Assembly (NCBI RefSeq): GCF_001652725.1
Contig: NZ_LWHJ01000011.1
Coordinates: 806,001-870,000 of the forward strand
DNA: 64,000 bases
Direction: 5' to 3'
Origin: Pedobacter psychrophilus
GTDB lineage: Bacteria; Bacteroidota; Bacteroidia; Sphingobacteriales; Sphingobacteriaceae
The notes under the pieces are model-generated. The model ran no database searches. It was not told where the DNA came from and saw only the letters and a list, made by a program, of their open reading frames with translations. A program made the translations under genes and the position numbers. Below, piece after piece: positions 1 through 64,000 of the stretch. Positions within the stretch are counted from its first letter, which is position 1, and every line of letters begins with the position of its first letter.

Positions 1-222
1 CTTATAACCTCACCATTCGATTTACGTTTTTTAAGGTTAATAAAAAGGGATAATACTACAAAAGAAAAAATACAGGAAAGGATGGATACCCAATTATCCG
101 AGACTGAAAAACAAAAACTAGCCAATTATACGGTCAATAATAATGAACTCGACTTTTTGATTCCACAAATATTAAATCTCCATCAAATATTTTTACAAAA
201 ATCTAAACAATATAATTATTAA
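1..222 (+). CDS. coaE: Dephospho-CoA kinase, C-terminal part
   Basis: Partial gene cut by the window start; the last 73 codons are present. The readable tail has RFLRLIKRDN, then KIQERMDTQLSE and a closing LIPQIL segment. This resembles the lid and C-terminal helices of Bacteroidota dephospho-CoA kinases (LxRLxxRDxxxxEEIxxRMxxQ), which phosphorylate dephospho-CoA to make CoA. The P-loop half lies outside the window, so the call rests on the tail alone. Its stop overlaps the start of the next gene in a TAATG, which indicates translational coupling. Confidence 0.72.
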   Translation, partial: LITSPFDLRFLRLIKRDNTTKEKIQERMDTQLSETEKQKLANYTVNNNELDFLIPQILNLHQIFLQKSKQYNY

Positions 223-1157
223 TGGAAGAAGATTTCTTAGTTAAAACTCCATCAGGTTTATATTGTAAATACGGTAATTTTTATATTGATGCCATTCTTC
301 CTGTAGAAAATGTTCTGATCACACACGCTCATGGAGATCATGCTAGGCCACATAACCAAAATATTTATTGTACAACTCCTACTAAAAATATAATGGAGTT
401 GAGGTTTAAGAAAAATGCCGGTAAAATTTTTAATGAGATTAAATATCATCAAGAATTTAAAATGGGGGAGGTGTTGATTTCATTTTTACCAGCTGGGCAT
501 ATTTTGGGGTCTGCAATGATAAAGATGACTTTTAATAGCTCAATTTACCTCTTCACTGGCGATTATAAATTACAGGAAGATGCCACTTGCGAATCTATAG
601 AATTTTGCAAAGCAGATGTTTTGATTACTGAAACTACTTTTGCCAATCCAGATACTAAACATCCAAATCCATCTGATGAAATTGAAAAACTAAATAAAAT
701 TGAGTCGAATATTTTATTAGGAGTTTACGGTTTAGGAAAAGCACAACGCATTACACAACTCATCAATAAAATTTGCCCTCAAAAAAATATACAATTACAT
801 TATTCTATTTATCCAATTCATCAGCTTTATGAAAATAAAGGATATCACTTGGGTAATTATCAGCATTATGATCGTAAGTTGATGAAAACAAGTAAAACAA
901 ATCAGGTTTATTTAGTTCCACCACTAACTTTTAACGCCTATCATAAAGCTATTGGAGTTGTTAAAATATTTGCCTCAGGCTGGGATAATCTGCAAAAAGG
1001 TAACGATGAAAAATTATATATATCAGATCATGTTGATTGGGATGATATTATTGAAACCATTAAAAAAGTATCACCAAAAAAAGTTTGGACCATACATGGA
1101 GATGGTAAACATTTAAAAAGTTATTTTAGCAATAATTTGGAAGTGAAAATTCTATAA
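222..1157 (+). CDS. MBL-fold exonuclease of the DNA-ligase-associated type
   Basis: A 311-residue metallo-beta-lactamase-fold protein. The metal-binding signature THAHGDHA lies near residues 34-41, followed by PAGHILGSA and GDYK, the other metal-ligand loops. A late SDHVDWDDI and a terminal IHGDGKHL complete the core. This order matches the predicted nucleases often encoded beside ATP-dependent DNA ligases and Lhr-type helicases in many bacteria. Here no ligase is in view; the upstream neighbour is coaE and the start overlaps its stop by one base. Nuclease activity is inferred from family membership. It could also be a more general RNA- or phosphodiester-cleaving MBL hydrolase. Confidence 0.75.
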   Translation: MEEDFLVKTPSGLYCKYGNFYIDAILPVENVLITHAHGDHARPHNQNIYCTTPTKNIMELRFKKNAGKIFNEIKYHQEFKMGEVLISFLPAGHILGSAMIKMTFNSSIYLFTGDYKLQEDATCESIEFCKADVLITETTFANPDTKHPNPSDEIEKLNKIESNILLGVYGLGKAQRITQLINKICPQKNIQLHYSIYPIHQLYENKGYHLGNYQHYDRKLMKTSKTNQVYLVPPLTFNAYHKAIGVVKIFASGWDNLQKGNDEKLYISDHVDWDDIIETIKKVSPKKVWTIHGDGKHLKSYFSNNLEVKIL

Positions 1158-1316
1158 ATGTTAATAGAAAAAATTGATTATTATATTAACGAAGACGGAA
1201 ACTACGTATTTACAGAAAAATATCATTTAGATAGAGGTTATTGCTGTAAAAATGAGTGCAAACATTGTCCTTGGAAATTTAAAAGGAATAGAAAAACGGA
1301 TCAAAACCGTAAATAA
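1158..1316 (+). CDS. Small cysteine-rich DUF5522 family protein
   Basis: A 52-codon gene starting directly after the stop of the exonuclease gene. It reads DYYINEDGNYVFTEKYHL, then RGYCC, KNEC and KHCPW. Four Cys in the pattern CC-x3-C-x2-C, preceded by a conserved FTxxYHLxRG, is the signature of the DUF5522 family, whose function is unknown. The Cys cluster could bind zinc or an iron-sulfur centre. Length is normal for the family. It is sandwiched without spacing between the exonuclease and the MarR gene, so it is probably co-transcribed with them. Confidence 0.72.
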   Translation: MLIEKIDYYINEDGNYVFTEKYHLDRGYCCKNECKHCPWKFKRNRKTDQNRK

Positions 1317-1324
1317 ATATTATT

Positions 1325-1774
1325 ATGGATATAGAAAACGAGATTCAGAATACAAAATTTATAAATAATTATCAGAAAGCGACGATCAACATACTTTATA
1401 CTTATAATTGGGTTAATGCACAACTAAAGCAGGAGCTGGACAAGCATAAAATCACTAATCAGCAGTTTAATATTTTGAGGATTTTAAGAGGGCAGTATCC
1501 AAACCCTTGTACCGTTAATATCTTAAAAGAGAGAATGTTAGATAAAATGTCTGATGCTTCTAGAATTGTTGATAGATTGGTGCAAAAAGAATTGGTAACA
1601 CGTTGTACAAATAAAAAAGATAGACGGGCTGTTGATATTCTGATAAATGATAAAGGCTTAGGATTATTAGAAAATATTCATTTAGAACCTGCCATAACAG
1701 AAATTCTATCAAAAAATATCTCTGAACAAGATTGTTTAATGTTGAGTAATTTGCTCGATAAATTTAGAGGATAA
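1325..1774 (+). CDS. MarR family transcriptional regulator
   Basis: 149 residues with the winged-helix MarR layout. An N-terminal dimerisation helix is followed by QQFNILRILRG, the recognition region RMLDKMSDASRIVDRLV, and the wing TNKKDRRAVDILI with the conserved DRR of MarR proteins. The C-terminal helix completes the dimer interface. No effector can be predicted from sequence. It begins 8 bases after the DUF5522 gene and its stop overlaps the kdsC start in a TAATG, so it is probably in the same transcript. Its targets may or may not include that operon. Confidence 0.85.
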   Translation: MDIENEIQNTKFINNYQKATINILYTYNWVNAQLKQELDKHKITNQQFNILRILRGQYPNPCTVNILKERMLDKMSDASRIVDRLVQKELVTRCTNKKDRRAVDILINDKGLGLLENIHLEPAITEILSKNISEQDCLMLSNLLDKFRG

Positions 1775-2307
1775 TGTTAGACAAATTAAAACAGATAACC
1801 ACTTTTGTATTTGATGTTGATGGTGTTTTAACCAATGGTAAAATCCTCATTACAGAAAATGGAGACCAATTAAGACAATACAACATTAAAGATGGATATG
1901 CAATACAATTAGCCATGAATAAGGGTTATGAAGTTTGCATTATAACAGGAGCAAAATCTAATTCTGTTGAATTAAGAATGCAAGGCTTAGGGATAAAACA
2001 CATTTATTTAGGAGCATCATATAAATTGCCGCTATTTGAGGACTTCTTAAACAAGACAAGTTTAAAAAGGGAAGAAATTGTTTATGTGGGCGATGATTTA
2101 CCCGATAAAGAAATTATGGAACAAGTCGCAATATCCGTTTGCCCAGCAGATGGAGTTGAGGAAATAAAAAGTTGTTGTAATTATATATCTCCATTTAGTG
2201 GCGGAGAAGGAGTTGTTAGGGATATTATAGAAAAAGTTTTAAAAGTTAAGGGCGATTGGTTTATAGAAAAACCAAATGCTGATGATGGAAGTGTAACAAA
2301 AAATTAG
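1774..2307 (+). CDS. kdsC: 3-deoxy-D-manno-octulosonate 8-phosphate phosphatase (KdsC-type HAD)
   Basis: 177 residues, a C0-type HAD phosphatase without a cap domain. The nucleophile motif is FDVDGVLTNG with Asp14 and Asp16; later come IITGAKS (motif II) and YVGDDLPD (motif IV). KdsC hydrolyses KDO-8-phosphate to KDO for the inner core of lipopolysaccharide. The length, the VLTNG start and the closing GGEGVVRDIIE match KdsC closely. The start overlaps the marR stop by one base. A strong hairpin begins at the stop codon. Confidence 0.87.
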   Translation: MLDKLKQITTFVFDVDGVLTNGKILITENGDQLRQYNIKDGYAIQLAMNKGYEVCIITGAKSNSVELRMQGLGIKHIYLGASYKLPLFEDFLNKTSLKREEIVYVGDDLPDKEIMEQVAISVCPADGVEEIKSCCNYISPFSGGEGVVRDIIEKVLKVKGDWFIEKPNADDGSVTKN

Positions 2308-2353
2308 GGCTAAGTTTGAAGATAATCTATGATAGATTTATCAAACTTAGCCC
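2307..2353. terminator. Bidirectional hairpin terminator between kdsC and the PA2169-like gene
   Basis: The arms GGGCTAAGTTTGA and TCAAACTTAGCCC (2307-2319 and 2341-2353) are perfect inverted repeats. The loop between them can itself pair (GATAATCTA with TAGATTTATC, one bulge), giving a stem of about 22 pairs. It lies between convergent genes and starts at the kdsC stop codon. Confidence 0.8.
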
Positions 2354-2371
2354 TTAAATTAAAAATTAGAT

Positions 2372-2827
2372 TTAATATTTAAATGCTTCTGAAAGCGTTT
2401 TTATTCTAATTAAATCACTTTGAATTCCATTTCTTTGTTTTTCTAACAAAGAATAATGATCTGCATGGTCTTCATAATCATTCAATACAGTATCGTATTT
2501 TTCTAAAGCAGCTTCTTCTCCAGTTTCAATAGCTTCTAAAATTGCAGCATCTTCGTTTGAAGAAAATACTTCTTTAATAGATAACCATGATCTGTGTAAT
2601 GCACCTAAAACGCCACCTTCATCATTATCTGATGAGCCACCGTGTTGTAAAAGATGAGCTTTTAATTCTTCTGCATAAGCAGCTCTTTCGTTTGATAATT
2701 CTAAAAAGGTAGCCTTTAATTCATCAGATTTTACGTGACTTATGGCATCTTTAAAGCCTTCTTTTCCATCGTTTAAGATGTTGATTAATCCTTTAAGATC
2801 ACTAATAATTTCATTTTGGTCTTTCAT
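2372..2827 (-). CDS. PA2169 family four-helix-bundle protein (DUF2383)
   Basis: 151 residues, almost entirely helical and acidic. It begins with an IISDLKGLINILNDG segment and has a conserved HRSWLSIKEVF stretch and an EAIETGEEAALEKY helix, typical of the PA2169/DUF2383 ferritin-like family. In other Bacteroidota such proteins are often stress-induced; the biochemical role is unknown. It is monocistronic, convergent with kdsC across a strong terminator and divergent from maf. No iron-binding EXXH pattern is obvious enough to claim metal binding. Confidence 0.8.
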   Translation of the reverse strand: MKDQNEIISDLKGLINILNDGKEGFKDAISHVKSDELKATFLELSNERAAYAEELKAHLLQHGGSSDNDEGGVLGALHRSWLSIKEVFSSNEDAAILEAIETGEEAALEKYDTVLNDYEDHADHYSLLEKQRNGIQSDLIRIKTLSEAFKY

Positions 2828-2990
2828 GATATTTGGTATTTTATGTTTTTAATTTTATCTCCATTTTAGAGATTTTACTATATAAAACATTTTATATGCC
2901 AAAGAAAGATATTTGTTAAACTAAAATTTATATTTTAGGTAACTATTGAAATTGAACTGATTTAAATCTGAATTTATAACTTTATCTATA

Positions 2991-3551
2991 TTGAAGAAAA
3001 AAATATATCTAGCTTCAAAATCGCCTAGAAGGCAAGAATTATTAAAACTAATGGGTTTTGATTTTGAATTGTTATTAAAAGATGTTGATGAAAGTTATCC
3101 AAAGGATTTACCATTAATGGAGATTGCAGCTTACATTTCCCAAATTAAGTCAGATGCATTTGAGGTAAATATGGATGAAATAATTATTACTTCTGATACA
3201 GTTGTAATTATAAATAATGAATTACTTGGTAAACCTAAAGATAACAATGATGCCTTTCAAATGCTGAGTAAATTAAACGGAAATACACATTTGGTAGTTA
3301 CGGCAGTAACTTTAAAATCAGTTGAAAAAACAAAAACTTTTTCCCAAACAACCAAAGTGACATTTTCTAATCTTTCTGATGAACAATTATGGTATTATAT
3401 TTTGAATTTTAAGCCTTTTGACAAAGCGGGTGCATACGGAATTCAAGATTGGATTGGGATGGTAGGTGTTTCTTCTATAGATGGCTCTTATACAAATGTT
3501 ATGGGTTTACCCACAGAACAGTTACATCAAGAATTATATTTATTTATGTAA
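2991..3551 (+). CDS. maf: Maf-type nucleoside triphosphate pyrophosphatase
   Basis: 186 residues. The start is TTG, since no in-frame ATG lies upstream and the conserved LASKSPRRQELL begins at residue 7. The catalytic Asp69 is in SDTVV, followed by GKP (80-82) and the late FDKAGAYGIQDWIG and SYTNVMGLP motifs. Maf enzymes hydrolyse dTTP, UTP or modified nucleotides and guard the nucleotide pool. A TAACTTTA sequence at 2977-2984 with a TTG at 2952 resembles a -7/-33 promoter and would place transcription start almost at the TTG codon. The gene stands alone between the PA2169-like gene and the sensor gene. Confidence 0.9.
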   Translation: MKKKIYLASKSPRRQELLKLMGFDFELLLKDVDESYPKDLPLMEIAAYISQIKSDAFEVNMDEIIITSDTVVIINNELLGKPKDNNDAFQMLSKLNGNTHLVVTAVTLKSVEKTKTFSQTTKVTFSNLSDEQLWYYILNFKPFDKAGAYGIQDWIGMVGVSSIDGSYTNVMGLPTEQLHQELYLFM

Positions 3552-3667
3552 GCAGAAAATATGATGTTATGTAAATACTACAAGTCATTGCTTTTGTTTA
3601 AATTGGTGTTATTTATTTGATAAAATTTATTAGTATCTATATTTAAATTTTTGCGTAAAAAAACGAG

Positions 3668-6600
3668 ATGTTTAAATTTTTACATTCACAATTATTCAGG
3701 TATAAATCAGAAAGTTCTTCTGCACTTTATGGGATTATTGTGTTTTTATTTTTTTTAGTCATCACCCAAATAGTTTGCTATCAAAAATATCTGTTTACAC
3801 TAACACAAAAAAACAATGAAATAGTCAAAATAGCTGAGGATAAAAAAAATGTTATTCAGTCTATATTGTTAGAGAATATATCTGTCAATAGATCCCTAGC
3901 TTACATTATTAAAACTTACGGTAAACCAAAAGACTTTAATCAAACTGCAAAAAGTCTGATTCCTTATGATAACATTATAGATTTAATTGAGCTTACGGAT
4001 AAGTTTATAATTACGGATGTTTACCCCTATGAAGCCAATAAAAAGGTTATAAATTATAATCTATTTTCTGATGAGGCCCACAAATTAGAAGCTTTAAAAG
4101 CCATTAATAAAAATGATTTATATTTTGAAGGGCCAATAGAATTAATTCAAGGTGGTGTAGGTATTGTAGGAAGATATCCTTTTTTTGATAGTAATAAAAA
4201 ATTTTTAGGATTTACCGTTGTGGTAATAAAACTTAAAAAATTATTAGATGCTGCAAATATTACAAACCAAAAAGAGAATCAATATTGGTTTGCACTTTCT
4301 AAGGATAATCCTGTAACAAATAAAGAGGAATTTTTTCTATCAAAAAAATCTGAATTTGAAAATAGCATTTATGCCAGAGTAAATATAGAATTAGGTGACT
4401 GGAAATTATATGTTAAATCTCAAAAGAATTTCACCTATTCATCTACATGGCCAAATATTTTATTTGGTGTTTTATTTTCACTTTTGTGTGGGTTTCTAGT
4501 TTGGCTTATTTTAAGACAACCAGAACGATTAGGAAACTTAGTGAGAAAAAAAGTTGTCGAATTAAAAAGACATCAATATTTATTATATCAAACACAAAAA
4601 TTAGCTAAAATTGGAAGCTGGGAAATAGATATCTTAAATAAAAAAGTGATTTGGTCTGATACGCTAAAAGATATTCACGAAGTACCTTTAGAATATGAGC
4701 CTCAATATGATTACCTCACAGAATTTTATTCTCATTCTCAAAATAAAGAAGCGATTAAAGATTTTTTTATTAATGCTTTTTCTAACAAAACTCATTTTAA
4801 TACCCAATTAGAAATTGTTACCAATAAGAACACAAAGAAGTGGGTATATGTTATTGGAGAGCCAGTTTTTGAAAATGGATTACTTGTAAAGTACATTGGT
4901 TCTACACAAGACGTAACCTCAGAAAAAAATGCCAGTCAAAAACATCAAAATTTATCTCAACAATTAAAAGAGATTGGCGCTTCCATTCCAGGAGTTATTT
5001 ATCAATTAAAGAGAGATCACAATAAACAATTAAGTTTTGAATATATAAGTGACAGCTCATTTACATTTTTTGGTCTCTACCCATCAGAAATTTATAGTGA
5101 TGATCAAAAATTCTTCAGTATAATTCATCCTGATGATAAGATTTTATTTTTTGATGAATTAAATAATTCTGCAAAAGAGTTAAGACAATACAATTTTACT
5201 TTTAGAATTTTAAAAAATCAAGAAACTTTATGGATAAATCTTAATGCAAAACCTTCTTTAAACGCTATTGGCGATACTTTTTGGAATGGAACTTTTATGG
5301 ATGTTACCACAGTTCAAAATGCAGAAATGGAAATTTCTTATTTGGCAGGTTTATTAGAAAATATCACTGATGCAATCATTTCTACGGATGAAAACTTTGT
5401 AATTAAATCTTGGAATAAGGGAGCTGAGGTGATTTATGGCTGGCAAGCGAAGGAAGTGATAGGAAGAAAATTTCAAATGGTTATGAAAACCAAATACTAT
5501 GCAGTAGATAGAAAAAATTTGAAGAAAGATTTTTTAAACGAAGGTGGTTTTATTGGGGAAGTTATACAATTAAACAAAAAAGGAGAAAGTGTAGAGATTT
5601 TAATGAGTTCTGTACTTCTTAAGAATAAACAAGGCAATATTACTGGTTCTGTTACTATAAATAAAAATATAGAAGATATTAAAAAATCTAAAAAAGATTC
5701 AGTTTATAAGACAAACTTAATTTCAGTCATTAATAAATTTAATAATGATCTTATCCAAAACAGCAATTGGCTAAAAGTATTAGGAAATTCTTTAGAAACA
5801 ATTGGTGAAACTATCCAAATCAGCAGAATTTTTTATTATCAATTAAGTTGTAATAATGATGCGCTTGAAATACTAAATTGGGCTACTGAAGATGTTAAAA
5901 GAAGTTTTAACGAATATAAAATAATACCTAGTAAGGTAGTTTCAGAACTAATAAATTTAATGGATAAAAAATCATACTTAAATGATTTTACTGAAAACCT
6001 GGAGAATGGCGCTATTAAAGAAATTCTTCAGAATAAATCTATAAAGTCTGCATTAATTTTTCCTATAAAGGTTAATGAGTCTAATTTTGGTTTTTTGTGT
6101 ATTGAGGATGTATTTAAACAAAGAGAATTTAGTGATGACGATATTGCATTTGTTAAAACCATATGCGATAATCTTTCTACAGCGATAGAAAAGTCTGATT
6201 ACTTAAAGAAACTAAAATTTGCTTTTGATGAAAAAAATAGTATTCTAGAAAGTATTGGTGATGCTTTTTTTGCTGTTGATAAAAATTGGAATATTAATTA
6301 TTTTAATAAAGTTGCAGAAAGATTGTTTAAAATAAGTAAGACAGAAATAATTAATAAAAATATTTGGGGTAACCTGTTTGATGAAAATGAGACTATTTTC
6401 TATCCTCATTTTAAGGTAGCTCTTGAAAAAAATCATTCTATTCATTTTGAAGCCTATTATGAAAAGCAAGATATTTGGATGGAAGTTAGTGTATATCCAT
6501 CTGAGGTGGGTTTATCCATTTATTTAAAAGATATAACTGAACGTATCAATTACGTAAAAGCAATAGAGAAACAAAACCAGAATTTAAAAGAGATTTCATG

Positions 6601-6781
6601 GATGCAATCTCATGTTGTTAGAGCACCTTTAGCCAGATTAATGGGGCTTATCAATATAAAGGACATTATTATAGATGATGAAATGACAGAAGAAGAATTT
6701 TATAATTTGATCATGAAAAGCGCCAATGAATTAGACACTGCAATTAAAGAAATCACTAATAAGACCCAAATAGTTAATTAG
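3668..6781 (+). CDS. Membrane PAS/GAF sensor protein with a DHp-like end and no ATPase domain
   Basis: 1037 residues. Two membrane spans (about 20-37 and 262-283) flank a CHASE-like extracytoplasmic sensor of about 210 residues. The cytoplasmic part has PAS repeats near 308-420, 430-550 and 557-672, a GAF-like domain near 682-845, and a fourth PAS near 855-965. It ends in a HisKA-like helix pair with WMQSHVVRAPLARLMGL; the candidate phospho-acceptor is His982. The protein stops at 1037, so no HATPase_c domain with N, G1 or G2 boxes is present. The 40 bases before the next gene encode none. It may be phosphorylated by a partner kinase or be a signalling scaffold. No response regulator is adjacent. 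Confidence 0.82.
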   Translation: MFKFLHSQLFRYKSESSSALYGIIVFLFFLVITQIVCYQKYLFTLTQKNNEIVKIAEDKKNVIQSILLENISVNRSLAYIIKTYGKPKDFNQTAKSLIPYDNIIDLIELTDKFIITDVYPYEANKKVINYNLFSDEAHKLEALKAINKNDLYFEGPIELIQGGVGIVGRYPFFDSNKKFLGFTVVVIKLKKLLDAANITNQKENQYWFALSKDNPVTNKEEFFLSKKSEFENSIYARVNIELGDWKLYVKSQKNFTYSSTWPNILFGVLFSLLCGFLVWLILRQPERLGNLVRKKVVELKRHQYLLYQTQKLAKIGSWEIDILNKKVIWSDTLKDIHEVPLEYEPQYDYLTEFYSHSQNKEAIKDFFINAFSNKTHFNTQLEIVTNKNTKKWVYVIGEPVFENGLLVKYIGSTQDVTSEKNASQKHQNLSQQLKEIGASIPGVIYQLKRDHNKQLSFEYISDSSFTFFGLYPSEIYSDDQKFFSIIHPDDKILFFDELNNSAKELRQYNFTFRILKNQETLWINLNAKPSLNAIGDTFWNGTFMDVTTVQNAEMEISYLAGLLENITDAIISTDENFVIKSWNKGAEVIYGWQAKEVIGRKFQMVMKTKYYAVDRKNLKKDFLNEGGFIGEVIQLNKKGESVEILMSSVLLKNKQGNITGSVTINKNIEDIKKSKKDSVYKTNLISVINKFNNDLIQNSNWLKVLGNSLETIGETIQISRIFYYQLSCNNDALEILNWATEDVKRSFNEYKIIPSKVVSELINLMDKKSYLNDFTENLENGAIKEILQNKSIKSALIFPIKVNESNFGFLCIEDVFKQREFSDDDIAFVKTICDNLSTAIEKSDYLKKLKFAFDEKNSILESIGDAFFAVDKNWNINYFNKVAERLFKISKTEIINKNIWGNLFDENETIFYPHFKVALEKNHSIHFEAYYEKQDIWMEVSVYPSEVGLSIYLKDITERINYVKAIEKQNQNLKEISWMQSHVVRAPLARLMGLINIKDIIIDDEMTEEEFYNLIMKSANELDTAIKEITNKTQIVN

Positions 6782-6821
6782 TATTAAACTATCATTATCT
6801 GAGAGAGATATTATTGATTAC

Positions 6822-8606
6822 TTAAATTACATGATGTTCATTAGCATCAACACTTGCATATATCCTTTCTATTATTTCTTTATTTTTGTTCATCACAACT
6901 TTTCTTTTTATACTAAGTTTAGGTGTAAGCTCGCCACCATCAATTGTGAATTCATTGGCTAATAAAGCAATCTTTTTTACTTGCTCCCAATGTCCAAAAC
7001 CAACGTTAAGTTTACTTACTTCGTCCCAAATCTTCTCGCAAACTTTAACATTTTTTACAAGTTGTTCTGGTTCGGTCTCTATAATTCCGTTTCGTTTAGC
7101 CCATTCCTTTAAGTTATCAAAGTTTGGGACAATTAAGGCAGAAGGAAATTTCATGTTTTCTCCAACAATCATAATCTGTTCAATATAAACGGACTCTTTA
7201 AATTTATTTTCTAATACCTGTGGAGAAATGTATTTACCTCCAGCAGTTTTAAATACTTCTTTTTTTCTATCAGTAATAGCTAAAAACCCATCTTTAAGCT
7301 CTCCAATATCACCAGTATGAAACCAACCATCAACAATAGTTTCGGTGGTAGCATCAGGTCTTTTATAATATGCTTTGGTCACACTTGGACCTTTGACTAA
7401 AATTTCCCCATCCTCTGCAATTTTAACCTGTAGATTACCTAATACTTTACCAACTGTTCCAAATTTTGTTTGTCCAACAAAAGGTCCATTAACTGCAATT
7501 ACTGGTGATGTTTCCGTTAAACCATATCCTTCTAAAACTTTTATGTTTGCACCCCAAAACACTCTTGCTAATCGTTCTTGCAAAGCTGCACCTCCAGATA
7601 CTATACATAAAATTTCTCCTCCTAAAGCATCTCTCCATTTACTAAAGATAAGTTTACGGGCTATTTTCAACTGTATTTCATACCATAAGCCATTTTTGCC
7701 TTCAAGTTCATATTGATGCCCTAATTTTAATGCCCAGAAGAAAAGAGATTTTTTAACACCAGATAATTCATGACCTTTAGCAACAATTCTGTCATAAACT
7801 TTTTCTAACAATCTTGGTACGGTTGTAAAACAATGAGGCTTTACTTCTGCTAAGTTTGCAACAATGGTATCCATACTTTCTGCATAATAAACAGCTATCC
7901 CTAAATAGAAGTACATATAACAAACCATTCGTTCAAAAATATGTGATAATGGCAAAAAACTAAGTGCTCTTGTAATTTCCTTAGGATACATTGGTGCAGA
8001 AAACAGCACATTGCTTAATAAATTATCATGAGTAAGCATAACTCCCTTTGGAGTTCCGGTTGTTCCAGATGTGTAGATTAAAGTCAATAAATCATCTTTT
8101 GTAATTTTAGATTTATGGATTTCTAAATCTATATTGGCATTTTCCTCGCCTAAATTTTTTATTTCTTCCCAATATGGTAAACTTTTAATTTTATCAAAAG
8201 TGTAAATTTTCAAATCTAAATTAGATTCATTTTTTACATTTAAAATCTTATCATAAATCTGTTTAGATGAAACAAATATGATTTTGATTTCTGCATCATT
8301 TAAAATAAATTTAATATCATTTTCTGCTAGTGTTGGGTACATTGGCACTTGGGTAGCACCAATTTGCATAATTCCAAAATCACAAAAGTTCCACTCCGGT
8401 CTGTTTTCAGACATGATAGCAACTTTATCATTTTTAGCTATTTTTAATGATAATAAACCTCTACTAATTGCATTAGATGTTGATATAAATTCATCAATAC
8501 TATACTTTTTCCAATCATTATCAATCTTTGTGGCTAAAATATCTGAGGTATTATAAAGCTCTTTATTGTACGAAAGCAAATCGAAAACTCTGCTTAATTT
8601 TTCCAT
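6822..8606 (-). CDS. Long-chain fatty acid-CoA ligase (AMP-forming)
   Basis: 594 residues of the adenylate-forming superfamily. The P-loop-like A3 motif YTSGTTGTPKG is at 178-188. Later motifs include GYGLTETSP, GWFHTGDIGE and the DRKKEVFKTAGGKYISP hinge region with its catalytic Lys region. The length and the internal SHIFERMVCYMYF segment match the long-chain acyl-CoA synthetases of the FadD15/FAA group. The enzyme would activate fatty acids to acyl-CoA for degradation or phospholipid synthesis. It stands alone, convergent with the sensor gene and divergent from the barrel gene at 8.9 kb. Chain-length preference cannot be read from sequence. Confidence 0.9.
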   Translation of the reverse strand: MEKLSRVFDLLSYNKELYNTSDILATKIDNDWKKYSIDEFISTSNAISRGLLSLKIAKNDKVAIMSENRPEWNFCDFGIMQIGATQVPMYPTLAENDIKFILNDAEIKIIFVSSKQIYDKILNVKNESNLDLKIYTFDKIKSLPYWEEIKNLGEENANIDLEIHKSKITKDDLLTLIYTSGTTGTPKGVMLTHDNLLSNVLFSAPMYPKEITRALSFLPLSHIFERMVCYMYFYLGIAVYYAESMDTIVANLAEVKPHCFTTVPRLLEKVYDRIVAKGHELSGVKKSLFFWALKLGHQYELEGKNGLWYEIQLKIARKLIFSKWRDALGGEILCIVSGGAALQERLARVFWGANIKVLEGYGLTETSPVIAVNGPFVGQTKFGTVGKVLGNLQVKIAEDGEILVKGPSVTKAYYKRPDATTETIVDGWFHTGDIGELKDGFLAITDRKKEVFKTAGGKYISPQVLENKFKESVYIEQIMIVGENMKFPSALIVPNFDNLKEWAKRNGIIETEPEQLVKNVKVCEKIWDEVSKLNVGFGHWEQVKKIALLANEFTIDGGELTPKLSIKRKVVMNKNKEIIERIYASVDANEHHVI

Positions 8607-8919
8607 TATATATTGGTTTTAGAAACTTATAATTGGTTGCTATAAGATACAAATTGATTTCTGAATCCTAAAGGTTTAAGCTCAAATTTATATAAATATG
8701 ATGATAAAATGTACTGTATAATATTATTGCTGATTGGTTGTATTAATAATGGTCTACAACTTTTTTTCATGAATATTTTGATGATGTAAAAAGTTGATCT
8801 TTAAAGTTTTAATCCAATATCCTTAACTTGATCTTAAAAAATATCCCTATTAGTCTATTTATTTATTCCTTTTGGCATAAAATTGGTTCATTGCCACAAT
8901 TAACAAACAATTAAAAATT
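8607..8919. other. AT-rich divergent intergenic region, no gene seen
   Basis: A stretch of 313 bases between the divergently transcribed acyl-CoA ligase and a small barrel protein. Both strands lack an open frame with a credible start. I see no hairpin or copy of the dispersed repeats found elsewhere. It presumably holds both promoters; no exact TAnnTTTG box stands out on either strand. Confidence 0.5.
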
Positions 8920-9378
8920 ATGAAAAAACTGATTTTATCTACGTTTGCTGTTATTTGTTTTAATATAACAGTTTCAGCACAAAGCAACTACAAGACTGGT
9001 TTGGGTTTAGGTCTAGATTTTGGAGACGGAGCAACTTATGTTGGACCTTCACTTAAACATTTTTTTAATGCAAATAGTGCAGGTCAGGCGGAAATATTAT
9101 TTGCCAATGGTAGTACAAATATCAATGCATTGTATGAATATCATCAACAAATTAAAGGTGCAGAAGGATTACAATGGTATTTAGGAGTAGGCCCTGGAGT
9201 ATACTTTTACAAAGGAGGTTCTGACTTCGCTATAAAACCTATGGCAGGGCTTGACTATAAAATTAGCCAGGCACCAATAAGTTTTACTTTTGATTGGAGA
9301 CCTACGCTGTATTTCGGAAATATCGACACAGAATTTTTTCCAGGTAGATTTGGTTTAGGATTTAGATATACATTCTAA
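8920..9378 (+). CDS. Small outer-membrane beta-barrel protein, exported
   Basis: 152 residues. The N-terminus is a signal peptide with cleavage near residue 20 (VSAQ). The mature part alternates hydrophobic and polar residues in short strands (GLGLGLDFGDG, WYLGVGPGVYF) and ends in GLGFRYTF. A terminal Phe is the usual C-terminal signature of an outer-membrane barrel recognised by the BAM complex. No specific family or substrate is recognised. It is followed by a strong terminator, so it is probably monocistronic. Confidence 0.7.
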   Translation: MKKLILSTFAVICFNITVSAQSNYKTGLGLGLDFGDGATYVGPSLKHFFNANSAGQAEILFANGSTNINALYEYHQQIKGAEGLQWYLGVGPGVYFYKGGSDFAIKPMAGLDYKISQAPISFTFDWRPTLYFGNIDTEFFPGRFGLGFRYTF

Positions 9379-9390
9379 ATTTTCCAAAAT

Positions 9391-9432
9391 AAAAAAATCC
9401 TGTTTGATTAATTTCAAACAGGATTTTTTTTT
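9391..9432. terminator. Bidirectional terminator between two convergent envelope genes
   Basis: Arms AAAAAAATCCTGTTTGA (9391-9407) and its exact complement from 9414 form a hairpin. It is flanked by an A-run on one side and nine or more T on the other, so it can serve both strands. Confidence 0.88.
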
Positions 9433-9457
9433 GGTTTTTTTAACCTTATTTCAAAAG

Positions 9458-10921
9458 TTAAAACCGAACTCCAAACGTTAATGAAACATTGTTTCTTTTT
9501 GTGTTTAAATTTGTAGTGGGTTGGTTATTACCTGTTAAAACATAATTGCTATAAGTAGAGAAATCACTACTATTTACATAAGCCATATCTAAATAATAAG
9601 TTCCAAATCTATATCCAAAACCTGCAGAATAAGAGTTTACCGTATAATCTGAATTGTTTAAAGTTTTGTAAGGATTACCTAAACTCTGATAACCAGCTCT
9701 TAACAAAAACTTATCAGTCACTTTATATTCTGTACCAATATTATAATTGCTTACATTTTTAAATTGTGATTTTATATTTCTATTTGTTGTGATATCCGTT
9801 TGGGAATCTGAAGAGGAAAAATTAATGGTTGAATAGTCCTCATATCCAATATCAGCAGATATAAAACCTTTACTTCCAAAGAAATAGGCTAAACCACCAT
9901 TAAATTTTAAGGGAGTTCTTAAACTGTAATCAAATGGATAGGAATCTGTCCCTTCAATTGGATCTAAATTATTATATAAGGTTTCAGAATAATTATCAGT
10001 TACAGAATACCAGGTAGGTGATTCAATTGAAACTCCTAATCTAAATTCTTTTGATGGGCGGACAATTGCGCCTAATTTTAAATTTATGCCAGAACCATTA
10101 GTGTCAAAATTACGAGTGTAATCAACATCATAATCAAAATCATTTGTGGTACCTGGTTGTCTAAATAATCCTACCTCATTTGTTTTTTCAATAGAACTAT
10201 ATCTAAAAGATGATAATCCTATAGAACCTCCTAAAAAGAATTGATTACTAATATTTGCTCCTAAAGAAAAATCCACGCTAGAACTTCCTCCTGTTCTATT
10301 TACTAATTGTAATTGATCTGCAGTTAAAGAAGTAATCGGATCATACACAGTAGTATTTGTTCCTCTATCGTTTATTAAAAATGAGTCATAAGCAGCCCCA
10401 TTAACCTGAGAACCTAAATTAGCTTGAGATTGATTTTCAGATGTGGCTGTCTCTGCAAATAAATCACCTAAACCATTTTGGTTGGTTGTTAGTCCGTAAT
10501 TAAAATCGTTTCTAAAACTACCTTTTTTTTGATACCCAATTCCAAAAGATAAGCTAATTAAGCCTTTATCTAAATCTTTAGTTTTGTATGTTTTAGTATT
10601 AAAAACAACTCCAACATTATTTAAATCTATATTACTACTTGTTGAACTGGTGTTAGATAAGGAAATATCATTGCTTCTTAACCTTAGAGATGGAGTAAAG
10701 CTAAATTCTGATTTTGTAAACATTCCGATACCTGCTGGATTTCCATATAACGAACTTAAATCTCCTCCAATTGCCGTTTTAGAACCTCCAAGTGCTTCAA
10801 ATCTTGCAGTATTACTGTTTTGAAGTTGGGAAAATCTTAAGGCATCTCCCAAATATTGGGCGTAAGTTGATTGAGCAGCTATTACTATAATAGCTGCTAA
10901 TATTATTTTTTTAAATTTCAT
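9458..10921 (-). CDS. OmpP1/FadL-like outer-membrane transport protein
   Basis: 487 residues with a signal peptide ending near TYAQ (21-22). The start of the mature protein, ALRFSQLQNSNTARFEALGG then AIGGDLSSLYGNPAGIG, is the typical hatch region of Bacteroidota FadL-like proteins. The rest is strand-rich, ending in SLTFGVRF with the terminal Phe of a barrel. FadL-type channels move hydrophobic molecules such as fatty acids across the outer membrane; the acyl-CoA ligase at 6.8-8.6 kb is close but not in the operon. It lies 11 bases downstream of a lipoprotein gene on the same strand and is probably co-transcribed with it. Confidence 0.83.
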   Translation of the reverse strand: MKFKKIILAAIIVIAAQSTYAQYLGDALRFSQLQNSNTARFEALGGSKTAIGGDLSSLYGNPAGIGMFTKSEFSFTPSLRLRSNDISLSNTSSTSSNIDLNNVGVVFNTKTYKTKDLDKGLISLSFGIGYQKKGSFRNDFNYGLTTNQNGLGDLFAETATSENQSQANLGSQVNGAAYDSFLINDRGTNTTVYDPITSLTADQLQLVNRTGGSSSVDFSLGANISNQFFLGGSIGLSSFRYSSIEKTNEVGLFRQPGTTNDFDYDVDYTRNFDTNGSGINLKLGAIVRPSKEFRLGVSIESPTWYSVTDNYSETLYNNLDPIEGTDSYPFDYSLRTPLKFNGGLAYFFGSKGFISADIGYEDYSTINFSSSDSQTDITTNRNIKSQFKNVSNYNIGTEYKVTDKFLLRAGYQSLGNPYKTLNNSDYTVNSYSAGFGYRFGTYYLDMAYVNSSDFSTYSNYVLTGNNQPTTNLNTKRNNVSLTFGVRF

Positions 10922-10932
10922 TTGAATTACTT

Positions 10933-11979
10933 TTAATTGCCTCCTCTAGTTGGTCTTGGTGAAGAATTCCCACCTGATGAAGAACCAGAAGAAGACCTGC
11001 TGTTATCATTTGATGAAGATGGTGGAGGAGAAGGCGTTTCTACTCTTGATGGTCTACTACTAGGTTCAGATGTCCTTGAGTTATCTGTACTTCTTGTAGG
11101 AGTTGATGTTGGTCTGGTAGGTCTACTCGCTGGTTGCGAAATAGGTCTATTGTCTCTAGAATCATTAGAAGAACCACCTCTTGTTGGCCTTGAACTTGGT
11201 GTATAGGTACCATTTCCTCTACTATCTACGGTTCGTCCACCATTGCCTGGATAAGTTGCATCTGGTCTTGGTTGCCTAACTGGAGGAATTGGAATAGTTC
11301 TTCCTGAAGATCTATCATTATTATCATAACTTCCACGTGGACGAGGAGTTAAATTTCTAGTATTAATGTTATTACCGTAGTAACCATTGCCATAATAGCC
11401 ATTACCACCATAATTATTTCCATAACCGCCAAAAAAACCAGGTTGATAATAAGAATAAATGCCCCAATATGGAGAATTACCATAATACGATCCGTAATAA
11501 TTCCAGTTGTTGGTATTAAAATTATTCCAACCAAAATTATTGAAACCTAAGCCTAAACCTATACTCCAACCATTATTAAATCCATAATTATTAAAACCAT
11601 AATTGTTATAGCCAAAATTATTGTAACCAAAATTGTTATAACCGTAACTAGGTCCAAAATAAGGATCGTAATTATATAAATTTTGTTGATAATAACGATC
11701 TCTCCAACTATAGTTGTTTAGGTCATAATTCAGTCTAGAATTATAGCCGTAATCATCATAATAGTAATCATCATTACGGTCGTAACCGTTTCTGTCATTA
11801 TAATTACCATTTTTATAATCTTTCTGAGGTGCAGTGGCATAATCTATTTTTTTTGCAGTGACATCAGAAAAATAAACATCATCATTATTTTGTGAGGTAA
11901 ATTTACTTGTAGAACAAGCACTTAGCAAAGTACCCAATGCTAATGATGCGAAAATAAGTGGTTTGTAATTACTTCTCAT
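10933..11979 (-). CDS. Asn/Tyr/Gly-rich repetitive lipoprotein with a Ser/Pro/Arg-rich tail
   Basis: 348 residues from the ATG at 11979. That start gives a proper lipoprotein signal (MRSNYKPLIF...LLSAC, lipobox Cys22); an upstream in-frame start at 12036 would add 19 residues that spoil the signal. The middle is built of short repeats such as NNFGY and NNYGF. The C-terminal third is a disordered Ser/Pro/Thr/Arg/Gly tail with RPTRGG and SRPSR motifs. It is probably anchored in the envelope and surface-exposed. No family is recognised with confidence; similar repetitive proteins occur in Sphingobacteriaceae. It precedes the FadL-like gene by 11 bases. Confidence 0.65.
   Translation of the reverse strand: MRSNYKPLIFASLALGTLLSACSTSKFTSQNNDDVYFSDVTAKKIDYATAPQKDYKNGNYNDRNGYDRNDDYYYDDYGYNSRLNYDLNNYSWRDRYYQQNLYNYDPYFGPSYGYNNFGYNNFGYNNYGFNNYGFNNGWSIGLGLGFNNFGWNNFNTNNWNYYGSYYGNSPYWGIYSYYQPGFFGGYGNNYGGNGYYGNGYYGNNINTRNLTPRPRGSYDNNDRSSGRTIPIPPVRQPRPDATYPGNGGRTVDSRGNGTYTPSSRPTRGGSSNDSRDNRPISQPASRPTRPTSTPTRSTDNSRTSEPSSRPSRVETPSPPPSSSNDNSRSSSGSSSGGNSSPRPTRGGN
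11556..11651 (-). repeat. Tandem 15-bp coding repeat (NN[FY]G[YF] units)
   Basis: About five consecutive 15-base units encode NNFGY, NNFGY, NNYGF, NNYGF and a degenerate NNGWS. On the plus strand the unit reads roughly CCAAAATTATTGTAA with third-base variation. Copy number could change by slippage without shifting the frame. Confidence 0.7.
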
Positions 11980-12022
11980 GGCTAATAGGTTTATAGGCTT
12001 AAGCTTTAATCTATTTAATTTA

Positions 12023-12030
12023 TAACTTTG
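12023..12030 (+). promoter_or_regulatory. -7 promoter box, TAACTTTG, upstream of proS
   Basis: Exact match to the Bacteroidota -7 consensus TAnnTTTG. It lies 47 bases before the proS start in the short divergent gap next to the repetitive lipoprotein gene. A convincing -33 TTG is not seen at the usual spacing. Confidence 0.4.
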
Positions 12031-12076
12031 AGCCAATTATATTGTTTTAAAAATACAAAAATTATTCCAAATAAAC

Positions 12077-13549
12077 ATGAGCAAGGGCTTAACTAGCAGA
12101 TCAGAAGATTATTCCCAGTGGTATAACGAATTAGTTACAAAAGCCGACTTAGCAGAGCATTCCTCTGTTAGAGGGTGTATGGTAATTAAACCATATGGAT
12201 ATTCCATTTGGGAGAAAATTCAAGCAGTACTAGATCAAAAATTTAAAGATACCGGTCATAGTAATGCTTATTTTCCACTTTTTATTCCAAAATCCTTCTT
12301 TACAAAAGAAGCATCTCATGTTGAGGGCTTCGCTACCGAATGTGCTGTGGTAACTCACTATCGTCTTAAAAACGATGGAAATGGAAATATTATTGTTGAT
12401 GAAGACGCTAAATTGGAAGAAGAGTTAATAGTTCGCCCAACTTCAGAAACAATAATTTGGAATACTTACAAAGGATGGATTCAATCCTATCGTGATTTAC
12501 CAATTTTAGTAAATCAGTGGGCAAATGTTGTACGTTGGGAAATGCGTACAAGATTATTTTTAAGAACCACAGAATTTCTTTGGCAGGAAGGACATACTGC
12601 TCATGCAACATCAGAAGAAGCGCAAGCAGAGACAGCCCAAATGTTAGATGTTTATGCAGACTTTGCAGAAAATTGGATGGCAATGCCAGTTGTAAAAGGA
12701 AAAAAAACAGCTAATGAGCGATTTGCAGGTGCATTAGATACATTATGTATTGAAGCTTTAATGCAAGATGGTAAAGCATTACAAGCAGGAACATCTCACT
12801 TTTTAGGTCAAAATTTCGCAAAAGCTTTTGATGTTAAGTTTGCTAACAAAGAAGGTAAATTAGAATATGTTTGGGCAACTTCATGGGGAGTTTCCACTCG
12901 TTTAATGGGCGCTCTAATTATGGCACATTCAGATGATCAAGGTTTGGTTTTACCTCCAAAGTTGGCTCCAATTCAGGTGGTAATCGTTCCGATTTATAAG
13001 AGTGATGAAGAGTTCGCTAAAATTTCTGAGCAGGTAGAAATCATTACAAAAGCATTAAAAGTAAAGGGCATTTCTTTTAAATATGACAATAGAGACACAC
13101 AGCGCCCAGGTTTTAAATTTGCAGAGTATGAGTTAAAGGGAGTACCTGTAAGATTAGCATTTGGTGGCAGGGATTTAGAAAATAATACTATTGAAATGGC
13201 AAGACGTGATACACGTACCAAAGAAACTGTTTCTAGAGACGGGATTGCTGATGTGATAGAAAAATTATTAGAAGATATCCAACAAAATATTTACAAAAAA
13301 TCATTTGATTTTAGGACTGAAAAAACCACTAAAGTTAATTCATATGATGAATTTAAAAAGGTTTTAGAAGAGAAGGGAGGCTTCATTTCAGCTCATTGGG
13401 ATGGAACTCCAGAAACAGAATCTAAAATTAAAGAAGAAACAAAAGCTACTATTCGTTGTATTCCATTAAACAATGTACAGGAAGAAGGCATTTGTATGGT
13501 TACCGGAAAGCCTTCATCCCAAAGAGTACTTTTTGCATTGGCTTATTAA
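12077..13549 (+). CDS. proS: Prolyl-tRNA synthetase, short (archaeal/eukaryotic-like) type
   Basis: 490 residues of the class II aaRS fold. Motif 1 region is NAYFPLFIP, motif 2 is [24 protein letters not shown], and motif 3 is [14 protein letters not shown]. An anticodon-binding domain follows from about residue 290 (VVIVPIYKS), and the family-specific C-terminal zinc/extension domain ends in RVLFALAY. There is no INS editing insertion, so this is the ProRS type 3 form, which is usual in Bacteroidota. It charges tRNA-Pro. A degenerate palindromic element follows the stop. Confidence 0.95.
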
Positions 13550-13564
13550 TCTATGTTTAAATGA

Positions 13565-13640
13565 GGCCGTTTTAACAGGATATTCGCTATAGTTTATTTG
13601 TGAAATTATAACAAAAAAGCTGTCGCTAATATCTATAACG
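13565..13640. repeat. Palindromic intergenic repeat, family 1, copy A (degenerate)
   Basis: Begins AGGCCGTTTTAACA and ends CTATAACG. The inner halves ATATTCGCTATAG and CTGTCGCTAATAT are near-complementary, so the whole folds as a hairpin. It aligns with the better copies at 21.6, 29.3, 50.2 and 52.3 kb but carries more substitutions. It occupies most of the gap between proS and the next gene. Confidence 0.5.
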
Positions 13641-13687
13641 TAAACGACCATATCTTAAAATAATATTAAAACTTTAAAACTATCAAA

Positions 13688-14827
13688 ATGAAATTCGCAA
13701 CAAAAGCTATTCATGCCGGTCAAGAACCAGATCCAACTACAGGTGCTGTAATGACTCCAATTTATCAAACTTCTACTTATTGGCAAAAAACTCCTGGTGA
13801 TAATAAAGGTTATGAATATTCTAGAGGAACAAATCCGACAAGAAAAGCTTTAGAAGATTGTTTGGCGGCTTTAGAAAACTGTAAATATGGTTTGGCTTTT
13901 TCTAGTGGAATGGGTGCTACAGACGCTGTAATGAAAATCTTGAAACCAGGCGATGAAGTAATTACAGGTAACGATTTATACGGTGGATCTTATCGTATTT
14001 TCACTAAGATTTTTGCAAATTATGGTATTAAATTTCATTTTATTGATTTAACCAAAGCAGAAAATATTAAGTCCTATATTAGTGAAAACACAAAAATGAT
14101 TTGGGTAGAAACCCCAACCAATCCGATGATGCAAATTATTGATATTGAAGCGGTTTCGCATATTTCAAAAGCCCATAGTTTAACTTTAGTTGTTGATAAT
14201 ACTTTTGCTTCGCCTTATTTACAAAATCCAATTGATCAGGGTGCCGATATTGTGATGCATTCTGTTACAAAATATATTGGAGGTCATTCTGATGTTGTGA
14301 TGGGAGCCTTATTAACAAATAATGAAGAGCTTTATAAGCAACTTTGGTTTATTTACAATGCTTGTGGTGCAACTCCAGGACCGCAAGATTCTTTTTTAGT
14401 TTTAAGGGGAATTAAAACTTTGCATTTAAGGATGAAAGCTCATTGCGAAAACGGAGAGAAAATAGCTCAGTTTTTAAGAACGCATCCAAAAATCGAAAAA
14501 ATATATTGGCCAGGATTTTTAGATCATCCAAATCATGAAGTTGCTAAAAAACAAATGCGTGGTTTTGGTGGAATGATTTCTATTGTTTTAAAGGATGCAG
14601 ATTTAGCCGAAACTTTTAGAATATCAGGTTCCTTTAAAGTTTGGACACTAGCCGAATCTTTAGGTGGAGTAGAATCATTAATTAATCACCCAGCTTCTAT
14701 GACACACGGTTCTATCCCGAAAGAAGAAAGAGAAAAAGTAGGTGTAGTTGATAACCTTTTAAGATTAAGTGTTGGTGTGGAAGATGTAGATGATTTAATA
14801 GAAGATTTAAAAAATGCTTTAGGTTAA
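13688..14827 (+). CDS. Cystathionine gamma-synthase/lyase-type PLP enzyme
   Basis: 379 residues of the Cys/Met metabolism PLP family. Visible motifs are YSRGTNPTR, AFSSGMGA, DNTFASPYLQ and SVTKYIGGHSD with the PLP lysine at Lys195. The terminal SVGVEDVDDLIEDL is typical. Members act in transsulfuration, either joining an activated homoserine to cysteine (MetB) or cleaving cystathionine (MetC/CTH). The sequence does not let me choose between them. No methionine-pathway gene is adjacent. The stop abuts the stop of the convergent DUF4251 gene with no spacer. Confidence 0.85.
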   Translation: MKFATKAIHAGQEPDPTTGAVMTPIYQTSTYWQKTPGDNKGYEYSRGTNPTRKALEDCLAALENCKYGLAFSSGMGATDAVMKILKPGDEVITGNDLYGGSYRIFTKIFANYGIKFHFIDLTKAENIKSYISENTKMIWVETPTNPMMQIIDIEAVSHISKAHSLTLVVDNTFASPYLQNPIDQGADIVMHSVTKYIGGHSDVVMGALLTNNEELYKQLWFIYNACGATPGPQDSFLVLRGIKTLHLRMKAHCENGEKIAQFLRTHPKIEKIYWPGFLDHPNHEVAKKQMRGFGGMISIVLKDADLAETFRISGSFKVWTLAESLGGVESLINHPASMTHGSIPKEEREKVGVVDNLLRLSVGVEDVDDLIEDLKNALG

Positions 14828-15331
14828 TTATCTTTTCTCAATGTTTCCGGTAAAACTAATAGCATCGCGATTATTACTATTTACATTTAAGGTAGCATTA
14901 CCGCTTTGTCCAATCATTAAATAAAGTGTTCTTGCCTTATCAGTATTTTTTGGAGAAATGGTAATTTGATATCCACCTTTGCTATCCACTGTCTTATCAT
15001 AAGAAAAATCTGTACTTATAAATTGTATCCCATTATTTGTTGATCCATAAGGAGCTTGCTGTGCTACTCCAAAATATGGCAAGTAACAATTAATAGAATC
15101 TTTGCTTATTTTTAAAAAATAGGAATTATCTAATTGTCTTAATCTTTGTGAAATTAGACCTCCCCTTAAAGGATTAGCTTGTTGTGCAACAAATTTGAAG
15201 TCATTATTTTTTATTAAGCTATCTATTAAAGTTATCCTAGCTTGTTTTTCTTTTTGCGTAGCGCAAGAAGATAAAATGGTAAGGGATATAAATATTAAAA
15301 TAAGGTATTTAAAAGAGAATAAATTTTTCAT
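14828..15331 (-). CDS. DUF4251 family lipoprotein
   Basis: 167 residues with a lipoprotein signal (TILSSCATQ, lipobox Cys23). The mature part has the family pattern: a FKFVAQQANPLRG segment, then YFLKISKDSINCYLPYFGVAQQAPYG, and a strand-rich end with NGIQFISTDFSYD. DUF4251 proteins are Bacteroidota envelope proteins of unknown function. The gene is convergent with the PLP enzyme and shares no terminator with it, so read-through antisense transcription is possible. Confidence 0.8.
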   Translation of the reverse strand: MKNLFSFKYLILIFISLTILSSCATQKEKQARITLIDSLIKNNDFKFVAQQANPLRGGLISQRLRQLDNSYFLKISKDSINCYLPYFGVAQQAPYGSTNNGIQFISTDFSYDKTVDSKGGYQITISPKNTDKARTLYLMIGQSGNATLNVNSNNRDAISFTGNIEKR

Positions 15332-15400
15332 AATTGAAGTGTATAATTATGGAACGCTCAAAACCATATGAAAATTTTCAATCTAAAAAATCTTTGTAAA

Positions 15401-15437
15401 AAAAAGTCCGATGAAAATTATTTCCCATCGGACTTTT
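15401..15437 (-). terminator. Terminator of fabI
   Basis: Arms AAAAAGTCCGATG (15401-15413) and CATCGGACTTTT (from 15426) form a hairpin just past the fabI stop. On the minus strand it ends in a U-run. Confidence 0.85.
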
Positions 15438-15461
15438 AAATTTTATCTTTTTTTTATTTAC

Positions 15462-16280
15462 CTATTCTCCACCACCAATTTGATCCATCACTTCCATACT
15501 TACTCCGGTAGAAGAATATCCTCCATCATGGAAAAGATTTTGCATGGTAACCATTCTTGTTAAATCAGAAAATAAAGTAATGCAATAATCAGCACAAGAT
15601 GCAGCATCTGCATTTCCCAATGGCGCAATTTTATCTGCAAAATCATAAAAATTATCAAAGCCTTTAATCCCAGATCCAGCAGTTGTACGAGTTGGAGATT
15701 GAGATACAGTATTGATTCTAACCTTTTTATCTACGCCGTAATGATAACCAAAACTGCGAGCAATAGACTCAAGCATTGCTTTTATATCAGCCATATCTGT
15801 ATAAAAAGGATAAGTACGTTGTGCTGCCATATAGGTTAAAGCCACTACACTTCCGCCTTCGCTTATGGCATCTAATTTTTTTGCAACCGCTAACATTTTA
15901 TGCAAAGACATTGCAGAAACGTCTATTCCTTTTGCAAAGTAATCGTAATTAGATTCTGTATATGGAATTTTTTTTCTGATGTTGACACTCATACCAATAG
16001 AATGTAAAACGAAATCGATTTTTCCACCTAAAATTTCTTGAGCTTCTGTAAAAAGTTTTGTTAAGTCTTCTACATTTGTAGCATCTGCAGGAATAATCTG
16101 AGAATTGGTTTTCTCTGCCAATGCATTAATTTCTCCCATTCGCATTGCGATTGGAGCATTAGTTAATACAAAAGTTGCACCCTCTTCATGTGCTTTTTCT
16201 GCAACTTTCCATGCTATTGAATTTGCATCTAGTGCGCCGGTAATAATTCCTCTTTTTCCTTTTAGTAAGTTGTATGCCAT
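15462..16280 (-). CDS. fabI: Enoyl-[acyl-carrier-protein] reductase (NADH), FabI
   Basis: 272 residues of the SDR fold in the divergent FabI form. The dinucleotide site is GIITGALDANSIAWKVA. The catalytic triad fits Tyr150, Tyr160 and Lys167 (LTYMAAQ...YTDMADIK), with the Y-x6-K spacing of FabI. The closing LFSDLTRMVTMQNLFHDGGYSSTG region is family-specific. It catalyses the last reduction in each fatty-acid elongation cycle. FabI of this kind is the target of triclosan-like inhibitors. It lies downstream of recN on the same strand, but the 105-base gap and its own promoter box suggest separate transcription. Confidence 0.93.
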   Translation of the reverse strand: MAYNLLKGKRGIITGALDANSIAWKVAEKAHEEGATFVLTNAPIAMRMGEINALAEKTNSQIIPADATNVEDLTKLFTEAQEILGGKIDFVLHSIGMSVNIRKKIPYTESNYDYFAKGIDVSAMSLHKMLAVAKKLDAISEGGSVVALTYMAAQRTYPFYTDMADIKAMLESIARSFGYHYGVDKKVRINTVSQSPTRTTAGSGIKGFDNFYDFADKIAPLGNADAASCADYCITLFSDLTRMVTMQNLFHDGGYSSTGVSMEVMDQIGGGE

Positions 16281-16363
16281 TGTATAATTAAGTATTTAGA
16301 TAAAAGTCTCCAGAATCGAGATAGATTATCGGGTTTTAAAAATTTCGCTGTCTAAATTTGTTT

Positions 16364-16371
16364 CAAATATA
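16364..16371 (-). promoter_or_regulatory. -7 promoter box, TATATTTG, upstream of fabI
   Basis: Exact TAnnTTTG on the minus strand, about 83 bases before the fabI start and just past the end of recN. No clear -33 element is seen. Confidence 0.38.
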
Positions 16372-16385
16372 AGTAAATGACTTAT

Positions 16386-18041
16386 TTAATTGTATAATAA
16401 TTCCCTGGCATTCTGCAAAGCAGATTCCTTTGGGTTTTCTCCACTTAACATTTTAGCTATTTCTAAAATTCGTTCATCTTCATTTAAACGTTTGATTTGA
16501 GTGTAAGTAAAATCATCTTTTGTAGCTTTATAAACAAAGTAGTGCGCTTTACCTTTACTTGCCATTTGTGGTAAATGTGTAATGGTAATTACTTGCATAT
16601 TTTTGGCTAGCTCTTCCATTATAATTCCCACTCGGTTAGCAACTTCACCAGACACTCCTGTATCAATCTCATCAAAAATAATGGTTGGTAAAGCAGTTTT
16701 TTTAGCAATTAATGATTTAATACTCAACATTAAACGAGAAAGTTCTCCACCCGATGCTACCTTATTTAGTTCATTTAATTGATGTCCTTTATTGGCATTA
16801 AATAAGAACTTAATTTCATCATTCCCATCTTTATCCAAAACTAAAGCTGTCTTTTTTTCTATTTTTAGCTGAGAATTATTCATTCCAACTTCAGCTAAAG
16901 TTTCTAAAATATGTTTCTCTATTTGTGGGATTACTTTTGCTCTATTTTTACTTATTTTTTCAGCTTTTTGCTGAAGTTCTTTTTCCGATTTAGCTAATTC
17001 ATTTTCTAATTTTTCTAAATCTTCATCTGCAAAAAGAATCTTATTCAATTTATCAGAAAGCTCATTCTTAAAATTAATAAGTTCTTCATTATTATTTAAA
17101 CGATGTTTTTTTTGTAAAGAATAAAATAAACTTAAGCGCTCATTGATTTCATCTAATCTAGATTCATTAAAGGATGTGGCTTGTTCTAAAGTTTCTAACT
17201 CATCATTAATGTCTTTGATTTCTATAATCGCACTTTTTAATCTATCGGCGAAAGCCAATACGTTTGGCTGATATTTCTCTAAACTTTGGATTTGAGTTAA
17301 CGCTTCCTTTAATTTTGGTAAAGCAGATTCTTCGCTATTATCTATTAAAAAATTAGCTCCCAACAAGTTTTTCTTAATTTCTTCCGAATGAGAAAGACTG
17401 TTTAATTCAATTTCCAGATTTTCTTGTTCGCCCTCATTTATAGATGCGGTTTCTAATTCATCAAATAAAAACTGATAATAATCCTGGTCTGCTTTTGCTT
17501 TGTCGGTATCTTCTTTTAAAGTTTTTAGCTTACGCTGATTTTTTTTATAACTCTGAAATTGATTCTTATACTCAATCAATAAATCCTGATGCTCAGCAAC
17601 AACGTCTATCACCAAAAGCTGAAAATCTGCATTGTTAATTTCTAATGTTGCATGCTGAGAATGCACATCAATTAATTGCTGACCAAGATTTTTTAAAATA
17701 CCTAATGTAACGGGTGTATCATTTATAAAAGCTCTAGATTTACCATCTAAAGCAATTTCACGACGCAAAACAGTTTCATTTTCGTAGTCTAAATCATTAT
17801 CAATAAAGAAATCTTTTAATTGATATTCACCAATATTAAAAAAACCTTCAACAATACATTTCTTTTGTTGGTTAAAGAAATATTTTCCTTCTGCTCTTTG
17901 TCCTAAAATTAAACCTAAAGCACCTAAAACGATTGATTTTCCTGCTCCTGTTTCCCCAGTGATTACATTTAAATCGTTACCAAAACTGATGTCTAGATTA
18001 TCTATTAAGGCATAATTTTTTATAAGTAATCTACTTAGCAT
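16386..18041 (-). CDS. recN: DNA repair ATPase RecN
   Basis: 551 residues with SMC-like architecture. The Walker A GETGAGKS is at 29-36, a long coiled coil occupies roughly 150-370, and the C-terminal half has the signature SGGELSRLMLSIK and the Walker B IIFDEIDTGVSGEVA. The conserved ITHLPQMA follows. RecN holds broken ends together during homologous recombination repair. It is the last gene of the minus-strand operon headed by bamD, 25 bases after the DUF4835 gene. Length is normal for the family. Confidence 0.95.
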   Translation of the reverse strand: MLSRLLIKNYALIDNLDISFGNDLNVITGETGAGKSIVLGALGLILGQRAEGKYFFNQQKKCIVEGFFNIGEYQLKDFFIDNDLDYENETVLRREIALDGKSRAFINDTPVTLGILKNLGQQLIDVHSQHATLEINNADFQLLVIDVVAEHQDLLIEYKNQFQSYKKNQRKLKTLKEDTDKAKADQDYYQFLFDELETASINEGEQENLEIELNSLSHSEEIKKNLLGANFLIDNSEESALPKLKEALTQIQSLEKYQPNVLAFADRLKSAIIEIKDINDELETLEQATSFNESRLDEINERLSLFYSLQKKHRLNNNEELINFKNELSDKLNKILFADEDLEKLENELAKSEKELQQKAEKISKNRAKVIPQIEKHILETLAEVGMNNSQLKIEKKTALVLDKDGNDEIKFLFNANKGHQLNELNKVASGGELSRLMLSIKSLIAKKTALPTIIFDEIDTGVSGEVANRVGIIMEELAKNMQVITITHLPQMASKGKAHYFVYKATKDDFTYTQIKRLNEDERILEIAKMLSGENPKESALQNARELLYN

Positions 18042-18066
18042 ATTTTGATGAAAATTATTTTGGATT

Positions 18067-18966
18067 TTATTTTGCTGTTTTTAATTCCTCGTATTTAGAA
18101 GAATTTGCAGGATCAACTTCAACCATAGTATTATAAACTTTTGTTCTTTCTAATGGATCAGATTTCTTAAATATATCGATGATTTCATCCGCTTTAGCAG
18201 AGAAAAAGATATTATTTAATATAGAACCTTGTTTTTGTTTATCTAATTCAGTTAATTTTTCAATAGAAGTAGCAATATTTTTTTTTCCTTTATTTATATC
18301 ATCACTCATTAAATCCAATCCTTGTCTATGGTAAGTATAAAGCACTTCTCTTAAAGGGATAAAGGTTTTATTCTGAAGATTTTCTGCAATCCAATATCTA
18401 TTTCTGAGATTTTCAAAAGCTTTCCAGCCTCCAAATGGTGCGTTTTGAGCATTATTAAGAACAGTTTGCGCTTTAGTAAAATAATCTGTTCCGCCAAGTT
18501 TAGAAAAACTATCTGCATCTAAACCCACAATTATATAAGCGTAAAATGCCAATATCGAACTTAAATTATTTTGAAAATTTTGGTCAGAAAAATCTAAAGG
18601 TTGACCTTCTGTATAAGTAAATTCAAAGTTTTTATCCGTTACGCTTAAAAGCGTTGTATTGTACGAAGTGCCATAAACAGGGCGACTACTTATAATCTGC
18701 GCTTCACCTTTATAATTACTAGATCCGTCCCATTCTTTTAAATTAAAGACGATGTTACAATCAATCCTTTCTTGAGATTTAAGCTCGTTAACACTCCATT
18801 TTCTATTATTTAAAAATTCAGACATTGCTTGTTGCAAAGCTTCTATTGGTTTGTTGTTCGTGTTTTGTATCTGTGGTGATAAAATTTGAACCCTCGCATT
18901 TAAATCCTGGGCTTCAGCGTTTATCGTTAAACAAATGCAAATGAGTAATAAAAGCTTTTTAATCAT
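18067..18966 (-). CDS. DUF4835 family exported protein
   Basis: 299 residues from the ATG at 18966, which overlaps the coaBC stop as ATGA. An upstream start at 18990 would be inside coaBC and would add residues before the signal peptide. The signal peptide MIKKLLLLICICL ends near AEAQ. The mature protein begins DLNARVQILSPQIQ and contains IDCNIVFNLKEW and QPLDFSD, the DUF4835 pattern. The family sits in this same operon in many Bacteroidota, which suggests an envelope role linked to BamD, but none is proven. Confidence 0.85.
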   Translation of the reverse strand: MIKKLLLLICICLTINAEAQDLNARVQILSPQIQNTNNKPIEALQQAMSEFLNNRKWSVNELKSQERIDCNIVFNLKEWDGSSNYKGEAQIISSRPVYGTSYNTTLLSVTDKNFEFTYTEGQPLDFSDQNFQNNLSSILAFYAYIIVGLDADSFSKLGGTDYFTKAQTVLNNAQNAPFGGWKAFENLRNRYWIAENLQNKTFIPLREVLYTYHRQGLDLMSDDINKGKKNIATSIEKLTELDKQKQGSILNNIFFSAKADEIIDIFKKSDPLERTKVYNTMVEVDPANSSKYEELKTAK

Positions 18967-20153
18967 ATCAGGGAGATAATTTTGTTGCAAATATCTTTGG
19001 CAATTTCTTTTTTAGATTTTAGATTAAACGTTGTTTTATGTAAATCTTTATCTAATATGGTAATTTTATTGGTATCATGCTTAAAGCCTGCGCCTTCATC
19101 ATTTAAAGAATTAAGAACTATAAAATCCAGATTTTTCTTCTTCAATTTTTCAGCTGCATTTTGTTCTTCGTTTTGAGTTTCTAATGCAAAACCTATCAAA
19201 ATTTGATTTTTCTTTTTTTCTCCTAATGTTTTTAAAATATCCTGTGTTTTCGTTAAAGCTATTTCAAAAGTATCAGATTGTTTTTTAATTTTTTGTGATG
19301 AAACATTTATTGGTGTATAATCTGCAACAGCTGCACTCATAATAAAAATATCAACATCATCATAATATTTTAAGCAAGCATCTAACATCTCTTTTGCAGA
19401 TGTAATTTCTATTTTTTTTATCGATTGATTAATTGATAAGCTAGTTGGGCCGCTCACCAAAATAACATCAGCTCCATTCTTTAAAAGCTCTTCTGCTAAA
19501 GCATAACCCATTTTCCCTGAGGAATGATTTCCTATAAATCTTACCGGATCAATTGCTTCATAAGTTGGTCCCGCTGTTATTAATACTTTCTTTCCTTTTA
19601 AAGGTGAATTTTCTTTTAATTGACGATCAATGAAAGCGATAATTTCTTCTGGTTCCGCTAGTCTTCCTTCTCCATTTAAACCACTGGCCAATTCTCCAGA
19701 ATTCGGATTAATAACAATGTTCCCATAAGACTTTAAACTTTCAATATTTTTAATTGTGGTTGGATGTTTCCACATATCTAAATCCATTGCTGGCGCAATA
19801 AATACCGGGCATTTTGCAGATAAATAAATCGCTGATAACAAGTTATCGCACAAACCAATTGCAAATTTAGAGATTGTATTTGCAGTTGCGGGAGCAATTA
19901 AAATCAAATCTGCCCAAAGTGCTAATTCCACATGATTATTCCATTCGCCAGTTTCTGGATTAGAATAAGTGCTTAAAACTTGATTTTTAGAAAGGGTAGA
20001 AAGTGTAAGTGGTGTGATAAAAGAGGTAGCATCTTTTGTCATAACTACCTTAACGTTTGCACCAGCTTTTACAAATAACCTAACAATTTCTGCTGATTTA
20101 TAACTTGAAATGCTGCCGCAAACGCCAAGAAGAATATTTTTTTCTTTAAGCAT
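18963..20153 (-). CDS. coaBC: CoaBC: phosphopantothenoylcysteine decarboxylase / phosphopantothenate-cysteine ligase
   Basis: 396 residues from the ATG at 20153 (MLKEKNILLGVCGSIS); other in-frame starts at 20162 (ATG) and 20168 (TTG) are possible. The N-terminal flavin-binding CoaC half has GSISSYKSAE, the His of NNHVELALWADL, and the PAMDLDMW active-site clamp. The CoaB half starts near residue 185 (KVLITAGPTYEAIDPVRFIGNHSSGKMG) and includes SAAVADY. The two steps convert phosphopantothenate to phosphopantetheine on the way to CoA. It lies between rpoZ and the DUF4835 gene in one operon. Confidence 0.94.
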   Translation of the reverse strand: MLKEKNILLGVCGSISSYKSAEIVRLFVKAGANVKVVMTKDATSFITPLTLSTLSKNQVLSTYSNPETGEWNNHVELALWADLILIAPATANTISKFAIGLCDNLLSAIYLSAKCPVFIAPAMDLDMWKHPTTIKNIESLKSYGNIVINPNSGELASGLNGEGRLAEPEEIIAFIDRQLKENSPLKGKKVLITAGPTYEAIDPVRFIGNHSSGKMGYALAEELLKNGADVILVSGPTSLSINQSIKKIEITSAKEMLDACLKYYDDVDIFIMSAAVADYTPINVSSQKIKKQSDTFEIALTKTQDILKTLGEKKKNQILIGFALETQNEEQNAAEKLKKKNLDFIVLNSLNDEGAGFKHDTNKITILDKDLHKTTFNLKSKKEIAKDICNKIISLI

Positions 20154-20179
20154 ATCAACCATGCTCAAATATAGAACAA

Positions 20180-20518
20180 TTACTTTTGTTCTTTAGCTGG
20201 ATTTCTATGATAAACCTTACCGTGGGTAAATTCATCAATAGCAACTAATGAAGCTTTTGGCATTCTTTCGTAATGCTTAGAAATTTCAATTTGTTCTCTA
20301 TTTTCAAAAATTTCCTCTAAATTATCATTAGAGCTAGCAAATTCTGCCAATTTACCATGCAACTCTTCTTTCATGTTTGCTGCAATTTGGTTAGCTCGTT
20401 TGCTTATAATTACTAAAGACTCATAAATGTTATCAGTAGTTATATCTAACTCTCTTAAATCTCTTGTAACTGTTGTACCAGAAACTGTTGGTTTTGCGAT
20501 ATCGTTATTGTTGCTCAT
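20180..20518 (-). CDS. rpoZ: RNA polymerase omega subunit, Bacteroidota type
   Basis: 112 residues. The core has NIYESLVIISKRANQIA, the conserved omega/Rpb6 helix that clamps the beta' subunit, then ELHGKLAEFA. The tail KASLVAIDEFTHGKVYHRNP is typical of Bacteroidota omega. It overlaps the end of bamD by 14 bases and is followed by coaBC after 26 bases, an order shared with many relatives. Confidence 0.87.
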   Translation of the reverse strand: MSNNNDIAKPTVSGTTVTRDLRELDITTDNIYESLVIISKRANQIAANMKEELHGKLAEFASSNDNLEEIFENREQIEISKHYERMPKASLVAIDEFTHGKVYHRNPAKEQK

Positions 20519-21371
20519 CTTTTTTCTCAGTTTTAACTCCCGAATATAATTCTAATATTTTTTTTGTTTCTACTATTCCTTTTAATGCATCATCCTTAAT
20601 ATCTGTTGCTTCTTTTAGATAAGTGCTTTTTGGATATTTTTCTGCAAATCTTTCGTATTCTTCAATAGTCTCTTGATAACGTTCTTCCTGTTTAGTTTCA
20701 AGACTGTTTTCAGCATAAAGATATTGAGATTTGATGGTTAAAAACTCCATTTCTTCAGCATATTTAGTATCAGGAAAGTCTCTTGTAGAGTTTCTAAAAG
20801 CAATAACTGCAGATTGATAATCCCCTATATCTATAAATAATTTAGCGTTTTCATAAGATTTACGCTCTAATTTATCTCTTAAATCCAATATCAATTTACT
20901 GGCTTCTGCAACTCTATCACTTTTTGGATAAAGGTTAATAAACAACTGTAAAGATTCAATTGCTTTATAAGTATTGTCTTGATCTAAAGAGAAATTTGGA
21001 GAATCTAAATAGAAGCAATATGCTGCTAAAAACCTACATTCTTCAGCTTTTGGGCTACTTGGATAAGTATCAGCAAATGTTTTGAAATGGTATCTGGCGG
21101 ATAAATAATCTTTAAGCTTATAATTTGTGTAAGCATAATAATAGTACAAATCTTCAGATTCTGACCTTCCACGATAGCGTTGTACCAAATCATCAAACAA
21201 TATCAAAGCTTTAGCATAATCTTTATTATTATAAAGTTTTATGGCTTCTTGATACTTTCTACCGGTATCTGTACTTGTGCGTAATTTCTCAAATTTGCTT
21301 TTACAACCAGTAAAAACAATTGTAATTAATAGAATAAAGCTTAAAATAGTTAAGCTCTTGTTTTTAAACAT
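20505..21371 (-). CDS. bamD: Outer-membrane assembly lipoprotein BamD
   Basis: 288 residues with a lipoprotein signal (IVFTGCKSK, lipobox Cys23). The mature part is a row of TPR-like helical pairs, for example YQEAIKLYNNKDYAKALILFD and ARYHFKTFADTYPSSPKAEE, as in BamD/YfiO. BamD is the essential lipoprotein partner of BamA for folding outer-membrane barrels. It heads the operon bamD-rpoZ-coaBC-DUF4835-recN. A well-spaced promoter (TTG, 20 bases, TATCTTTG) stops 4 bases before its ATG, so the mRNA may be leaderless. Confidence 0.9.
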   Translation of the reverse strand: MFKNKSLTILSFILLITIVFTGCKSKFEKLRTSTDTGRKYQEAIKLYNNKDYAKALILFDDLVQRYRGRSESEDLYYYYAYTNYKLKDYLSARYHFKTFADTYPSSPKAEECRFLAAYCFYLDSPNFSLDQDNTYKAIESLQLFINLYPKSDRVAEASKLILDLRDKLERKSYENAKLFIDIGDYQSAVIAFRNSTRDFPDTKYAEEMEFLTIKSQYLYAENSLETKQEERYQETIEEYERFAEKYPKSTYLKEATDIKDDALKGIVETKKILELYSGVKTEKKDEQQ

Positions 21372-21375
21372 CGGG

Positions 21376-21406
21376 CAAAGATAGGTTAATAAATAATAAG
21401 AGTCAA
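21376..21406 (-). promoter_or_regulatory. Promoter of the bamD operon
   Basis: On the minus strand TTG (21406-21404) is followed after 20 bases by TATCTTTG (21383-21376), an excellent -33/-7 pair for Bacteroidota. The box ends 4 bases before the bamD ATG. Confidence 0.65.
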
Positions 21407-21625
21407 TTTTTTATGATTAGCAAAATACTAAACTAGTTTTATTCTTTTATATGATTAATTAATTAACAATTTTTAACAGCTTTTGGTATTTCAGATATTA
21501 AATTTACCAATATTAAAATGAAGTTTTGCTAGGATAAGATAAACTTGATCAGTCTGATTTTTTGTGTATTCTATACTTTTAAATCTGATAAGAAAAAATT
21601 TGATTTGAGATTTAAATATTAATTT

Positions 21626-21705
21626 GGGCGTTTTTACGGGCTTTACACTATATCTTTCTCCGCCTAAAAAGGCGAAGAAAAGGATGCCGTTTCAATCCCT
21701 AACGC
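21626..21705. repeat. Palindromic intergenic repeat, family 1, copy B
   Basis: Starts GGGCGTTTTTACGGGC and ends CCTAACGC. The central hairpin is TTCTCCGCC / GGCGAAGAA. The element ends 14 bases before the DUF3820 start codon. Confidence 0.75.
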
Positions 21706-21719
21706 AAAGGATAAAATTT

Positions 21720-21935
21720 ATGGATACTCAAATATTATTAGATTTAGTAAAAAACAGAATGCCTTTTGGTAAATATAAAGATAGATTGCTTTGCGATTTA
21801 CCAGTTTCTTATTTAGAATGGTTTGCTAATAAAGGTTGGCCACCAGGTAAATTAGGACAACAATTAGCAACTATTTATGAAATCAAATTAAACGGATTAG
21901 AAGATTTATTAAAACCACTAAAAAAAAAGTGTTAA
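21720..21935 (+). CDS. DUF3820 family protein
   Basis: 71 residues from the ATG at 21720. An upstream in-frame start at 21624 would translate the palindromic repeat and is unlikely. The body has MPFGKYKDRLLCDLPVSYL and WFANKGWPPGKLGQQLATIYEI, the DUF3820 signature. Family members are small and sometimes called quorum-sensing-regulated virulence factors, but their function is not known. Its last four bases overlap the end of the convergent GtrA gene. Confidence 0.82.
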   Translation: MDTQILLDLVKNRMPFGKYKDRLLCDLPVSYLEWFANKGWPPGKLGQQLATIYEIKLNGLEDLLKPLKKKC

Positions 21936-22435
21936 TCTAATTTCTTTTTAAAAGTAAAATTTCTTTGAGAAAAGTAGCTAAAGAAAGTAACCAAGCCGAA
22001 TGTTAATATATAAGATGGAGTTGGGTACCAGCCAAAATGGTCTACAAAAAGTTTCATAAATACATAATTGAGCAAGAAGCAAATTAGTACAATTGTAAAA
22101 TATCTAAAAAGCTGAACTCTTTTTAAAAGATACGAACCTTCAAAAACCACAAAAGTATTAAGATAAAATCCTATTGGAAACGTAATTCCGAAAGCTACAA
22201 GAAAGGAAAAAATGTGGGAGCTTATGGCTAAATTAGGGATGATATGAACAACCTGTTTTTTTACTATCAAATTTTCAGTAATAGAAAATATAGCGAAATT
22301 TAAAACTGCATTTCCTCCTCCACAAACAGCATATCTAAAAGTTTGATGAGGCATTATCTTTCTAAAAAGCGGATAAAATGCATCAATTAATCCAAGAATT
22401 AGCTTTTTTAAAAAATAATGGGTTTTTTTAAACAT
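21932..22435 (-). CDS. GtrA family membrane protein
   Basis: 167 residues from the ATG at 22435. The start at 22444 would lie in the promoter box. Four membrane spans follow a short cytoplasmic lead: FRYAVCGGGNAVLNFAIF, a second near SHIFSFLVAFGITFPIGF, a third near YFTIVLICFLLNYVFM, and a fourth ILTFGLVTFFSYF. The end RNFTFKK is the family hallmark. GtrA-like proteins are thought to flip lipid-linked sugars for O-antigen or teichoic-acid glycosylation. No glycosyltransferase partner is adjacent, so the substrate is unknown. Confidence 0.86.
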   Translation of the reverse strand: MFKKTHYFLKKLILGLIDAFYPLFRKIMPHQTFRYAVCGGGNAVLNFAIFSITENLIVKKQVVHIIPNLAISSHIFSFLVAFGITFPIGFYLNTFVVFEGSYLLKRVQLFRYFTIVLICFLLNYVFMKLFVDHFGWYPTPSYILTFGLVTFFSYFSQRNFTFKKKLD

Positions 22436-22441
22436 CGCTGG

Positions 22442-22473
22442 CAAATATAGATGCTTTTGATATTCACATCAAA
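22442..22473 (-). promoter_or_regulatory. Promoter of the gtrA-like gene
   Basis: TTTG (22473-22470) and TATATTTG (22449-22442) are separated by 20 bases on the minus strand, an ideal -33/-7 pair. The box ends 6 bases before the chosen ATG at 22435. Confidence 0.6.
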
Positions 22474-22482
22474 TTTGTTTTA

Positions 22483-24039
22483 TTAGAAAGGAGGTTCTTC
22501 CTCATCAGTATCCCAATTTTTAGGTTTCAGGGTAATACTTTCAAACTGAGAAGAAGGACCAAGACTAGAAAAAGGATCTGAAGCAGAATTTTCAGATGCG
22601 CTTATTCCACCAAAACCATCTTCTAAATCTGCAAATTTTACATATTTGCCGATAAACCTTAAAGGAACGGACCCAGTTTCCCCATTTCTATGTTTAGCGA
22701 TAATTACTTCACCAATACCAGCAGTTGGGTTTCCGTTCTCATCCTGATCTAAACCATAATATTCTGGTCGGTATAAAAACAAAACCATATCTGCATCTTG
22801 TTCAATTGCTCCAGATTCCCTTAAATCGGATAACATGGGCTTTTTAGATCCACCCGGACGATTTTCAACAGCTCTACTTAACTGAGAAAGTGCAATTACT
22901 GGCACATTTAATTCTTTAGCAACTTGTTTCAAAGCTCTAGAAATGCTACTTATTTCCTGTTCACGATTTCCACTTCCACTTTTACCATCGGCTTTTCCCT
23001 GCATCAATTGCAAATAATCTATGATAATCATTTGAATATCGTATTGAGCTTTTAGCCTTCTACATTTTGCCCTAAATTCAAAAACGTTTAGTGCAGGAGT
23101 ATCATCAATAATTAAAGGTGCTTCACTTAAACCTCCAATTTTGGAAGTCATTTTATGCCACTCCCAATCTTCTAATTGTCCCTTTCTGATTTTTTCTTGT
23201 TCAATTTCTGCCTCTCCAGAAATTAAACGATTGGTGAGTTGTACAGATGACATCTCCAAAGAAAAAACCACTACAGGTTTATTAAATTGTACCGCGGCAT
23301 TTCTGGCACAAGTTAATACAAATGCAGTTTTACCCATCGCCGGACGAGCAGCTATAATGATTAAATCTGATTTTTGCCAACCATTTGTTACGCGGTCTAA
23401 GGCTGTAAAACCGGAAGGAACCCCAGTTAAAGTGTCTTCTTTTCCACGTAAAGATTCTAACATTTTTAGAGATTCCTTAATGATATCATCCATTTTACGA
23501 GAATCTCTTCTTAAATTATTTTGTGCTATATCGAAAAGGTTTTTTTCGGCATAATCCAATAATTCAAAAACATCGCTGGTATCCTCATAAGATTGATTGA
23601 TGATATCGGTAGAAATTCTTATTAATTCTCGTTGGATAAATTTCTGAGAAATTATCCTTGCATGGTATTCTATATTGGCTGCAGAAGCTACTCTGTTTGT
23701 AAGTTCGGTAATGTAAAAAGCACCACCAATCATTTCTAAATCTCCCTGCTGCCTTAATTGTGCGGTAACAGTTAATATATCAACAGGCGAGGAAGCGGTA
23801 AATAAAATTTGTATAGATTCAAATATTTTTTGGTGAGCATCTTTGTAAAAAACTTCGGGTTTAAGAATATCTATAACCGTTGAAAGTGCATCTTTTTCTA
23901 ACATTAATGCGCCTAAAACTGCTTCTTCTAAATCTAAAGCTTGAGGCGGAAGTTTACCTAAACCAGAAACTAAATTGGTAAGCCTACCTCTTTTTTCTTT
24001 TGGAAAAGCTACTTTGTTTGATTCTGATTCTAAACTCAT
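22483..24039 (-). CDS. dnaB: Replicative DNA helicase DnaB
   Basis: 518 residues from the ATG at 24039; a start 18 bases further up would overlap the -7 box. The N-terminal domain begins LPPQALDLEEAVLGALM. The RecA-like core has Walker A ARPAMGKTAF, FSLEMSS, the Walker B MIIIDYLQLM, and LSQLSRAVENRPGGSKKPMLSDLRESGAIEQDADMV, of which the last part is the DnaB-specific H3/H4 region. It unwinds DNA at the replication fork. No intein or insertion is present. It stands alone. Confidence 0.95.
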   Translation of the reverse strand: MSLESESNKVAFPKEKRGRLTNLVSGLGKLPPQALDLEEAVLGALMLEKDALSTVIDILKPEVFYKDAHQKIFESIQILFTASSPVDILTVTAQLRQQGDLEMIGGAFYITELTNRVASAANIEYHARIISQKFIQRELIRISTDIINQSYEDTSDVFELLDYAEKNLFDIAQNNLRRDSRKMDDIIKESLKMLESLRGKEDTLTGVPSGFTALDRVTNGWQKSDLIIIAARPAMGKTAFVLTCARNAAVQFNKPVVVFSLEMSSVQLTNRLISGEAEIEQEKIRKGQLEDWEWHKMTSKIGGLSEAPLIIDDTPALNVFEFRAKCRRLKAQYDIQMIIIDYLQLMQGKADGKSGSGNREQEISSISRALKQVAKELNVPVIALSQLSRAVENRPGGSKKPMLSDLRESGAIEQDADMVLFLYRPEYYGLDQDENGNPTAGIGEVIIAKHRNGETGSVPLRFIGKYVKFADLEDGFGGISASENSASDPFSSLGPSSQFESITLKPKNWDTDEEEPPF

Positions 24040-24044
24040 AATCA

Positions 24045-24052
24045 CAAAAATA
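24045..24052 (-). promoter_or_regulatory. -7 promoter box, TATTTTTG, of dnaB
   Basis: Exact TAnnTTTG on the minus strand that ends 5 bases before the ATG at 24039. It supports that start over the one at 24057. Confidence 0.5.
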
Positions 24053-24297
24053 TACAAAATTTTACCACCATATTAAGTAGTTTTTAACACCGATTTTGTG
24101 TAGTTTAAACTAGACGTCAATTCCGATAAGTTATCAGTCTAATTATCAACAACAAATGTTAGTAACATCAATTATTCTTTACATAATAATTGTTTAAACT
24201 ACATTAAAGCGGATGTTGATAAAATGAAGCCCTGTTAATAAACATTTTGTATTTGTTTTTTATAAATGTTCTATTAATAAGGTTATTAGATTTTGTT

Positions 24298-24305
24298 TAA
24301 TTTCG
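24298..24305 (+). promoter_or_regulatory. Likely -7 box, TAATTTCG, of rlmB
   Basis: One mismatch to TAnnTTTG, ending 6 bases before the ATG. The placement is the same as in rluD and dnaB. Confidence 0.35.
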
Positions 24306-24311
24306 CAACGT

Positions 24312-25076
24312 ATGGAAAAAAGATTTCAAAGAGAGGAAAAAGATGTAAACCAAATGGTTTTTGGAATAAGAGCTGTGATAGAAGCCATTAGTTCTGGTAA
24401 AGATATTGAGTCATTGTTTTTACAAAAAGGCATTAGCGGAGAATTAATTTCTGAACTAAAAACGCTTTTACGTCAGTATGATATTCCATCGCAACAAGTC
24501 CCGATAGAAAAGTTAAATCGCATTACCCAAAAAAACCATCAAGGTGTTATTGCATTTATATCTCCAATTACTTATCAAAAAATAGAAGATTTAATTCCTC
24601 AAATTTTTGAAAAGGGAGAAGTACCTCTTATATTATTATTAGATGGGATCACAGATGTACGTAATTTCGGAGCAATTGCCCGTACTGCAGAATGCTGTGG
24701 AGCACATGCTATTGTTGTTCCTAAGAGAGGTTCGGCACAAATCAATCCCGACGCAGTAAAAACATCTGCTGGTGCGTTATATAAAATTCCGGTTTGCCGT
24801 CATGATAATCTATTAACGGTTTTGAGATTTTTAAAAGATAGCGGTATTCAGATTGTTGCCTGTACAGAAAAAACAGAAGATTTTATTTACAAACCCGATT
24901 TTACTGCTCCAACAGCAATTATTATGGGTGCAGAAGATGAAGGTATTTCCTTTGAATTGATGAGAAACTCTGATTACCTTACAAAAATACCAATGGTTGG
25001 CACAATTGAATCTTTAAATGTATCGGTATCTGCTGGAGTGATTTTGTATGAGGCGGTAAGGCAAAGGTTGGTTTAG
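24312..25076 (+). CDS. rlmB: 23S rRNA (guanosine-2'-O)-methyltransferase, RlmB/TrmH type
   Basis: 254 residues of the SPOUT class. An N-terminal substrate-binding region (VFGIRAVIEAI) precedes the knotted methyltransferase domain. Motif 1 is DGITDVRNFGAIARTAEC, motif 2 is IIMGAEDEGIS, and motif 3 is IPMVGTIESLNVSVSAGVILYE. This matches RlmB, which methylates G2251 of 23S rRNA using SAM; TrmH-like tRNA specificity cannot be excluded. It is transcribed alone, divergent from dnaB. Confidence 0.9.
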   Translation: MEKRFQREEKDVNQMVFGIRAVIEAISSGKDIESLFLQKGISGELISELKTLLRQYDIPSQQVPIEKLNRITQKNHQGVIAFISPITYQKIEDLIPQIFEKGEVPLILLLDGITDVRNFGAIARTAECCGAHAIVVPKRGSAQINPDAVKTSAGALYKIPVCRHDNLLTVLRFLKDSGIQIVACTEKTEDFIYKPDFTAPTAIIMGAEDEGISFELMRNSDYLTKIPMVGTIESLNVSVSAGVILYEAVRQRLV

Positions 25077-25117
25077 TTTGTTAGTTTTTAGTTAGTTAGT
25101 TTTTAGTTAGTATTTGT
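25077..25117. repeat. Degenerate TTAGTTAG-type simple repeat after rlmB
   Basis: The gap after the rlmB stop is built of TTAGTT and TTAGTTTTTAG units. Similar runs occur at 29252-29292 and 45713-45747, always just outside coding regions. Confidence 0.55.
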
Positions 25118-25130
25118 TTATGATGTTCCA

Positions 25131-26015
25131 TCAAATAAATTTATCCATCATTCCTAAAATACCGAATAATCCGCCTGTGTGTATCATTAAAACTTTATCA
25201 TTTTTTTTAAAGTAGTTTTTAGAGGCTAAATCTTGGATGGCAAATAGCGTTTTAGATGTATAAACAGGGTCTATCAAAATTCCTGTTTGTTGGGTGAAAT
25301 CCTTTATAAAATTTATGAGTTCAGGTTTGGTTTTAGCATAACCTCCAAAGTGATAATCTGTATGTAATTGATATTCAATTTTATGGATTAATAATTTGTC
25401 AATTTCTGTTTTTAAAAATTCCCCACCTTTTAATAAGGAAACAATATGAACCGTGGTTTTTAATTGTGATAAGGAAACTTGATTTATAATTCCTGCAGCT
25501 GTTGCTCCAGTACCAGCACTGCAAAAAATGTGGTCATAATTGTTTTTTAGTTCTGTAATAATTTCTCTACAACCTTTCTCGGCTTCAAAGCCAAAACCAC
25601 CTTCTTCTAAAACATAAACTTCATTGTTATCATTAAAATTATTGCTTACAAGTTTTGCTTTATTTTTATAGTCCTCTCTTGAAACAAATATTAAATTCAT
25701 CCCAAATAATCTGCACAAATTTAAAATAGGATTGTTTGCTTCTTCTCCTCTAACAAATGCAGATGTTTTAAAATTGAATTTTGCTCCCGCCGCAGCAGAA
25801 GCCAATAAATGGTTTGAATAGGCACCTCCATAAGTTACCAAATGCTTCTTATTAAGCTCCCTGGCTTTGATTAAATTGAATTTCAATTTGCGCCATTTAT
25901 TGCCAGAAATAAAAGGATGAATTAAATCATCTCGTTTAAAGGAAAGACTTACAAAATCTGAAATTGGAGGGTAATTTATTTCTTCTTCAATGCTGTTAAA
26001 CTTTAGCTCAATCAT
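25131..26015 (-). CDS. D-cysteine desulfhydrase / ACC deaminase-like PLP enzyme
   Basis: 294 residues from the ATG at 26015. A start 30 bases upstream would lie in the terminator hairpin of the gene upstream. It is a fold type II PLP enzyme: the PLP lysine is Lys40 in SGNKWRKLKF, followed by TYGGAYSNHLLA, EEGGFGFEAEKG and SAGTGATAAGI (phosphate-binding loop). The family includes D-cysteine desulfhydrase and 1-aminocyclopropane-1-carboxylate deaminase. Bacteroidota members are usually annotated as ACC deaminase/D-cysteine desulfhydrase, and the substrate here is open. Confidence 0.82.
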   Translation of the reverse strand: MIELKFNSIEEEINYPPISDFVSLSFKRDDLIHPFISGNKWRKLKFNLIKARELNKKHLVTYGGAYSNHLLASAAAGAKFNFKTSAFVRGEEANNPILNLCRLFGMNLIFVSREDYKNKAKLVSNNFNDNNEVYVLEEGGFGFEAEKGCREIITELKNNYDHIFCSAGTGATAAGIINQVSLSQLKTTVHIVSLLKGGEFLKTEIDKLLIHKIEYQLHTDYHFGGYAKTKPELINFIKDFTQQTGILIDPVYTSKTLFAIQDLASKNYFKKNDKVLMIHTGGLFGILGMMDKFI

Positions 26016-26021
26016 CTTAAA

Positions 26022-26055
26022 AATAAAAATCCTAGAACTTTTCAAATTCTAGGAT
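26022..26055 (-). terminator. Terminator of the DUF6588-like barrel gene
   Basis: Arms ATCCTAGAA (26029-26037) and TTCTAGGAT (26047-26055) form a hairpin. On the minus strand it is followed by a T-rich tract. It sits directly in front of the PLP-enzyme start codon at 26015. Confidence 0.75.
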
Positions 26056-26079
26056 ATAAACAGTTAAAAAATTTAAAAA

Positions 26080-27147
26080 TTATTTACCAATTCCAAACCC
26101 AATACCTCCAGAAACCGCTTGGTACTGACCTACAGAATATGAACCATATAATCTTAAAAAAGCCAAATGAAGCGAGAAACCAATGTTTCCTCTTAAGCCA
26201 GATATATCGTTTTGCTTTATATTTACAGGATCTGTAAAAGTAGAATATGTTGGTGCTGGTGGAACTACAGTTGCACCAGTTCTAACTATATAACTACCTA
26301 AAACTTTTAATTGAGTTTGAGATGAATTATAGCCAACAGAAACAAATGGAGTGAATATTGCCAATTTCTTTGATAAAACTGCATCTATAGTGTAGCCACT
26401 AAATTTAATATCTACTTTTTGATTAAGATCCTGACCTGAATTTCTATCATCTAATTGATCTGCTATTGGTAATTTATAACTGTATGTTAATTGATTATAT
26501 CCAAATGCTAATGCAATATCAATTGGAATAATTTTCTCGGTTTTTCCAGGTAATAAATACTTAGTGATTTCATGTTTTATACCAAAACCTAAATTTTGAA
26601 TGGCACCAAAACTACCCGTTTCTTTCCCAAATTGAGGAGTATATCTTAATGAAACATCCGTATTTTTAATAAGACCAACTGTAACTTGTACTTGAGGAGA
26701 AGGTGCGAACTTTATTCCACTTCCTTGTGGCAATTCAATAGTGGTAACTTCATTTCCATTATCATCTTTTACAGAAAGAATTGAACCTTTAGTATCATTA
26801 CTTAAAAGTGTTGGAGATATAGGACTTCCTTTTGCTTGCATTGTAGATGATAAACCTAACTTGCTAATGTCAAAAGATTGATCTTCAGACGGTACAAAAG
26901 CTGCTGTACCTTGAATCCTAATATCAAATTTTCCTAAATTTTTAGCTTTGGCCGAGTTATACCAGGCACTATTCATCCCAAAACCAAATCCTTTAAATGC
27001 GGGCATAAAATAAGCTTGCGCTAACTTTGTCGCATCTGATGGAACGTTTTTTACTAAATTAGTGGTGTTTTGTGAATAGGTATAATTAAAAGAAATTAAT
27101 AAAGAAGTTATTAGAATAACCTGTTTTTTTCTATTTAAAAAGTTCAT
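26080..27147 (-). CDS. DUF6588-like outer-membrane beta-barrel protein
   Basis: 355 residues with a signal peptide ending near YTYSQ (about residue 25). The mature part begins with a helical segment containing PSDATKLAQAYFMPAFKGFGFGMNSAWYNSAK, in which the last part is a recognisable Bacteroidota family motif. It continues as long strands (FDIRIQGTAAF, VQVTVGLIKNTDVSLRYTPQFG). The end GGIGFGIGK lacks the usual terminal aromatic residue. I believe it belongs to DUF6588, a predicted barrel family of unknown function. It is monocistronic, ending at a hairpin. Confidence 0.68.
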   Translation of the reverse strand: MNFLNRKKQVILITSLLISFNYTYSQNTTNLVKNVPSDATKLAQAYFMPAFKGFGFGMNSAWYNSAKAKNLGKFDIRIQGTAAFVPSEDQSFDISKLGLSSTMQAKGSPISPTLLSNDTKGSILSVKDDNGNEVTTIELPQGSGIKFAPSPQVQVTVGLIKNTDVSLRYTPQFGKETGSFGAIQNLGFGIKHEITKYLLPGKTEKIIPIDIALAFGYNQLTYSYKLPIADQLDDRNSGQDLNQKVDIKFSGYTIDAVLSKKLAIFTPFVSVGYNSSQTQLKVLGSYIVRTGATVVPPAPTYSTFTDPVNIKQNDISGLRGNIGFSLHLAFLRLYGSYSVGQYQAVSGGIGFGIGK

Positions 27148-27338
27148 GTTTATGAGATTACAATTTAATCTCTAAAGTAAATTTTTTTAATTAGAAAAGG
27201 GAAGAAATTTAATACAAACACAAATTTTTTGGTAAAGTCTCTCATGTATTATGGATTTAGAATATCATATATAGATACGTGGTTAATATCAAATATGATA
27301 CCGATATATGATTATGATTATAAATAATTTAAAAGGTT

Positions 27339-27346
27339 TAATTTTG
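27339..27346 (+). promoter_or_regulatory. -7 promoter box, TAATTTTG, of the rluD-like gene
   Basis: Exact TAnnTTTG ending 5 bases before the ATG at 27352. This predicts a leaderless or nearly leaderless mRNA. Confidence 0.5.
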
Positions 27347-27351
27347 CAGCA

Positions 27352-28380
27352 ATGGAAATTGACTTAGACATTCAAGAAAAAGAAGAAAATGATTTTTTTG
27401 AGCATTTTGCAATTACGGTTGATAAGGGACAATCACTTTTAAGAATTGATAAGTTTTTGATGCTGCGTATTGAAAACGCTTCCCGTAGTAAAATTCAAAA
27501 TGCTATAGATGCTGAAAACGTATTGGTTAATGGTAAGGCGATAAAAGCAAGTTATAAAATCAAACCTTTAGATCAAATCAGTATTGTTTTATCACATCCG
27601 CCTCGTGATACTGAAGTTTATCCGCAAGATATTCCAATAAATATTATTTATGAAGATGATGATTTGCTTTTGGTGAACAAAGATGCAGGTATGGTTGTGC
27701 ATCCGGGTTATGGAAATTGGGACGGCACATTAGTAAATGCCTTAGTTTTTCACTTTAAACAATTACCTCAACTACCAGGAAATGACGGTCGCCCTGGTTT
27801 GGTGCACCGTATAGATAAGGATACATCTGGCTTATTGCTCATCAGTAAAAACGAAAAAGCAATGACATTATTAGCCAAACAGTTTTATGATCATAGCATT
27901 ACCAGAAAATATTTAGCCTTAGTTTGGGGAGATTTGCAAGATGATGGAACAGTTACAGGCTATATTGGTAGAAGTGTAAAGGATAGAAAAGTAATGGATG
28001 TTTATGATGATGAAGCAGATGGAAAATGGAGTGTTACCCATTACAAAGTTTTAGAAAGATTTAATTATGTCACTTTAATTTCTTGCGAATTAGAAACAGG
28101 TCGTACTCATCAAATAAGAGCTCATATGAAACATATCGGACATCCTTTATTTAATGATGCACCATACGGTGGCGATAAAATCAGGAAGGGGACCTTGTTT
28201 GCCAAGTACAAGCAATTTGTAGAAAACTGCTTTCAAATTATTCCAAGGCAAGCTTTACATGCCCAAACACTGGGATTTATACATCCTACAAAAAAGGAAT
28301 TTGTAAATTTTGAATCAGAATTACCTAAAGACTTTATGGATGTTTTAGAAAAATGGAGAGCATATCTTAAAAATAATTAA
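27352..28380 (+). CDS. RluA-family 23S rRNA pseudouridine synthase (RluD-like)
   Basis: 342 residues. An S4 RNA-binding domain spans about 29-80 (LRIDKFLMLRIENASRSKIQNAI). The catalytic domain has GMVVHPGYGNW and HRIDKDTSGLLLI with the nucleophile Asp155. ETGRTHQIRAHMKHIGHP is the conserved late motif. RluD makes pseudouridines 1911, 1915 and 1917 in helix 69 of 23S rRNA; the S4 plus catalytic layout fits, but RluC-type specificity is not excluded. It precedes the aminotransferase by 25 bases. Confidence 0.9.
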   Translation: MEIDLDIQEKEENDFFEHFAITVDKGQSLLRIDKFLMLRIENASRSKIQNAIDAENVLVNGKAIKASYKIKPLDQISIVLSHPPRDTEVYPQDIPINIIYEDDDLLLVNKDAGMVVHPGYGNWDGTLVNALVFHFKQLPQLPGNDGRPGLVHRIDKDTSGLLLISKNEKAMTLLAKQFYDHSITRKYLALVWGDLQDDGTVTGYIGRSVKDRKVMDVYDDEADGKWSVTHYKVLERFNYVTLISCELETGRTHQIRAHMKHIGHPLFNDAPYGGDKIRKGTLFAKYKQFVENCFQIIPRQALHAQTLGFIHPTKKEFVNFESELPKDFMDVLEKWRAYLKNN

Positions 28381-28390
28381 GAAGAAAGTA

Positions 28391-28398
28391 TAGCTTTG
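28391..28398 (+). promoter_or_regulatory. -7 promoter box, TAGCTTTG, of the aminotransferase gene
   Basis: Exact TAnnTTTG in the 25-base gap after the rluD-like gene. It ends 7 bases before the next ATG, so this gene may have its own leaderless transcript. Confidence 0.42.
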
Positions 28399-28405
28399 CA
28401 GCCTT

Positions 28406-29251
28406 ATGTCAAAAAGCTTCATCAATATTAACGGAGAGATTTTAGATGCGGAGGATAAAATATTTAATATTTCTAATAGAGGATTTAAATATGGAGATGG
28501 GTTATTTGAATCTATGAGAATGTCTTCTGGCAAACTTAACTTTGCAAATCTTCATGCCGAAAGACTTCAAAATGGCATGAAAACTTTAAAATTAGAAGGT
28601 TATTCTACACTTGATACTTATTTTTTAAAGGATAAAGCAGAGGAACTTTGCAAAAGAAATAAAGTTGGTCCTAACGCAAGGTTAAGATTAAATGTTTATA
28701 GAGATGGAGGCGGATTGTATGCTCCATCCCAAAATAAGCATGGTTACACTTTAGAAGTTACTCTTTTAGATTCTCCCAATTACGAGATTAATGCAAAAGG
28801 TTTAATTATGGATATTTATCAGGATATCCAAAAACCTATAAATAAGCTGTCGAATTTAAAAACATGTAATGCTTTGCCTTATGTAATGGCCGGTATTTTT
28901 AAGGATCAGATGCGTTTAGATGAAGCTTTTATCCTTAATCAAAATGGTTTTTTGTGTGAAACCATTAGTGCAAATCTATTTTTAGTTTATAAAGGAATCA
29001 TTTATACACCAGCTTTAAGCGAAGGCTGTATTGGCGGAGTAATGCGACAAGTTGTAATGGAACTTGCCAAAAAAAGCGATTTGCAAATAATTGAGGCACA
29101 AATAAATCCAGAGATTTTAGATGAAGTAGAAGAGGTTTTTATCACTAACGCTTCTAAAGGAATACAATGGGTGATGGGTTTTAACCGTAAACGATATTTT
29201 AATGAGGTATCTAGATTTTTGATGGATAAATTGAATAAAGAAAATAAGTAG
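28406..29251 (+). CDS. Class IV aminotransferase (branched-chain or aminodeoxychorismate lyase type)
   Basis: 281 residues of fold type IV. The PLP lysine is Lys152 in LSNLKTCNALPYV. Other marks are RGFKYGDGLFESMR near the start, ETISANLFLVYKG, and EGCIGGVMRQVVMEL. Members are branched-chain amino acid transaminases, D-amino acid transaminases or 4-amino-4-deoxychorismate lyases (PabC). The short length and monocistronic setting fit PabC or a generic member. I cannot choose from sequence, and no folate or leucine-pathway gene is adjacent. Confidence 0.82.
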   Translation: MSKSFININGEILDAEDKIFNISNRGFKYGDGLFESMRMSSGKLNFANLHAERLQNGMKTLKLEGYSTLDTYFLKDKAEELCKRNKVGPNARLRLNVYRDGGGLYAPSQNKHGYTLEVTLLDSPNYEINAKGLIMDIYQDIQKPINKLSNLKTCNALPYVMAGIFKDQMRLDEAFILNQNGFLCETISANLFLVYKGIIYTPALSEGCIGGVMRQVVMELAKKSDLQIIEAQINPEILDEVEEVFITNASKGIQWVMGFNRKRYFNEVSRFLMDKLNKENK

Positions 29252-29292
29252 GTTTTTAGTTTGTTAGGTTTTTAGTAGTTAGTTTGTTAGGT
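29252..29292. repeat. TTAGTTTGTTAG-type simple repeat after the aminotransferase
   Basis: Three irregular units of GTTTGTTAGGTTTTTAG type directly after the stop codon. They are related to the runs at 25.1 and 45.7 kb. Confidence 0.5.
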
Positions 29293-29329
29293 TTTAATTT
29301 GCCAGATATTGGTTGTTTTTAAATTATTT

Positions 29330-29404
29330 GGGCGTTTTAACACGCTTTCCGCTATATCTTTTTTTCTGAAATGAAAAAAAGGATACCGCTTCAATCGTTA
29401 ACGC
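29330..29404. repeat. Palindromic intergenic repeat, family 1, copy C (best-formed)
   Basis: Starts GGGCGTTTTAACACGC and ends CAATCGTTAACGC. The inner arms CGCTATATCTTTTTTTC and GAAAAAAAGGATACCG are near-complementary around a 6-base loop. This copy defines the family layout. Confidence 0.8.
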
Positions 29405-29425
29405 AAAAACAATAAAACTTATAGA

Positions 29426-29458
29426 AGACTTAAGAAGTTTCAAAAACTTCGTAAGTCT
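29426..29458 (-). terminator. Hairpin after fmt
   Basis: Arms AGACTTAAGAAGTT (29426-29439) and AACTTCGTAAGTCT (29445-29458) pair with one mismatch. It lies 22 bases past the fmt stop on the minus strand. It may be a terminator or a dispersed palindrome. Confidence 0.6.
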
Positions 29459-29480
29459 AGAAAAACTTAGAAATTAAATA

Positions 29481-30398
29481 TCAATCTAATCTTATTCCCC
29501 TTAAAAAATCTTCAATTTCCATTTTCTTTTTTCCTTCTTGTTGGATTTCCTTCAAGCTTATAAATCCATTTTTAGATGCAAATTTTAAGTATGTTTTTCC
29601 ATCGCTTAAATATGCACCAGCAGAAATTCCGGGATCAACATCTTCTTTTACAGCTTTAAAAACTTTCAAGCTTTTATCTAAAAATTGAGTAAAAGCAGTA
29701 GGGAAGGGGCTTAAACCCCTAATCATATTGTAAATGATTTCGTTATCCTGGTTCCAATTTATTTTGCAGTCATCTTTAAATATCTTTGGAGCGTGTTTTA
29801 GATTTTCCTCGTAAAAACTTTCTTGAGGAATTTCTTGGTAATCATTATTGTCTATCGCTTTAACAGTTTTTACCAATAATTCTGCTCCTTTTTCCATCAA
29901 AGCGTCATGTAAATCACCAGCAGTCATTTCCTCATCAATAGTAACTTTATCAGAAAATAAAATATCACCAGTATCAATTTCTTGTTTTAAGAAAAATGTA
30001 GTTACACCGCTTTCTTTTTCGCCATTTATAATTGCCCAATTAATTGGAGCAGCACCACGGTAATTTGGTAATAAAGAAGCATGTAGATTAATAGTTCCCT
30101 TTTTCGGCATATTCCAAACAATTTCTGGTAACATCCTAAAGGCGACTACGACTTGTAAATCGGCATTTAAAGATTTTAATTCTTTAATAAATTCAGGATT
30201 TTTTAATTTTTCTGGTTGTAAAACTTTCAGATTATTTTCAACTGCAAATTTCTTCACTGCAGATTCATTAATTTTTTGACCACGACCCGCAGGTTTATCC
30301 GGAGCGGTTACTACTCCCACAATATTAAAATTTGCATTTAATAATGCGGCTAAAGAAGCAACTGCAAATTCGGGCGTACCCATAAAAATAATCTTCAT
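29481..30398 (-). CDS. fmt: Methionyl-tRNA formyltransferase
   Basis: 305 residues from the second of two adjacent Met codons (30401 and 30398 are both possible). MKIIFMGTPEFAVASL opens the Rossmann-like domain. The formyl-transfer site has INLHASLLPNYRGAAPINWAI (Asn and His) and EIDTGDILF (Asp). A C-terminal tRNA-binding domain follows from about residue 205. It formylates initiator Met-tRNA. No def gene is adjacent. The gene is transcribed alone toward the palindromic repeat. Confidence 0.95.
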   Translation of the reverse strand: MKIIFMGTPEFAVASLAALLNANFNIVGVVTAPDKPAGRGQKINESAVKKFAVENNLKVLQPEKLKNPEFIKELKSLNADLQVVVAFRMLPEIVWNMPKKGTINLHASLLPNYRGAAPINWAIINGEKESGVTTFFLKQEIDTGDILFSDKVTIDEEMTAGDLHDALMEKGAELLVKTVKAIDNNDYQEIPQESFYEENLKHAPKIFKDDCKINWNQDNEIIYNMIRGLSPFPTAFTQFLDKSLKVFKAVKEDVDPGISAGAYLSDGKTYLKFASKNGFISLKEIQQEGKKKMEIEDFLRGIRLD

Positions 30399-30562
30399 CA
30401 TATAACTAGTTATAGTGCAAAGGATATAAAAAAAAAATGAAGTCGCAATTGAATGGCTAAAAGTCTATTTTAAAACTAAATAAATTAAAGTAACATAATT
30501 GTTACAAATTAATAATATTGAAAATTATTCATCGTTATAGCTAAAATTAAAATTCAATCTCT

Positions 30563-31405
30563 ATGTTATTTAACCAAACTAATGTAAACAGGAAAGAGTG
30601 GCTCGATCTTGTTTTTGAAAACCGCAATCAATCTTATGGCGCTTATGTGCTAAGAAAAGAGTCGGGTAATTATTTATTAAAAGCTTTATTAATAGCGGTT
30701 TCATTATTAATATTAGCTTTTATTTCATCTGCGTTTACAGATAAACCGACTGTAAATACTAATCCTCCGATTTCTGGCCCTTTAAAACCAGAAATTATTA
30801 AAGAAGTTGAATTAATTAAAGATCCCGTTTTGAAGAAAGAAGCTGCCAAGAAAGTAGAAACCACTTCACAAAAAGTAGAAGATGTAAAAACAATAAATTA
30901 CAGCGGGAATATAGTCCCTATTGATCAACCTAAAATTGACTTGCAGTTACCAAGCGAAAAAGATCTGAAAAACATCATCATTGGTAGCACAGAAAAAGAG
31001 GGCAAATTATCTACTGACGGTATAAATTCAACTGAAGGTACATCAAACGGAGGAACTGAAACAGGGGAAACTAATAACGGAGTGGAAATCTTTAATGCTA
31101 ATTTAGTGGAAAGAATGCCCGAGTTTCCAGGAGGAATGGCTGCTTGGGGTAAGTTTTTAAATAAAAATCTCAATTATCCTTCAATAGCAAAAGATGCAAA
31201 TGTAATGGGTAGAGTTATAGTTTCTTTTGTAGTAGAAAAAAATGGAGAAATAACTGATGTCAAAATTTTAAGAGGAATTGGTGCTGGATGTGATGAAGAA
31301 GCCATAAGAGTAATTAAAAAATCTCCATTATGGAAAGCCGGAATTCAAAATGGGAGAGCGGTTAGAGTAAGTTATGTAATGCCAATTGTTTTTAGGTTGG
31401 ATTGA
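30563..31405 (+). CDS. TonB-type energy transducer
   Basis: 280 residues. A cytoplasmic lead with the Bacteroidota motif RNQSYGAYVLRKE precedes one membrane span (39-57). A Pro/Lys-rich periplasmic linker follows, then the TonB C-terminal domain from about 185 (PEFPGGMAAWGKFLNKNLNYP, VIVSFVVEKNGEITDVKIL). It would couple the proton-motive force to outer-membrane receptors. ExbB/ExbD genes are not in the window. A strong terminator ends the gene before the glycan cassette. Confidence 0.9.
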   Translation: MLFNQTNVNRKEWLDLVFENRNQSYGAYVLRKESGNYLLKALLIAVSLLILAFISSAFTDKPTVNTNPPISGPLKPEIIKEVELIKDPVLKKEAAKKVETTSQKVEDVKTINYSGNIVPIDQPKIDLQLPSEKDLKNIIIGSTEKEGKLSTDGINSTEGTSNGGTETGETNNGVEIFNANLVERMPEFPGGMAAWGKFLNKNLNYPSIAKDANVMGRVIVSFVVEKNGEITDVKILRGIGAGCDEEAIRVIKKSPLWKAGIQNGRAVRVSYVMPIVFRLD

Positions 31406-31430
31406 TTTGTTTGAAAATATTGTTAATTTT

Positions 31431-31464
31431 AAAAGCCACTTACATTATTGTGAGTGGCTTTTTT
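31431..31464 (+). terminator. Terminator of the TonB-type gene
   Basis: Arms AAAAGCCACT (31431-31440) and AGTGGCTTTT (from 31453) form a hairpin with a T-run. It separates the tonB-type gene from the methyltransferase and argues against a methyltransferase start before it. Confidence 0.85.
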
Positions 31465-31485
31465 ATAGAAGTCATATTATTATTA

Positions 31486-32328
31486 ATGAATAAAGAAACA
31501 CACTGTCCTCTTTGTAATTCTAACCAGTTAAAATTTAATTTCATAGAGAATGGACATCATTTAGTATCATGTTTAAATTGTGATTTGCACTTTATAAATC
31601 CATATAAACAAAATGAAATTAATAGAAACCCATTGTCTTCTGAGCGACAAAACCAGTCAGAAGAATTAGCAGTTAAATATTATTTACCTTTTATCAGCAA
31701 GTATATTTCAAATCAAGATTCTGTTTTAGATATTGGCTGTGGCTGTGGTGTACTTTTAAAGAAATGTAAAGAGCTCGGAGTGAGAAATTTGACAGGTTTA
31801 GAGAACGACAAAGATAGGGCTGCCTTTGCAAAAAAGAACACGGAATGTAATATCATTGAGTCAGAAATAAACGACTCTGAAATAAAAGAGAAATTTTCTG
31901 TTATCACATTGATTAATGTGATTTCTCATTTACCAGATTTAAACGCATTTTTTATTAAAATAAATGAGATGCTTAATGAAAATGGAAAGCTAATTATTAA
32001 AACAGGGTTAATGAAAAATGGATTTGGAAAAAAAAACTGGTATGATTGGCAAATTCCAGAGCATATTCAGTTTTTAGGAGAACATACACCTGAATATTTT
32101 GCTAAATCATTTAATTTGAAATTAGTAGAGAAAATATTAATTCCATTATCTGAAGATTTATTTTCGATAGAATATTTGAAATCTCAAGGAAGATATAGAA
32201 ATATCAATTTTATGAAATCTATTTTAGCAAGTTTACCAATAGCCGTTAAATTACTTAAATCATTTTACAATTTAAAAACGGGTAATAAATTGTTTACTAC
32301 AATATTGGTTTTTGAAAAAGCGAAATAA
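31486..32328 (+). CDS. SAM-dependent methyltransferase with N-terminal zinc ribbon
   Basis: 280 residues from the ATG at 31486; an upstream in-frame start at 31402 would read through the tonB terminator. The N-terminus has a zinc-ribbon pair (Cys7-x2-Cys10 and Cys29-x2-Cys32). The Rossmann methyltransferase has DSVLDIGCGCGVLL (SAM site) and ENGKLIIKTG. A WYDWQIPEHIQFLGEHTPEYF stretch is typical of class I methyltransferases found in sugar and polyketide clusters. It probably opens the glycan cassette; the methyl acceptor is unknown. Confidence 0.78.
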   Translation: MNKETHCPLCNSNQLKFNFIENGHHLVSCLNCDLHFINPYKQNEINRNPLSSERQNQSEELAVKYYLPFISKYISNQDSVLDIGCGCGVLLKKCKELGVRNLTGLENDKDRAAFAKKNTECNIIESEINDSEIKEKFSVITLINVISHLPDLNAFFIKINEMLNENGKLIIKTGLMKNGFGKKNWYDWQIPEHIQFLGEHTPEYFAKSFNLKLVEKILIPLSEDLFSIEYLKSQGRYRNINFMKSILASLPIAVKLLKSFYNLKTGNKLFTTILVFEKAK

Positions 32329-32365
32329 TTATAGAGCTAAAAAAATGGGTAACATCGTTTAAGGA

Positions 32366-33319
32366 ATGTGGAGTAATATTGATAATATGGTTTGGGAAAA
32401 AGAGATTGCATCTCTTAAGCTACCTATATATTATGACTGCAATTTTATAGAATCAGTATCAAAAGTTTTTAACACAGAGATTCAATATTTCTTATTCATG
32501 AAGAAAAACAAAGCACTTGCATTGGGCGCTTTTCATGTTAAGAATAATAAAATAATTACTCCAGAAAGTTTCACTTTTACTGCTTTATGGTTTTCATCTC
32601 AATTATCCGATGTTTCTTATTTAGAAATTTCGGATAGTTTGATTAATATTTTTAAAAAAAAATATAGAGGTGCTACTTTAAGGTTAGAAACTAGAATAAA
32701 TGATATAAGACCTTTTATTTGGGCTGATTTTAAAATTGAAAATAAATATACTTATATAAAAAAAGATGATTTAGCGCCCCATTATAGTGTGATTAAAAAT
32801 CTATCAAAATTAGAAAACGATCATTATATTTTCAAAGTCGAAGAGATTGATGAAAAATCAACTCACATTAATTTAACATTTCTTAAAAAAACTATTTTTT
32901 CAAATAAACTAGTTGATTCCTATAAATTATTATTAATTGAGTGGGATAAAATAGGAGCTTTAAAAGCTTTTAGTATTTATAAACAAGCAGAATTAATATG
33001 TTCAAATATTGTTCTTATAGATAAAAATCAATTTAAGGTATATACTATTTTACTTAATAGTGTAACTATTGAAGAGAAATATGCACATACTTATTTATAT
33101 AGTTCAATTATTAATTGGTGTAAAGAAAATGGAATTTCAGAAATAGATTTTTGTGGTGCAAACTTGCCTAGTGTTTCTAAGTTTAAATCTTACTTTAATT
33201 CAGAATTAAAGACTTATTTTATTGTAAAATATCACCCTTTAAGAAGTAATATATATAATACTAAAGAATCAATTGTTAAATTAATAAAAAAAATAATTAC
33301 TCGATTTAGATATTCTTAG
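32366..33319 (+). CDS. FemAB/GNAT-like acyl- or aminoacyl-transferase
   Basis: 317 residues. The end, ISEIDFCGANLPSVSKF then KSYFNSELKTYFIVKY, matches the C-terminal lobe of FemAB-like GNAT proteins in polysaccharide clusters (DFxGAN...FKxxFG). The first half is a divergent GNAT lobe with LAEGA-like packing replaced by ALALGAFHVKNN. Such proteins may acylate a sugar or a peptide linked to a surface polymer. The N-terminal start is the ATG at 32366. Its last 14 bases overlap the end of the convergent membrane-protein gene. Confidence 0.55.
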   Translation: MWSNIDNMVWEKEIASLKLPIYYDCNFIESVSKVFNTEIQYFLFMKKNKALALGAFHVKNNKIITPESFTFTALWFSSQLSDVSYLEISDSLINIFKKKYRGATLRLETRINDIRPFIWADFKIENKYTYIKKDDLAPHYSVIKNLSKLENDHYIFKVEEIDEKSTHINLTFLKKTIFSNKLVDSYKLLLIEWDKIGALKAFSIYKQAELICSNIVLIDKNQFKVYTILLNSVTIEEKYAHTYLYSSIINWCKENGISEIDFCGANLPSVSKFKSYFNSELKTYFIVKYHPLRSNIYNTKESIVKLIKKIITRFRYS

Positions 33320-34130
33320 TGTAATATTTTAATAGGTCATCTCTCAATGGTAATAAGAATGCTAAAATTATGAAGTGGTTTGTAAAGGGTAAATCTAGTA
33401 ACATATAATTAGAGAAATGAAATATTAAAAAAAGAATAAACAAAATATAATCAAATTTTTTTGTTAGAAAGCCTAAAATAAATCCCATTTCTAATAATGC
33501 AGCACCTAAATATAATAAGTATCCTAACTTATAATGGTATAGAAAAAAACTCATTAAATCGGTTTTAAGACTAGTGGGATTGTAAAGCATATAGTCAAGA
33601 CATGACATTTTAATACTATCACTCATTTGATAAATATTAAAAATACCACCATTTACAATTTTTAATACTCCTGCTAAAAAATATAATCCACAGAAAAAAT
33701 ATCTTCCGAAATTAAAAACAACAGTAAATTTAAAATCATCTTTAAATATAAAGGGTAAGCATGGAAATAATATACCTATGGCAAACGGTTGATATGCTAC
33801 AATTGAGAAATAAAGAAATTGATAGAGCCAGATACTAAAACAAAATATCTTTGGATAAAAAGTACTTTTGGTTTTTATAATAGAAAGGAAACTTGCTGAA
33901 AACAAGGAAAGCGTAATAATGGTCTTTAGTAAGTTACTAGAAAAAATGAAATCTTTCAGTCCAGATAATATAAACAACCAATAAGGAAAGTTTAAAATGG
34001 GGTAAATTATAGGCGGATTTGTATGTTGAAAAAGTAACTCTCCATTTAAAAACTTGTACACCAATAATATTAAGTAAAGGCTAAAAACAATTGTTTTAAG
34101 ATCTGAACGATTTAATGTGATATTATTCAT
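33306..34130 (-). CDS. Polytopic membrane protein, possibly HTTM/DoxX-like
   Basis: 274 residues with about seven or eight membrane spans and few charged residues. The segment YFFCGLYFLAGVLKIVNGGIFN, then a span ending LLYLGAALLEMGFILGFLTKK and a HFSNYMLLDLPFTNHFIIL region, resembles the Y..AG..K....G / E / H pattern of HTTM or DoxX-like proteins. I would not assign a function. It shares an 8-base overlap with the start of the next upstream gene at 34123-34668 and is antiparallel to the surrounding glycan genes. Confidence 0.45.
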   Translation of the reverse strand: MNNITLNRSDLKTIVFSLYLILLVYKFLNGELLFQHTNPPIIYPILNFPYWLFILSGLKDFIFSSNLLKTIITLSLFSASFLSIIKTKSTFYPKIFCFSIWLYQFLYFSIVAYQPFAIGILFPCLPFIFKDDFKFTVVFNFGRYFFCGLYFLAGVLKIVNGGIFNIYQMSDSIKMSCLDYMLYNPTSLKTDLMSFFLYHYKLGYLLYLGAALLEMGFILGFLTKKFDYILFILFLIFHFSNYMLLDLPFTNHFIILAFLLPLRDDLLKYYTKNI

Positions 34131-34668
34131 TAAATTTTTTATTTAGAATTAAAACCTTGTTTTTTTGAGTTGGCTTAAACTGATTATTAACTGTTAAATT
34201 AATTGAATAAATTTTTAAACTTGTAATTTTCATGCTAGTTTGGTTTTCTAAAAAGGATTTTAACCAACTAATAAAACCCGAGTCTAAATTATTGTAATGA
34301 AATATTTTTTCATAAATAATTTCAGGTAACTTATTTCCCACTTTACTTTTTAGTTTATCGTAGTATTTATCTTTATAATTATTGTTTTTTAAATAAATAA
34401 ATCTGTTAATATTACTTCTAATCACATCACCTTCACCTTTAAGAAAAGAAAAGGTATTTAGTTCCTTTTCATTAATAATGAGCCTAAAGCTAGTCATATT
34501 AGATTCTTGAGGAAAAACATAAGAATACATAGAGTAAATGTAAAATGGAGTGATGGTTTGGCAGATAACAAATGCACTTATAAGAGTTCCTGAAATAAAT
34601 AATAAGCAGAAGTAGTAGAAATTCTTCCAATTTATATATACTTGTTTCAAATAGGTTTTAAAATTCAT
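34123..34668 (-). CDS. Single-pass membrane protein of unknown function
   Basis: 181 residues. A short basic cytoplasmic lead precedes one membrane span (about 17-41, FYYFCLLFISGTLISAFVI). The rest would be extracytoplasmic: basic, with a KLKSKVGNKLPEIIYEKIF helix and a strand-rich end. No family is recognised. Its 3' end overlaps the start of the polytopic gene by 8 bases, so the two are surely one transcript and may form one membrane complex. Confidence 0.55.
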   Translation of the reverse strand: MNFKTYLKQVYINWKNFYYFCLLFISGTLISAFVICQTITPFYIYSMYSYVFPQESNMTSFRLIINEKELNTFSFLKGEGDVIRSNINRFIYLKNNNYKDKYYDKLKSKVGNKLPEIIYEKIFHYNNLDSGFISWLKSFLENQTSMKITSLKIYSINLTVNNQFKPTQKNKVLILNKKFNE

Positions 34669-34731
34669 TTTTCTCTTTAAACTTTGATTGAAATATTGAT
34701 AAATTTATTTTATACCAAATAACGAAATATT

Positions 34732-35592
34732 TTGAAAATAAATTTGAATGATTTTTGGAAAAAGAATATTATAAATGGATTGAAAATTCTCTTTCAATTT
34801 TCAATATTTAAAAAAGCTTTTTTTTTCATTAAAGTATTGAACAAAAACACAGATTTATTTAATAATCAACACCAAGCGTATTTATTTAAGAATAAAATAC
34901 ATTTTAATTTGAACCTATATGATTGGATCCAATGTCAGCTGTTTTTTTTAAATAGATACGAAGACTTTGAATTAAACGTAGTTGAGGATATATTAGAAAA
35001 AGGAGATAATTGTATTGATATTGGAGCAAATTTCGGTTTATATAGTCTGTGTTGCGCATATATTGTTGGTAATAATGGAAAAGTGATTTCCTTTGAACCT
35101 TATTATGAAAATTACAAAGTACTTGAAACTAATTTAAAATTAAATAAGTTTACAAATGTTCAACTTGTTAAATTAGCTGTTTCAGATAAAAATTCTATTC
35201 TTAATCTGTATTATAATGGAAATATACAAAATTTAGGAATGGTTTCTTCCTATAATTTTGATGAAAGTGCACCTATAAAAGTATTTACTATAACTATAGA
35301 TGAATTTCTTTTGATAAATAAAATTGAGTCGTTGAAATTTATAAAAATAGATATAGAAGGGGGAGAATATTTAGCTTTGAAGGGGATGATTAATACCTTA
35401 AAGGAGTTAAAACCTATTATTCAAATAGAAATTGACGATGAGATTTTAGCTAATACGCCCTATAAAAGTTCTGATATTCATAATTTTTTTAAAGAAAATA
35501 ATTATGAATTATACATGCCTCAGCTAAAAAAACAAAAGAAATTACTAAGATTACCATATTCCAAAAATTATTATTTTAAAAGTAGAAGTTAA
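34732..35592 (+). CDS. FkbM family methyltransferase
   Basis: 286 residues. The start is TTG, since no ATG lies near the beginning and the frame opens shortly upstream. The SAM site is DIGANFGLYSLCCAY, followed by ISFEPYYENYKVLETNLKLN, both typical of FkbM-type enzymes. Later KFIKIDIEGGEYLALKGM holds the conserved DIEG. The family O-methylates sugars or related acceptors. It sits between the minus-strand membrane pair and the glycosyltransferase. Confidence 0.87.
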   Translation: MKINLNDFWKKNIINGLKILFQFSIFKKAFFFIKVLNKNTDLFNNQHQAYLFKNKIHFNLNLYDWIQCQLFFLNRYEDFELNVVEDILEKGDNCIDIGANFGLYSLCCAYIVGNNGKVISFEPYYENYKVLETNLKLNKFTNVQLVKLAVSDKNSILNLYYNGNIQNLGMVSSYNFDESAPIKVFTITIDEFLLINKIESLKFIKIDIEGGEYLALKGMINTLKELKPIIQIEIDDEILANTPYKSSDIHNFFKENNYELYMPQLKKQKKLLRLPYSKNYYFKSRS

Positions 35593-35622
35593 TAAGTAAT
35601 ACATTAGTTTAAATTATTTTAA

Positions 35623-36786
35623 GTGTATAATATATTAATATTCCCAGGTTGGTTTCCTAGTAAAGAAAACCCATTAAATGCAATTTTCACCAAAAAGCAT
35701 ATCAATATAATATCTGTTTTAAACAATGTTACTGTTGTATATGCAGAAAAATCGACCAAGCAACAAAAAAAATATTTTATTGAGATAGATCATGAGAATG
35801 GCTATCCAATTTATACCTGTTATTATAAACCAAGCTCTAATTATTTTATTATATATAGAAAGACGGTTAATTTTTATAGAAGAATAAAAGCATTTCTTTT
35901 AGCACTAAAAAGTGCAAATAGGCCCTTAAATACTTTCGATTTTATACATATCCATGTAATTTCATTTGAATCTATTATACCTGTATTTTATAAATTTTTT
36001 AAAAAAATACCATATTTTGTTTCAGAGCACTCTACTAACTACATTAGAAAAACGTCAAAGTATTCTATCAATAATTTATTTAAAAAAATTATTTTCAGTA
36101 ATAGCTTAGGAATAAGTGTTGTTTCTGAATCTTTAAAGAATGCTATACAAAAACTAAATATCCATCATTATAATTTTAGTGTTATTCAAAATTATGTTGA
36201 CGAAAGTAAATTTGAATATAAGCCAAAGAATAATGACGTTATTAAATTTTTACATGTTTCTAGATTAGATGAGAAAGCTAAAAATGTAATAGGAATTTTA
36301 AATGCTTTTAATCAAATAATACATAAAAAAAGTAATAAAATAGAATTGCATATAATAGGAGGGGCTTTAAATGTAGTTTCAGAAGCCGAAATATATTCAA
36401 GAAACTTAGAGTCGAAAGGTAATATTTTTTTTCATGGATTAAAATTTGGAAACGAGATTTTAGAATATTATCAAGAGGCTGATATTCTAGTAATGTTTAG
36501 TAACTATGAAACACAAGGAGTTGTTGTAATGGAGGCCCTATTTTGTGGACTACCAGTTTTAGCTACTAATTTGCCTTGTTTAAAAGAATACTTACATGAT
36601 AAAAATAGTTTACTTGTAAACCCTTTAAGTGAAAAACAATTAATAGAAGGGATGCAACTTTTTTTAGATAAAAAGTGGGAGATTTGGGATTCTGAAAAGA
36701 TCGTAATTGATATTAAAAATAAGTTTTCATCAAAAACAATTGGAAATAGTTTTTTATCACTTTATAAAAATGGATTTATAAAATAA
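35623..36786 (+). CDS. Glycosyltransferase family 4
   Basis: 387 residues with a GTG start (MYNILIFPGWFPSKENPLNAIF). It has the GT-B fold. FHVSRLDEKAKN opens the donor half, and NYETQGVVVMEALFCGLPVLATNLPC carries the family EX7E-type motif. It transfers an activated sugar to a growing surface glycan; sugar and acceptor are unknown. The flippase gene starts 2 bases after its stop, so the pair is co-transcribed. Confidence 0.87.
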   Translation: MYNILIFPGWFPSKENPLNAIFTKKHINIISVLNNVTVVYAEKSTKQQKKYFIEIDHENGYPIYTCYYKPSSNYFIIYRKTVNFYRRIKAFLLALKSANRPLNTFDFIHIHVISFESIIPVFYKFFKKIPYFVSEHSTNYIRKTSKYSINNLFKKIIFSNSLGISVVSESLKNAIQKLNIHHYNFSVIQNYVDESKFEYKPKNNDVIKFLHVSRLDEKAKNVIGILNAFNQIIHKKSNKIELHIIGGALNVVSEAEIYSRNLESKGNIFFHGLKFGNEILEYYQEADILVMFSNYETQGVVVMEALFCGLPVLATNLPCLKEYLHDKNSLLVNPLSEKQLIEGMQLFLDKKWEIWDSEKIVIDIKNKFSSKTIGNSFLSLYKNGFIK

Positions 36787-36787
36787 G

Positions 36788-37996
36788 ATGTTTAAAAAAG
36801 TAATATTTTCCTTTCAAGCTAACTTCTTGGTTGCAATTTTAAGCTTAATTACCACATTAATAACAGCTAAATTTTTAGGCTCGTACGGCAAAGGTTATCT
36901 AAGCATAATTACTATTTATATTTCAGTTGTTCAATTAATAAACGAAATATTTGGTGTGGGTACTGTTTTATTTCTCTTAAAGAAATATCAAATGAAAGAA
37001 ATTTTTTTAATCTCCTATTTTTGGTTTTTAATGGTCTCTATAGTTAGCACATTAGTAATCTCTTTTTTTAATTTAATTGAGAAAGACTTACAGGTTGTTT
37101 TTTTCTTCAACACCATTTTTATTTCTGTATTTATGCTTAACCTTAGGGTGGTATTAAATAAAATGAACATAAAATGGTATAATTTTCTAATTATTTTACA
37201 GCCATTAATATTGCTTTTGTTTCTAATTCAGAAAGGACTTACTTTTTTTACAGTTAAAGACTTTTTGCTATTTCAACTGTTTTCTTATTCGATAATAAGT
37301 GTAGTAGCATTAATAGTTCTAAGAAAAGAACTCAAAAAAGATAAACTAAGATATGACAATATAAAGCCTTTGTTTGTAGATTCAATAAGTTTAGGTATTG
37401 TAAATCAAACAGCAAATTTCTCTCAAATAATTAATTATAGGGTATCTTATTTTTTTATTGAAAAATTCGTAGGCTTAAAAGCTGTAGGAGTATTTAGTAT
37501 TGTTTTATCTTTTGCAAATGTAATATGGTTGTTTGCTACTTCAACAGGTACACTTTTAGGAAATGAGATTTCTAAAACAGATAAGTTAAAAAAAAGCAGC
37601 GTTGCGCAATTTTTTAAGTATATGAAGATTTCTGTTTTTTTTACTTTATTAACACTAATAATAGTATATATTATCCCTTCTCATGTATATGTGAAATTGT
37701 TAAATAAAGATTTTTCTAGTGTGAAGCCATTGTTATTAATGATGGCTCCGGCAATTTTAATGTTTACACTAGCGAAAATTTTAGGTTATTTCTTTAGTAG
37801 TTTAGGTAAAATGAAAATTAATCTTTATAGCTCATTAGCGGGTTTAATTCCTTCTGTATTATTGGGCTACATTTTAGTTAAAGAATTTAAAATCTTTGGC
37901 GCTGTGATGAGTTGCTCCATATCTTTTATTATATCAAGTATAGTTTTATTGTATTTTTTTTTGAAAGAGAAATATAAGTTTAGAGAAATTATTTAA
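36788..37996 (+). CDS. Wzx-like oligosaccharide flippase (MOP superfamily)
   Basis: 402 residues with about 11 or 12 hydrophobic spans. The N-terminal region SLITTLITAKFLGSYGKGYLSII is the typical first-span and loop pattern of polysaccharide exporters of the MATE/Wzx group. It would move a lipid-linked oligosaccharide across the inner membrane. It is the last gene of the plus-strand cassette and overlaps the end of the convergent porU-like gene by 8 bases. No Wzy polymerase or ligase is visible in the window. Confidence 0.82.
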   Translation: MFKKVIFSFQANFLVAILSLITTLITAKFLGSYGKGYLSIITIYISVVQLINEIFGVGTVLFLLKKYQMKEIFLISYFWFLMVSIVSTLVISFFNLIEKDLQVVFFFNTIFISVFMLNLRVVLNKMNIKWYNFLIILQPLILLLFLIQKGLTFFTVKDFLLFQLFSYSIISVVALIVLRKELKKDKLRYDNIKPLFVDSISLGIVNQTANFSQIINYRVSYFFIEKFVGLKAVGVFSIVLSFANVIWLFATSTGTLLGNEISKTDKLKKSSVAQFFKYMKISVFFTLLTLIIVYIIPSHVYVKLLNKDFSSVKPLLLMMAPAILMFTLAKILGYFFSSLGKMKINLYSSLAGLIPSVLLGYILVKEFKIFGAVMSCSISFIISSIVLLYFFLKEKYKFREII

Positions 37997-40900
37997 TAAT
38001 ATAAATCTTACCTGTATTTGATTTAAAGTTTTTATCGCCAAATGTTCTTCTCAAATTGAAATTTTCATCAGCATCTGAAATGTCAACTTTATAAAAGTAA
38101 ACGCCATTTGCCAATCTATCTCCAAACTCATCAGTACAATCCCAAGTAAAATCAGATATATTATTTCCAATTTTTATGTTTCCCAAATCAGATTTGGTAA
38201 TTGTTTTAACAACTTTTGCACTACTATTATAAATTGTGATTTTTATTTTATCGGGAACTTTTGCTCCGGTTAGTGTAAAAACAAATTTCATAGCGTTTAC
38301 AACAGGGTTAGGGTAAGGATAAAAGTGTGTAAGCGATGATTCATTAATAATCTCAAAGTCCACTAAATAATCATTGTTGTTCATATTTCCTGATACATCT
38401 TTTGCCTTAACTTTTAAGGTGTATAATCCGTCATCTAATAGTTCTGGCTTATATTCAATTAGGGATATGTTTTTTTCTTCAGATGTTGAAGGTTTGAAAT
38501 TTATGGATTTATCAGAATAACTAATTCTTTTAAAGTTATCATCCTTAGGACGTTTGATATAGATATCAACATTTGCAGTATCGTTTAGTAGCAAGAATTT
38601 ATTGTCATCAGTATTACTAATTTGAATATTGGGCTTTGGGGAAACAATGTCACCATTAATGATATTTCTGCCATCAAAAAGTACATTGACAAAAGATTGT
38701 TTAATATCTTTTTGAACCGCATAATCGTAAGAAATATTATTGTTAAAAGAATAAAGATCTTTGTTAGCTGAGTTTAACTGAATTTTAATGGTGTTACTTC
38801 CTGAAAAATTAAGAGTGTTTTCTGCAATTTTTATGTTTCTAGTTATACCAGGTTTTAGGGGTGCTAGAGACGAAAACGGTTTGGTAATAAATTTCTGATT
38901 TTGATTAGTAATGGTATAAGTGCCTGAAATAGAATCTGTATCGTAATCAAGTGTATTACTTATACCAATTTCCCATTTTAAACTATCACCTTCTTGAATT
39001 TGTTTGTCTTTAAATTGATTAAAAACATCCGTATTAAAACTAAAATCAGATAGAGGCTTACTATCTATTATTAGATGATTTAAATGAGGAAATGAAAACT
39101 CAGTTTCATCTGTAACATTTGTTTTGATTTTTAGATAGGGATAATCTTTTGCTAAAATATTACTGATGTCAAATTTATCATTTTTAATATTCTTCATTAT
39201 AGTTTGTTCAACACCTATGGGTGTAACTCCTATAATATCATATGATATATCATCAAAATTATTTTTAGCATATGATATATCAACATTACGCCATTCTTGC
39301 GATGGACCAATAGGTTCGGTTGTAAAACTCCCAGAAGACAAAGGATATAAAAGATCATGTATTATCTGAAAAGTTTGAGATTTTGGAGGAATATTTGAAG
39401 TATAATCTGCTGTAAACTCTAATGCACTTCCAGATTGAGTACCCTTAATTCCCCAAAACAAATATGGCTCTCCGTAATTCACTAAATTAAATTTATTTAA
39501 TCCAAAAGATTGTAAAGCTAGTTTGGCATTAGAAGAAAGTTGATTAATTGTTGCATTTCTACCATTTAAACCTATTACATGATAATTATTAGGTATCTGG
39601 TTAATAAACCTAATTAAAGAATCTACCTGAATGGGGTCATTTATATTCCAAAAATATTGACCAGTGTAGCCATTTACCAACATTGGACCATTTGTGGAAT
39701 TAAAAGGACTTGGATAGCTGAAGAATTTATTAGGTGTTAGTGGGTTCATGGCCACTAAAGTAATACCTTCAAAAAGTGGAGTGCCAAAATCTACTGCTTG
39801 AGTAGTTCTAAACCTTTTGGTTGTAGGATTAGGGGCATCATCTCCCATAGTGGTAATTGAGGTTGTGAAATAATTATTTAAAAATTCAAAATTTCCAGTA
39901 GTAACTGAATAACTTAACTTAGTGAGTGTTAAATTCTCTAATTGAGATTTATTTGCTATGCTATAACCATCTAAAGTGTTTTTTAAATAAGTAAATGAGG
40001 AATTAGTCCAGTTTCCACCTTGGTCAATAGGTAAATTTAATCTTGTTCGCCAATAATATACTTTTCCATCTTTTAGCAGTACAGGGGGACTCCATTGTGG
40101 AAAGACACCTGCTGTAATTATAGGTGAATTAGATTTGAAAGGACTATTGAAAGTGCTTAAAGAATCAATTTCAAATAGATATTCTGCATTTTTGGCGAAC
40201 AAATTATCAGGCTCCGCTTTTAAAACAACAGGAGACCTTGAAATAATTCCTTTATTGATAGGATAAATAGTTTTCACTCCATTTCCAGGTAAAAACAAAT
40301 CAAGATTTGCAATATTATTAGCAGTGATTGATTCATCTAGACTATTATCAAAGTTCACAGTAACTTTAATCTTATTATTGCCAGCTACATTTAAACCAGT
40401 ATTATTCAATTTAATGGGAATTGTATCTTTGTTGTAGATTGGTTTAATTTTAAATGCAGGTATATTTAAAACACTATTATCGGGTAAAGTTCTTTCTATT
40501 TTTATACTTACGCTATCCTTAATTGATTTTTGTAAATTTTCTATTTTTAGAGAGATATTTAAAGCTGCAGCAGTTGCATTTTGAGAACTTTCTGTAGGGA
40601 ATAGATATGAGTTTTGAATATTAAAATCTGGTTTTTGTGGCGAATTGAATTTTAGATACGGATCACCAAGATAAATGTATTGTCGAGTGTGAGCTAAGTT
40701 TAATTTGTCATTTGCATTTTGAAAAGATTTTAAGCCTTCTTTTATTCCTTTTGCTATAGATTGTCCGTATAATTTGTTAAACCAGTTTTCATGATATTTT
40801 GCTGAAGCGCTCATTAAATATGAAGCCACACCTTCGCTAGAAGTTCCAATCCACGCAACTGCACCAACATCTTTTGTTAATATAAAATCCTCACTTAACG

Positions 40901-42854
40901 CATTTATGGTAGTAAAACATTGGCCTGTACTACATCCGTTTACTAAATAAATTGTAGGCTTTGCTTGGTTTAATTGGTCCACAGCTTTGCCGAAAGCAAT
41001 TTCAGTACCTGTTGCAGATCCATGTCCTAAATAGGATAATAAAGCAATTCCGTCTCTTGTTTCATTAATTATTTTTTCGGTTTGGTTTTCTGTAATAGGG
41101 TCGGTAACGTTTTTATAAATTCTAGATCTTGTTGCTCCAAAGTATTCAAATTTTGAAATCTGATAAAGATTCTCTTGGTAATTTCCAAAACTGGTTACTT
41201 CAGATATTGTTTTTCCTCCAGTAGTTTGAAGTATCTTTTTTCTCCATAAATCATTACCTAAAACATTATAAACCTTTAACTTATTTAAATAATTATTAAT
41301 GTCAGTATTATTTCTTGCAGGTATTCTGCCAGTAGCCAATCCAGGTTCTAAATTACTTCCATTTAATCCAGAAGTTAGCATATTATCACTTCCAGGATAT
41401 CCAATTGTTGGTACTAAATCTCCAGTCATATTTTCTCTAGAGTTTTCGTAACCCTTACCTAGTAGCAATAAATATTCTGGTTTAACACTACCCTTTTCAA
41501 TCATATATTTACAATAATTTCTTAATGCAACAGGATGATGAAAGCCATAATAAAATTCATTATAAAGATCATCGGTATAAACGATGGAAGTGGGCATTGA
41601 GATAGATTGATTGTAAAGTTGATAGGCCTCGGCACCAGCCTTTAACGAATTATTACTTATGATTAGATAATTTTTTGATGAAGATTGGTTTATATTTTTA
41701 AACGTAACGCCATTTAATTGCGCTTTCATCGCATTGTTTTGATCTACTAAATAGTATTCAAGTATTGAATTGGCATCTTTAATTACATAAGAATTGTTTC
41801 CAGAGCTTAAAAATCCATTATTACCCTTCTTTTCTAAAATAATTGGGTTTACTAAGTTAGAATTTGAGAAATTTAATAAAGTCGAAGATTTTGAATTTTC
41901 TAGTTTAAAACTCAAATTACTTAGCCCTGCTAGGTTAAGATTTCTTGAAAACTTTATCTCTAAATAACCCGGTGCCTGAAAATCAGTAACAGCTCCTAAA
42001 TCATCAATAGAAGAAAAAGCTATATTAGTGCTATTTGTATTTACTATTAGGGGAATTGTTTTTCTTATTGATTTATAACCTCGATATAATGAGTCAAATA
42101 ATGTAGTTGAATTGTTAATTAATCTAAAATGATGATTGTTGCCATTACTATTAGTAGAAGCAGCATTGGATCTTCCTGCAATATAAATAGAGACACTAGA
42201 AGGATAGTTAGAGGTTATAAAATTAGAGGTATTTAATTGATAATTTAATACCTGGCCTTTAGATATAGATGACCCTAGATAACCTTCACCTTCAATGTAT
42301 TCTGATAAAGACATGGCATCTAAAATATACTCACCAGGATAATAATTTGAATCGAAGTTTAAACGATCTCTAGCAATTACATAGTTTTCGGGAGTTAAAC
42401 CAGTACTAGGTAAATTTGAGATTTGGTATCGCAAACCAGTTTTTGTAGGGCTATAAGTTAGAAAGTAAAAATTTTCATTAGTAAAAAGACTTATTTCATC
42501 GTTTGGAAGATCGCTTAGGTTTGTATAAAGAATTTTATCCAAAGAGGCATCATTTTTATTTCCATAGAAAAATATTTCATCACGTTGATCAAATTTCCCA
42601 TCTTGTGACCCTGTGATCATCAATGGAATTTCGATACCTTTATTAAAAATCTGAAACTTATTTGGATCCAAATTTCCTAAGAAAAGATTTTTAGCAATAA
42701 CATCATCATAAGTGATTTTAAAAAGCCCCTCATTATTAATAGTAATCTTAGCATATTTTTGAGAGAAATCAATCCACTCATTTCCATATTGTTGTGCAAA
42801 AGAGTTTAAACAAATTGCTAGAAAGAAAGAAACAATTACTAATCGTTTGAACAT
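37989..42854 (-). CDS. porU: PorU-like C25 peptidase, type IX secretion sortase (long form)
   Basis: 1621 residues, longer than a typical PorU. A signal peptide ends near SFAQQ (21-22). A PorU-like N-terminal region (ITINNEGLFKITYDDV) leads to the caspase-like peptidase C25 domain. Its catalytic pair is His611 (SYLGHGSAT) and Cys641 (VNGCSTGQ), as in gingipains. C-terminal parts include a CARDB-like region near 760-880, an ILEI/FAM3-like domain near 1020-1139 (LFEGITLVAM, FINQIPNNYHVIGLNG, LFWGIKG), and a terminal FlgD-like domain with PYPNPVVN and DEFGDRLANGVYFYKV. PorU cleaves the C-terminal signal of type IX cargo and attaches cargo to the cell surface. This resembles the variant sometimes called PorU2. 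Confidence 0.83.
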   Translation of the reverse strand: MFKRLVIVSFFLAICLNSFAQQYGNEWIDFSQKYAKITINNEGLFKITYDDVIAKNLFLGNLDPNKFQIFNKGIEIPLMITGSQDGKFDQRDEIFFYGNKNDASLDKILYTNLSDLPNDEISLFTNENFYFLTYSPTKTGLRYQISNLPSTGLTPENYVIARDRLNFDSNYYPGEYILDAMSLSEYIEGEGYLGSSISKGQVLNYQLNTSNFITSNYPSSVSIYIAGRSNAASTNSNGNNHHFRLINNSTTLFDSLYRGYKSIRKTIPLIVNTNSTNIAFSSIDDLGAVTDFQAPGYLEIKFSRNLNLAGLSNLSFKLENSKSSTLLNFSNSNLVNPIILEKKGNNGFLSSGNNSYVIKDANSILEYYLVDQNNAMKAQLNGVTFKNINQSSSKNYLIISNNSLKAGAEAYQLYNQSISMPTSIVYTDDLYNEFYYGFHHPVALRNYCKYMIEKGSVKPEYLLLLGKGYENSRENMTGDLVPTIGYPGSDNMLTSGLNGSNLEPGLATGRIPARNNTDINNYLNKLKVYNVLGNDLWRKKILQTTGGKTISEVTSFGNYQENLYQISKFEYFGATRSRIYKNVTDPITENQTEKIINETRDGIALLSYLGHGSATGTEIAFGKAVDQLNQAKPTIYLVNGCSTGQCFTTINALSEDFILTKDVGAVAWIGTSSEGVASYLMSASAKYHENWFNKLYGQSIAKGIKEGLKSFQNANDKLNLAHTRQYIYLGDPYLKFNSPQKPDFNIQNSYLFPTESSQNATAAALNISLKIENLQKSIKDSVSIKIERTLPDNSVLNIPAFKIKPIYNKDTIPIKLNNTGLNVAGNNKIKVTVNFDNSLDESITANNIANLDLFLPGNGVKTIYPINKGIISRSPVVLKAEPDNLFAKNAEYLFEIDSLSTFNSPFKSNSPIITAGVFPQWSPPVLLKDGKVYYWRTRLNLPIDQGGNWTNSSFTYLKNTLDGYSIANKSQLENLTLTKLSYSVTTGNFEFLNNYFTTSITTMGDDAPNPTTKRFRTTQAVDFGTPLFEGITLVAMNPLTPNKFFSYPSPFNSTNGPMLVNGYTGQYFWNINDPIQVDSLIRFINQIPNNYHVIGLNGRNATINQLSSNAKLALQSFGLNKFNLVNYGEPYLFWGIKGTQSGSALEFTADYTSNIPPKSQTFQIIHDLLYPLSSGSFTTEPIGPSQEWRNVDISYAKNNFDDISYDIIGVTPIGVEQTIMKNIKNDKFDISNILAKDYPYLKIKTNVTDETEFSFPHLNHLIIDSKPLSDFSFNTDVFNQFKDKQIQEGDSLKWEIGISNTLDYDTDSISGTYTITNQNQKFITKPFSSLAPLKPGITRNIKIAENTLNFSGSNTIKIQLNSANKDLYSFNNNISYDYAVQKDIKQSFVNVLFDGRNIINGDIVSPKPNIQISNTDDNKFLLLNDTANVDIYIKRPKDDNFKRISYSDKSINFKPSTSEEKNISLIEYKPELLDDGLYTLKVKAKDVSGNMNNNDYLVDFEIINESSLTHFYPYPNPVVNAMKFVFTLTGAKVPDKIKITIYNSSAKVVKTITKSDLGNIKIGNNISDFTWDCTDEFGDRLANGVYFYKVDISDADENFNLRRTFGDKNFKSNTGKIYIIK

Positions 42855-42906
42855 GTTTTAGGTAAATATTTAAATTAAATCCTTTTCGGTAACTGAATTG
42901 AATTTT

Positions 42907-42914
42907 TAACTTTG
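42907..42914 (+). promoter_or_regulatory. -7 promoter box, TAACTTTG, of purL
   Basis: Exact TAnnTTTG, 28 bases before the TTG start of purL. It lies 9 bases to the left of the opposing porU box. Confidence 0.45.
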
Positions 42915-42923
42915 AAAACTATT

Positions 42924-42956
42924 CAAATATACTTAAGATAAATTGGAAAATACAAA
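42924..42956 (-). promoter_or_regulatory. Promoter of the porU-like gene
   Basis: On the minus strand TTTG (42956-42953) and TATATTTG (42931-42924) are 21 bases apart, a good -33/-7 pair. The -33 part lies inside the first codons of purL, and the predicted start at about 42917 falls next to the purL box. Confidence 0.55.
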
Positions 42957-45165
42957 ACTCGCCACCCAAAATACCGCAAAAGAATTAGGTTTAAGACCAG
43001 AAGAATTTGAAAAGATAATTGAGATTTTAGGAAGAACACCAAATTTTACAGAATTATCAATCTTTTCTGTAATGTGGAGTGAGCATTGCTCCTACAAAAA
43101 TTCTATAACCTGGCTTAAAAAACTTCCTAAAGATGGTCCACGAATGTTGGCCAAAGCTGGTGAAGAAAATGCAGGTATGGTAGATTTAGGAGATGGTATT
43201 GCTTGTGTATTTAAAATAGAATCTCATAATCATCCTTCTGCTTTAGAACCTTATCAAGGTGCTGCGACTGGGGTAGGTGGTATTAATCGTGATATTTTTA
43301 CTATGGGAGCAAGGCCAATTGCACAATTAAACTCTTTACGTTTTGGAGATATTAATCATCCAAAAACGCAATGGCTGATTAAAGGTGTAGTTAAAGGGAT
43401 TGGTGATTATGGCAATGCATTCGGAATACCAACGGTTGGTGGTGAAGTCTTTTTTGATGAATGCTATCATGTTAATCCATTGGTAAATGCAATGTCTGCC
43501 GGAATTGTTAAAGTGGGCGAAACCGTTTCTGCAACTTCTTATGGAGTGGGAAATCCAGTTTACATTGTTGGTTCTGCTACTGGTAAAGACGGAATCAATG
43601 GAGCTTCTTTTGCTTCTAAAGATATTTCTGCCGATTCTGTAAATGATTTACCAGCTGTTCAAGTTGGTGATCCTTTTCAGGAAAAATTATTATTGGAGGC
43701 CTCATTAGAAGTTATCCAAACTGGTGCGGTTATCGGGATGCAAGATATGGGTGCTGCTGGAATTATCTGCTCAAATTCTGAAATGAGTGCCAAAGGAGAA
43801 CATGGAATGCGTATCGATCTAGATAAAGTTCCTACTCGTCAGCAAAATATGTTGCCGTTTGAGATTTTATTATCAGAATCTCAAGAGCGTATGTTGATTG
43901 TTGTCGAAAAAGGAAAAGAAGCTTTGGTGGAAGCTGTTTTTGATAAATGGGATCTAAATTGTGCTATTATTGGAGAAGTAACCGATACCAAACGCTTAGA
44001 ATATTATATGAATGGCGAGTTGGTTGCAGATGTACCTGCAGACGATTTAGTTTTAGGAGGAGGTGCACCAGTTTACGAAAGAGAATATAAAGAACCGGCT
44101 TATTTTAAAGAATTTCAAAAATTTAATATTGATGATGTTAAAGAGCCAGCAGATTTAAAAGAAGTTGCACAACATTTAACGTCTCATCCAAATATTGCAT
44201 CCAAAAGATGGGTAACAAGTCAGTACGATTCTATGGTTGGTACTGCAACTATGACCACCAATAAACCAAGTGATGCTGCGGTTGTTTCTGTAAAAAACAA
44301 CGATAAAGCTATTGTTTTGACGGTAGATTGTAATTCTCGTTATGTAAATGCTGATCCTGAAAAAGGTTGTGCTATTGCTGTTGCTGAGGCTGCAAGGAAT
44401 ATTACCTGTGCTGGTGGCGAACCTGTAGCTATTACCAATTGTTTAAATTTTGGAAATCCTTATGTTCCTGAAGTTTATTGGCAGTTTGTGGGTGCAATTA
44501 AAGGCATGAGTTCGGCTTGTACTAAGTTTGAAACTCCAGTTACTGGTGGTAATGTTTCTTTTTATAACCAGTCTTCAGATGAAGGTCCGGTTTTCCCTAC
44601 GCCAACTATTGGGATGTTAGGAGTAATGGATGATGTGAATAACATGATGACTTTAGATTTTAAAATTGAAGGGGATTTAATTTATCTAATCGGCGAAAGC
44701 CAAAATGATATTGCTTCTTCTCAGTATTTAGCTTCCTATCATAAAATCACAAAGTCTCCAGCTCCATATTTTGATCTGGATAAAGAGTACGAAATGCATC
44801 AAGTAATCAAAAAACTAATTTTAAATAAATTAGTCCAATCTGTTCATGATGTAGCTGATGGAGGTTTATATATCACTTTATTAGAATCGGCTATGCCAAA
44901 TGGATTAGGTTTTGAAATTGAAACTGATAGCGATTTTAGAAAAGATGCTTTTCTTTTCGGCGAGGCACAAGGTAGGGTTGTTGTTTCAGTTTCTACAGAA
45001 AATCAAGAAGCTTTTGTAGAATTTATGGCAACTGTGGATACAGATTTCAGTTTATTAGGAACTGTTAATTCTGGTGATTTAATTATAGATGAGGAAAGCT
45101 TTGTGAATGTAAAAGATGCTAAATACACCTTCGATAATGTTTTACATGATATTTTAGGAGAGTAA
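42943..45165 (+). CDS. purL: Phosphoribosylformylglycinamidine synthase, subunit II (PurL)
   Basis: 740 residues of the small-PurL type. The start is TTG; no ATG occurs before the conserved [13 protein letters not shown]. Other marks are [25 protein letters not shown] (nucleotide-binding), [15 protein letters not shown], and the second-half [12 protein letters not shown]. It makes formylglycinamidine ribonucleotide in purine synthesis with PurQ and PurS, neither of which is in the window. It is monocistronic and ends at a strong terminator. Confidence 0.95.
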
Positions 45166-45183
45166 TTCTGAAGAATTATTCAT

Positions 45184-45222
45184 AAAAAAGCCTTCAATTT
45201 TTAAAAAATTGAAGGCTTTTTT
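45184..45222. terminator. Bidirectional terminator between purL and the DUF4920 gene
   Basis: Perfect arms AAAAAAGCCTTCAATTTTT and the matching complement meet with almost no loop. Both strands end in a U-run. Confidence 0.9.
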
Positions 45223-45238
45223 GCTTTTTAAAGAATAA

Positions 45239-45709
45239 CTACAAAACTAAAACTCCTTTAGCTTCATATTTAATCTCATTTTTTGGTTGAGTGATTTTAG
45301 CAATTTCTTCTTTTGATTTCCCAGCATCTTCTAAATAATGCTTTTGCTCATCTACGGAAGTGATGACTTTTTTAGAGACACCATCTAAAGCTACTTTTTT
45401 ACCAATAATATCTTTTGGCATAAAGAAAGCATAATCCTTAAAAGTGACCATTGTTTTTGTACCATCACCGTTATCCAATTTCATCCAACAACCTTTTGCA
45501 GTACAAACATCGGTTACAGTACCAGAAATTTTAGTGTTTAAGATTTCAGAATTTCCCATTTTTGTACTTAACTGACTAACCGGAATTAAATTTTTAGCGT
45601 TTATTTTCTCACCGTAAGTTATGCCTTTGGCAGCACTCGTTGGTTCTTGTGCGAAAGCAGTAAAAGCCATAAAGCATACTACTGTGAAAGTTTGAAGGAA
45701 TTTTATCAT
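45239..45709 (-). CDS. DUF4920 family exported protein
   Basis: 156 residues with a signal peptide ending near AFAQ (20-21). The core is ISGTVTDVCTAKGCWMKLDNG and VTFKDYAFFMPKDIIGKKVALDG, the DUF4920 pattern with its two Cys in VCTAKGCW. Members are small OB-fold-like secreted proteins of unknown function; the Cys pair could form a disulfide or bind metal. It stands alone, convergent with purL. Confidence 0.85.
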   Translation of the reverse strand: MIKFLQTFTVVCFMAFTAFAQEPTSAAKGITYGEKINAKNLIPVSQLSTKMGNSEILNTKISGTVTDVCTAKGCWMKLDNGDGTKTMVTFKDYAFFMPKDIIGKKVALDGVSKKVITSVDEQKHYLEDAGKSKEEIAKITQPKNEIKYEAKGVLVL

Positions 45710-45712
45710 ATT

Positions 45713-45747
45713 AGTTTGTTAGTTGATTTGATTGTTAGTTTGTTAGG
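45713..45747. repeat. TTAGTTTGTTAG-type simple repeat upstream of the DUF4920 gene
   Basis: Irregular TTAGTTTGTTAGTTGATTTG units just upstream of the start codon. They are related to the runs at 25.1 and 29.3 kb. Confidence 0.5.
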
Positions 45748-45847
45748 ACTAATTTAAGAGATTTAAGTTTTAAATTAAAAAAATCATCGGCTTTAATCTT
45801 TATTTAATAATCTTTGCTCTTGATTCTTTTATCTAAAGATCTAAAAA

Positions 45848-47506
<1,659 letters not shown>

Positions 47507-47690
47507 TCAAAATAAATATTGATTGATTGTAAAACAGATGGATAAAAAGATATCTTTTTTATTAAATATTATCATTCATTTGATTTGTTTTTCTGTTTAT
47601 AAAAAAGATTAATTGCAATTTGCATCAGATATATATTGTGAAAATTAAATTAAATCAAACAATTTTGATTTTCAATTATTTCTTTGATCA

Positions 47691-49532
47691 ATGGGCTATA
47701 AAAGTTTAAGAGATTGCGTTAACGACCTGGAAAAACATGGTCATTTAATTAGGATTAAAGAAGAAGTTGATCCTTATTTAGAGATGTCATCCATTCATTT
47801 GCGGGTCTATGAAAATAAAGGACCAGCACTTTACTTCGAAAATATTAAGGGTAGTAAATTCCCTGCTGTTTCTAATTTATTTGGAACGTTAGAACGAAGT
47901 AAATTTATGTTTAGGGATAGCCTAGATAAAATAAAAACCCTCGTTGAGCTTAAAAATGATCCAATAAAAGCCATTAAAAATCCATTAAAATATGCTTCTG
48001 TTTCCATGACTGCTTTATCGGCTTTGCCAATGAAAGTGGGTAGGAGCGGAGCAGAAATTAGTTTTGGTAAATGTAAGATTAGCGATATTCCACAAATTGT
48101 GAATTGGCCAATGGATGGAGGTCCGTTTGTAACTATGCCACAGGTTTATACGGAAGATATTGACAATAAAGGAATTATGAATGCTAATTTAGGGATGTAT
48201 CGCATCCAAATGGCAGGAAACGATTATATTTTAAATGAAGAAATTGGCTTACATTATCAATTACACAGAGGAATTGGGGTTCATCAAACCAAAGCCAATG
48301 CTAAAAACCAAGCTTTAAAAGTCAGTATTTTTTTAGGTGGACCACCTGCACATCCTTTGGCAGCGGTGATGCCATTACCAGAAGGTTTGTCTGAAATGAC
48401 TTTTGCAGGAGCTTTAGGAAATAGAAGGTTTAGGTATTTTTATGATGATGAAGGTTTTTGCATTTCTGCGGATGCCGATTTTGTGATTACAGGAACGGTT
48501 GAACCCATGGCAAATAAACCAGAAGGACCTTTTGGCGATCATTTAGGGTATTACAGTTTAAAACATCCATTTCCTCTATTAAAAGTCCACAACGTTTATC
48601 ATAAAAAAGACCCTATTTGGAGCTTTACAGTTGTTGGTCGTCCGCCACAAGAAGATACTAGTTTTGGTGAATTGATTCATGATATTACAGGAGCCGCAAT
48701 TCCGAAAGAAATTCCAGGATTACATGCAGTAAATGCTGTTGATGCGGCTGGTGTTCATCCTTTATTATTTGCAATTGGCAGCGAAAGATATACACCTTAT
48801 TTAAAAGGAAGGAAACCACAGGAAATCATCACCATTGCCAATCATATTTTAGGGAAAAGTCAGCTCAGTTTGGCAAAATACCTTTTTATATGTGCGAAAG
48901 AAGATAACCCTGATTTGGATATTAACAATATTTATGAGTTTATGCAGCATATTTTGCAGCGTATAGATTTAAAACGTGATTTACATTTTCATACTAAAAC
49001 CACCATTGATACTTTAGATTATAGTGGAACTGATATAAATTCGGGTTCTAAAGTGGCAATTACCGTCGCCGGAGATGTAGTGAGGGATTTGATTAAAGGT
49101 TTTCCTCAAAAAATAGCTTTACCAAATATAGTTACACAATTTAAAATGGTAATGCCAGGAATTTTGGCTTTAACACTCCCAAAATACATCGATGAAAATC
49201 AAACAAACAAAGAAATTTCTATAATTAATGAGGCTTTAAAAGCCGAGGATTTGCAAGGTTTACCGTTAATTATAATTTGTGATGATGCCGAGTTTACCGC
49301 TGCAAACATGAATAATTTTGTTTGGGTTACTTTCACCAGAAGCAATCCATCTCATGATATTTATGGAATCAACAATTTTACGGAGCATAAACATTGGGGT
49401 TGTAATGGACCTTTAATTATCGATGCAAGGATAAAACCTCATCATGCACCACCGTTAATTATGGATGCTAAGGTGGAAGAAAATATCAGTAAACTATGGC
49501 AAATAGGTGGTTCGATGTTTGGGGTTGGTTAA
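47691..49532 (+). CDS. UbiD family decarboxylase
   Basis: 613 residues, longer than the roughly 490 of classic UbiD. The body has LRDCVNDLEKHGHLIRIKEEVDPYLE near the start, LGMYRIQMAGNDYILNEEIGLHYQLHRGIGVHQ, LGGPPAHPLAAVMPLPEGLSEMTFAGAL and PFGDHLGYYS, all typical of prenylated-FMN decarboxylases. In Bacteroidota such long forms are often annotated as menaquinone-pathway decarboxylases; the substrate here is not shown. A UbiX partner is not in the window. It overlaps the convergent small membrane gene by 4 bases. Confidence 0.85.
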   Translation: MGYKSLRDCVNDLEKHGHLIRIKEEVDPYLEMSSIHLRVYENKGPALYFENIKGSKFPAVSNLFGTLERSKFMFRDSLDKIKTLVELKNDPIKAIKNPLKYASVSMTALSALPMKVGRSGAEISFGKCKISDIPQIVNWPMDGGPFVTMPQVYTEDIDNKGIMNANLGMYRIQMAGNDYILNEEIGLHYQLHRGIGVHQTKANAKNQALKVSIFLGGPPAHPLAAVMPLPEGLSEMTFAGALGNRRFRYFYDDEGFCISADADFVITGTVEPMANKPEGPFGDHLGYYSLKHPFPLLKVHNVYHKKDPIWSFTVVGRPPQEDTSFGELIHDITGAAIPKEIPGLHAVNAVDAAGVHPLLFAIGSERYTPYLKGRKPQEIITIANHILGKSQLSLAKYLFICAKEDNPDLDINNIYEFMQHILQRIDLKRDLHFHTKTTIDTLDYSGTDINSGSKVAITVAGDVVRDLIKGFPQKIALPNIVTQFKMVMPGILALTLPKYIDENQTNKEISIINEALKAEDLQGLPLIIICDDAEFTAANMNNFVWVTFTRSNPSHDIYGINNFTEHKHWGCNGPLIIDARIKPHHAPPLIMDAKVEENISKLWQIGGSMFGVG

Positions 49533-49963
49533 GGGTATATTGATGGTAATATAACATAAAGTATAAGCCCAAAAACCAAAATACATATCATGACAAAAGC
49601 AATTGTTTTAAATAACTTTTTGAGATAATAATTGGAATTAATCAAATCGTCTTCATTTGAACTTAGTAATGCTATTTTTAAACTTTTTTTGTAAGCATTT
49701 AATTGAATGAGAATTGAATAAATTAATACAGCTAATCCCAAAGGGGGATATTTAGACTTTGAAATTTCACTTTTTATTCCTAAATATTCGATAGTTTCTA
49801 CTTTGAAAATCAAGTTTTCAATATATCCCAGAGCAAGAATAACACATATTGTAAATCCTATCCAAAAAATCACATTAAGCCATTTAATAATCTCTTTATA
49901 AAACTGCTGACTAGTTAAATCTATTATTAGACTTCCTTGAGGTGTCGTTTGATTGTTTTCCAT
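49529..49963 (-). CDS. Small three-span membrane protein of unknown function
   Basis: 144 residues. Hydrophobic spans lie at about 29-48 (NVIFWIGFTICVILALGYI), 73-90 (PLGLAVLIYSILIQLNAY) and 118-140 (TIAFVMICILVFGLILYVIL). A charged loop with KKSLKIALLSSNEDDLINSN separates the last two. No family is recognised and no neighbour suggests a role. It is the only gene on its strand here, with its 3' end touching the ubiD-like gene. Confidence 0.6.
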   Translation of the reverse strand: MENNQTTPQGSLIIDLTSQQFYKEIIKWLNVIFWIGFTICVILALGYIENLIFKVETIEYLGIKSEISKSKYPPLGLAVLIYSILIQLNAYKKSLKIALLSSNEDDLINSNYYLKKLFKTIAFVMICILVFGLILYVILPSIYP

Positions 49964-50112
49964 TGCTTTTTAGATATTTAGTATAAATAAACTCCAAATT
50001 CTTTGTAAAAGCAATAGGTGTTTTTAATTGGAATCAATTTTTCTATTAAACAGTTTTTAATTGTAAGGGATTGCAGCCAATTTCATAATTTAAAAGGTTT
50101 TTTGCCATCTCG

Positions 50113-50209
50113 CGTCTTGTCGACCAAAGGGAGACATCTCACAAATAGGTTTGGAATTATAAAAGAAATTAAAACTTGCTCGTGTGATGTCTCGTTCCTC
50201 TACATGACA
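50113..50209. repeat. Palindromic intergenic repeat, family 2, copy 1
   Basis: Starts CGTCTTGTCGACC and ends TCTACATGACA. The inner parts GGGAGACATCTCAC and GTGTGATGTCTCG pair. It is a diverged relative of the two copies at 58 kb, with the same order of segments. Confidence 0.7.
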
Positions 50210-50240
50210 AAACTGTTTAAACTTTTTTTAAGTTTGATAA

Positions 50241-50318
50241 GCGCATTAACGATAGTAGCGGATACCGGCCTGTGTATAAGGCTTGTGAAGTATGAGCGAA
50301 TAGCGTGTTAAAATGCCC
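50241..50318. repeat. Palindromic intergenic repeat, family 1, copy D (reverse orientation)
   Basis: Read on the minus strand it begins GGGCATTTTAACACGCTATTCGC and ends GTTAATGCGC, with AGCGGATACC and ATGAGCG arms. It sits between a family 2 copy and the ychF promoter box. Confidence 0.72.
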
Positions 50319-50340
50319 AAAATAATTAAATCGTAAATCT

Positions 50341-50348
50341 TATCTTTG
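50341..50348 (+). promoter_or_regulatory. -7 promoter box, TATCTTTG, of ychF
   Basis: Exact TAnnTTTG, 95 bases before the ychF ATG, 22 bases after the end of repeat copy D. The predicted leader contains an imperfect hairpin (50364-50393: ATAGACAATGGTC / GACTATGGTCTAT). Confidence 0.5.
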
Positions 50349-50443
50349 CGCCCGATTCGCGATATAGACAATGGTCAATAGACTATGGTCTATGGACAAC
50401 TTTCAATTCAATAAATAATAATCAAATAAAACATATATAAAAT

Positions 50444-51544
50444 ATGGCATTGCAGTGTGGGATTGTAGGTTTACCAAACGTAGGAAAATCTACTCTTTTT
50501 AATTGTTTATCTAACGCTAAGGCGCAAGCGGCAAACTTTCCTTTTTGTACCATCGAACCTAATATTGGAGTGATTACTGTTCCAGATGATCGTTTAACAA
50601 AATTATCTGAATTGGTAAAACCCCAAAAAGTAGTACCAAACAATATTGAGATTGTAGATATTGCCGGATTGGTTAAAGGAGCGTCTAAAGGTGAAGGATT
50701 AGGAAATCAGTTTTTAGGAAATATTAGGGCAACCAATGCGATTATTCATGTTTTAAGATGTTTTGAAGATGATAATGTGATTCACGTAGATGGTTCTGTT
50801 GATCCAATTAGGGATAAAGAAATTATCGATACAGAACTACAATTGAAAGATTTGGACACTGTTTCAAAACGCATCCAAAAGGTAGAGAAAATGGCAAAGA
50901 CTGGTGGAGATAAAGATGCTAAAAGAACTTTTGAAGTTTTATCTGTCGTTAAAACTCATTTAGAACAAGGAAAATCTGCTCGTACTGCACCAATTTCTGC
51001 TGATGATTTAGAGTTTATTGAAGATTTAAGTTTATTGACCGTTAAGCCAGTTCTTTACGTTTGTAATGTAGATGAACAATCAGTAAACACAGGTAATAAA
51101 TATGTAGATTTAGTTAAAGTAGCGGTAAAAGATGAAGATGCTGAAGTATTAATTATCTCCGCAAAAATCGAATCTGAAATTGCTGAATTAGAAGATTACG
51201 AAGAAAGAGCGATGTTTTTAGATGATTTAGGTTTGAAAGAATCTGGAGTTGCTAAATTGATTAGGGCGGCTTATCGTTTATTAGATCTTTATACTTATTT
51301 CACTGCTGGCGTACAAGAAGTTAGGGCTTGGACAATTACCAAAGGTTTTACTGCACCACAAGCAGCAGGTGTAATTCATTCTGATTTTGAAAAGGGATTT
51401 ATCAGGGCAGAAGTAATAAAGTACAATGATTTTGTAACCCTAGGTTCTGAAAATGCTTGTAAAGATGCTGGTAAATTAGGTGTAGAAGGAAAAACCTATG
51501 TAGTGGAAGATGGCGACATCATGCACTTTAGGTTTAACGTTTAA
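50444..51544 (+). CDS. ychF: Redox-regulated ATPase YchF
   Basis: 366 residues of the Obg-like GTPase group. G1 is GLPNVGKSTLFN, G3 is DIAGLVKGASKGEGLGNQFL, and the G4 position is NVDE in place of NKxD, which explains the ATP preference of YchF. A coiled coil and a C-terminal TGS domain (TKGFTAPQAAGVIHSDFEKGFIRAEV) follow. YchF/OLA1 binds ribosomes and affects translation and oxidative-stress responses. It is transcribed alone with a roughly 90-base leader. Confidence 0.96.
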   Translation: MALQCGIVGLPNVGKSTLFNCLSNAKAQAANFPFCTIEPNIGVITVPDDRLTKLSELVKPQKVVPNNIEIVDIAGLVKGASKGEGLGNQFLGNIRATNAIIHVLRCFEDDNVIHVDGSVDPIRDKEIIDTELQLKDLDTVSKRIQKVEKMAKTGGDKDAKRTFEVLSVVKTHLEQGKSARTAPISADDLEFIEDLSLLTVKPVLYVCNVDEQSVNTGNKYVDLVKVAVKDEDAEVLIISAKIESEIAELEDYEERAMFLDDLGLKESGVAKLIRAAYRLLDLYTYFTAGVQEVRAWTITKGFTAPQAAGVIHSDFEKGFIRAEVIKYNDFVTLGSENACKDAGKLGVEGKTYVVEDGDIMHFRFNV

Positions 51545-51658
51545 GTTAATAAATGGATTGAAGGATTGAATGTTTAATTGACGGAATGTTTGAAATTGAT
51601 TATTTGATTTTTAGAACTTTTCACTTTCAAATTCTCATTTTACAAATTAAAAAATATT

Positions 51659-51730
51659 GCATCCGTAGTTCAATGGATAGAATGTAAGATTCCGGTTCTT
51701 ACGATATAGGTTCGATTCCTATCGGGTGCA
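51659..51730 (+). tRNA. tRNA-Arg, anticodon CCG
   Basis: A full cloverleaf of 72 bases. Acceptor GCATCCG pairs with CGGGTGC, the anticodon stem TAAGA/TCTTA holds the loop TTCCGGT, and the T stem ATAGG/CCTAT holds TTCGATT. The anticodon at 51692-51694 is CCG, reading the arginine codon CGG. The discriminator is A and CCA is not encoded. A strong terminator follows 45 bases on. Confidence 0.95.
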
Positions 51731-51775
51731 CTTTTAAGATGTTAAGTATCAAGTAAAAAGTATCGAGTATCAAAT

Positions 51776-51810
51776 AAAAAAGCCGATTGAATTTCAATCG
51801 GCTTTTTTTT
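51776..51810. terminator. Bidirectional terminator between tRNA-Arg and the Rid gene
   Basis: Arms AAAAAAGCCGATTGA and the matching TCAATCGGCTTTTTT form a tight hairpin with a T-run on both strands. Confidence 0.9.
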
Positions 51811-51831
51811 TAGTAATGATTTGAAAATACA

Positions 51832-52215
51832 TTACAAAATAGCTGTCATTTCCATTTCAATCAACATATCTTGGTCTATTAATTTGTTAACTTCTACAAT
51901 GGTAGTTACTGGTTTTATATCCTTAAAAAACAAACCATGTGCTCTCGCCGCTTGTTCCCAAAGACTAATATCAGTGATAAACATTCTAGTACGGACTACA
52001 TTTTCTAAAGATGCACCTGCATCAATTAAAACTTGTTGTAATTTTTCTAAAATGCCTTTAGTTTGGCCAAAAAGGGTCGTTAGATTATTTCCATCAGCAT
52101 CTTTTGTAGCAGTTGTACCTGCAATTTCAATAGTATTACCAATTTTTACCGCTCTGCAGTAGCCAATAATTTCTTCCCATTCGCTGCCTGTAGTATAATT
52201 TTTTCTTTCGCTCAT
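51832..52215 (-). CDS. Rid family protein lacking the RidA arginine
   Basis: 127 residues of the YjgF/YER057c/UK114 (Rid) fold. VVRTRMFITDI and the last segment IEMEMTAIL are family-typical. RidA enzymes that hydrolyse reactive enamines carry a conserved Arg in the PARxxVxV motif. Here the matching segment reads KPVTTIVEV, with Thr in its place. So it probably belongs to one of the other Rid groups and should not be assumed to be an imine deaminase. It stands alone between a terminator and repeat copy E. Confidence 0.82.
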   Translation of the reverse strand: MSERKNYTTGSEWEEIIGYCRAVKIGNTIEIAGTTATKDADGNNLTTLFGQTKGILEKLQQVLIDAGASLENVVRTRMFITDISLWEQAARAHGLFFKDIKPVTTIVEVNKLIDQDMLIEMEMTAIL

Positions 52216-52284
52216 TTTGTTTTATTTATTTGGCAAAGTAATGTTTTAAAAGTGTTCAAAAAGTATTTCGGTTAACATTTTGAT

Positions 52285-52382
52285 GCGTTAATTATACCAG
52301 CGACATCCTTTTTTTGCTCTTGCCAATTCGCAAGTCACAAAAAAAGATACGTCCGCCAGCTAGTGGATGTGTTAAAACGCCC
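52285..52382. repeat. Palindromic intergenic repeat, family 1, copy E (reverse orientation)
   Basis: Read on the minus strand it begins GGGCGTTTTAACACATCC and ends TAATTAACGC. The central stem CTTGCC/GCAAG with flanking TTTTTTT and AAAAAAA runs gives a long hairpin. It ends 8 bases before the GLPGLI stop codon and could serve as its terminator. Confidence 0.75.
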
Positions 52383-52390
52383 TCATTAAT

Positions 52391-53152
52391 TTATAATAAA
52401 AATCCTTTTAAACTATTTTTAAAATAGTCGTTAGCACTTAAAATTTTTGCTTTTAGTCCTTTTAAATCTATTATTTTTCCTTTTGTTGGAGGTGCTAAAT
52501 CTTTTTCTGAAACTGGCAATTCACTCACTTTTGTAGCAAACCAAGTAACATGTTCGTAGGGTAGTGCAATGCCTAAAATCATTCCAGGCAAACTTGTAAA
52601 AGACTCCGGACCTCCAGAAACTGGAATTTGATCGGTATAAAATGCGACAACATATACAGAATCCATAATCAATGCATTTGCTCTTCTGCAATTATAACCA
52701 GCAATATTTCTTACTTCTGAAGTAATTTTCCAATCTATCTTTCGTAGAGAATCTTTTACCAAAAAATCTTCTTCAAAAACCTTTTTTAAAGTTGTAAATT
52801 TTTGGGTTTTAAAATCTGAAGCAACTTGATTAATTTGAATAACTCCTGCTGTGTAATAACCCCCTTTTGCATTATCATTATCTTCTTTGTTTGGTACAAA
52901 TAAGGATTGATTAGCATTAAAATAAAGCTTGGATTTGAACTTGTTAAATTGAGGTTGATTAGCGATATACCTCTCATAAAATTCTTTTTGCCAAATATTG
53001 TCGTCGCCTGCTTTAGGTTTTAAAATGGCAAACATGTTAGCAGATTTCTCAAATTCTATAACTCCATTATTTGTAAAATGAGCAAACTGTGCTTCAGAAG
53101 TATTTATGTTGATGAAGAAAGCTATAATGATAAAGTAAAATATATTTTTCAT
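52391..53152 (-). CDS. GLPGLI family exported protein
   Basis: 253 residues from the ATG at 53152, 4 bases after the receptor gene; a start 21 bases upstream would overlap that gene. A signal peptide ends near SEAQ. The family motif appears as SLPGMILGIA within AFYTDQIPVSGGPESF, a variant of GLPGLI. Family members have no proven function; they are usually encoded beside TonB-type receptors of Bacteroidota, as here, and may act with them in uptake or folding. Confidence 0.88.
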   Translation of the reverse strand: MKNIFYFIIIAFFININTSEAQFAHFTNNGVIEFEKSANMFAILKPKAGDDNIWQKEFYERYIANQPQFNKFKSKLYFNANQSLFVPNKEDNDNAKGGYYTAGVIQINQVASDFKTQKFTTLKKVFEEDFLVKDSLRKIDWKITSEVRNIAGYNCRRANALIMDSVYVVAFYTDQIPVSGGPESFTSLPGMILGIALPYEHVTWFATKVSELPVSEKDLAPPTKGKIIDLKGLKAKILSANDYFKNSLKGFLL

Positions 53153-53156
53153 GTTA

Positions 53157-55934
53157 TTATTTTTTAGATCCAAATTTTGAAAAATCCCAGGATAAAGTGG
53201 TTAAGAAATATCTTTGGATATTATTAAATGTAGTTTGTGAGATATAATTTCCATTTGCACTTCTATCAAAACCAATATTTTGGTTTAAGAGATCATTCCC
53301 GGAAATTTCAAATTTTAAATTATCGTTTTTAAGAAAGGTTTTATAGATGGAGGAGTTAACAATAAATTTATCAAAGTTATTGTTAAAAGCAACGGTTTTT
53401 TGTTGATACTCATAATTTCCATTTATCTGAATAGTTACTTTTTTAGGTAATTTGTAAGAAAAGCTAAAATAAGAATTGAATATAAATCCATTTGCATTTT
53501 GTGAAGCTTGTAATGAGGATTTATTGATGTTATAACCAGGCTGCGCACTGAAAGAAAAACTTAATTTATCCTCATAACTACCTATTCTAAAATCAGGACT
53601 AAAAGAATAGCTTTTGTTAACGTTTAACTGATCATTTATAATATTGTAGTAAGTATTACCATTAGTGTTGAATCCGGTATTCCAATATGTTTTAGATTTT
53701 CCAACTTTACCTCCTAAAGACCCACCAAAATAGAAATTATTTGTATTTCCGTCTTTCAAATTAGTATATGTAGAAATACTTGCTCCTTGTTGGTTTGTGG
53801 TAACATCGTTTATAATATCATTATTGGTAAAACTGTAAGAACCATAAAAATAGATATTTCTACTAGTCAGCACTTTATAAGAGTTATAATTAACATTAAA
53901 GCGATGTGTAAAAGCCAAATCTAAATTTCTATTACCAACAGTAATATATAAAGGATTACTATTGTTTAAAACAGGTTGCAATTGGTTTACATTAGGTTGT
54001 TTGGTGTTTCCGTTGTAGTTTAAACTGAATGTTTTTTGCTGAGTAAAACTATATTTATAAGCTACTGAGGGCACAAAATTTGTAAAATTACGCTCAAAAA
54101 CATCGTTAAGGGCTAAGTTATTTTGCTTAAGGTTAGAGAGGGCAACTTTAGTCCCGATGGTAAGATTAGTTTTCTCTTTTTTATAACCAAAAGATAGACC
54201 TCCTTGGTTTGTGGTTACATCATATTTTAAATTATTAGAAAAAATTGGGTCGAGGTTAACATATTCTCCTGCACTGTTTGCGTTAAAAGAATTTAGTTTA
54301 GAACGTACATTATTAATCGCAAAATCATAATTTGTAGAAACCGAAAAATATTTGGTAAACTTTTCTGTATAAGTTAAACTGGCTTTATAAGATTCGCCTT
54401 CCTGGTTATTTAATTTGTTTTGATTGATAACATCAATGCTATCCAACTGATTAGTTTCATCGTAAAAATTATTTGTTGACTTTAAAATCCCATCAGAATT
54501 ATTTTTGAAGTAAGATTGGTTAAATCTAAAAGTTAAAGTACGGCCAACTTTCTTAAATTTTTTGCCATAAAATAAAGACGAGTTGATGTTATTATTTGAA
54601 TTATTTTCATCAAAAGTTCTTGTCCCATCATTTATTTTTTGATTGTTGGTATCATTAAAACCTAAGCTGGTAGTATTTTCAGAGTTATTGTTTTTCTTGT
54701 AAGTATCCCCAAAAGTAAGTTTAATGTTAGAGGTGGTATCTAACTTGATCTCATAATTTAGATTAACTTTTTGTTGATTTAAAAGGTTATCAAAATTACG
54801 GTTGTTAGAATTTGTTAAAGTAGAAGTAGGTAAGTTATTTTGATTTAAAGCGTTTCTAAATCCTAAATTGTTTAAACGCCCATACCTGTAGTCCAAATTG
54901 ATACTTTGCTTATCTTCATTCCATTTATTTTCTAAATGCACACCACTATTAATTATTTTAGGAATTCCTTCACCATAATAATTTTCATTAGAAAAAGCAT
55001 CCCCACCACCAAAATAGTAACTTATACTTCCATCATCAGAGATATCTATATTATCACTACCCACGCCAGCTTTTTGTGCAGTTCTAAAATCTAAACCTGT
55101 CCGGGTTGTATTCCCAATGGTATTATAAAAAGAGATTTTCTTTTTATTGTTAAAGAAATTAAGCAAACCTTGTGAGGTGTAATAACCATCATTACCAATG
55201 CCTGCATCAACTTTACCAAATAGTCCTTTCTTTTTATCTTCTTTTAATTTGAGGTTAATCGTCTTGTTTTTTACACCATCATCAATACCCGTAAATTTTG
55301 CGTTATCGCTTTTATCATCATATAGTTGTACTTTATCAACCATATCAGAACGTAGATTTTTTGTAACAAGGGTAGGGTCGTCTCCAAAAAATTCTTCACC
55401 ATCTACCAAAACCTTGCTTATGGTTTCTCCTTGAGCAGTAATTTTTCCGTCTTTATCAATCTGTATTCCAGGGAGTTGCTTTAATAAATCCTCTACTTTT
55501 GCATTTGGTTCAACCTTAAAACTACCAGCGTTAAACTCAGTAGTATCACCTTTAACCCGCATAGCAACCGCCTCTCCTTTAAATATCACTTCTTGCAATA
55601 ACCTTGATTTTAGCAATAAATTTTTGTTCTTAAAATCTTTGGTTTCATCAGGTTTTAAATTGAAATTCTCGATGTAATCTGCATAATCAGGATAGGTAAT
55701 TAATAATAAATAATCGCCGCTTTTTAAGTTTTCAATGGTAAATTTTCCTTCTGTATTTGCTCTGGTAAATTTAACCAAAACAGAATCTTTTGCCTGTAAA
55801 ACACTGATCGACGCATTATTGAGCATGATGTTATCTGTACTATCTCTCACCACGCCTAAAATTTTAGCGTTTTGGGCTTTGGTAAATAAGAATGAGGAAA
55901 TAATAAGGATAAGGGTAAGTAAATGTTTTTTCAT
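53157..55934 (-). CDS. Outer-membrane beta-barrel receptor with carboxypeptidase-like N-terminal domain
   Basis: 925 residues. The signal peptide ends near TKAQ (20-21). A CarboxypepD_reg-like domain (about 24-105, ILGVVRDSTDN) leads to a plug with LKQLPGIQIDKDGKI and KVLVDGEEFFGDDPTLVT. The barrel is long and Asn-rich (NTNGNTYYNI, LNYEIKL), in the TonB-receptor-like outer membrane beta-barrel group. It lacks a SusD partner. It is co-transcribed with the GLPGLI gene. The cargo is unknown. Confidence 0.87.
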   Translation of the reverse strand: MKKHLLTLILIISSFLFTKAQNAKILGVVRDSTDNIMLNNASISVLQAKDSVLVKFTRANTEGKFTIENLKSGDYLLLITYPDYADYIENFNLKPDETKDFKNKNLLLKSRLLQEVIFKGEAVAMRVKGDTTEFNAGSFKVEPNAKVEDLLKQLPGIQIDKDGKITAQGETISKVLVDGEEFFGDDPTLVTKNLRSDMVDKVQLYDDKSDNAKFTGIDDGVKNKTINLKLKEDKKKGLFGKVDAGIGNDGYYTSQGLLNFFNNKKKISFYNTIGNTTRTGLDFRTAQKAGVGSDNIDISDDGSISYYFGGGDAFSNENYYGEGIPKIINSGVHLENKWNEDKQSINLDYRYGRLNNLGFRNALNQNNLPTSTLTNSNNRNFDNLLNQQKVNLNYEIKLDTTSNIKLTFGDTYKKNNNSENTTSLGFNDTNNQKINDGTRTFDENNSNNNINSSLFYGKKFKKVGRTLTFRFNQSYFKNNSDGILKSTNNFYDETNQLDSIDVINQNKLNNQEGESYKASLTYTEKFTKYFSVSTNYDFAINNVRSKLNSFNANSAGEYVNLDPIFSNNLKYDVTTNQGGLSFGYKKEKTNLTIGTKVALSNLKQNNLALNDVFERNFTNFVPSVAYKYSFTQQKTFSLNYNGNTKQPNVNQLQPVLNNSNPLYITVGNRNLDLAFTHRFNVNYNSYKVLTSRNIYFYGSYSFTNNDIINDVTTNQQGASISTYTNLKDGNTNNFYFGGSLGGKVGKSKTYWNTGFNTNGNTYYNIINDQLNVNKSYSFSPDFRIGSYEDKLSFSFSAQPGYNINKSSLQASQNANGFIFNSYFSFSYKLPKKVTIQINGNYEYQQKTVAFNNNFDKFIVNSSIYKTFLKNDNLKFEISGNDLLNQNIGFDRSANGNYISQTTFNNIQRYFLTTLSWDFSKFGSKK

Positions 55935-56131
55935 GTAGGTTAGTTGTTTAACTAAATATTTAGGTAAAGATGTCTAATTAATTTTAATCTCAAAATTAAA
56001 TTAGAATATTTAACATCTTATAACAGAATTTAACATTTTAAGAACGCTAACAATCGATTTTTGTTAATTTTTCCAGAGATTTTCATTCTATTTATTTCCT
56101 TTCTTCATTAAATACCTAAAAAACCAATCTA

Positions 56132-56139
56132 TATTTTTG
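56132..56139 (+). promoter_or_regulatory. Possible -7 box, TATTTTTG, of the CocE-type hydrolase gene
   Basis: Exact TAnnTTTG, 68 bases before the start codon. No -33 element is visible. Confidence 0.33.
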
Positions 56140-56207
56140 TAATAAATCTATAGCAAATCCATATTTAAATTGATGTTTCTTATATTAGTTTTTTAACCCC
56201 CAAAATT

Positions 56208-58070
56208 ATGATTAAAAGATTATTTTGTTTGATGCTTGCTTTTTTACCTTTTATGGTAAATGCTCAAACCCGATCCAACTATGTAAAAGAGAATTACAAC
56301 AAGGTAGAAAAATACATCACCATGCGGGATGGGATTAAGCTTTTTGCCTCTATTTATATTCCTAAAGATGCTTCAAAAGATAAAAAATATCCGATCATGA
56401 TGCAGCGTACCTGTTATAGCGTTGCACCTTACGGCGATGATAAATATAAAACCAGCGTTGGCCCATCAGAAACGATGATGAAAGAAGGTTATATTTTTGT
56501 TTACGAAGATGTACGTGGACGTTGGAAAAGTGAAGGTCAGTGGACAAACATGACTCCGGTTATTGACAATAAGAAATCTAAAAAAGATGTTGATGAAGGC
56601 TCTGATACTTATGATACGATTGATTGGTTGATTAAAAATCTTCCTGGAAACAACGGTAGAGTAGGGCAGTGGGGAATTTCTTATCCAGGTTTTTATACGG
56701 CCGTAGGTTTAACTTCTAATCACCCAGCTTTAAAAGCTTCTACGCCACAAGCACCAATTTCTGATTTTTGGTTTGATGATTTTCATCATAATGGAGCTTT
56801 TCTTCAATCCTATTTATTCACCTTTCCTCTATTTGGGATTCAAAAAACAGATACAACATCTAAAGCTTGGTATACCATGGTTGATCCAAAAACAAAGGAT
56901 GGTTATCAGTTTGGTTTGGATTTAGGTCCATTGAAAAATATGGATAAGTATTATGCTGATAATTTCTTTTTTCAAGAAACCATGAACCATCCTAACTACG
57001 ACGAGTTTTGGCAAAAGCGTAATTTATTGCCTCATTTAAACGATGTTAAACCTGCAGTAATGAGTGTTGGTGGTTGGTATGATGCGGAAGATTTGCGTGG
57101 ACCATTAGCTATTTATAAAACGATTGAAAAAAGCAGTCCGAATGCATATAATACAATTGTTGAAGGTCCATTTGGACATGGAAGATGGAGTCGTGAAACC
57201 GGACATACCATGCATGGCGATATTTATTTTGGAGATAGCGTGGCAACTTTCTATCAAAAAAATATTGAAGCCAAATTTTTTGATCACTTTTTAAAAGGTT
57301 CGGGAGATAAAAATTCTGGTTTACCTGAGGCTTATATGTTTGATACCGGTGTTAAACAATGGAAAATGTTTGATAAATGGCCAGCAACAAATAGTGAGAA
57401 AAAAGTTTATTCACTTAATTTGAGAGGTGGTTTATCAGAAATTTCTACCATGGAATATGGCGCAAGATCATTTGAAAGTGATCCCATGAAACCAGTTCCT
57501 TATACGGATGATATTACTGCGACAACTGGATTTACACCTTTTGCTTACATGAGCGAAGACCAACGTTTTGCAGGCAGAAGACCAGATGTTTTAGTTTATC
57601 AAACTGAAGTTTTAGATCAGGATATGACCATTGGTGGAGAAATGTTGGCTAAATTAAAAGTAAGCACAACAGGAACAGATGCGGATTGGGTAGTAAAAAT
57701 AATTGATGTTTATCCAGCAGATGAACCAAATAATCCTTACATGCCGAATAAAAATGTAACATTAAGTAATTATTGGCAAATGGTTCGTTCTGAAGTGATG
57801 CCAGCCAGATTTAGGGATGGTTTTGATAAATCAGTTCCAATGGTTGCCAATCAGGAAACAGAAGTTGATGTTCATTTACAGGATATTTTGCACACTTTCA
57901 AAAAAGGGCATCGTATGATGGTACAAATTCAAAGCACTTGGTTTCCTTTTATTCAAAGAAATCCACAAACATTTGTACCGAATATCTACAAAGCAGATGA
58001 AAAGGATTTCCAAAAACAAACACATAAAGTTTTTAACAATAGCAGTATAGAATTTAGTGTGATAAAATAA
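56208..58070 (+). CDS. CocE/NonD family hydrolase (X-Pro dipeptidyl-peptidase S15-like)
   Basis: 620 residues. A signal peptide ends near VNAQ (19-20), so it is exported. The alpha/beta-hydrolase part has MRDGIKLFASIYIP, YEDVRGRWKSEGQW and the nucleophile elbow GQWGISYPG with Ser158. ILHTFKKGHRMMVQIQSTWFP is in the C-terminal jelly-roll domain. Members cleave Xaa-Pro dipeptides, cocaine-like esters or beta-lactam side chains. The periplasmic location beside an aminopeptidase gene suggests peptide scavenging, but no substrate can be named. Confidence 0.88.
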   Translation: MIKRLFCLMLAFLPFMVNAQTRSNYVKENYNKVEKYITMRDGIKLFASIYIPKDASKDKKYPIMMQRTCYSVAPYGDDKYKTSVGPSETMMKEGYIFVYEDVRGRWKSEGQWTNMTPVIDNKKSKKDVDEGSDTYDTIDWLIKNLPGNNGRVGQWGISYPGFYTAVGLTSNHPALKASTPQAPISDFWFDDFHHNGAFLQSYLFTFPLFGIQKTDTTSKAWYTMVDPKTKDGYQFGLDLGPLKNMDKYYADNFFFQETMNHPNYDEFWQKRNLLPHLNDVKPAVMSVGGWYDAEDLRGPLAIYKTIEKSSPNAYNTIVEGPFGHGRWSRETGHTMHGDIYFGDSVATFYQKNIEAKFFDHFLKGSGDKNSGLPEAYMFDTGVKQWKMFDKWPATNSEKKVYSLNLRGGLSEISTMEYGARSFESDPMKPVPYTDDITATTGFTPFAYMSEDQRFAGRRPDVLVYQTEVLDQDMTIGGEMLAKLKVSTTGTDADWVVKIIDVYPADEPNNPYMPNKNVTLSNYWQMVRSEVMPARFRDGFDKSVPMVANQETEVDVHLQDILHTFKKGHRMMVQIQSTWFPFIQRNPQTFVPNIYKADEKDFQKQTHKVFNNSSIEFSVIK

Positions 58071-58078
58071 TTTAATTT

Positions 58079-58170
58079 CGTCATGTCAACGACAGAAGAC
58101 ATAGCACAATTAGGCTTTCATCAAGCATGGCAATATTGCTGGTGAGATGTCTCGTTACCTCGACATGACG
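58079..58170. repeat. Palindromic intergenic repeat, family 2, copy 2
   Basis: Starts CGTCATGTCAACG and ends CCTCGACATGACG. Arms inside read AGAAGACATAGCAC and GTGAGATGTCTCG. Together with copy 3 it fills most of the 372-base gap before the M1 gene. Confidence 0.82.
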
Positions 58171-58213
58171 GAACGCAGAAAATTATAGTTTATCTGCAAA
58201 TTATAAATACGCA

Positions 58214-58233
58214 GGGATAGCATTTGGCTATCC
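58214..58233. repeat. Short hairpin GGGATAG-N7-CTATCC
   Basis: Arms GGGATAG and CTATCC around CATTTGG, 43 bases after repeat copy 2. A close relative follows copy 3, so repeat plus hairpin form a duplicated unit. Confidence 0.6.
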
Positions 58234-58257
58234 ACTATTATGAAAAATAAAGTATCC

Positions 58258-58349
58258 CGTCATGTCGACGATAGGAGACATCACACATATAGGTAACCAA
58301 TTAGCATGGCAACCTTGCTGGTGGCATGTCTCGTTACCTCGACATGACG
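58258..58349. repeat. Palindromic intergenic repeat, family 2, copy 3
   Basis: Starts CGTCATGTCGACG and ends CTCGACATGACG; the outer 11 bases CGTCATGTCGA and TCGACATGACG are exact inverted repeats. The inner segment AGCATGGCAACCTTGCTGG matches copy 2 closely. Confidence 0.85.
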
Positions 58350-58403
58350 AAGCGTAAATTAATTGGTTATAAATTTTAAATCATCAAAGATTGTAGTAAT
58401 GTA

Positions 58404-58429
58404 GGGATAGGGCTTGACCTATCCTTTTT
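58404..58429 (+). repeat. Hairpin GGGATAG-N7-CCTATCC followed by TTTTT
   Basis: Arms GGGATAG and CTATCC around GGCTTGAC with a T-run, 14 bases before the M1 gene start. It could terminate transcripts entering from the CocE-type gene. Confidence 0.55.
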
Positions 58430-58442
58430 GTTAAATTGAAAT

Positions 58443-60095
58443 ATGAAAAACACAATCATTGCAATTATTTTTACTGTTTTGTCTATCAGCGCCTTAACAA
58501 GTTGTGCCCAACTCATGGAATCGAAAGAAAAATTTACCAAAGCAGATACATTACGTGGCAGTATTACATCGCCTTACCGCACTTGTTATGATATTAATTA
58601 TTACCATTTAGATGTGAAAATAGATCCAAAAGCAAGATCTATCAGTGGGAGCAATCTTTTTAAATTTACAGCAACCACCAATTTTAAAACTTTACAATTC
58701 GATTTATTTGAGAACCTCACTATCGATAAAATCATTTACCATAATCAAGAACTAAAAGGTAAAAGAGAATTTAACGCTGTCTTTTTAACTTTCCCTAAAG
58801 AGATTTTAAAAGGGAAACAAGATAGTTTTGAGGTTTTTTATTCGGGGAAACCAACGGTTGCAAAAAGAGCACCCTGGGACGGCGGTTTTGTTTTTGCAAA
58901 ACATGACAGCGATAAAGATTGGATTGCTACAGCTTGCCAGGGAGTTGGAGCAAGTATTTGGTGGCCAAACAAGGATCAACAAGCGGATGAAGTGGATAGC
59001 GCTTTAATCAGTATCAGTGTGCCGAATGAAATTATGGATGTTTCTAACGGAAGATTAGTTGGCAAAACCGATTTAAAGAACGGCTACACCAAATACGATT
59101 GGAAAGTGAGCAACCCAATTAATAATTACGACATTGCCGTAAACGCTACAAATTATGCCCATATCTCTGATGTTTATAAAGGTGTAAAAGGAGATTTAAC
59201 GCTAGATTATTACGTTTTGCCAGAAAATAAAGCAAAGGCCGAAACTCAATTTACAGATGTAAAAAGAATGTTAGCAGCGTTTGAGCATTGGTTTGGACCT
59301 TATCCTTTTTATAAAGATGGTTACAAATTGGTAGAAACACCGCACTTAGGAATGGAGCACCAAAGTGCTGTTGCTTATGGAAATAAATATCAAAAAGGTT
59401 ATTTAGGAAGAGATTTATCCGGAACGGGTTGGGGTTTAAAATGGGATTTTATCATTGTGCATGAAAGCGGCCACGAATGGTTTGGCAATAACATCACTTC
59501 CAAAGATATTGCCGACATGTGGATTCATGAAGGTTTTACCAATTACTCTGAAAGCTTGTTTACCGAATATTTTTACGGAAAAGAAGCGGGAGCCGATTAC
59601 GTAATTGGGCTAAGAAAAAATATCTCTAATGATATTCCCATTATTGGCCCGTATGGAGTAAATAAAGAAGGTTCTGGAGATATGTATTATAAAGGCGCAA
59701 ATTTGTTGCATACCGTTCGCACCATTATTAATGATGATGAAAAGTGGCGTTCTATCTTAACAGGATTAAATGAAACTTTCGGTAAGAAAACCACTACTAC
59801 CAAAGAAGTGGTCAATTATATCAATCAGAGATCAGGGTTAAACCTGACTAAAATTTTTGACCAATATTTAAGATATGCTACCATCCCATCTTTACAATTT
59901 AAGCAAGTCGGGAAAAACGTAGAATATAAATGGCAGGCAGATGTAAAAGGTTTTGACATGCCGGTAAAACTAGAAGGAGAAAGCAAAATGATTTATCCTA
60001 CTGAAAAATGGCAAATCTTAAAGACCCAAAAATCTATTGATGATTTAAAAGTGACCAGAGATTTTTATATCGATCAGAAAATTTTAAAGGATTGA
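58443..60095 (+). CDS. M1-family metallopeptidase, lipoprotein
   Basis: 550 residues with a lipoprotein signal (ALTSCAQ, lipobox Cys21). The zinc site is His340-Glu-Ser-Gly-His344 with the third ligand Glu363 in MWIHEGFTNYSE, at the M1 spacing. The exopeptidase GAMEN-like motif is LGMEHQSA. It is shorter than PepN and lacks the large C-terminal helical domain, like other periplasmic M1 enzymes of Bacteroidota. It would trim N-terminal residues from peptides in the envelope. The DUF2807 gene follows after 49 bases. Confidence 0.9.
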   Translation: MKNTIIAIIFTVLSISALTSCAQLMESKEKFTKADTLRGSITSPYRTCYDINYYHLDVKIDPKARSISGSNLFKFTATTNFKTLQFDLFENLTIDKIIYHNQELKGKREFNAVFLTFPKEILKGKQDSFEVFYSGKPTVAKRAPWDGGFVFAKHDSDKDWIATACQGVGASIWWPNKDQQADEVDSALISISVPNEIMDVSNGRLVGKTDLKNGYTKYDWKVSNPINNYDIAVNATNYAHISDVYKGVKGDLTLDYYVLPENKAKAETQFTDVKRMLAAFEHWFGPYPFYKDGYKLVETPHLGMEHQSAVAYGNKYQKGYLGRDLSGTGWGLKWDFIIVHESGHEWFGNNITSKDIADMWIHEGFTNYSESLFTEYFYGKEAGADYVIGLRKNISNDIPIIGPYGVNKEGSGDMYYKGANLLHTVRTIINDDEKWRSILTGLNETFGKKTTTTKEVVNYINQRSGLNLTKIFDQYLRYATIPSLQFKQVGKNVEYKWQADVKGFDMPVKLEGESKMIYPTEKWQILKTQKSIDDLKVTRDFYIDQKILKD

Positions 60096-60144
60096 TGCAA
60101 CTTTTTAAAAGTTTGTCCGTCTTTAAAAGAAACAACCTCATAAC

Positions 60145-60864
60145 ATGAAACTATATTCAATTTGCTTGATTGCAATCTTAGCACTTAATTCAACAGCATC
60201 AGAAGCCAAAACAGTTAATACCTCAAATTATCTAACTACCGATGAAGACCGGGAAGTAAAAAACTTTCATGCTGTTTCTTCTAGTGGTTCTTTCAATGTA
60301 ACTGTAAAAATGGGCTCAAAAGAAAGTATTTCTTTAGAAGGCGACCAACAAGATTTAGATAGAGTAGAAACTTTAGTGCAAAACGGAGTTTTAAAAATTC
60401 GTTTAAAACGTGATGTTAATACCTGGAACGAAGGTGTTGGAAACATAAGTATTATTGTAACCGCAAAAAAATTAGATGGTTTAATTCTTTCTGGTAGCGG
60501 AAGTATAGATTTAGAAGGAAAATTAAATTCTGCAGGTGCAGATATTCAATTGAGCGGATCAGGAAAAATCACAGCAGGTTTAGACACACAAACTGTTGGT
60601 ATTGCTTTAAGCGGTTCTGGAAATGTTAGTTTAAGTGGAGAAGTCGGTTCTGCAAATATATCTATCTCAGGCTCTGGCGATGTAAATGCAAAAAACTTAA
60701 TTAGCGATAAAAGTCAGGTACAAATTGCTGGTTCTGGCAATGTTTATCTAAATGCAAAAGAAGAATTGAACGCTACTGTTTTAGGTTCAGGTTCTGTAAG
60801 GTATAAAGGAAACCCAAAATTGTCAGTAAGTAAAGTGGGTTCTGGAAGTGTGGAGAAGATGTAG
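60145..60864 (+). CDS. DUF2807 (head GIN domain) exported protein
   Basis: 239 residues. The signal peptide ends near SEAK (about 22). The rest is a string of strand turns with GSGS-type motifs: LSGSGSIDLEG, LSGSGKITAG, LSGSGNVSLSG, ISGSGDVNAK, IAGSGNVYLN, VLGSGSVRYKG, KVGSGSVEKM. This is the DUF2807 or head GIN pattern, thought to form a right-handed beta-helix on the cell surface or in the periplasm. Function is unknown. A partial second copy of its 3' end lies at 61697-61915. Confidence 0.9.
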   Translation: MKLYSICLIAILALNSTASEAKTVNTSNYLTTDEDREVKNFHAVSSSGSFNVTVKMGSKESISLEGDQQDLDRVETLVQNGVLKIRLKRDVNTWNEGVGNISIIVTAKKLDGLILSGSGSIDLEGKLNSAGADIQLSGSGKITAGLDTQTVGIALSGSGNVSLSGEVGSANISISGSGDVNAKNLISDKSQVQIAGSGNVYLNAKEELNATVLGSGSVRYKGNPKLSVSKVGSGSVEKM

Positions 60865-60902
60865 GAATACTGTTCTGAAATAAGATAATTCAATTTTAAT
60901 CG

Positions 60903-60942
60903 AAAAGCTAATTGATAAACAGATATTATTAATTAGCTTTTT
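60903..60942. terminator. Bidirectional terminator between the DUF2807 gene and the antitoxin gene
   Basis: Arms AAAAGCTAATT (60903-60913) and AATTAGCTTTT (60931-60941) pair, with T-rich tails on both sides. It lies between convergent genes. Confidence 0.75.
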
Positions 60943-60945
60943 CTT

Positions 60946-61272
60946 TTAAGCCAATTTTATGAATTGCTCTTCTAATTTTACATTAAAGTTTATTTCTGCT
61001 TTTAAAGCCTTAAATACTCTTAAGATGGTATCAATGGTTGCACTATTTGCACTGCTTTCTAGTTTAGAAATTTGAGATTTTTGCACTCCAACAAGCTCTC
61101 CTAATTGTTCTTGAGTTAGATTACGTTCTTGTCTTGCAGTTTTTATCATCCTTCCCAAAACATCCATTCTTAATTCATACTCATATTCTTCTCTTTCTTT
61201 AGTTCCAATCTGACCGATATATTTGTCTTTCATTTCGGTAAGTGAATAAGATTTTATTTCGCTTTTTTCCAT
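60946..61272 (-). CDS. XRE-family helix-turn-helix antitoxin (HigA-like)
   Basis: 108 residues. The N-terminal part is helical and acidic (YIGQIGTKEREEYEYELR). The helix-turn-helix from about residue 45 reads IKTARQERNLTQEQLGELVGVQKSQISKLE, a clear XRE domain. It starts one base after the toxin gene stop. The toxin-first order is typical of HigBA-type systems. The antitoxin would bind the toxin and repress the operon at the palindrome in front of the toxin gene. Confidence 0.88.
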   Translation of the reverse strand: MEKSEIKSYSLTEMKDKYIGQIGTKEREEYEYELRMDVLGRMIKTARQERNLTQEQLGELVGVQKSQISKLESSANSATIDTILRVFKALKAEINFNVKLEEQFIKLA

Positions 61273-61273
61273 T

Positions 61274-61618
61274 TTATTTATTTTTTAATTTGCTATTAAA
61301 ATAGCGTTCTTTAATTTTTACAGCTCTTTCAATTTCGTTCGAAGGCATTTTATCTACTTTTTTAATTAAACCATGAGTTGCTAAAACTAAGGTTTGTTTA
61401 TTATCCGTTTTATCCCAAAATGCCAGAAGCCGGATTTGAAGTCCGAGATATAATGTTCTAAATTCCCAAATATCATATGATAATTTTTTAAAAAGTTTTG
61501 GGTCATTAGTTTGCTGCGCTAAGTCTATATTATAAAATACTTTTCTAGCAATTTTAACATCTAATTCAGAGATAAATTTTTCAGCTTCTTCTAAGAATTT
61601 TGTTTGAAAATATTGCAT
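61274..61618 (-). CDS. HigB/RelE-like toxin (Gp49 family)
   Basis: 114 residues. The core LFKKLSYDIWEFRTLYLGLQIRLLAFW matches the Gp49/HigB-like RelE-fold toxins, in which the Arg and aromatic residues of the strand pair contact mRNA on the ribosome. The tail has basic KKVDKMP and KIKERYFNSKLKNK. It would inhibit translation by ribosome-dependent mRNA cleavage. The XRE antitoxin is directly downstream. Activity is inferred from the family. Confidence 0.87.
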   Translation of the reverse strand: MQYFQTKFLEEAEKFISELDVKIARKVFYNIDLAQQTNDPKLFKKLSYDIWEFRTLYLGLQIRLLAFWDKTDNKQTLVLATHGLIKKVDKMPSNEIERAVKIKERYFNSKLKNK

Positions 61619-61639
61619 TTATCTAAACAGCTTATGATA

Positions 61640-61671
61640 TAAAGATACGAAAGTTTCTAAATATTGAAACT
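61640..61671 (-). promoter_or_regulatory. Toxin-antitoxin promoter and operator-like palindrome
   Basis: On the minus strand TATCTTTA (61647-61640) is a one-mismatch -7 box, 21 bases before the toxin ATG. Directly upstream, AGTTTC-N8-GAAACT (61652-61671) covers the expected spacer and -33 area, where the antitoxin could bind and repress. Confidence 0.5.
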
Positions 61672-61696
61672 ATAATATTTTTATTATTTTATAATA

Positions 61697-61915
61697 AGTT
61701 CCGTAAATACATATATCTCAGGTTTTGGCGATGTAAACGCAAAAAACTTAATCAGTGATAAAAGCAAAGTAAAAATTGCTGGTTCTGGCAATGTTTATTT
61801 AAATACCAAAGAAGAATTAAATGCCACAGTTTTAGGTTCTGGTTCTGTAAGGTATAAGGGAAGTCCTAAAGTGATAACTAATAAAGTAGGTTCTGGAAGT
61901 GTGGCAAAAATGTAG
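61697..61915 (+). pseudogene. 3' fragment of a second DUF2807 gene
   Basis: 73 codons that continue the frame of the DUF2807 family: SSVNTYISGFGDVNAK, then IAGSGNVYLNTKEELNAT, LGSGSVRYKGSPK and VGSGSVAKM before the stop. It aligns base by base with the last 219 bases of the intact gene at 60646-60864, with many synonymous changes. There is no start codon, signal peptide or 5' half. The toxin-antitoxin pair lies between the intact gene and this remnant. It most likely descends from a tandem duplicate whose front part was lost. Confidence 0.88.
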
Positions 61916-61985
61916 AATTAGTAATACAATTTTTCAATTGTGAGTAAGAATCTTATATTAAAATCAAAGTTTTCTTATTTTGTAA

Positions 61986-62873
61986 TTAAGCTTCTGCTCT
62001 TGCAAAACCGACTGTTTCTCTGAAAAATTGAGGAGATACTTCTGCATTTGTTTTAAAAAACCTGCTAAAATAATGTTCATCATCATAGCCTAATTCGTAA
62101 GCGATTTCTTTAACCGTTTTTGATGTTAAATACAATTCCCTTTTGGCTTCTATTATGATTCGTTCTGAAATTAAGCTAGTTAAAGTTTTGTTGAAATGTG
62201 TTTTTGTTTCTTTTGCCAATGCCTTTGAGGAAATGTTTAATAACAAAGCGTAGTCATTTGCAGTATGTTTTGTTTTGAAGTGTTTTTCTATCGCAGCTTT
62301 TAAATTTTGTAAAATGAAAGGTTCTTTAAGGTTTGCAACATCTTGCTTTGCCTGCGGATTTTGATTTGTTTTAAGTCTTGATGCAGTGATAAGGAATATC
62401 TTTAAATACGATACCAATAATTCATATTGTGCCAATTGCACATTTTTCATTTCCACTTTCATTTGCTCAAACAAAGTGCAAAAACTCTCTAAATCTTTTT
62501 GCTCTAAATTTACAAAAGGGGGTTTATAAATATCATTAAACAAAACACCATTACAAGCTACTTCTTTTTGATGTTTATGAATACAAAAAAAATCTGGATG
62601 AAAATTAATAACAAATCCACTTATTCCAGTACTTGTTTCAATCATAAAAGGCTGATATGGAGTGAAACATAAAAGGGTATTTTGAGTAAAATTATACTCA
62701 GCAAAATCTACTTTTAATTTCCCTTGCCCTTTATTAATTAAAATAACGGTATAGTAGCTTAACCGTTGTAAATGGTCAAAAGAACTGTTATCCTCAAATG
62801 AATAGACCTTAAATGCTAGGTTTCCGTTAGCAGGACTTATTAAGGTGTTTACTTTCTGATATTCTGTTGACAT
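61986..62873 (-). CDS. AraC family transcriptional regulator
   Basis: 295 residues. The N-terminal half is a cupin-like sensor (LLCFTPYQPFMIET, FVINFHPDFFCIHK). The C-terminal AraC domain has two helix-turn-helix units: NDYALLLNISSKALAKETKTHF and KTVKEIAYELGYDDEHYFSRFFKTNAEVSPQFF. The ligand is unknown. It starts 5 bases after the NTF2-like gene and is probably co-transcribed with it. Confidence 0.9.
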   Translation of the reverse strand: MSTEYQKVNTLISPANGNLAFKVYSFEDNSSFDHLQRLSYYTVILINKGQGKLKVDFAEYNFTQNTLLCFTPYQPFMIETSTGISGFVINFHPDFFCIHKHQKEVACNGVLFNDIYKPPFVNLEQKDLESFCTLFEQMKVEMKNVQLAQYELLVSYLKIFLITASRLKTNQNPQAKQDVANLKEPFILQNLKAAIEKHFKTKHTANDYALLLNISSKALAKETKTHFNKTLTSLISERIIIEAKRELYLTSKTVKEIAYELGYDDEHYFSRFFKTNAEVSPQFFRETVGFARAEA

Positions 62874-62878
62874 CGCAG

Positions 62879-63301
62879 TTATTTTAATTTCCTATCCTTT
62901 TCATCAATAGCCAAATCATTAATACTGGCATATCTTTTTTGCATTAAACCGTTAGCATCAAACTCCCATAATTCGTTTCCGTAACTACAAAACCATTGCC
63001 CGGTTTGGTCATGCCATTCATACTCAAATCTTACTGCCATGCGGTTTTCTCTAAAACCCCATAATTCTTTTTTGAGCTTGTAATCTAATTCTTTTTCCCA
63101 TTTTCGCTCAAGAAATTGCTTTACTTCTTCTCTTCCATTTATAAAATCAGTTCTATTTCTCCACTCTGTATCAATGGTGTAAGCCAAACAAACTTTTTCA
63201 GGGTCTCTTGTATTCCAAGCATCTTCTGCCATTTGTACTTTCTGTAATGCCGTTTCCATATTAAATGGTGGCAAAGGAAATTTCTTATTTTCTGAAGTCA
63301 T
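62879..63301 (-). CDS. NTF2-like protein (DUF1348)
   Basis: 140 residues of the SnoaL/NTF2-like cone fold. [26 protein letters not shown] opens the fold, and [27 protein letters not shown] is the DUF1348 pattern. No catalytic residue can be named. It lies between the AhpD-like gene and the AraC gene, with a possible promoter in the hairpin ahead of it. Confidence 0.85.
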
Positions 63302-63321
63302 AAATAATCGATTTAGATGTA

Positions 63322-63360
63322 AAAATACAAAGGTATTTGTTTACTACACCTTTGTATTTT
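63322..63360 (-). terminator. 13-bp perfect hairpin after the AhpD-like gene, with an embedded -7 box
   Basis: Arms AAAATACAAAGGT (63322-63334) and ACCTTTGTATTTT (63348-63360) are exact inverted repeats, 8 bases past the AhpD-like stop. The distal arm reads TACCTTTG on the minus strand (63335-63328), an exact TAnnTTTG box for the NTF2-like gene. It may act as terminator and promoter at once. Confidence 0.65.
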
Positions 63361-63368
63361 CAGAATTT

Positions 63369-63902
63369 TTATATAGCAGAGGCAACCGGAAAATCAACTG
63401 GAACTTGTGTTAAGTTGTGTAAATAGTTCATTGCTGTTTTGTCGCTTATCTGCAAAATTAAATCTACCAAATTCTCTTTTGTATAACCTTGTGCAAAAAA
63501 GGTTTCAACAGTTTCGTTGTTTGCATTTCCTTTGGTTTTTGTGATGTCGGCTGCTAATTTTACTAAGGCATCTAATTTTGAATCTTCACTTATCCCTTTA
63601 CGGATGTCTAATAATTGTTCATCAGTAAAACCATTCATTTTACCAATAACTAAATGAGCGCTTTGGCAATAAACACAACCATTAACCTGACTTACAATTA
63701 AGTTAACAGCTTCTTTTTCTTTGTTGGTTAAGCTTGTTTTTGCATTTTGATAAGCTAAAAATTTAGCCAAGCCATTATCAGAATAGGCAATTGTTGCATA
63801 TAAATTAGGTACAAATCCTAATGCATTATTTAAATTATCAAAAATTTCTTGATTTTGTGGCGCTACTTCCTCTTTTGTTGGTACATTAAATACAGTTATC
63901 AT
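63369..63902 (-). CDS. AhpD-like carboxymuconolactone decarboxylase family protein
   Basis: 177 residues. The core LIVSQVNGCVYCQSAHLVIGKM carries the AhpD-type motif Cys76-x2-Cys79-x3-His83, expected of alkylhydroperoxidase-like thiol enzymes. GFVPNLYATIA near the start is usual in this group. It could reduce peroxides with the Cys pair; the family also includes decarboxylases without redox Cys. A promoter-like CATCTTTG lies upstream. The gene heads the NTF2/AraC group. Confidence 0.88.
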   Translation of the reverse strand: MITVFNVPTKEEVAPQNQEIFDNLNNALGFVPNLYATIAYSDNGLAKFLAYQNAKTSLTNKEKEAVNLIVSQVNGCVYCQSAHLVIGKMNGFTDEQLLDIRKGISEDSKLDALVKLAADITKTKGNANNETVETFFAQGYTKENLVDLILQISDKTAMNYLHNLTQVPVDFPVASAI

Positions 63903-63942
63903 CTTTTTGTTTTTTTAAAATTGATAGTCGTTATTGACAGTA

Positions 63943-63970
63943 CAAAGATGGGGCACCAGCTAATCCCAAA
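63943..63970 (-). promoter_or_regulatory. Promoter of the AhpD-like gene
   Basis: On the minus strand TTTG (63970-63967) and CATCTTTG (63950-63943), 16 bases apart, resemble the -33/-7 pair with one -7 mismatch. The box ends 40 bases before the ATG. The 30 bases beyond it to the window end show no gene. Confidence 0.45.
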
Positions 63971-64000
63971 AAATGGATAATGGTGGCAATATGGTGGACG

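Follow-up and report, generated by a model that had tools for sequence, protein, structure and literature searches.

Is the Flavo-1 RNA family a dispersed, REP- or MITE-like DNA hairpin? Five copies in a 64-kb stretch of Pedobacter psychrophilus

What are the short hairpins that recur between the genes of Pedobacter psychrophilus? The stretch of 64,000 nucleotides analysed here (the window) contains five of them, which the initial annotation described as imperfect palindromes of one dispersed family with a common layout. A covariance model (R1), derived from 71 copies in the same genome, two of them from the window itself, was run unfiltered over both strands and ranks exactly these five segments first, where they had been placed, with E-values from 4.1e-25 to 8.9e-9; the sixth match has an E-value of 0.15. 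The best-scoring copy, at 29330..29404 on the forward strand (93.8 bits, E 4.1e-25), has ACG/CGT as its second stem and lies between genes that Pfam identifies as an aminotransferase class IV and a formyltransferase; the best match of the window's formyltransferase is a Sphingobacteriales MAG (77%), the best named genus being Pedobacter (72%). The copy at 21626..21705 (forward; 83.1 bits, E 6e-22) has GGG/CCC in the same stem, and that at 13565..13641 (forward; 53.1 bits, E 4.9e-13) is degenerate, with an AGT/GCT variant in the upper stem. Two copies lie on the reverse strand: 50243..50318 (49.8 bits, E 4.6e-12; begun at 50241 in the initial annotation), a subtype with CTCATAC..GGTATCC in its upper part, situated upstream of a YchF-type GTPase gene (again by Pfam), and 52285..52382 (38.7 bits, E 8.9e-9), in which an insert containing GCTGGCGGAC disturbs the second stem. 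The exact wording of the common layout fits the copy at 29330 best, and the other four vary, mostly in paired fashion, the second stem being GGG/CCC, ACG/CGT or AGG/CCT.

The five segments are members of Rfam family RF01705, Flavo-1, with the same sequence and structure, and the family is therefore already known. The Rfam model places two of the five above its gathering cut-off (21626 with 58.9 bits and 29330 with 58.5 bits), on the strand opposite to that of the initial annotation. The copy at 50243 scores only 24.6 bits (E 0.51), below the cut-off, and those at 13565 and 52285 give no match to the Rfam model up to E 5; these three are joined to Flavo-1 only through model R1. Flavo-1 is typed as an sRNA in Rfam, and in the original description (Weinberg et al. 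2010, PMC2864571) the relevant entry calls it a probable RNA that is not cis-regulatory. The passages concerned in a transcriptome study of F. psychrophilum state that Flavo-1 matches give no real functional clue (PMC9723704), and those in a 2022 review place it with the most abundant sRNA families of bacteria, without function (PMC9029176); RF01705 also occurs in PMC3765529 and PMC7682815. A search of the open-licence PMC literature returned no paper treating Flavo-1 as mobile DNA.

The genome of P. psychrophilus (4.0 Mb in 33 contigs) has at least 132 matches to the Rfam model at E<=10, at least 99 of them over the cut-off, among the 150 of 1067 first-look candidates that were scored, in agreement with the prediction of a high-copy intergenic family. 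The true number must exceed 132, because the matches listed lack three of the five copies in the window; extrapolation from the window's five copies in 64 kb would give about 300. By pattern, left arms number 68 and right arms 106; of the 100 right arms that were listed, four are absent from the 132 Rfam matches. Of 91 copies read in this genome, 86 lie between two open reading frames (ORFs), three overlap ORFs of 79-83 amino acids and two lie at edges. At E<=1e-6 Flavo-1 occurs in 24 of 41 genomes, this one included, and in none of 14 control genomes, ten of which have matches at E<=10, none over the cut-off. Genomes of the same genus have from 1 to 82 matches among those listed, with 87 candidates scored in each, and across the phylum Flavo-1 is found in at least 50 of 395 genomes, or 21 of 171 genera, with 11 candidates scored per genome. 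Neither of two copies queried matched any plasmid or phage record, and three Flavo-1 patterns hit 0, 0 and 1 viral contigs; the family therefore looks chromosomal.

We lean, without great confidence, towards the view that Flavo-1 is a REP- or MITE-like dispersed, structure-conserved mobile DNA element, whose mobiliser is probably not a Y1 transposase. The picture drawn in the initial annotation, of a dispersed family resembling REPs or MITEs, is right in outline, its wider interpretation being partly supported. On its strand the left end of the element is TTTGGGCGTT and the right end AACGCAAA, which do resemble the outer ends of a REP or MITE; the consensus of the left end is TTTGGGC in 76 aligned copies. 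Inside these ends is a three-pair stem, mostly ACG/CGT, GGG/CCC or AGG/CCT, followed by a T-A or A-T pair and an internal loop, in which conserved pyrimidine mismatches on this strand are purine mismatches on the other. Above the loop come an R-Y pair and a C-G pair, then an upper stem, ATC/GAT, with one extra-helical G that is conserved at alignment column 76, and at the top a stem of T-run and A-run with a variable loop.

The hairpin is strongly supported by covariation. Of the 91 copies read, 73 have both end anchors by pattern, 72 of these are 62-95 nt long and 71 could be aligned to give the rows of the model. The annotated imperfect palindrome is borne out by these 71 copies, in which standard pairs fill 98.6% of 1347 stem cells (19 pairs); pairing in the outer stem is flattered, because the end-pattern anchors fix part of it, the inner pairs being unaffected. 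Stem changes are double in 130 cases and single in two, where shuffling gives 45.4 double changes and sliding the structure no more than 8. At the T/A pair, 37 copies have UA, 33 AU and one GC, with no broken cells. For three pairs with two states each, all eight combinations are present (in 14, 11, 9, 9, 5, 3, 3 and 1 copies, a tally that covers 55 of the 71, the other 16 having further states), and the pair states have therefore been exchanged or have arisen repeatedly.

Genus g32, which we take to be Flavobacterium, has the same core with differing outer parts, either TTAGGAGCTATTTCC...GGGGCTAGG or, judged by eye, a second hairpin within a longer left part; long left parts of this kind are also seen in other genomes of the P. 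psychrophilus genus. The left end in g32 is TTAGGAGC or TTAGAAGC (33 copies). In another genome, G296, copies of 51 nt have almost no upper hairpin. Taken together, the variation of the outer parts in g32 and the near absence of the upper hairpin in G296 leave the internal loop and its two flanking stems as the constant part. The minimal G296 copies, of about 51 nt and without the T/A stem (L478-L483), are each preceded by a long left part beginning GAGCGAA. A separate observation concerns the exact palindrome TCCGCCAGCTGGCGGA, which occurs six times in 483 loci (L430 among them), in at least five cases inside a Flavo-1 copy (L011, L017, L126, L150 and L370); many of these loci were chosen around Flavo-1, the element being a small part of each.

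Has the element spread recently? In G296, 16 of 105 pairs among 15 copies compared, of the 87 listed, are at least 95% identical, one of them fully so over 71 nt that include the variable top, and by the look of their flanks the near-identical copies sit at unlike sites. Only one such pair was found among 73 copies compared in P. psychrophilus, and spread therefore seems less recent there than in G296. By alignment score the nearest neighbour falls within the same group for 57 of 73 P. psychrophilus copies, 24 of 30 from G010 and all 36 from g32, a result that is favoured by the different trimming of the groups at their ends. The near-identical copies of some genomes suggest recent activity, in which case the mobiliser should be findable.

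Comparison of orthologous gaps, made between species only, gives the presence and absence that the initial annotation anticipated. The slot at 29330 is filled in none of ten relatives in which both neighbours align (the gap in G003 being 0.8 kb), and that at 13565 in two of nine, one of which, G012, has a copy of another subtype. At 52285 the corresponding place in the single relative compared, again G012, is occupied by a copy of the same orientation, also of another subtype, and in G005 the gap that corresponds to 50241 has a weak match (E 0.00085). Eleven of 30 copies in G010 fall near P. psychrophilus stretches that were examined. When five shared-gap pairs of G010 and P. psychrophilus were ranked, L365/L123 proved a plain ortholog, at rank 1 of 30, and the others ranked 18, 26, 9 and 13, the copies ranked for L355 and L359 being those that define the locus rather than the relic or degenerate copies in the shared slot; L117/L368, which has no anchor, was left out of the ranking. 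The L379/L113 pair is inverted, slot L373 is empty in P. psychrophilus, and the G010 slot of L355/L110 keeps an end of the P. psychrophilus copy beside another, inverted copy. Some slots persist between species (13565, 52285 and L123/L365). In a joined-flank search for empty sites, 19 locus pairs had a spanning match; the five pairs viewed yielded no exact element ends, the intergenic flanks being too diverged to align well at both edges. From these sequence comparisons we infer that Flavo-1 is mobile.

Target-site duplication, proposed at the outset as a check, does not stand out at lengths of five bases or more, either in 73 P. psychrophilus copies (5-mers 21 against 19.8 expected, 6-mers 1 against 3.3) or in 33 g32 copies (5-mers 0 against 2.75 expected); in the g32 test 4-mers are in excess, at 167 against 136 expected. 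The left flank is AT-rich and poor in C, with T at position -7 in 76 of 76 copies and at -6 in 69 of 76, and in g32 it carries T, T and A in 31, 25 and 28 of 33 copies; the right flank has only a fading preference for A. Orientation relative to GC skew is 51:37 in P. psychrophilus (p 0.17; 88 of 91 copies, three having no usable skew neighbours), 23:14 in G245 (p 0.19; 37 copies, counted by hand) and 45:22 in G296 (p 0.0067; 67 of 87 copies, the other 20 lying on contigs with no skew sample). The bias runs in the same direction in all three genomes (pooled p 0.0011), and G296, the only one significant alone, had already shown a contig bias when it was sampled. The replication-strand bias is thus weak, and its source could be loss rather than insertion.

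Single-strand transposition of the IS200/IS605 kind leaves a left-side preference without duplication and a strand bias, and the ends of these elements form bulged hairpins. Flavo-1 is similar in all these respects, with no clear target duplication, a left-side preference, a bulged hairpin and a weak strand bias by GC skew, and by analogy the left preference, the lack of duplication and the strand bias may be the trace of such a process, though they are no proof of it. It differs in that no Y1 gene is firmly linked to it and in that a single hairpin makes up the whole element. To REPs and REPINs with their RAYTs it is close in the many short, extragenic, imperfect hairpins per genome and in the lack of any gene-bearing copy seen, but it is longer (75-100 nt), has no GTAG or GTRG tag at its left end, and the RAYT-type genes inspected carry other repeats. 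With MITEs and ERIC-like sequences it shares dispersal, non-coding character, pseudo-inverted ends and the absence of a transposase gene; to our knowledge, ERIC has no known mobiliser. Unlike them it has a conserved internal loop and covarying stems and no clear target duplication; of the classical features of a DDE MITE, neither a duplication of five bases or more nor, by arm patterns in the P. psychrophilus genome, a parent transposon with the same ends was found. Some of the IS200/IS605 features are described in the sections concerned of a survey of TnpA_REP proteins (PMC6006769).

How might such an element move? A hairpin with a constant core, in which a stem leads to an internal loop whose halves (CCRCT / GCCGYT) are paired and then to a variable top, would be recognised as folded single-stranded DNA. 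The element, copied or transferred in trans, would insert on the 3' side of chromosomal sites rich in T and poor in C and would leave no target duplication; filled slots might later be lost or refilled, or have their inner hairpin exchanged. The single-stranded substrate, the enzymatic movement and the reuse of slots are steps that we infer. In its fullest form, with an unrecognised non-Y1 enzyme that reads the loop core on folded single-stranded DNA, inserts 3' of T-rich sites and refills or rewrites its slots, the proposal would turn a family filed as sRNA into an abundant chromosomal parasite or symbiont; this we advance only tentatively, as a possibility with the odds against it. The pairing of the core in old copies and the persistence of some slots fit selection for a host function equally well.

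Could the hairpin then be kept because it is useful to the host, as a binding site, a terminator, a protector of mRNA 3' ends or an organiser of the chromosome, and be homogenised by exchange between copies? Orthologous copies do keep the structure where their near flanks have come to differ (L044/L045 and L365/L123, by eye), the mixing of pair states in all eight combinations gives the copies a mosaic look, and copies lie nearer to gene ends than to gene starts, with medians of 45 and 62.5 nt against 113 and 116.5 nt. No gene arrangement or orientation is favoured among the 86 intergenic copies, however, their contexts being 24 ++, 29 --, 22 -+ and 11 +-, where gaps of at least 100 bp in the same stretches (element gaps included) number 45, 43, 35 and 19. 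The mostly empty slots at 29330 and 13565 and the single plain ortholog among five ranked pairs also speak against a host site, as do five genomes of the same genus with only 1 to 6 copies each among the matches listed. We regard a selected host site as unlikely, albeit the best of the alternatives. A comparison of the 475 ORFs near copies, all against all, gave no large cluster drawn from unrelated contexts, clusters being assessed by size and synteny, and hence no recurrent neighbour gene.

The Rfam classification itself, of Flavo-1 as a gene for an sRNA or as a transcribed RNA structure, draws on the strong covariation and the conserved internal loop, whose mismatches are purine-purine on the Rfam strand. 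Non-standard pairs, as written on the strand of the initial annotation, comprise 16 A-C, 2 G-T and 3 others, so that wobble-compatible pairs lean to the Rfam strand by 16 to 2 (p 0.0013); 11 of these 16 fall in one short helix, and the remaining 5 against 2 are little informative. The Rfam strand is also the better fold in three of three pairs as DNA and, as RNA, in the single pair compared. Signals of transcription are another matter. Around 73 copies no shared promoter was apparent, the promoter consensus TAnnTTTG lying in the 60 nt upstream of 2 copies on the G strand and of 6 on the Rfam strand, against 2-5 in four control stretches. A shared terminator was not apparent either, a run of five T within 14 nt downstream being found in 0 and 6 of the 73. 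At least 132 listed matches with near-identical dispersed copies would be unusual for an sRNA gene. In F. psychrophilum, as far as the relevant parts of that study go, several 5' transcripts coincide with Flavo-1 matches, but the matches are indistinctly sense or antisense and many lie outside transcripts (PMC9723704). We prefer a DNA element to an sRNA gene because there is no common promoter or terminator and no set orientation to genes, because near-identical copies are dispersed and differ in presence between species, and because they have no clear duplication, a left flank rich in T and poor in C, and a strand bias, if a weak one. An sRNA gene consequently seems to us quite unlikely. If Flavo-1 is instead a mobile DNA hairpin, its annotation as an sRNA misleads, and its copies offer a testable system.

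Returning to the mobile element that we favour, the enzyme which the initial annotation suggested was a REP-associated tyrosine transposase (RAYT, TnpA_REP) or another transposase with matching ends. We too had once favoured a RAYT, via subclass 2.6, which in the Bacteroidetes is flanked, according to the section of the survey that treats it, by atypical REPs without GTAG (PMC6006769); the flanks of Y1 genes and a scan of 50 Y1 loci now tell against it. Y1_Tnp is present in 35 of the 41 genomes, but G033 and G039, with 25 and 6 Flavo-1 matches, have none at E<=0.001. Twelve RAYT-type loci carry other repeats, and in none of them do the 450 bp preceding the gene or the 350 bp following it contain a complete Flavo-1, one lying just beyond, some 0.5 kb upstream of the gene, in L095; the RAYT of G296 likewise has a repeat of its own, other than Flavo-1. 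Matches to Flavo-1 occur in five of the 50 Y1 loci (183 kb; L095, L097, L059, L087 and L102, the last weak and near a broken gene), and R1 over the same loci finds L095, L097, L087 and L059, with L257 weakly (E 0.009). All five matches lie in the 31 loci of the same genus or family, somewhat above the 2.35 expected there from listed copy numbers (P 0.09), the true expectation being higher because it rests on counts of matches listed; in the eight Y1 loci of P. psychrophilus itself R1 finds one copy, against 2.8 expected from the density in the window.

A 13-base Flavo-1 right end does abut the repeat hairpin of a RAYT in P. psychrophilus, about 100 bp upstream of the gene (L092, ~1933-1945). 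It lacks the rest of the element and may be either a copy truncated at the REP or a chance placement. Nor was a gene-bearing version found in this genome, where no listed right arm lies 160-6000 nt from any of the 68 left arms (pattern, up to three mismatches), all of which sit at listed compact copies. It is accordingly improbable that Flavo-1 represents the REPs of a RAYT, for instance of subclass 2.6, and its mobiliser is probably none of the Y1 (IS200/RAYT) transposases found here. Least credible of all is a derivation from attC-like integron cassette sites spread to secondary sites, which the imperfect hairpin, the conserved extra-helical G at column 76 and the AAC/GTT near the ends might suggest, but which is highly improbable given that attC boxes read RYYYAAC / GTTRRRY, to which the ends do not conform when the alignment is read by eye (the right end, GTTAACG, misfits GTTRRRY), that an attC core is not conserved in sequence as that of Flavo-1 is, and that Flavo-1 copies are of mixed orientation relative to genes.

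Finally, some observations concern other repeats in these genomes. The gap that holds the copy at 29330 also contains a near-perfect palindrome, AGACTTAAGAAGTTTCAAAAACTTCGTAAGTCT, at 29426-29458, which matches the repeat beside a Y1/RAYT-type gene of the same genome (C22:574767, L091); to judge from this match, a RAYT-type REP appears to be present in P. psychrophilus as well. In L094, L095, L096, L105 and L108, RAYT-type genes have before them, by eye, one or more partial copies of their own beginning together with the repeat hairpin, as though this part of the gene had been copied in tandem along with its REP. Downstream of an IS200-like Y1 gene of P. psychrophilus (L090) lies a dense array of CCGCCCC..GGGGGC hairpins.
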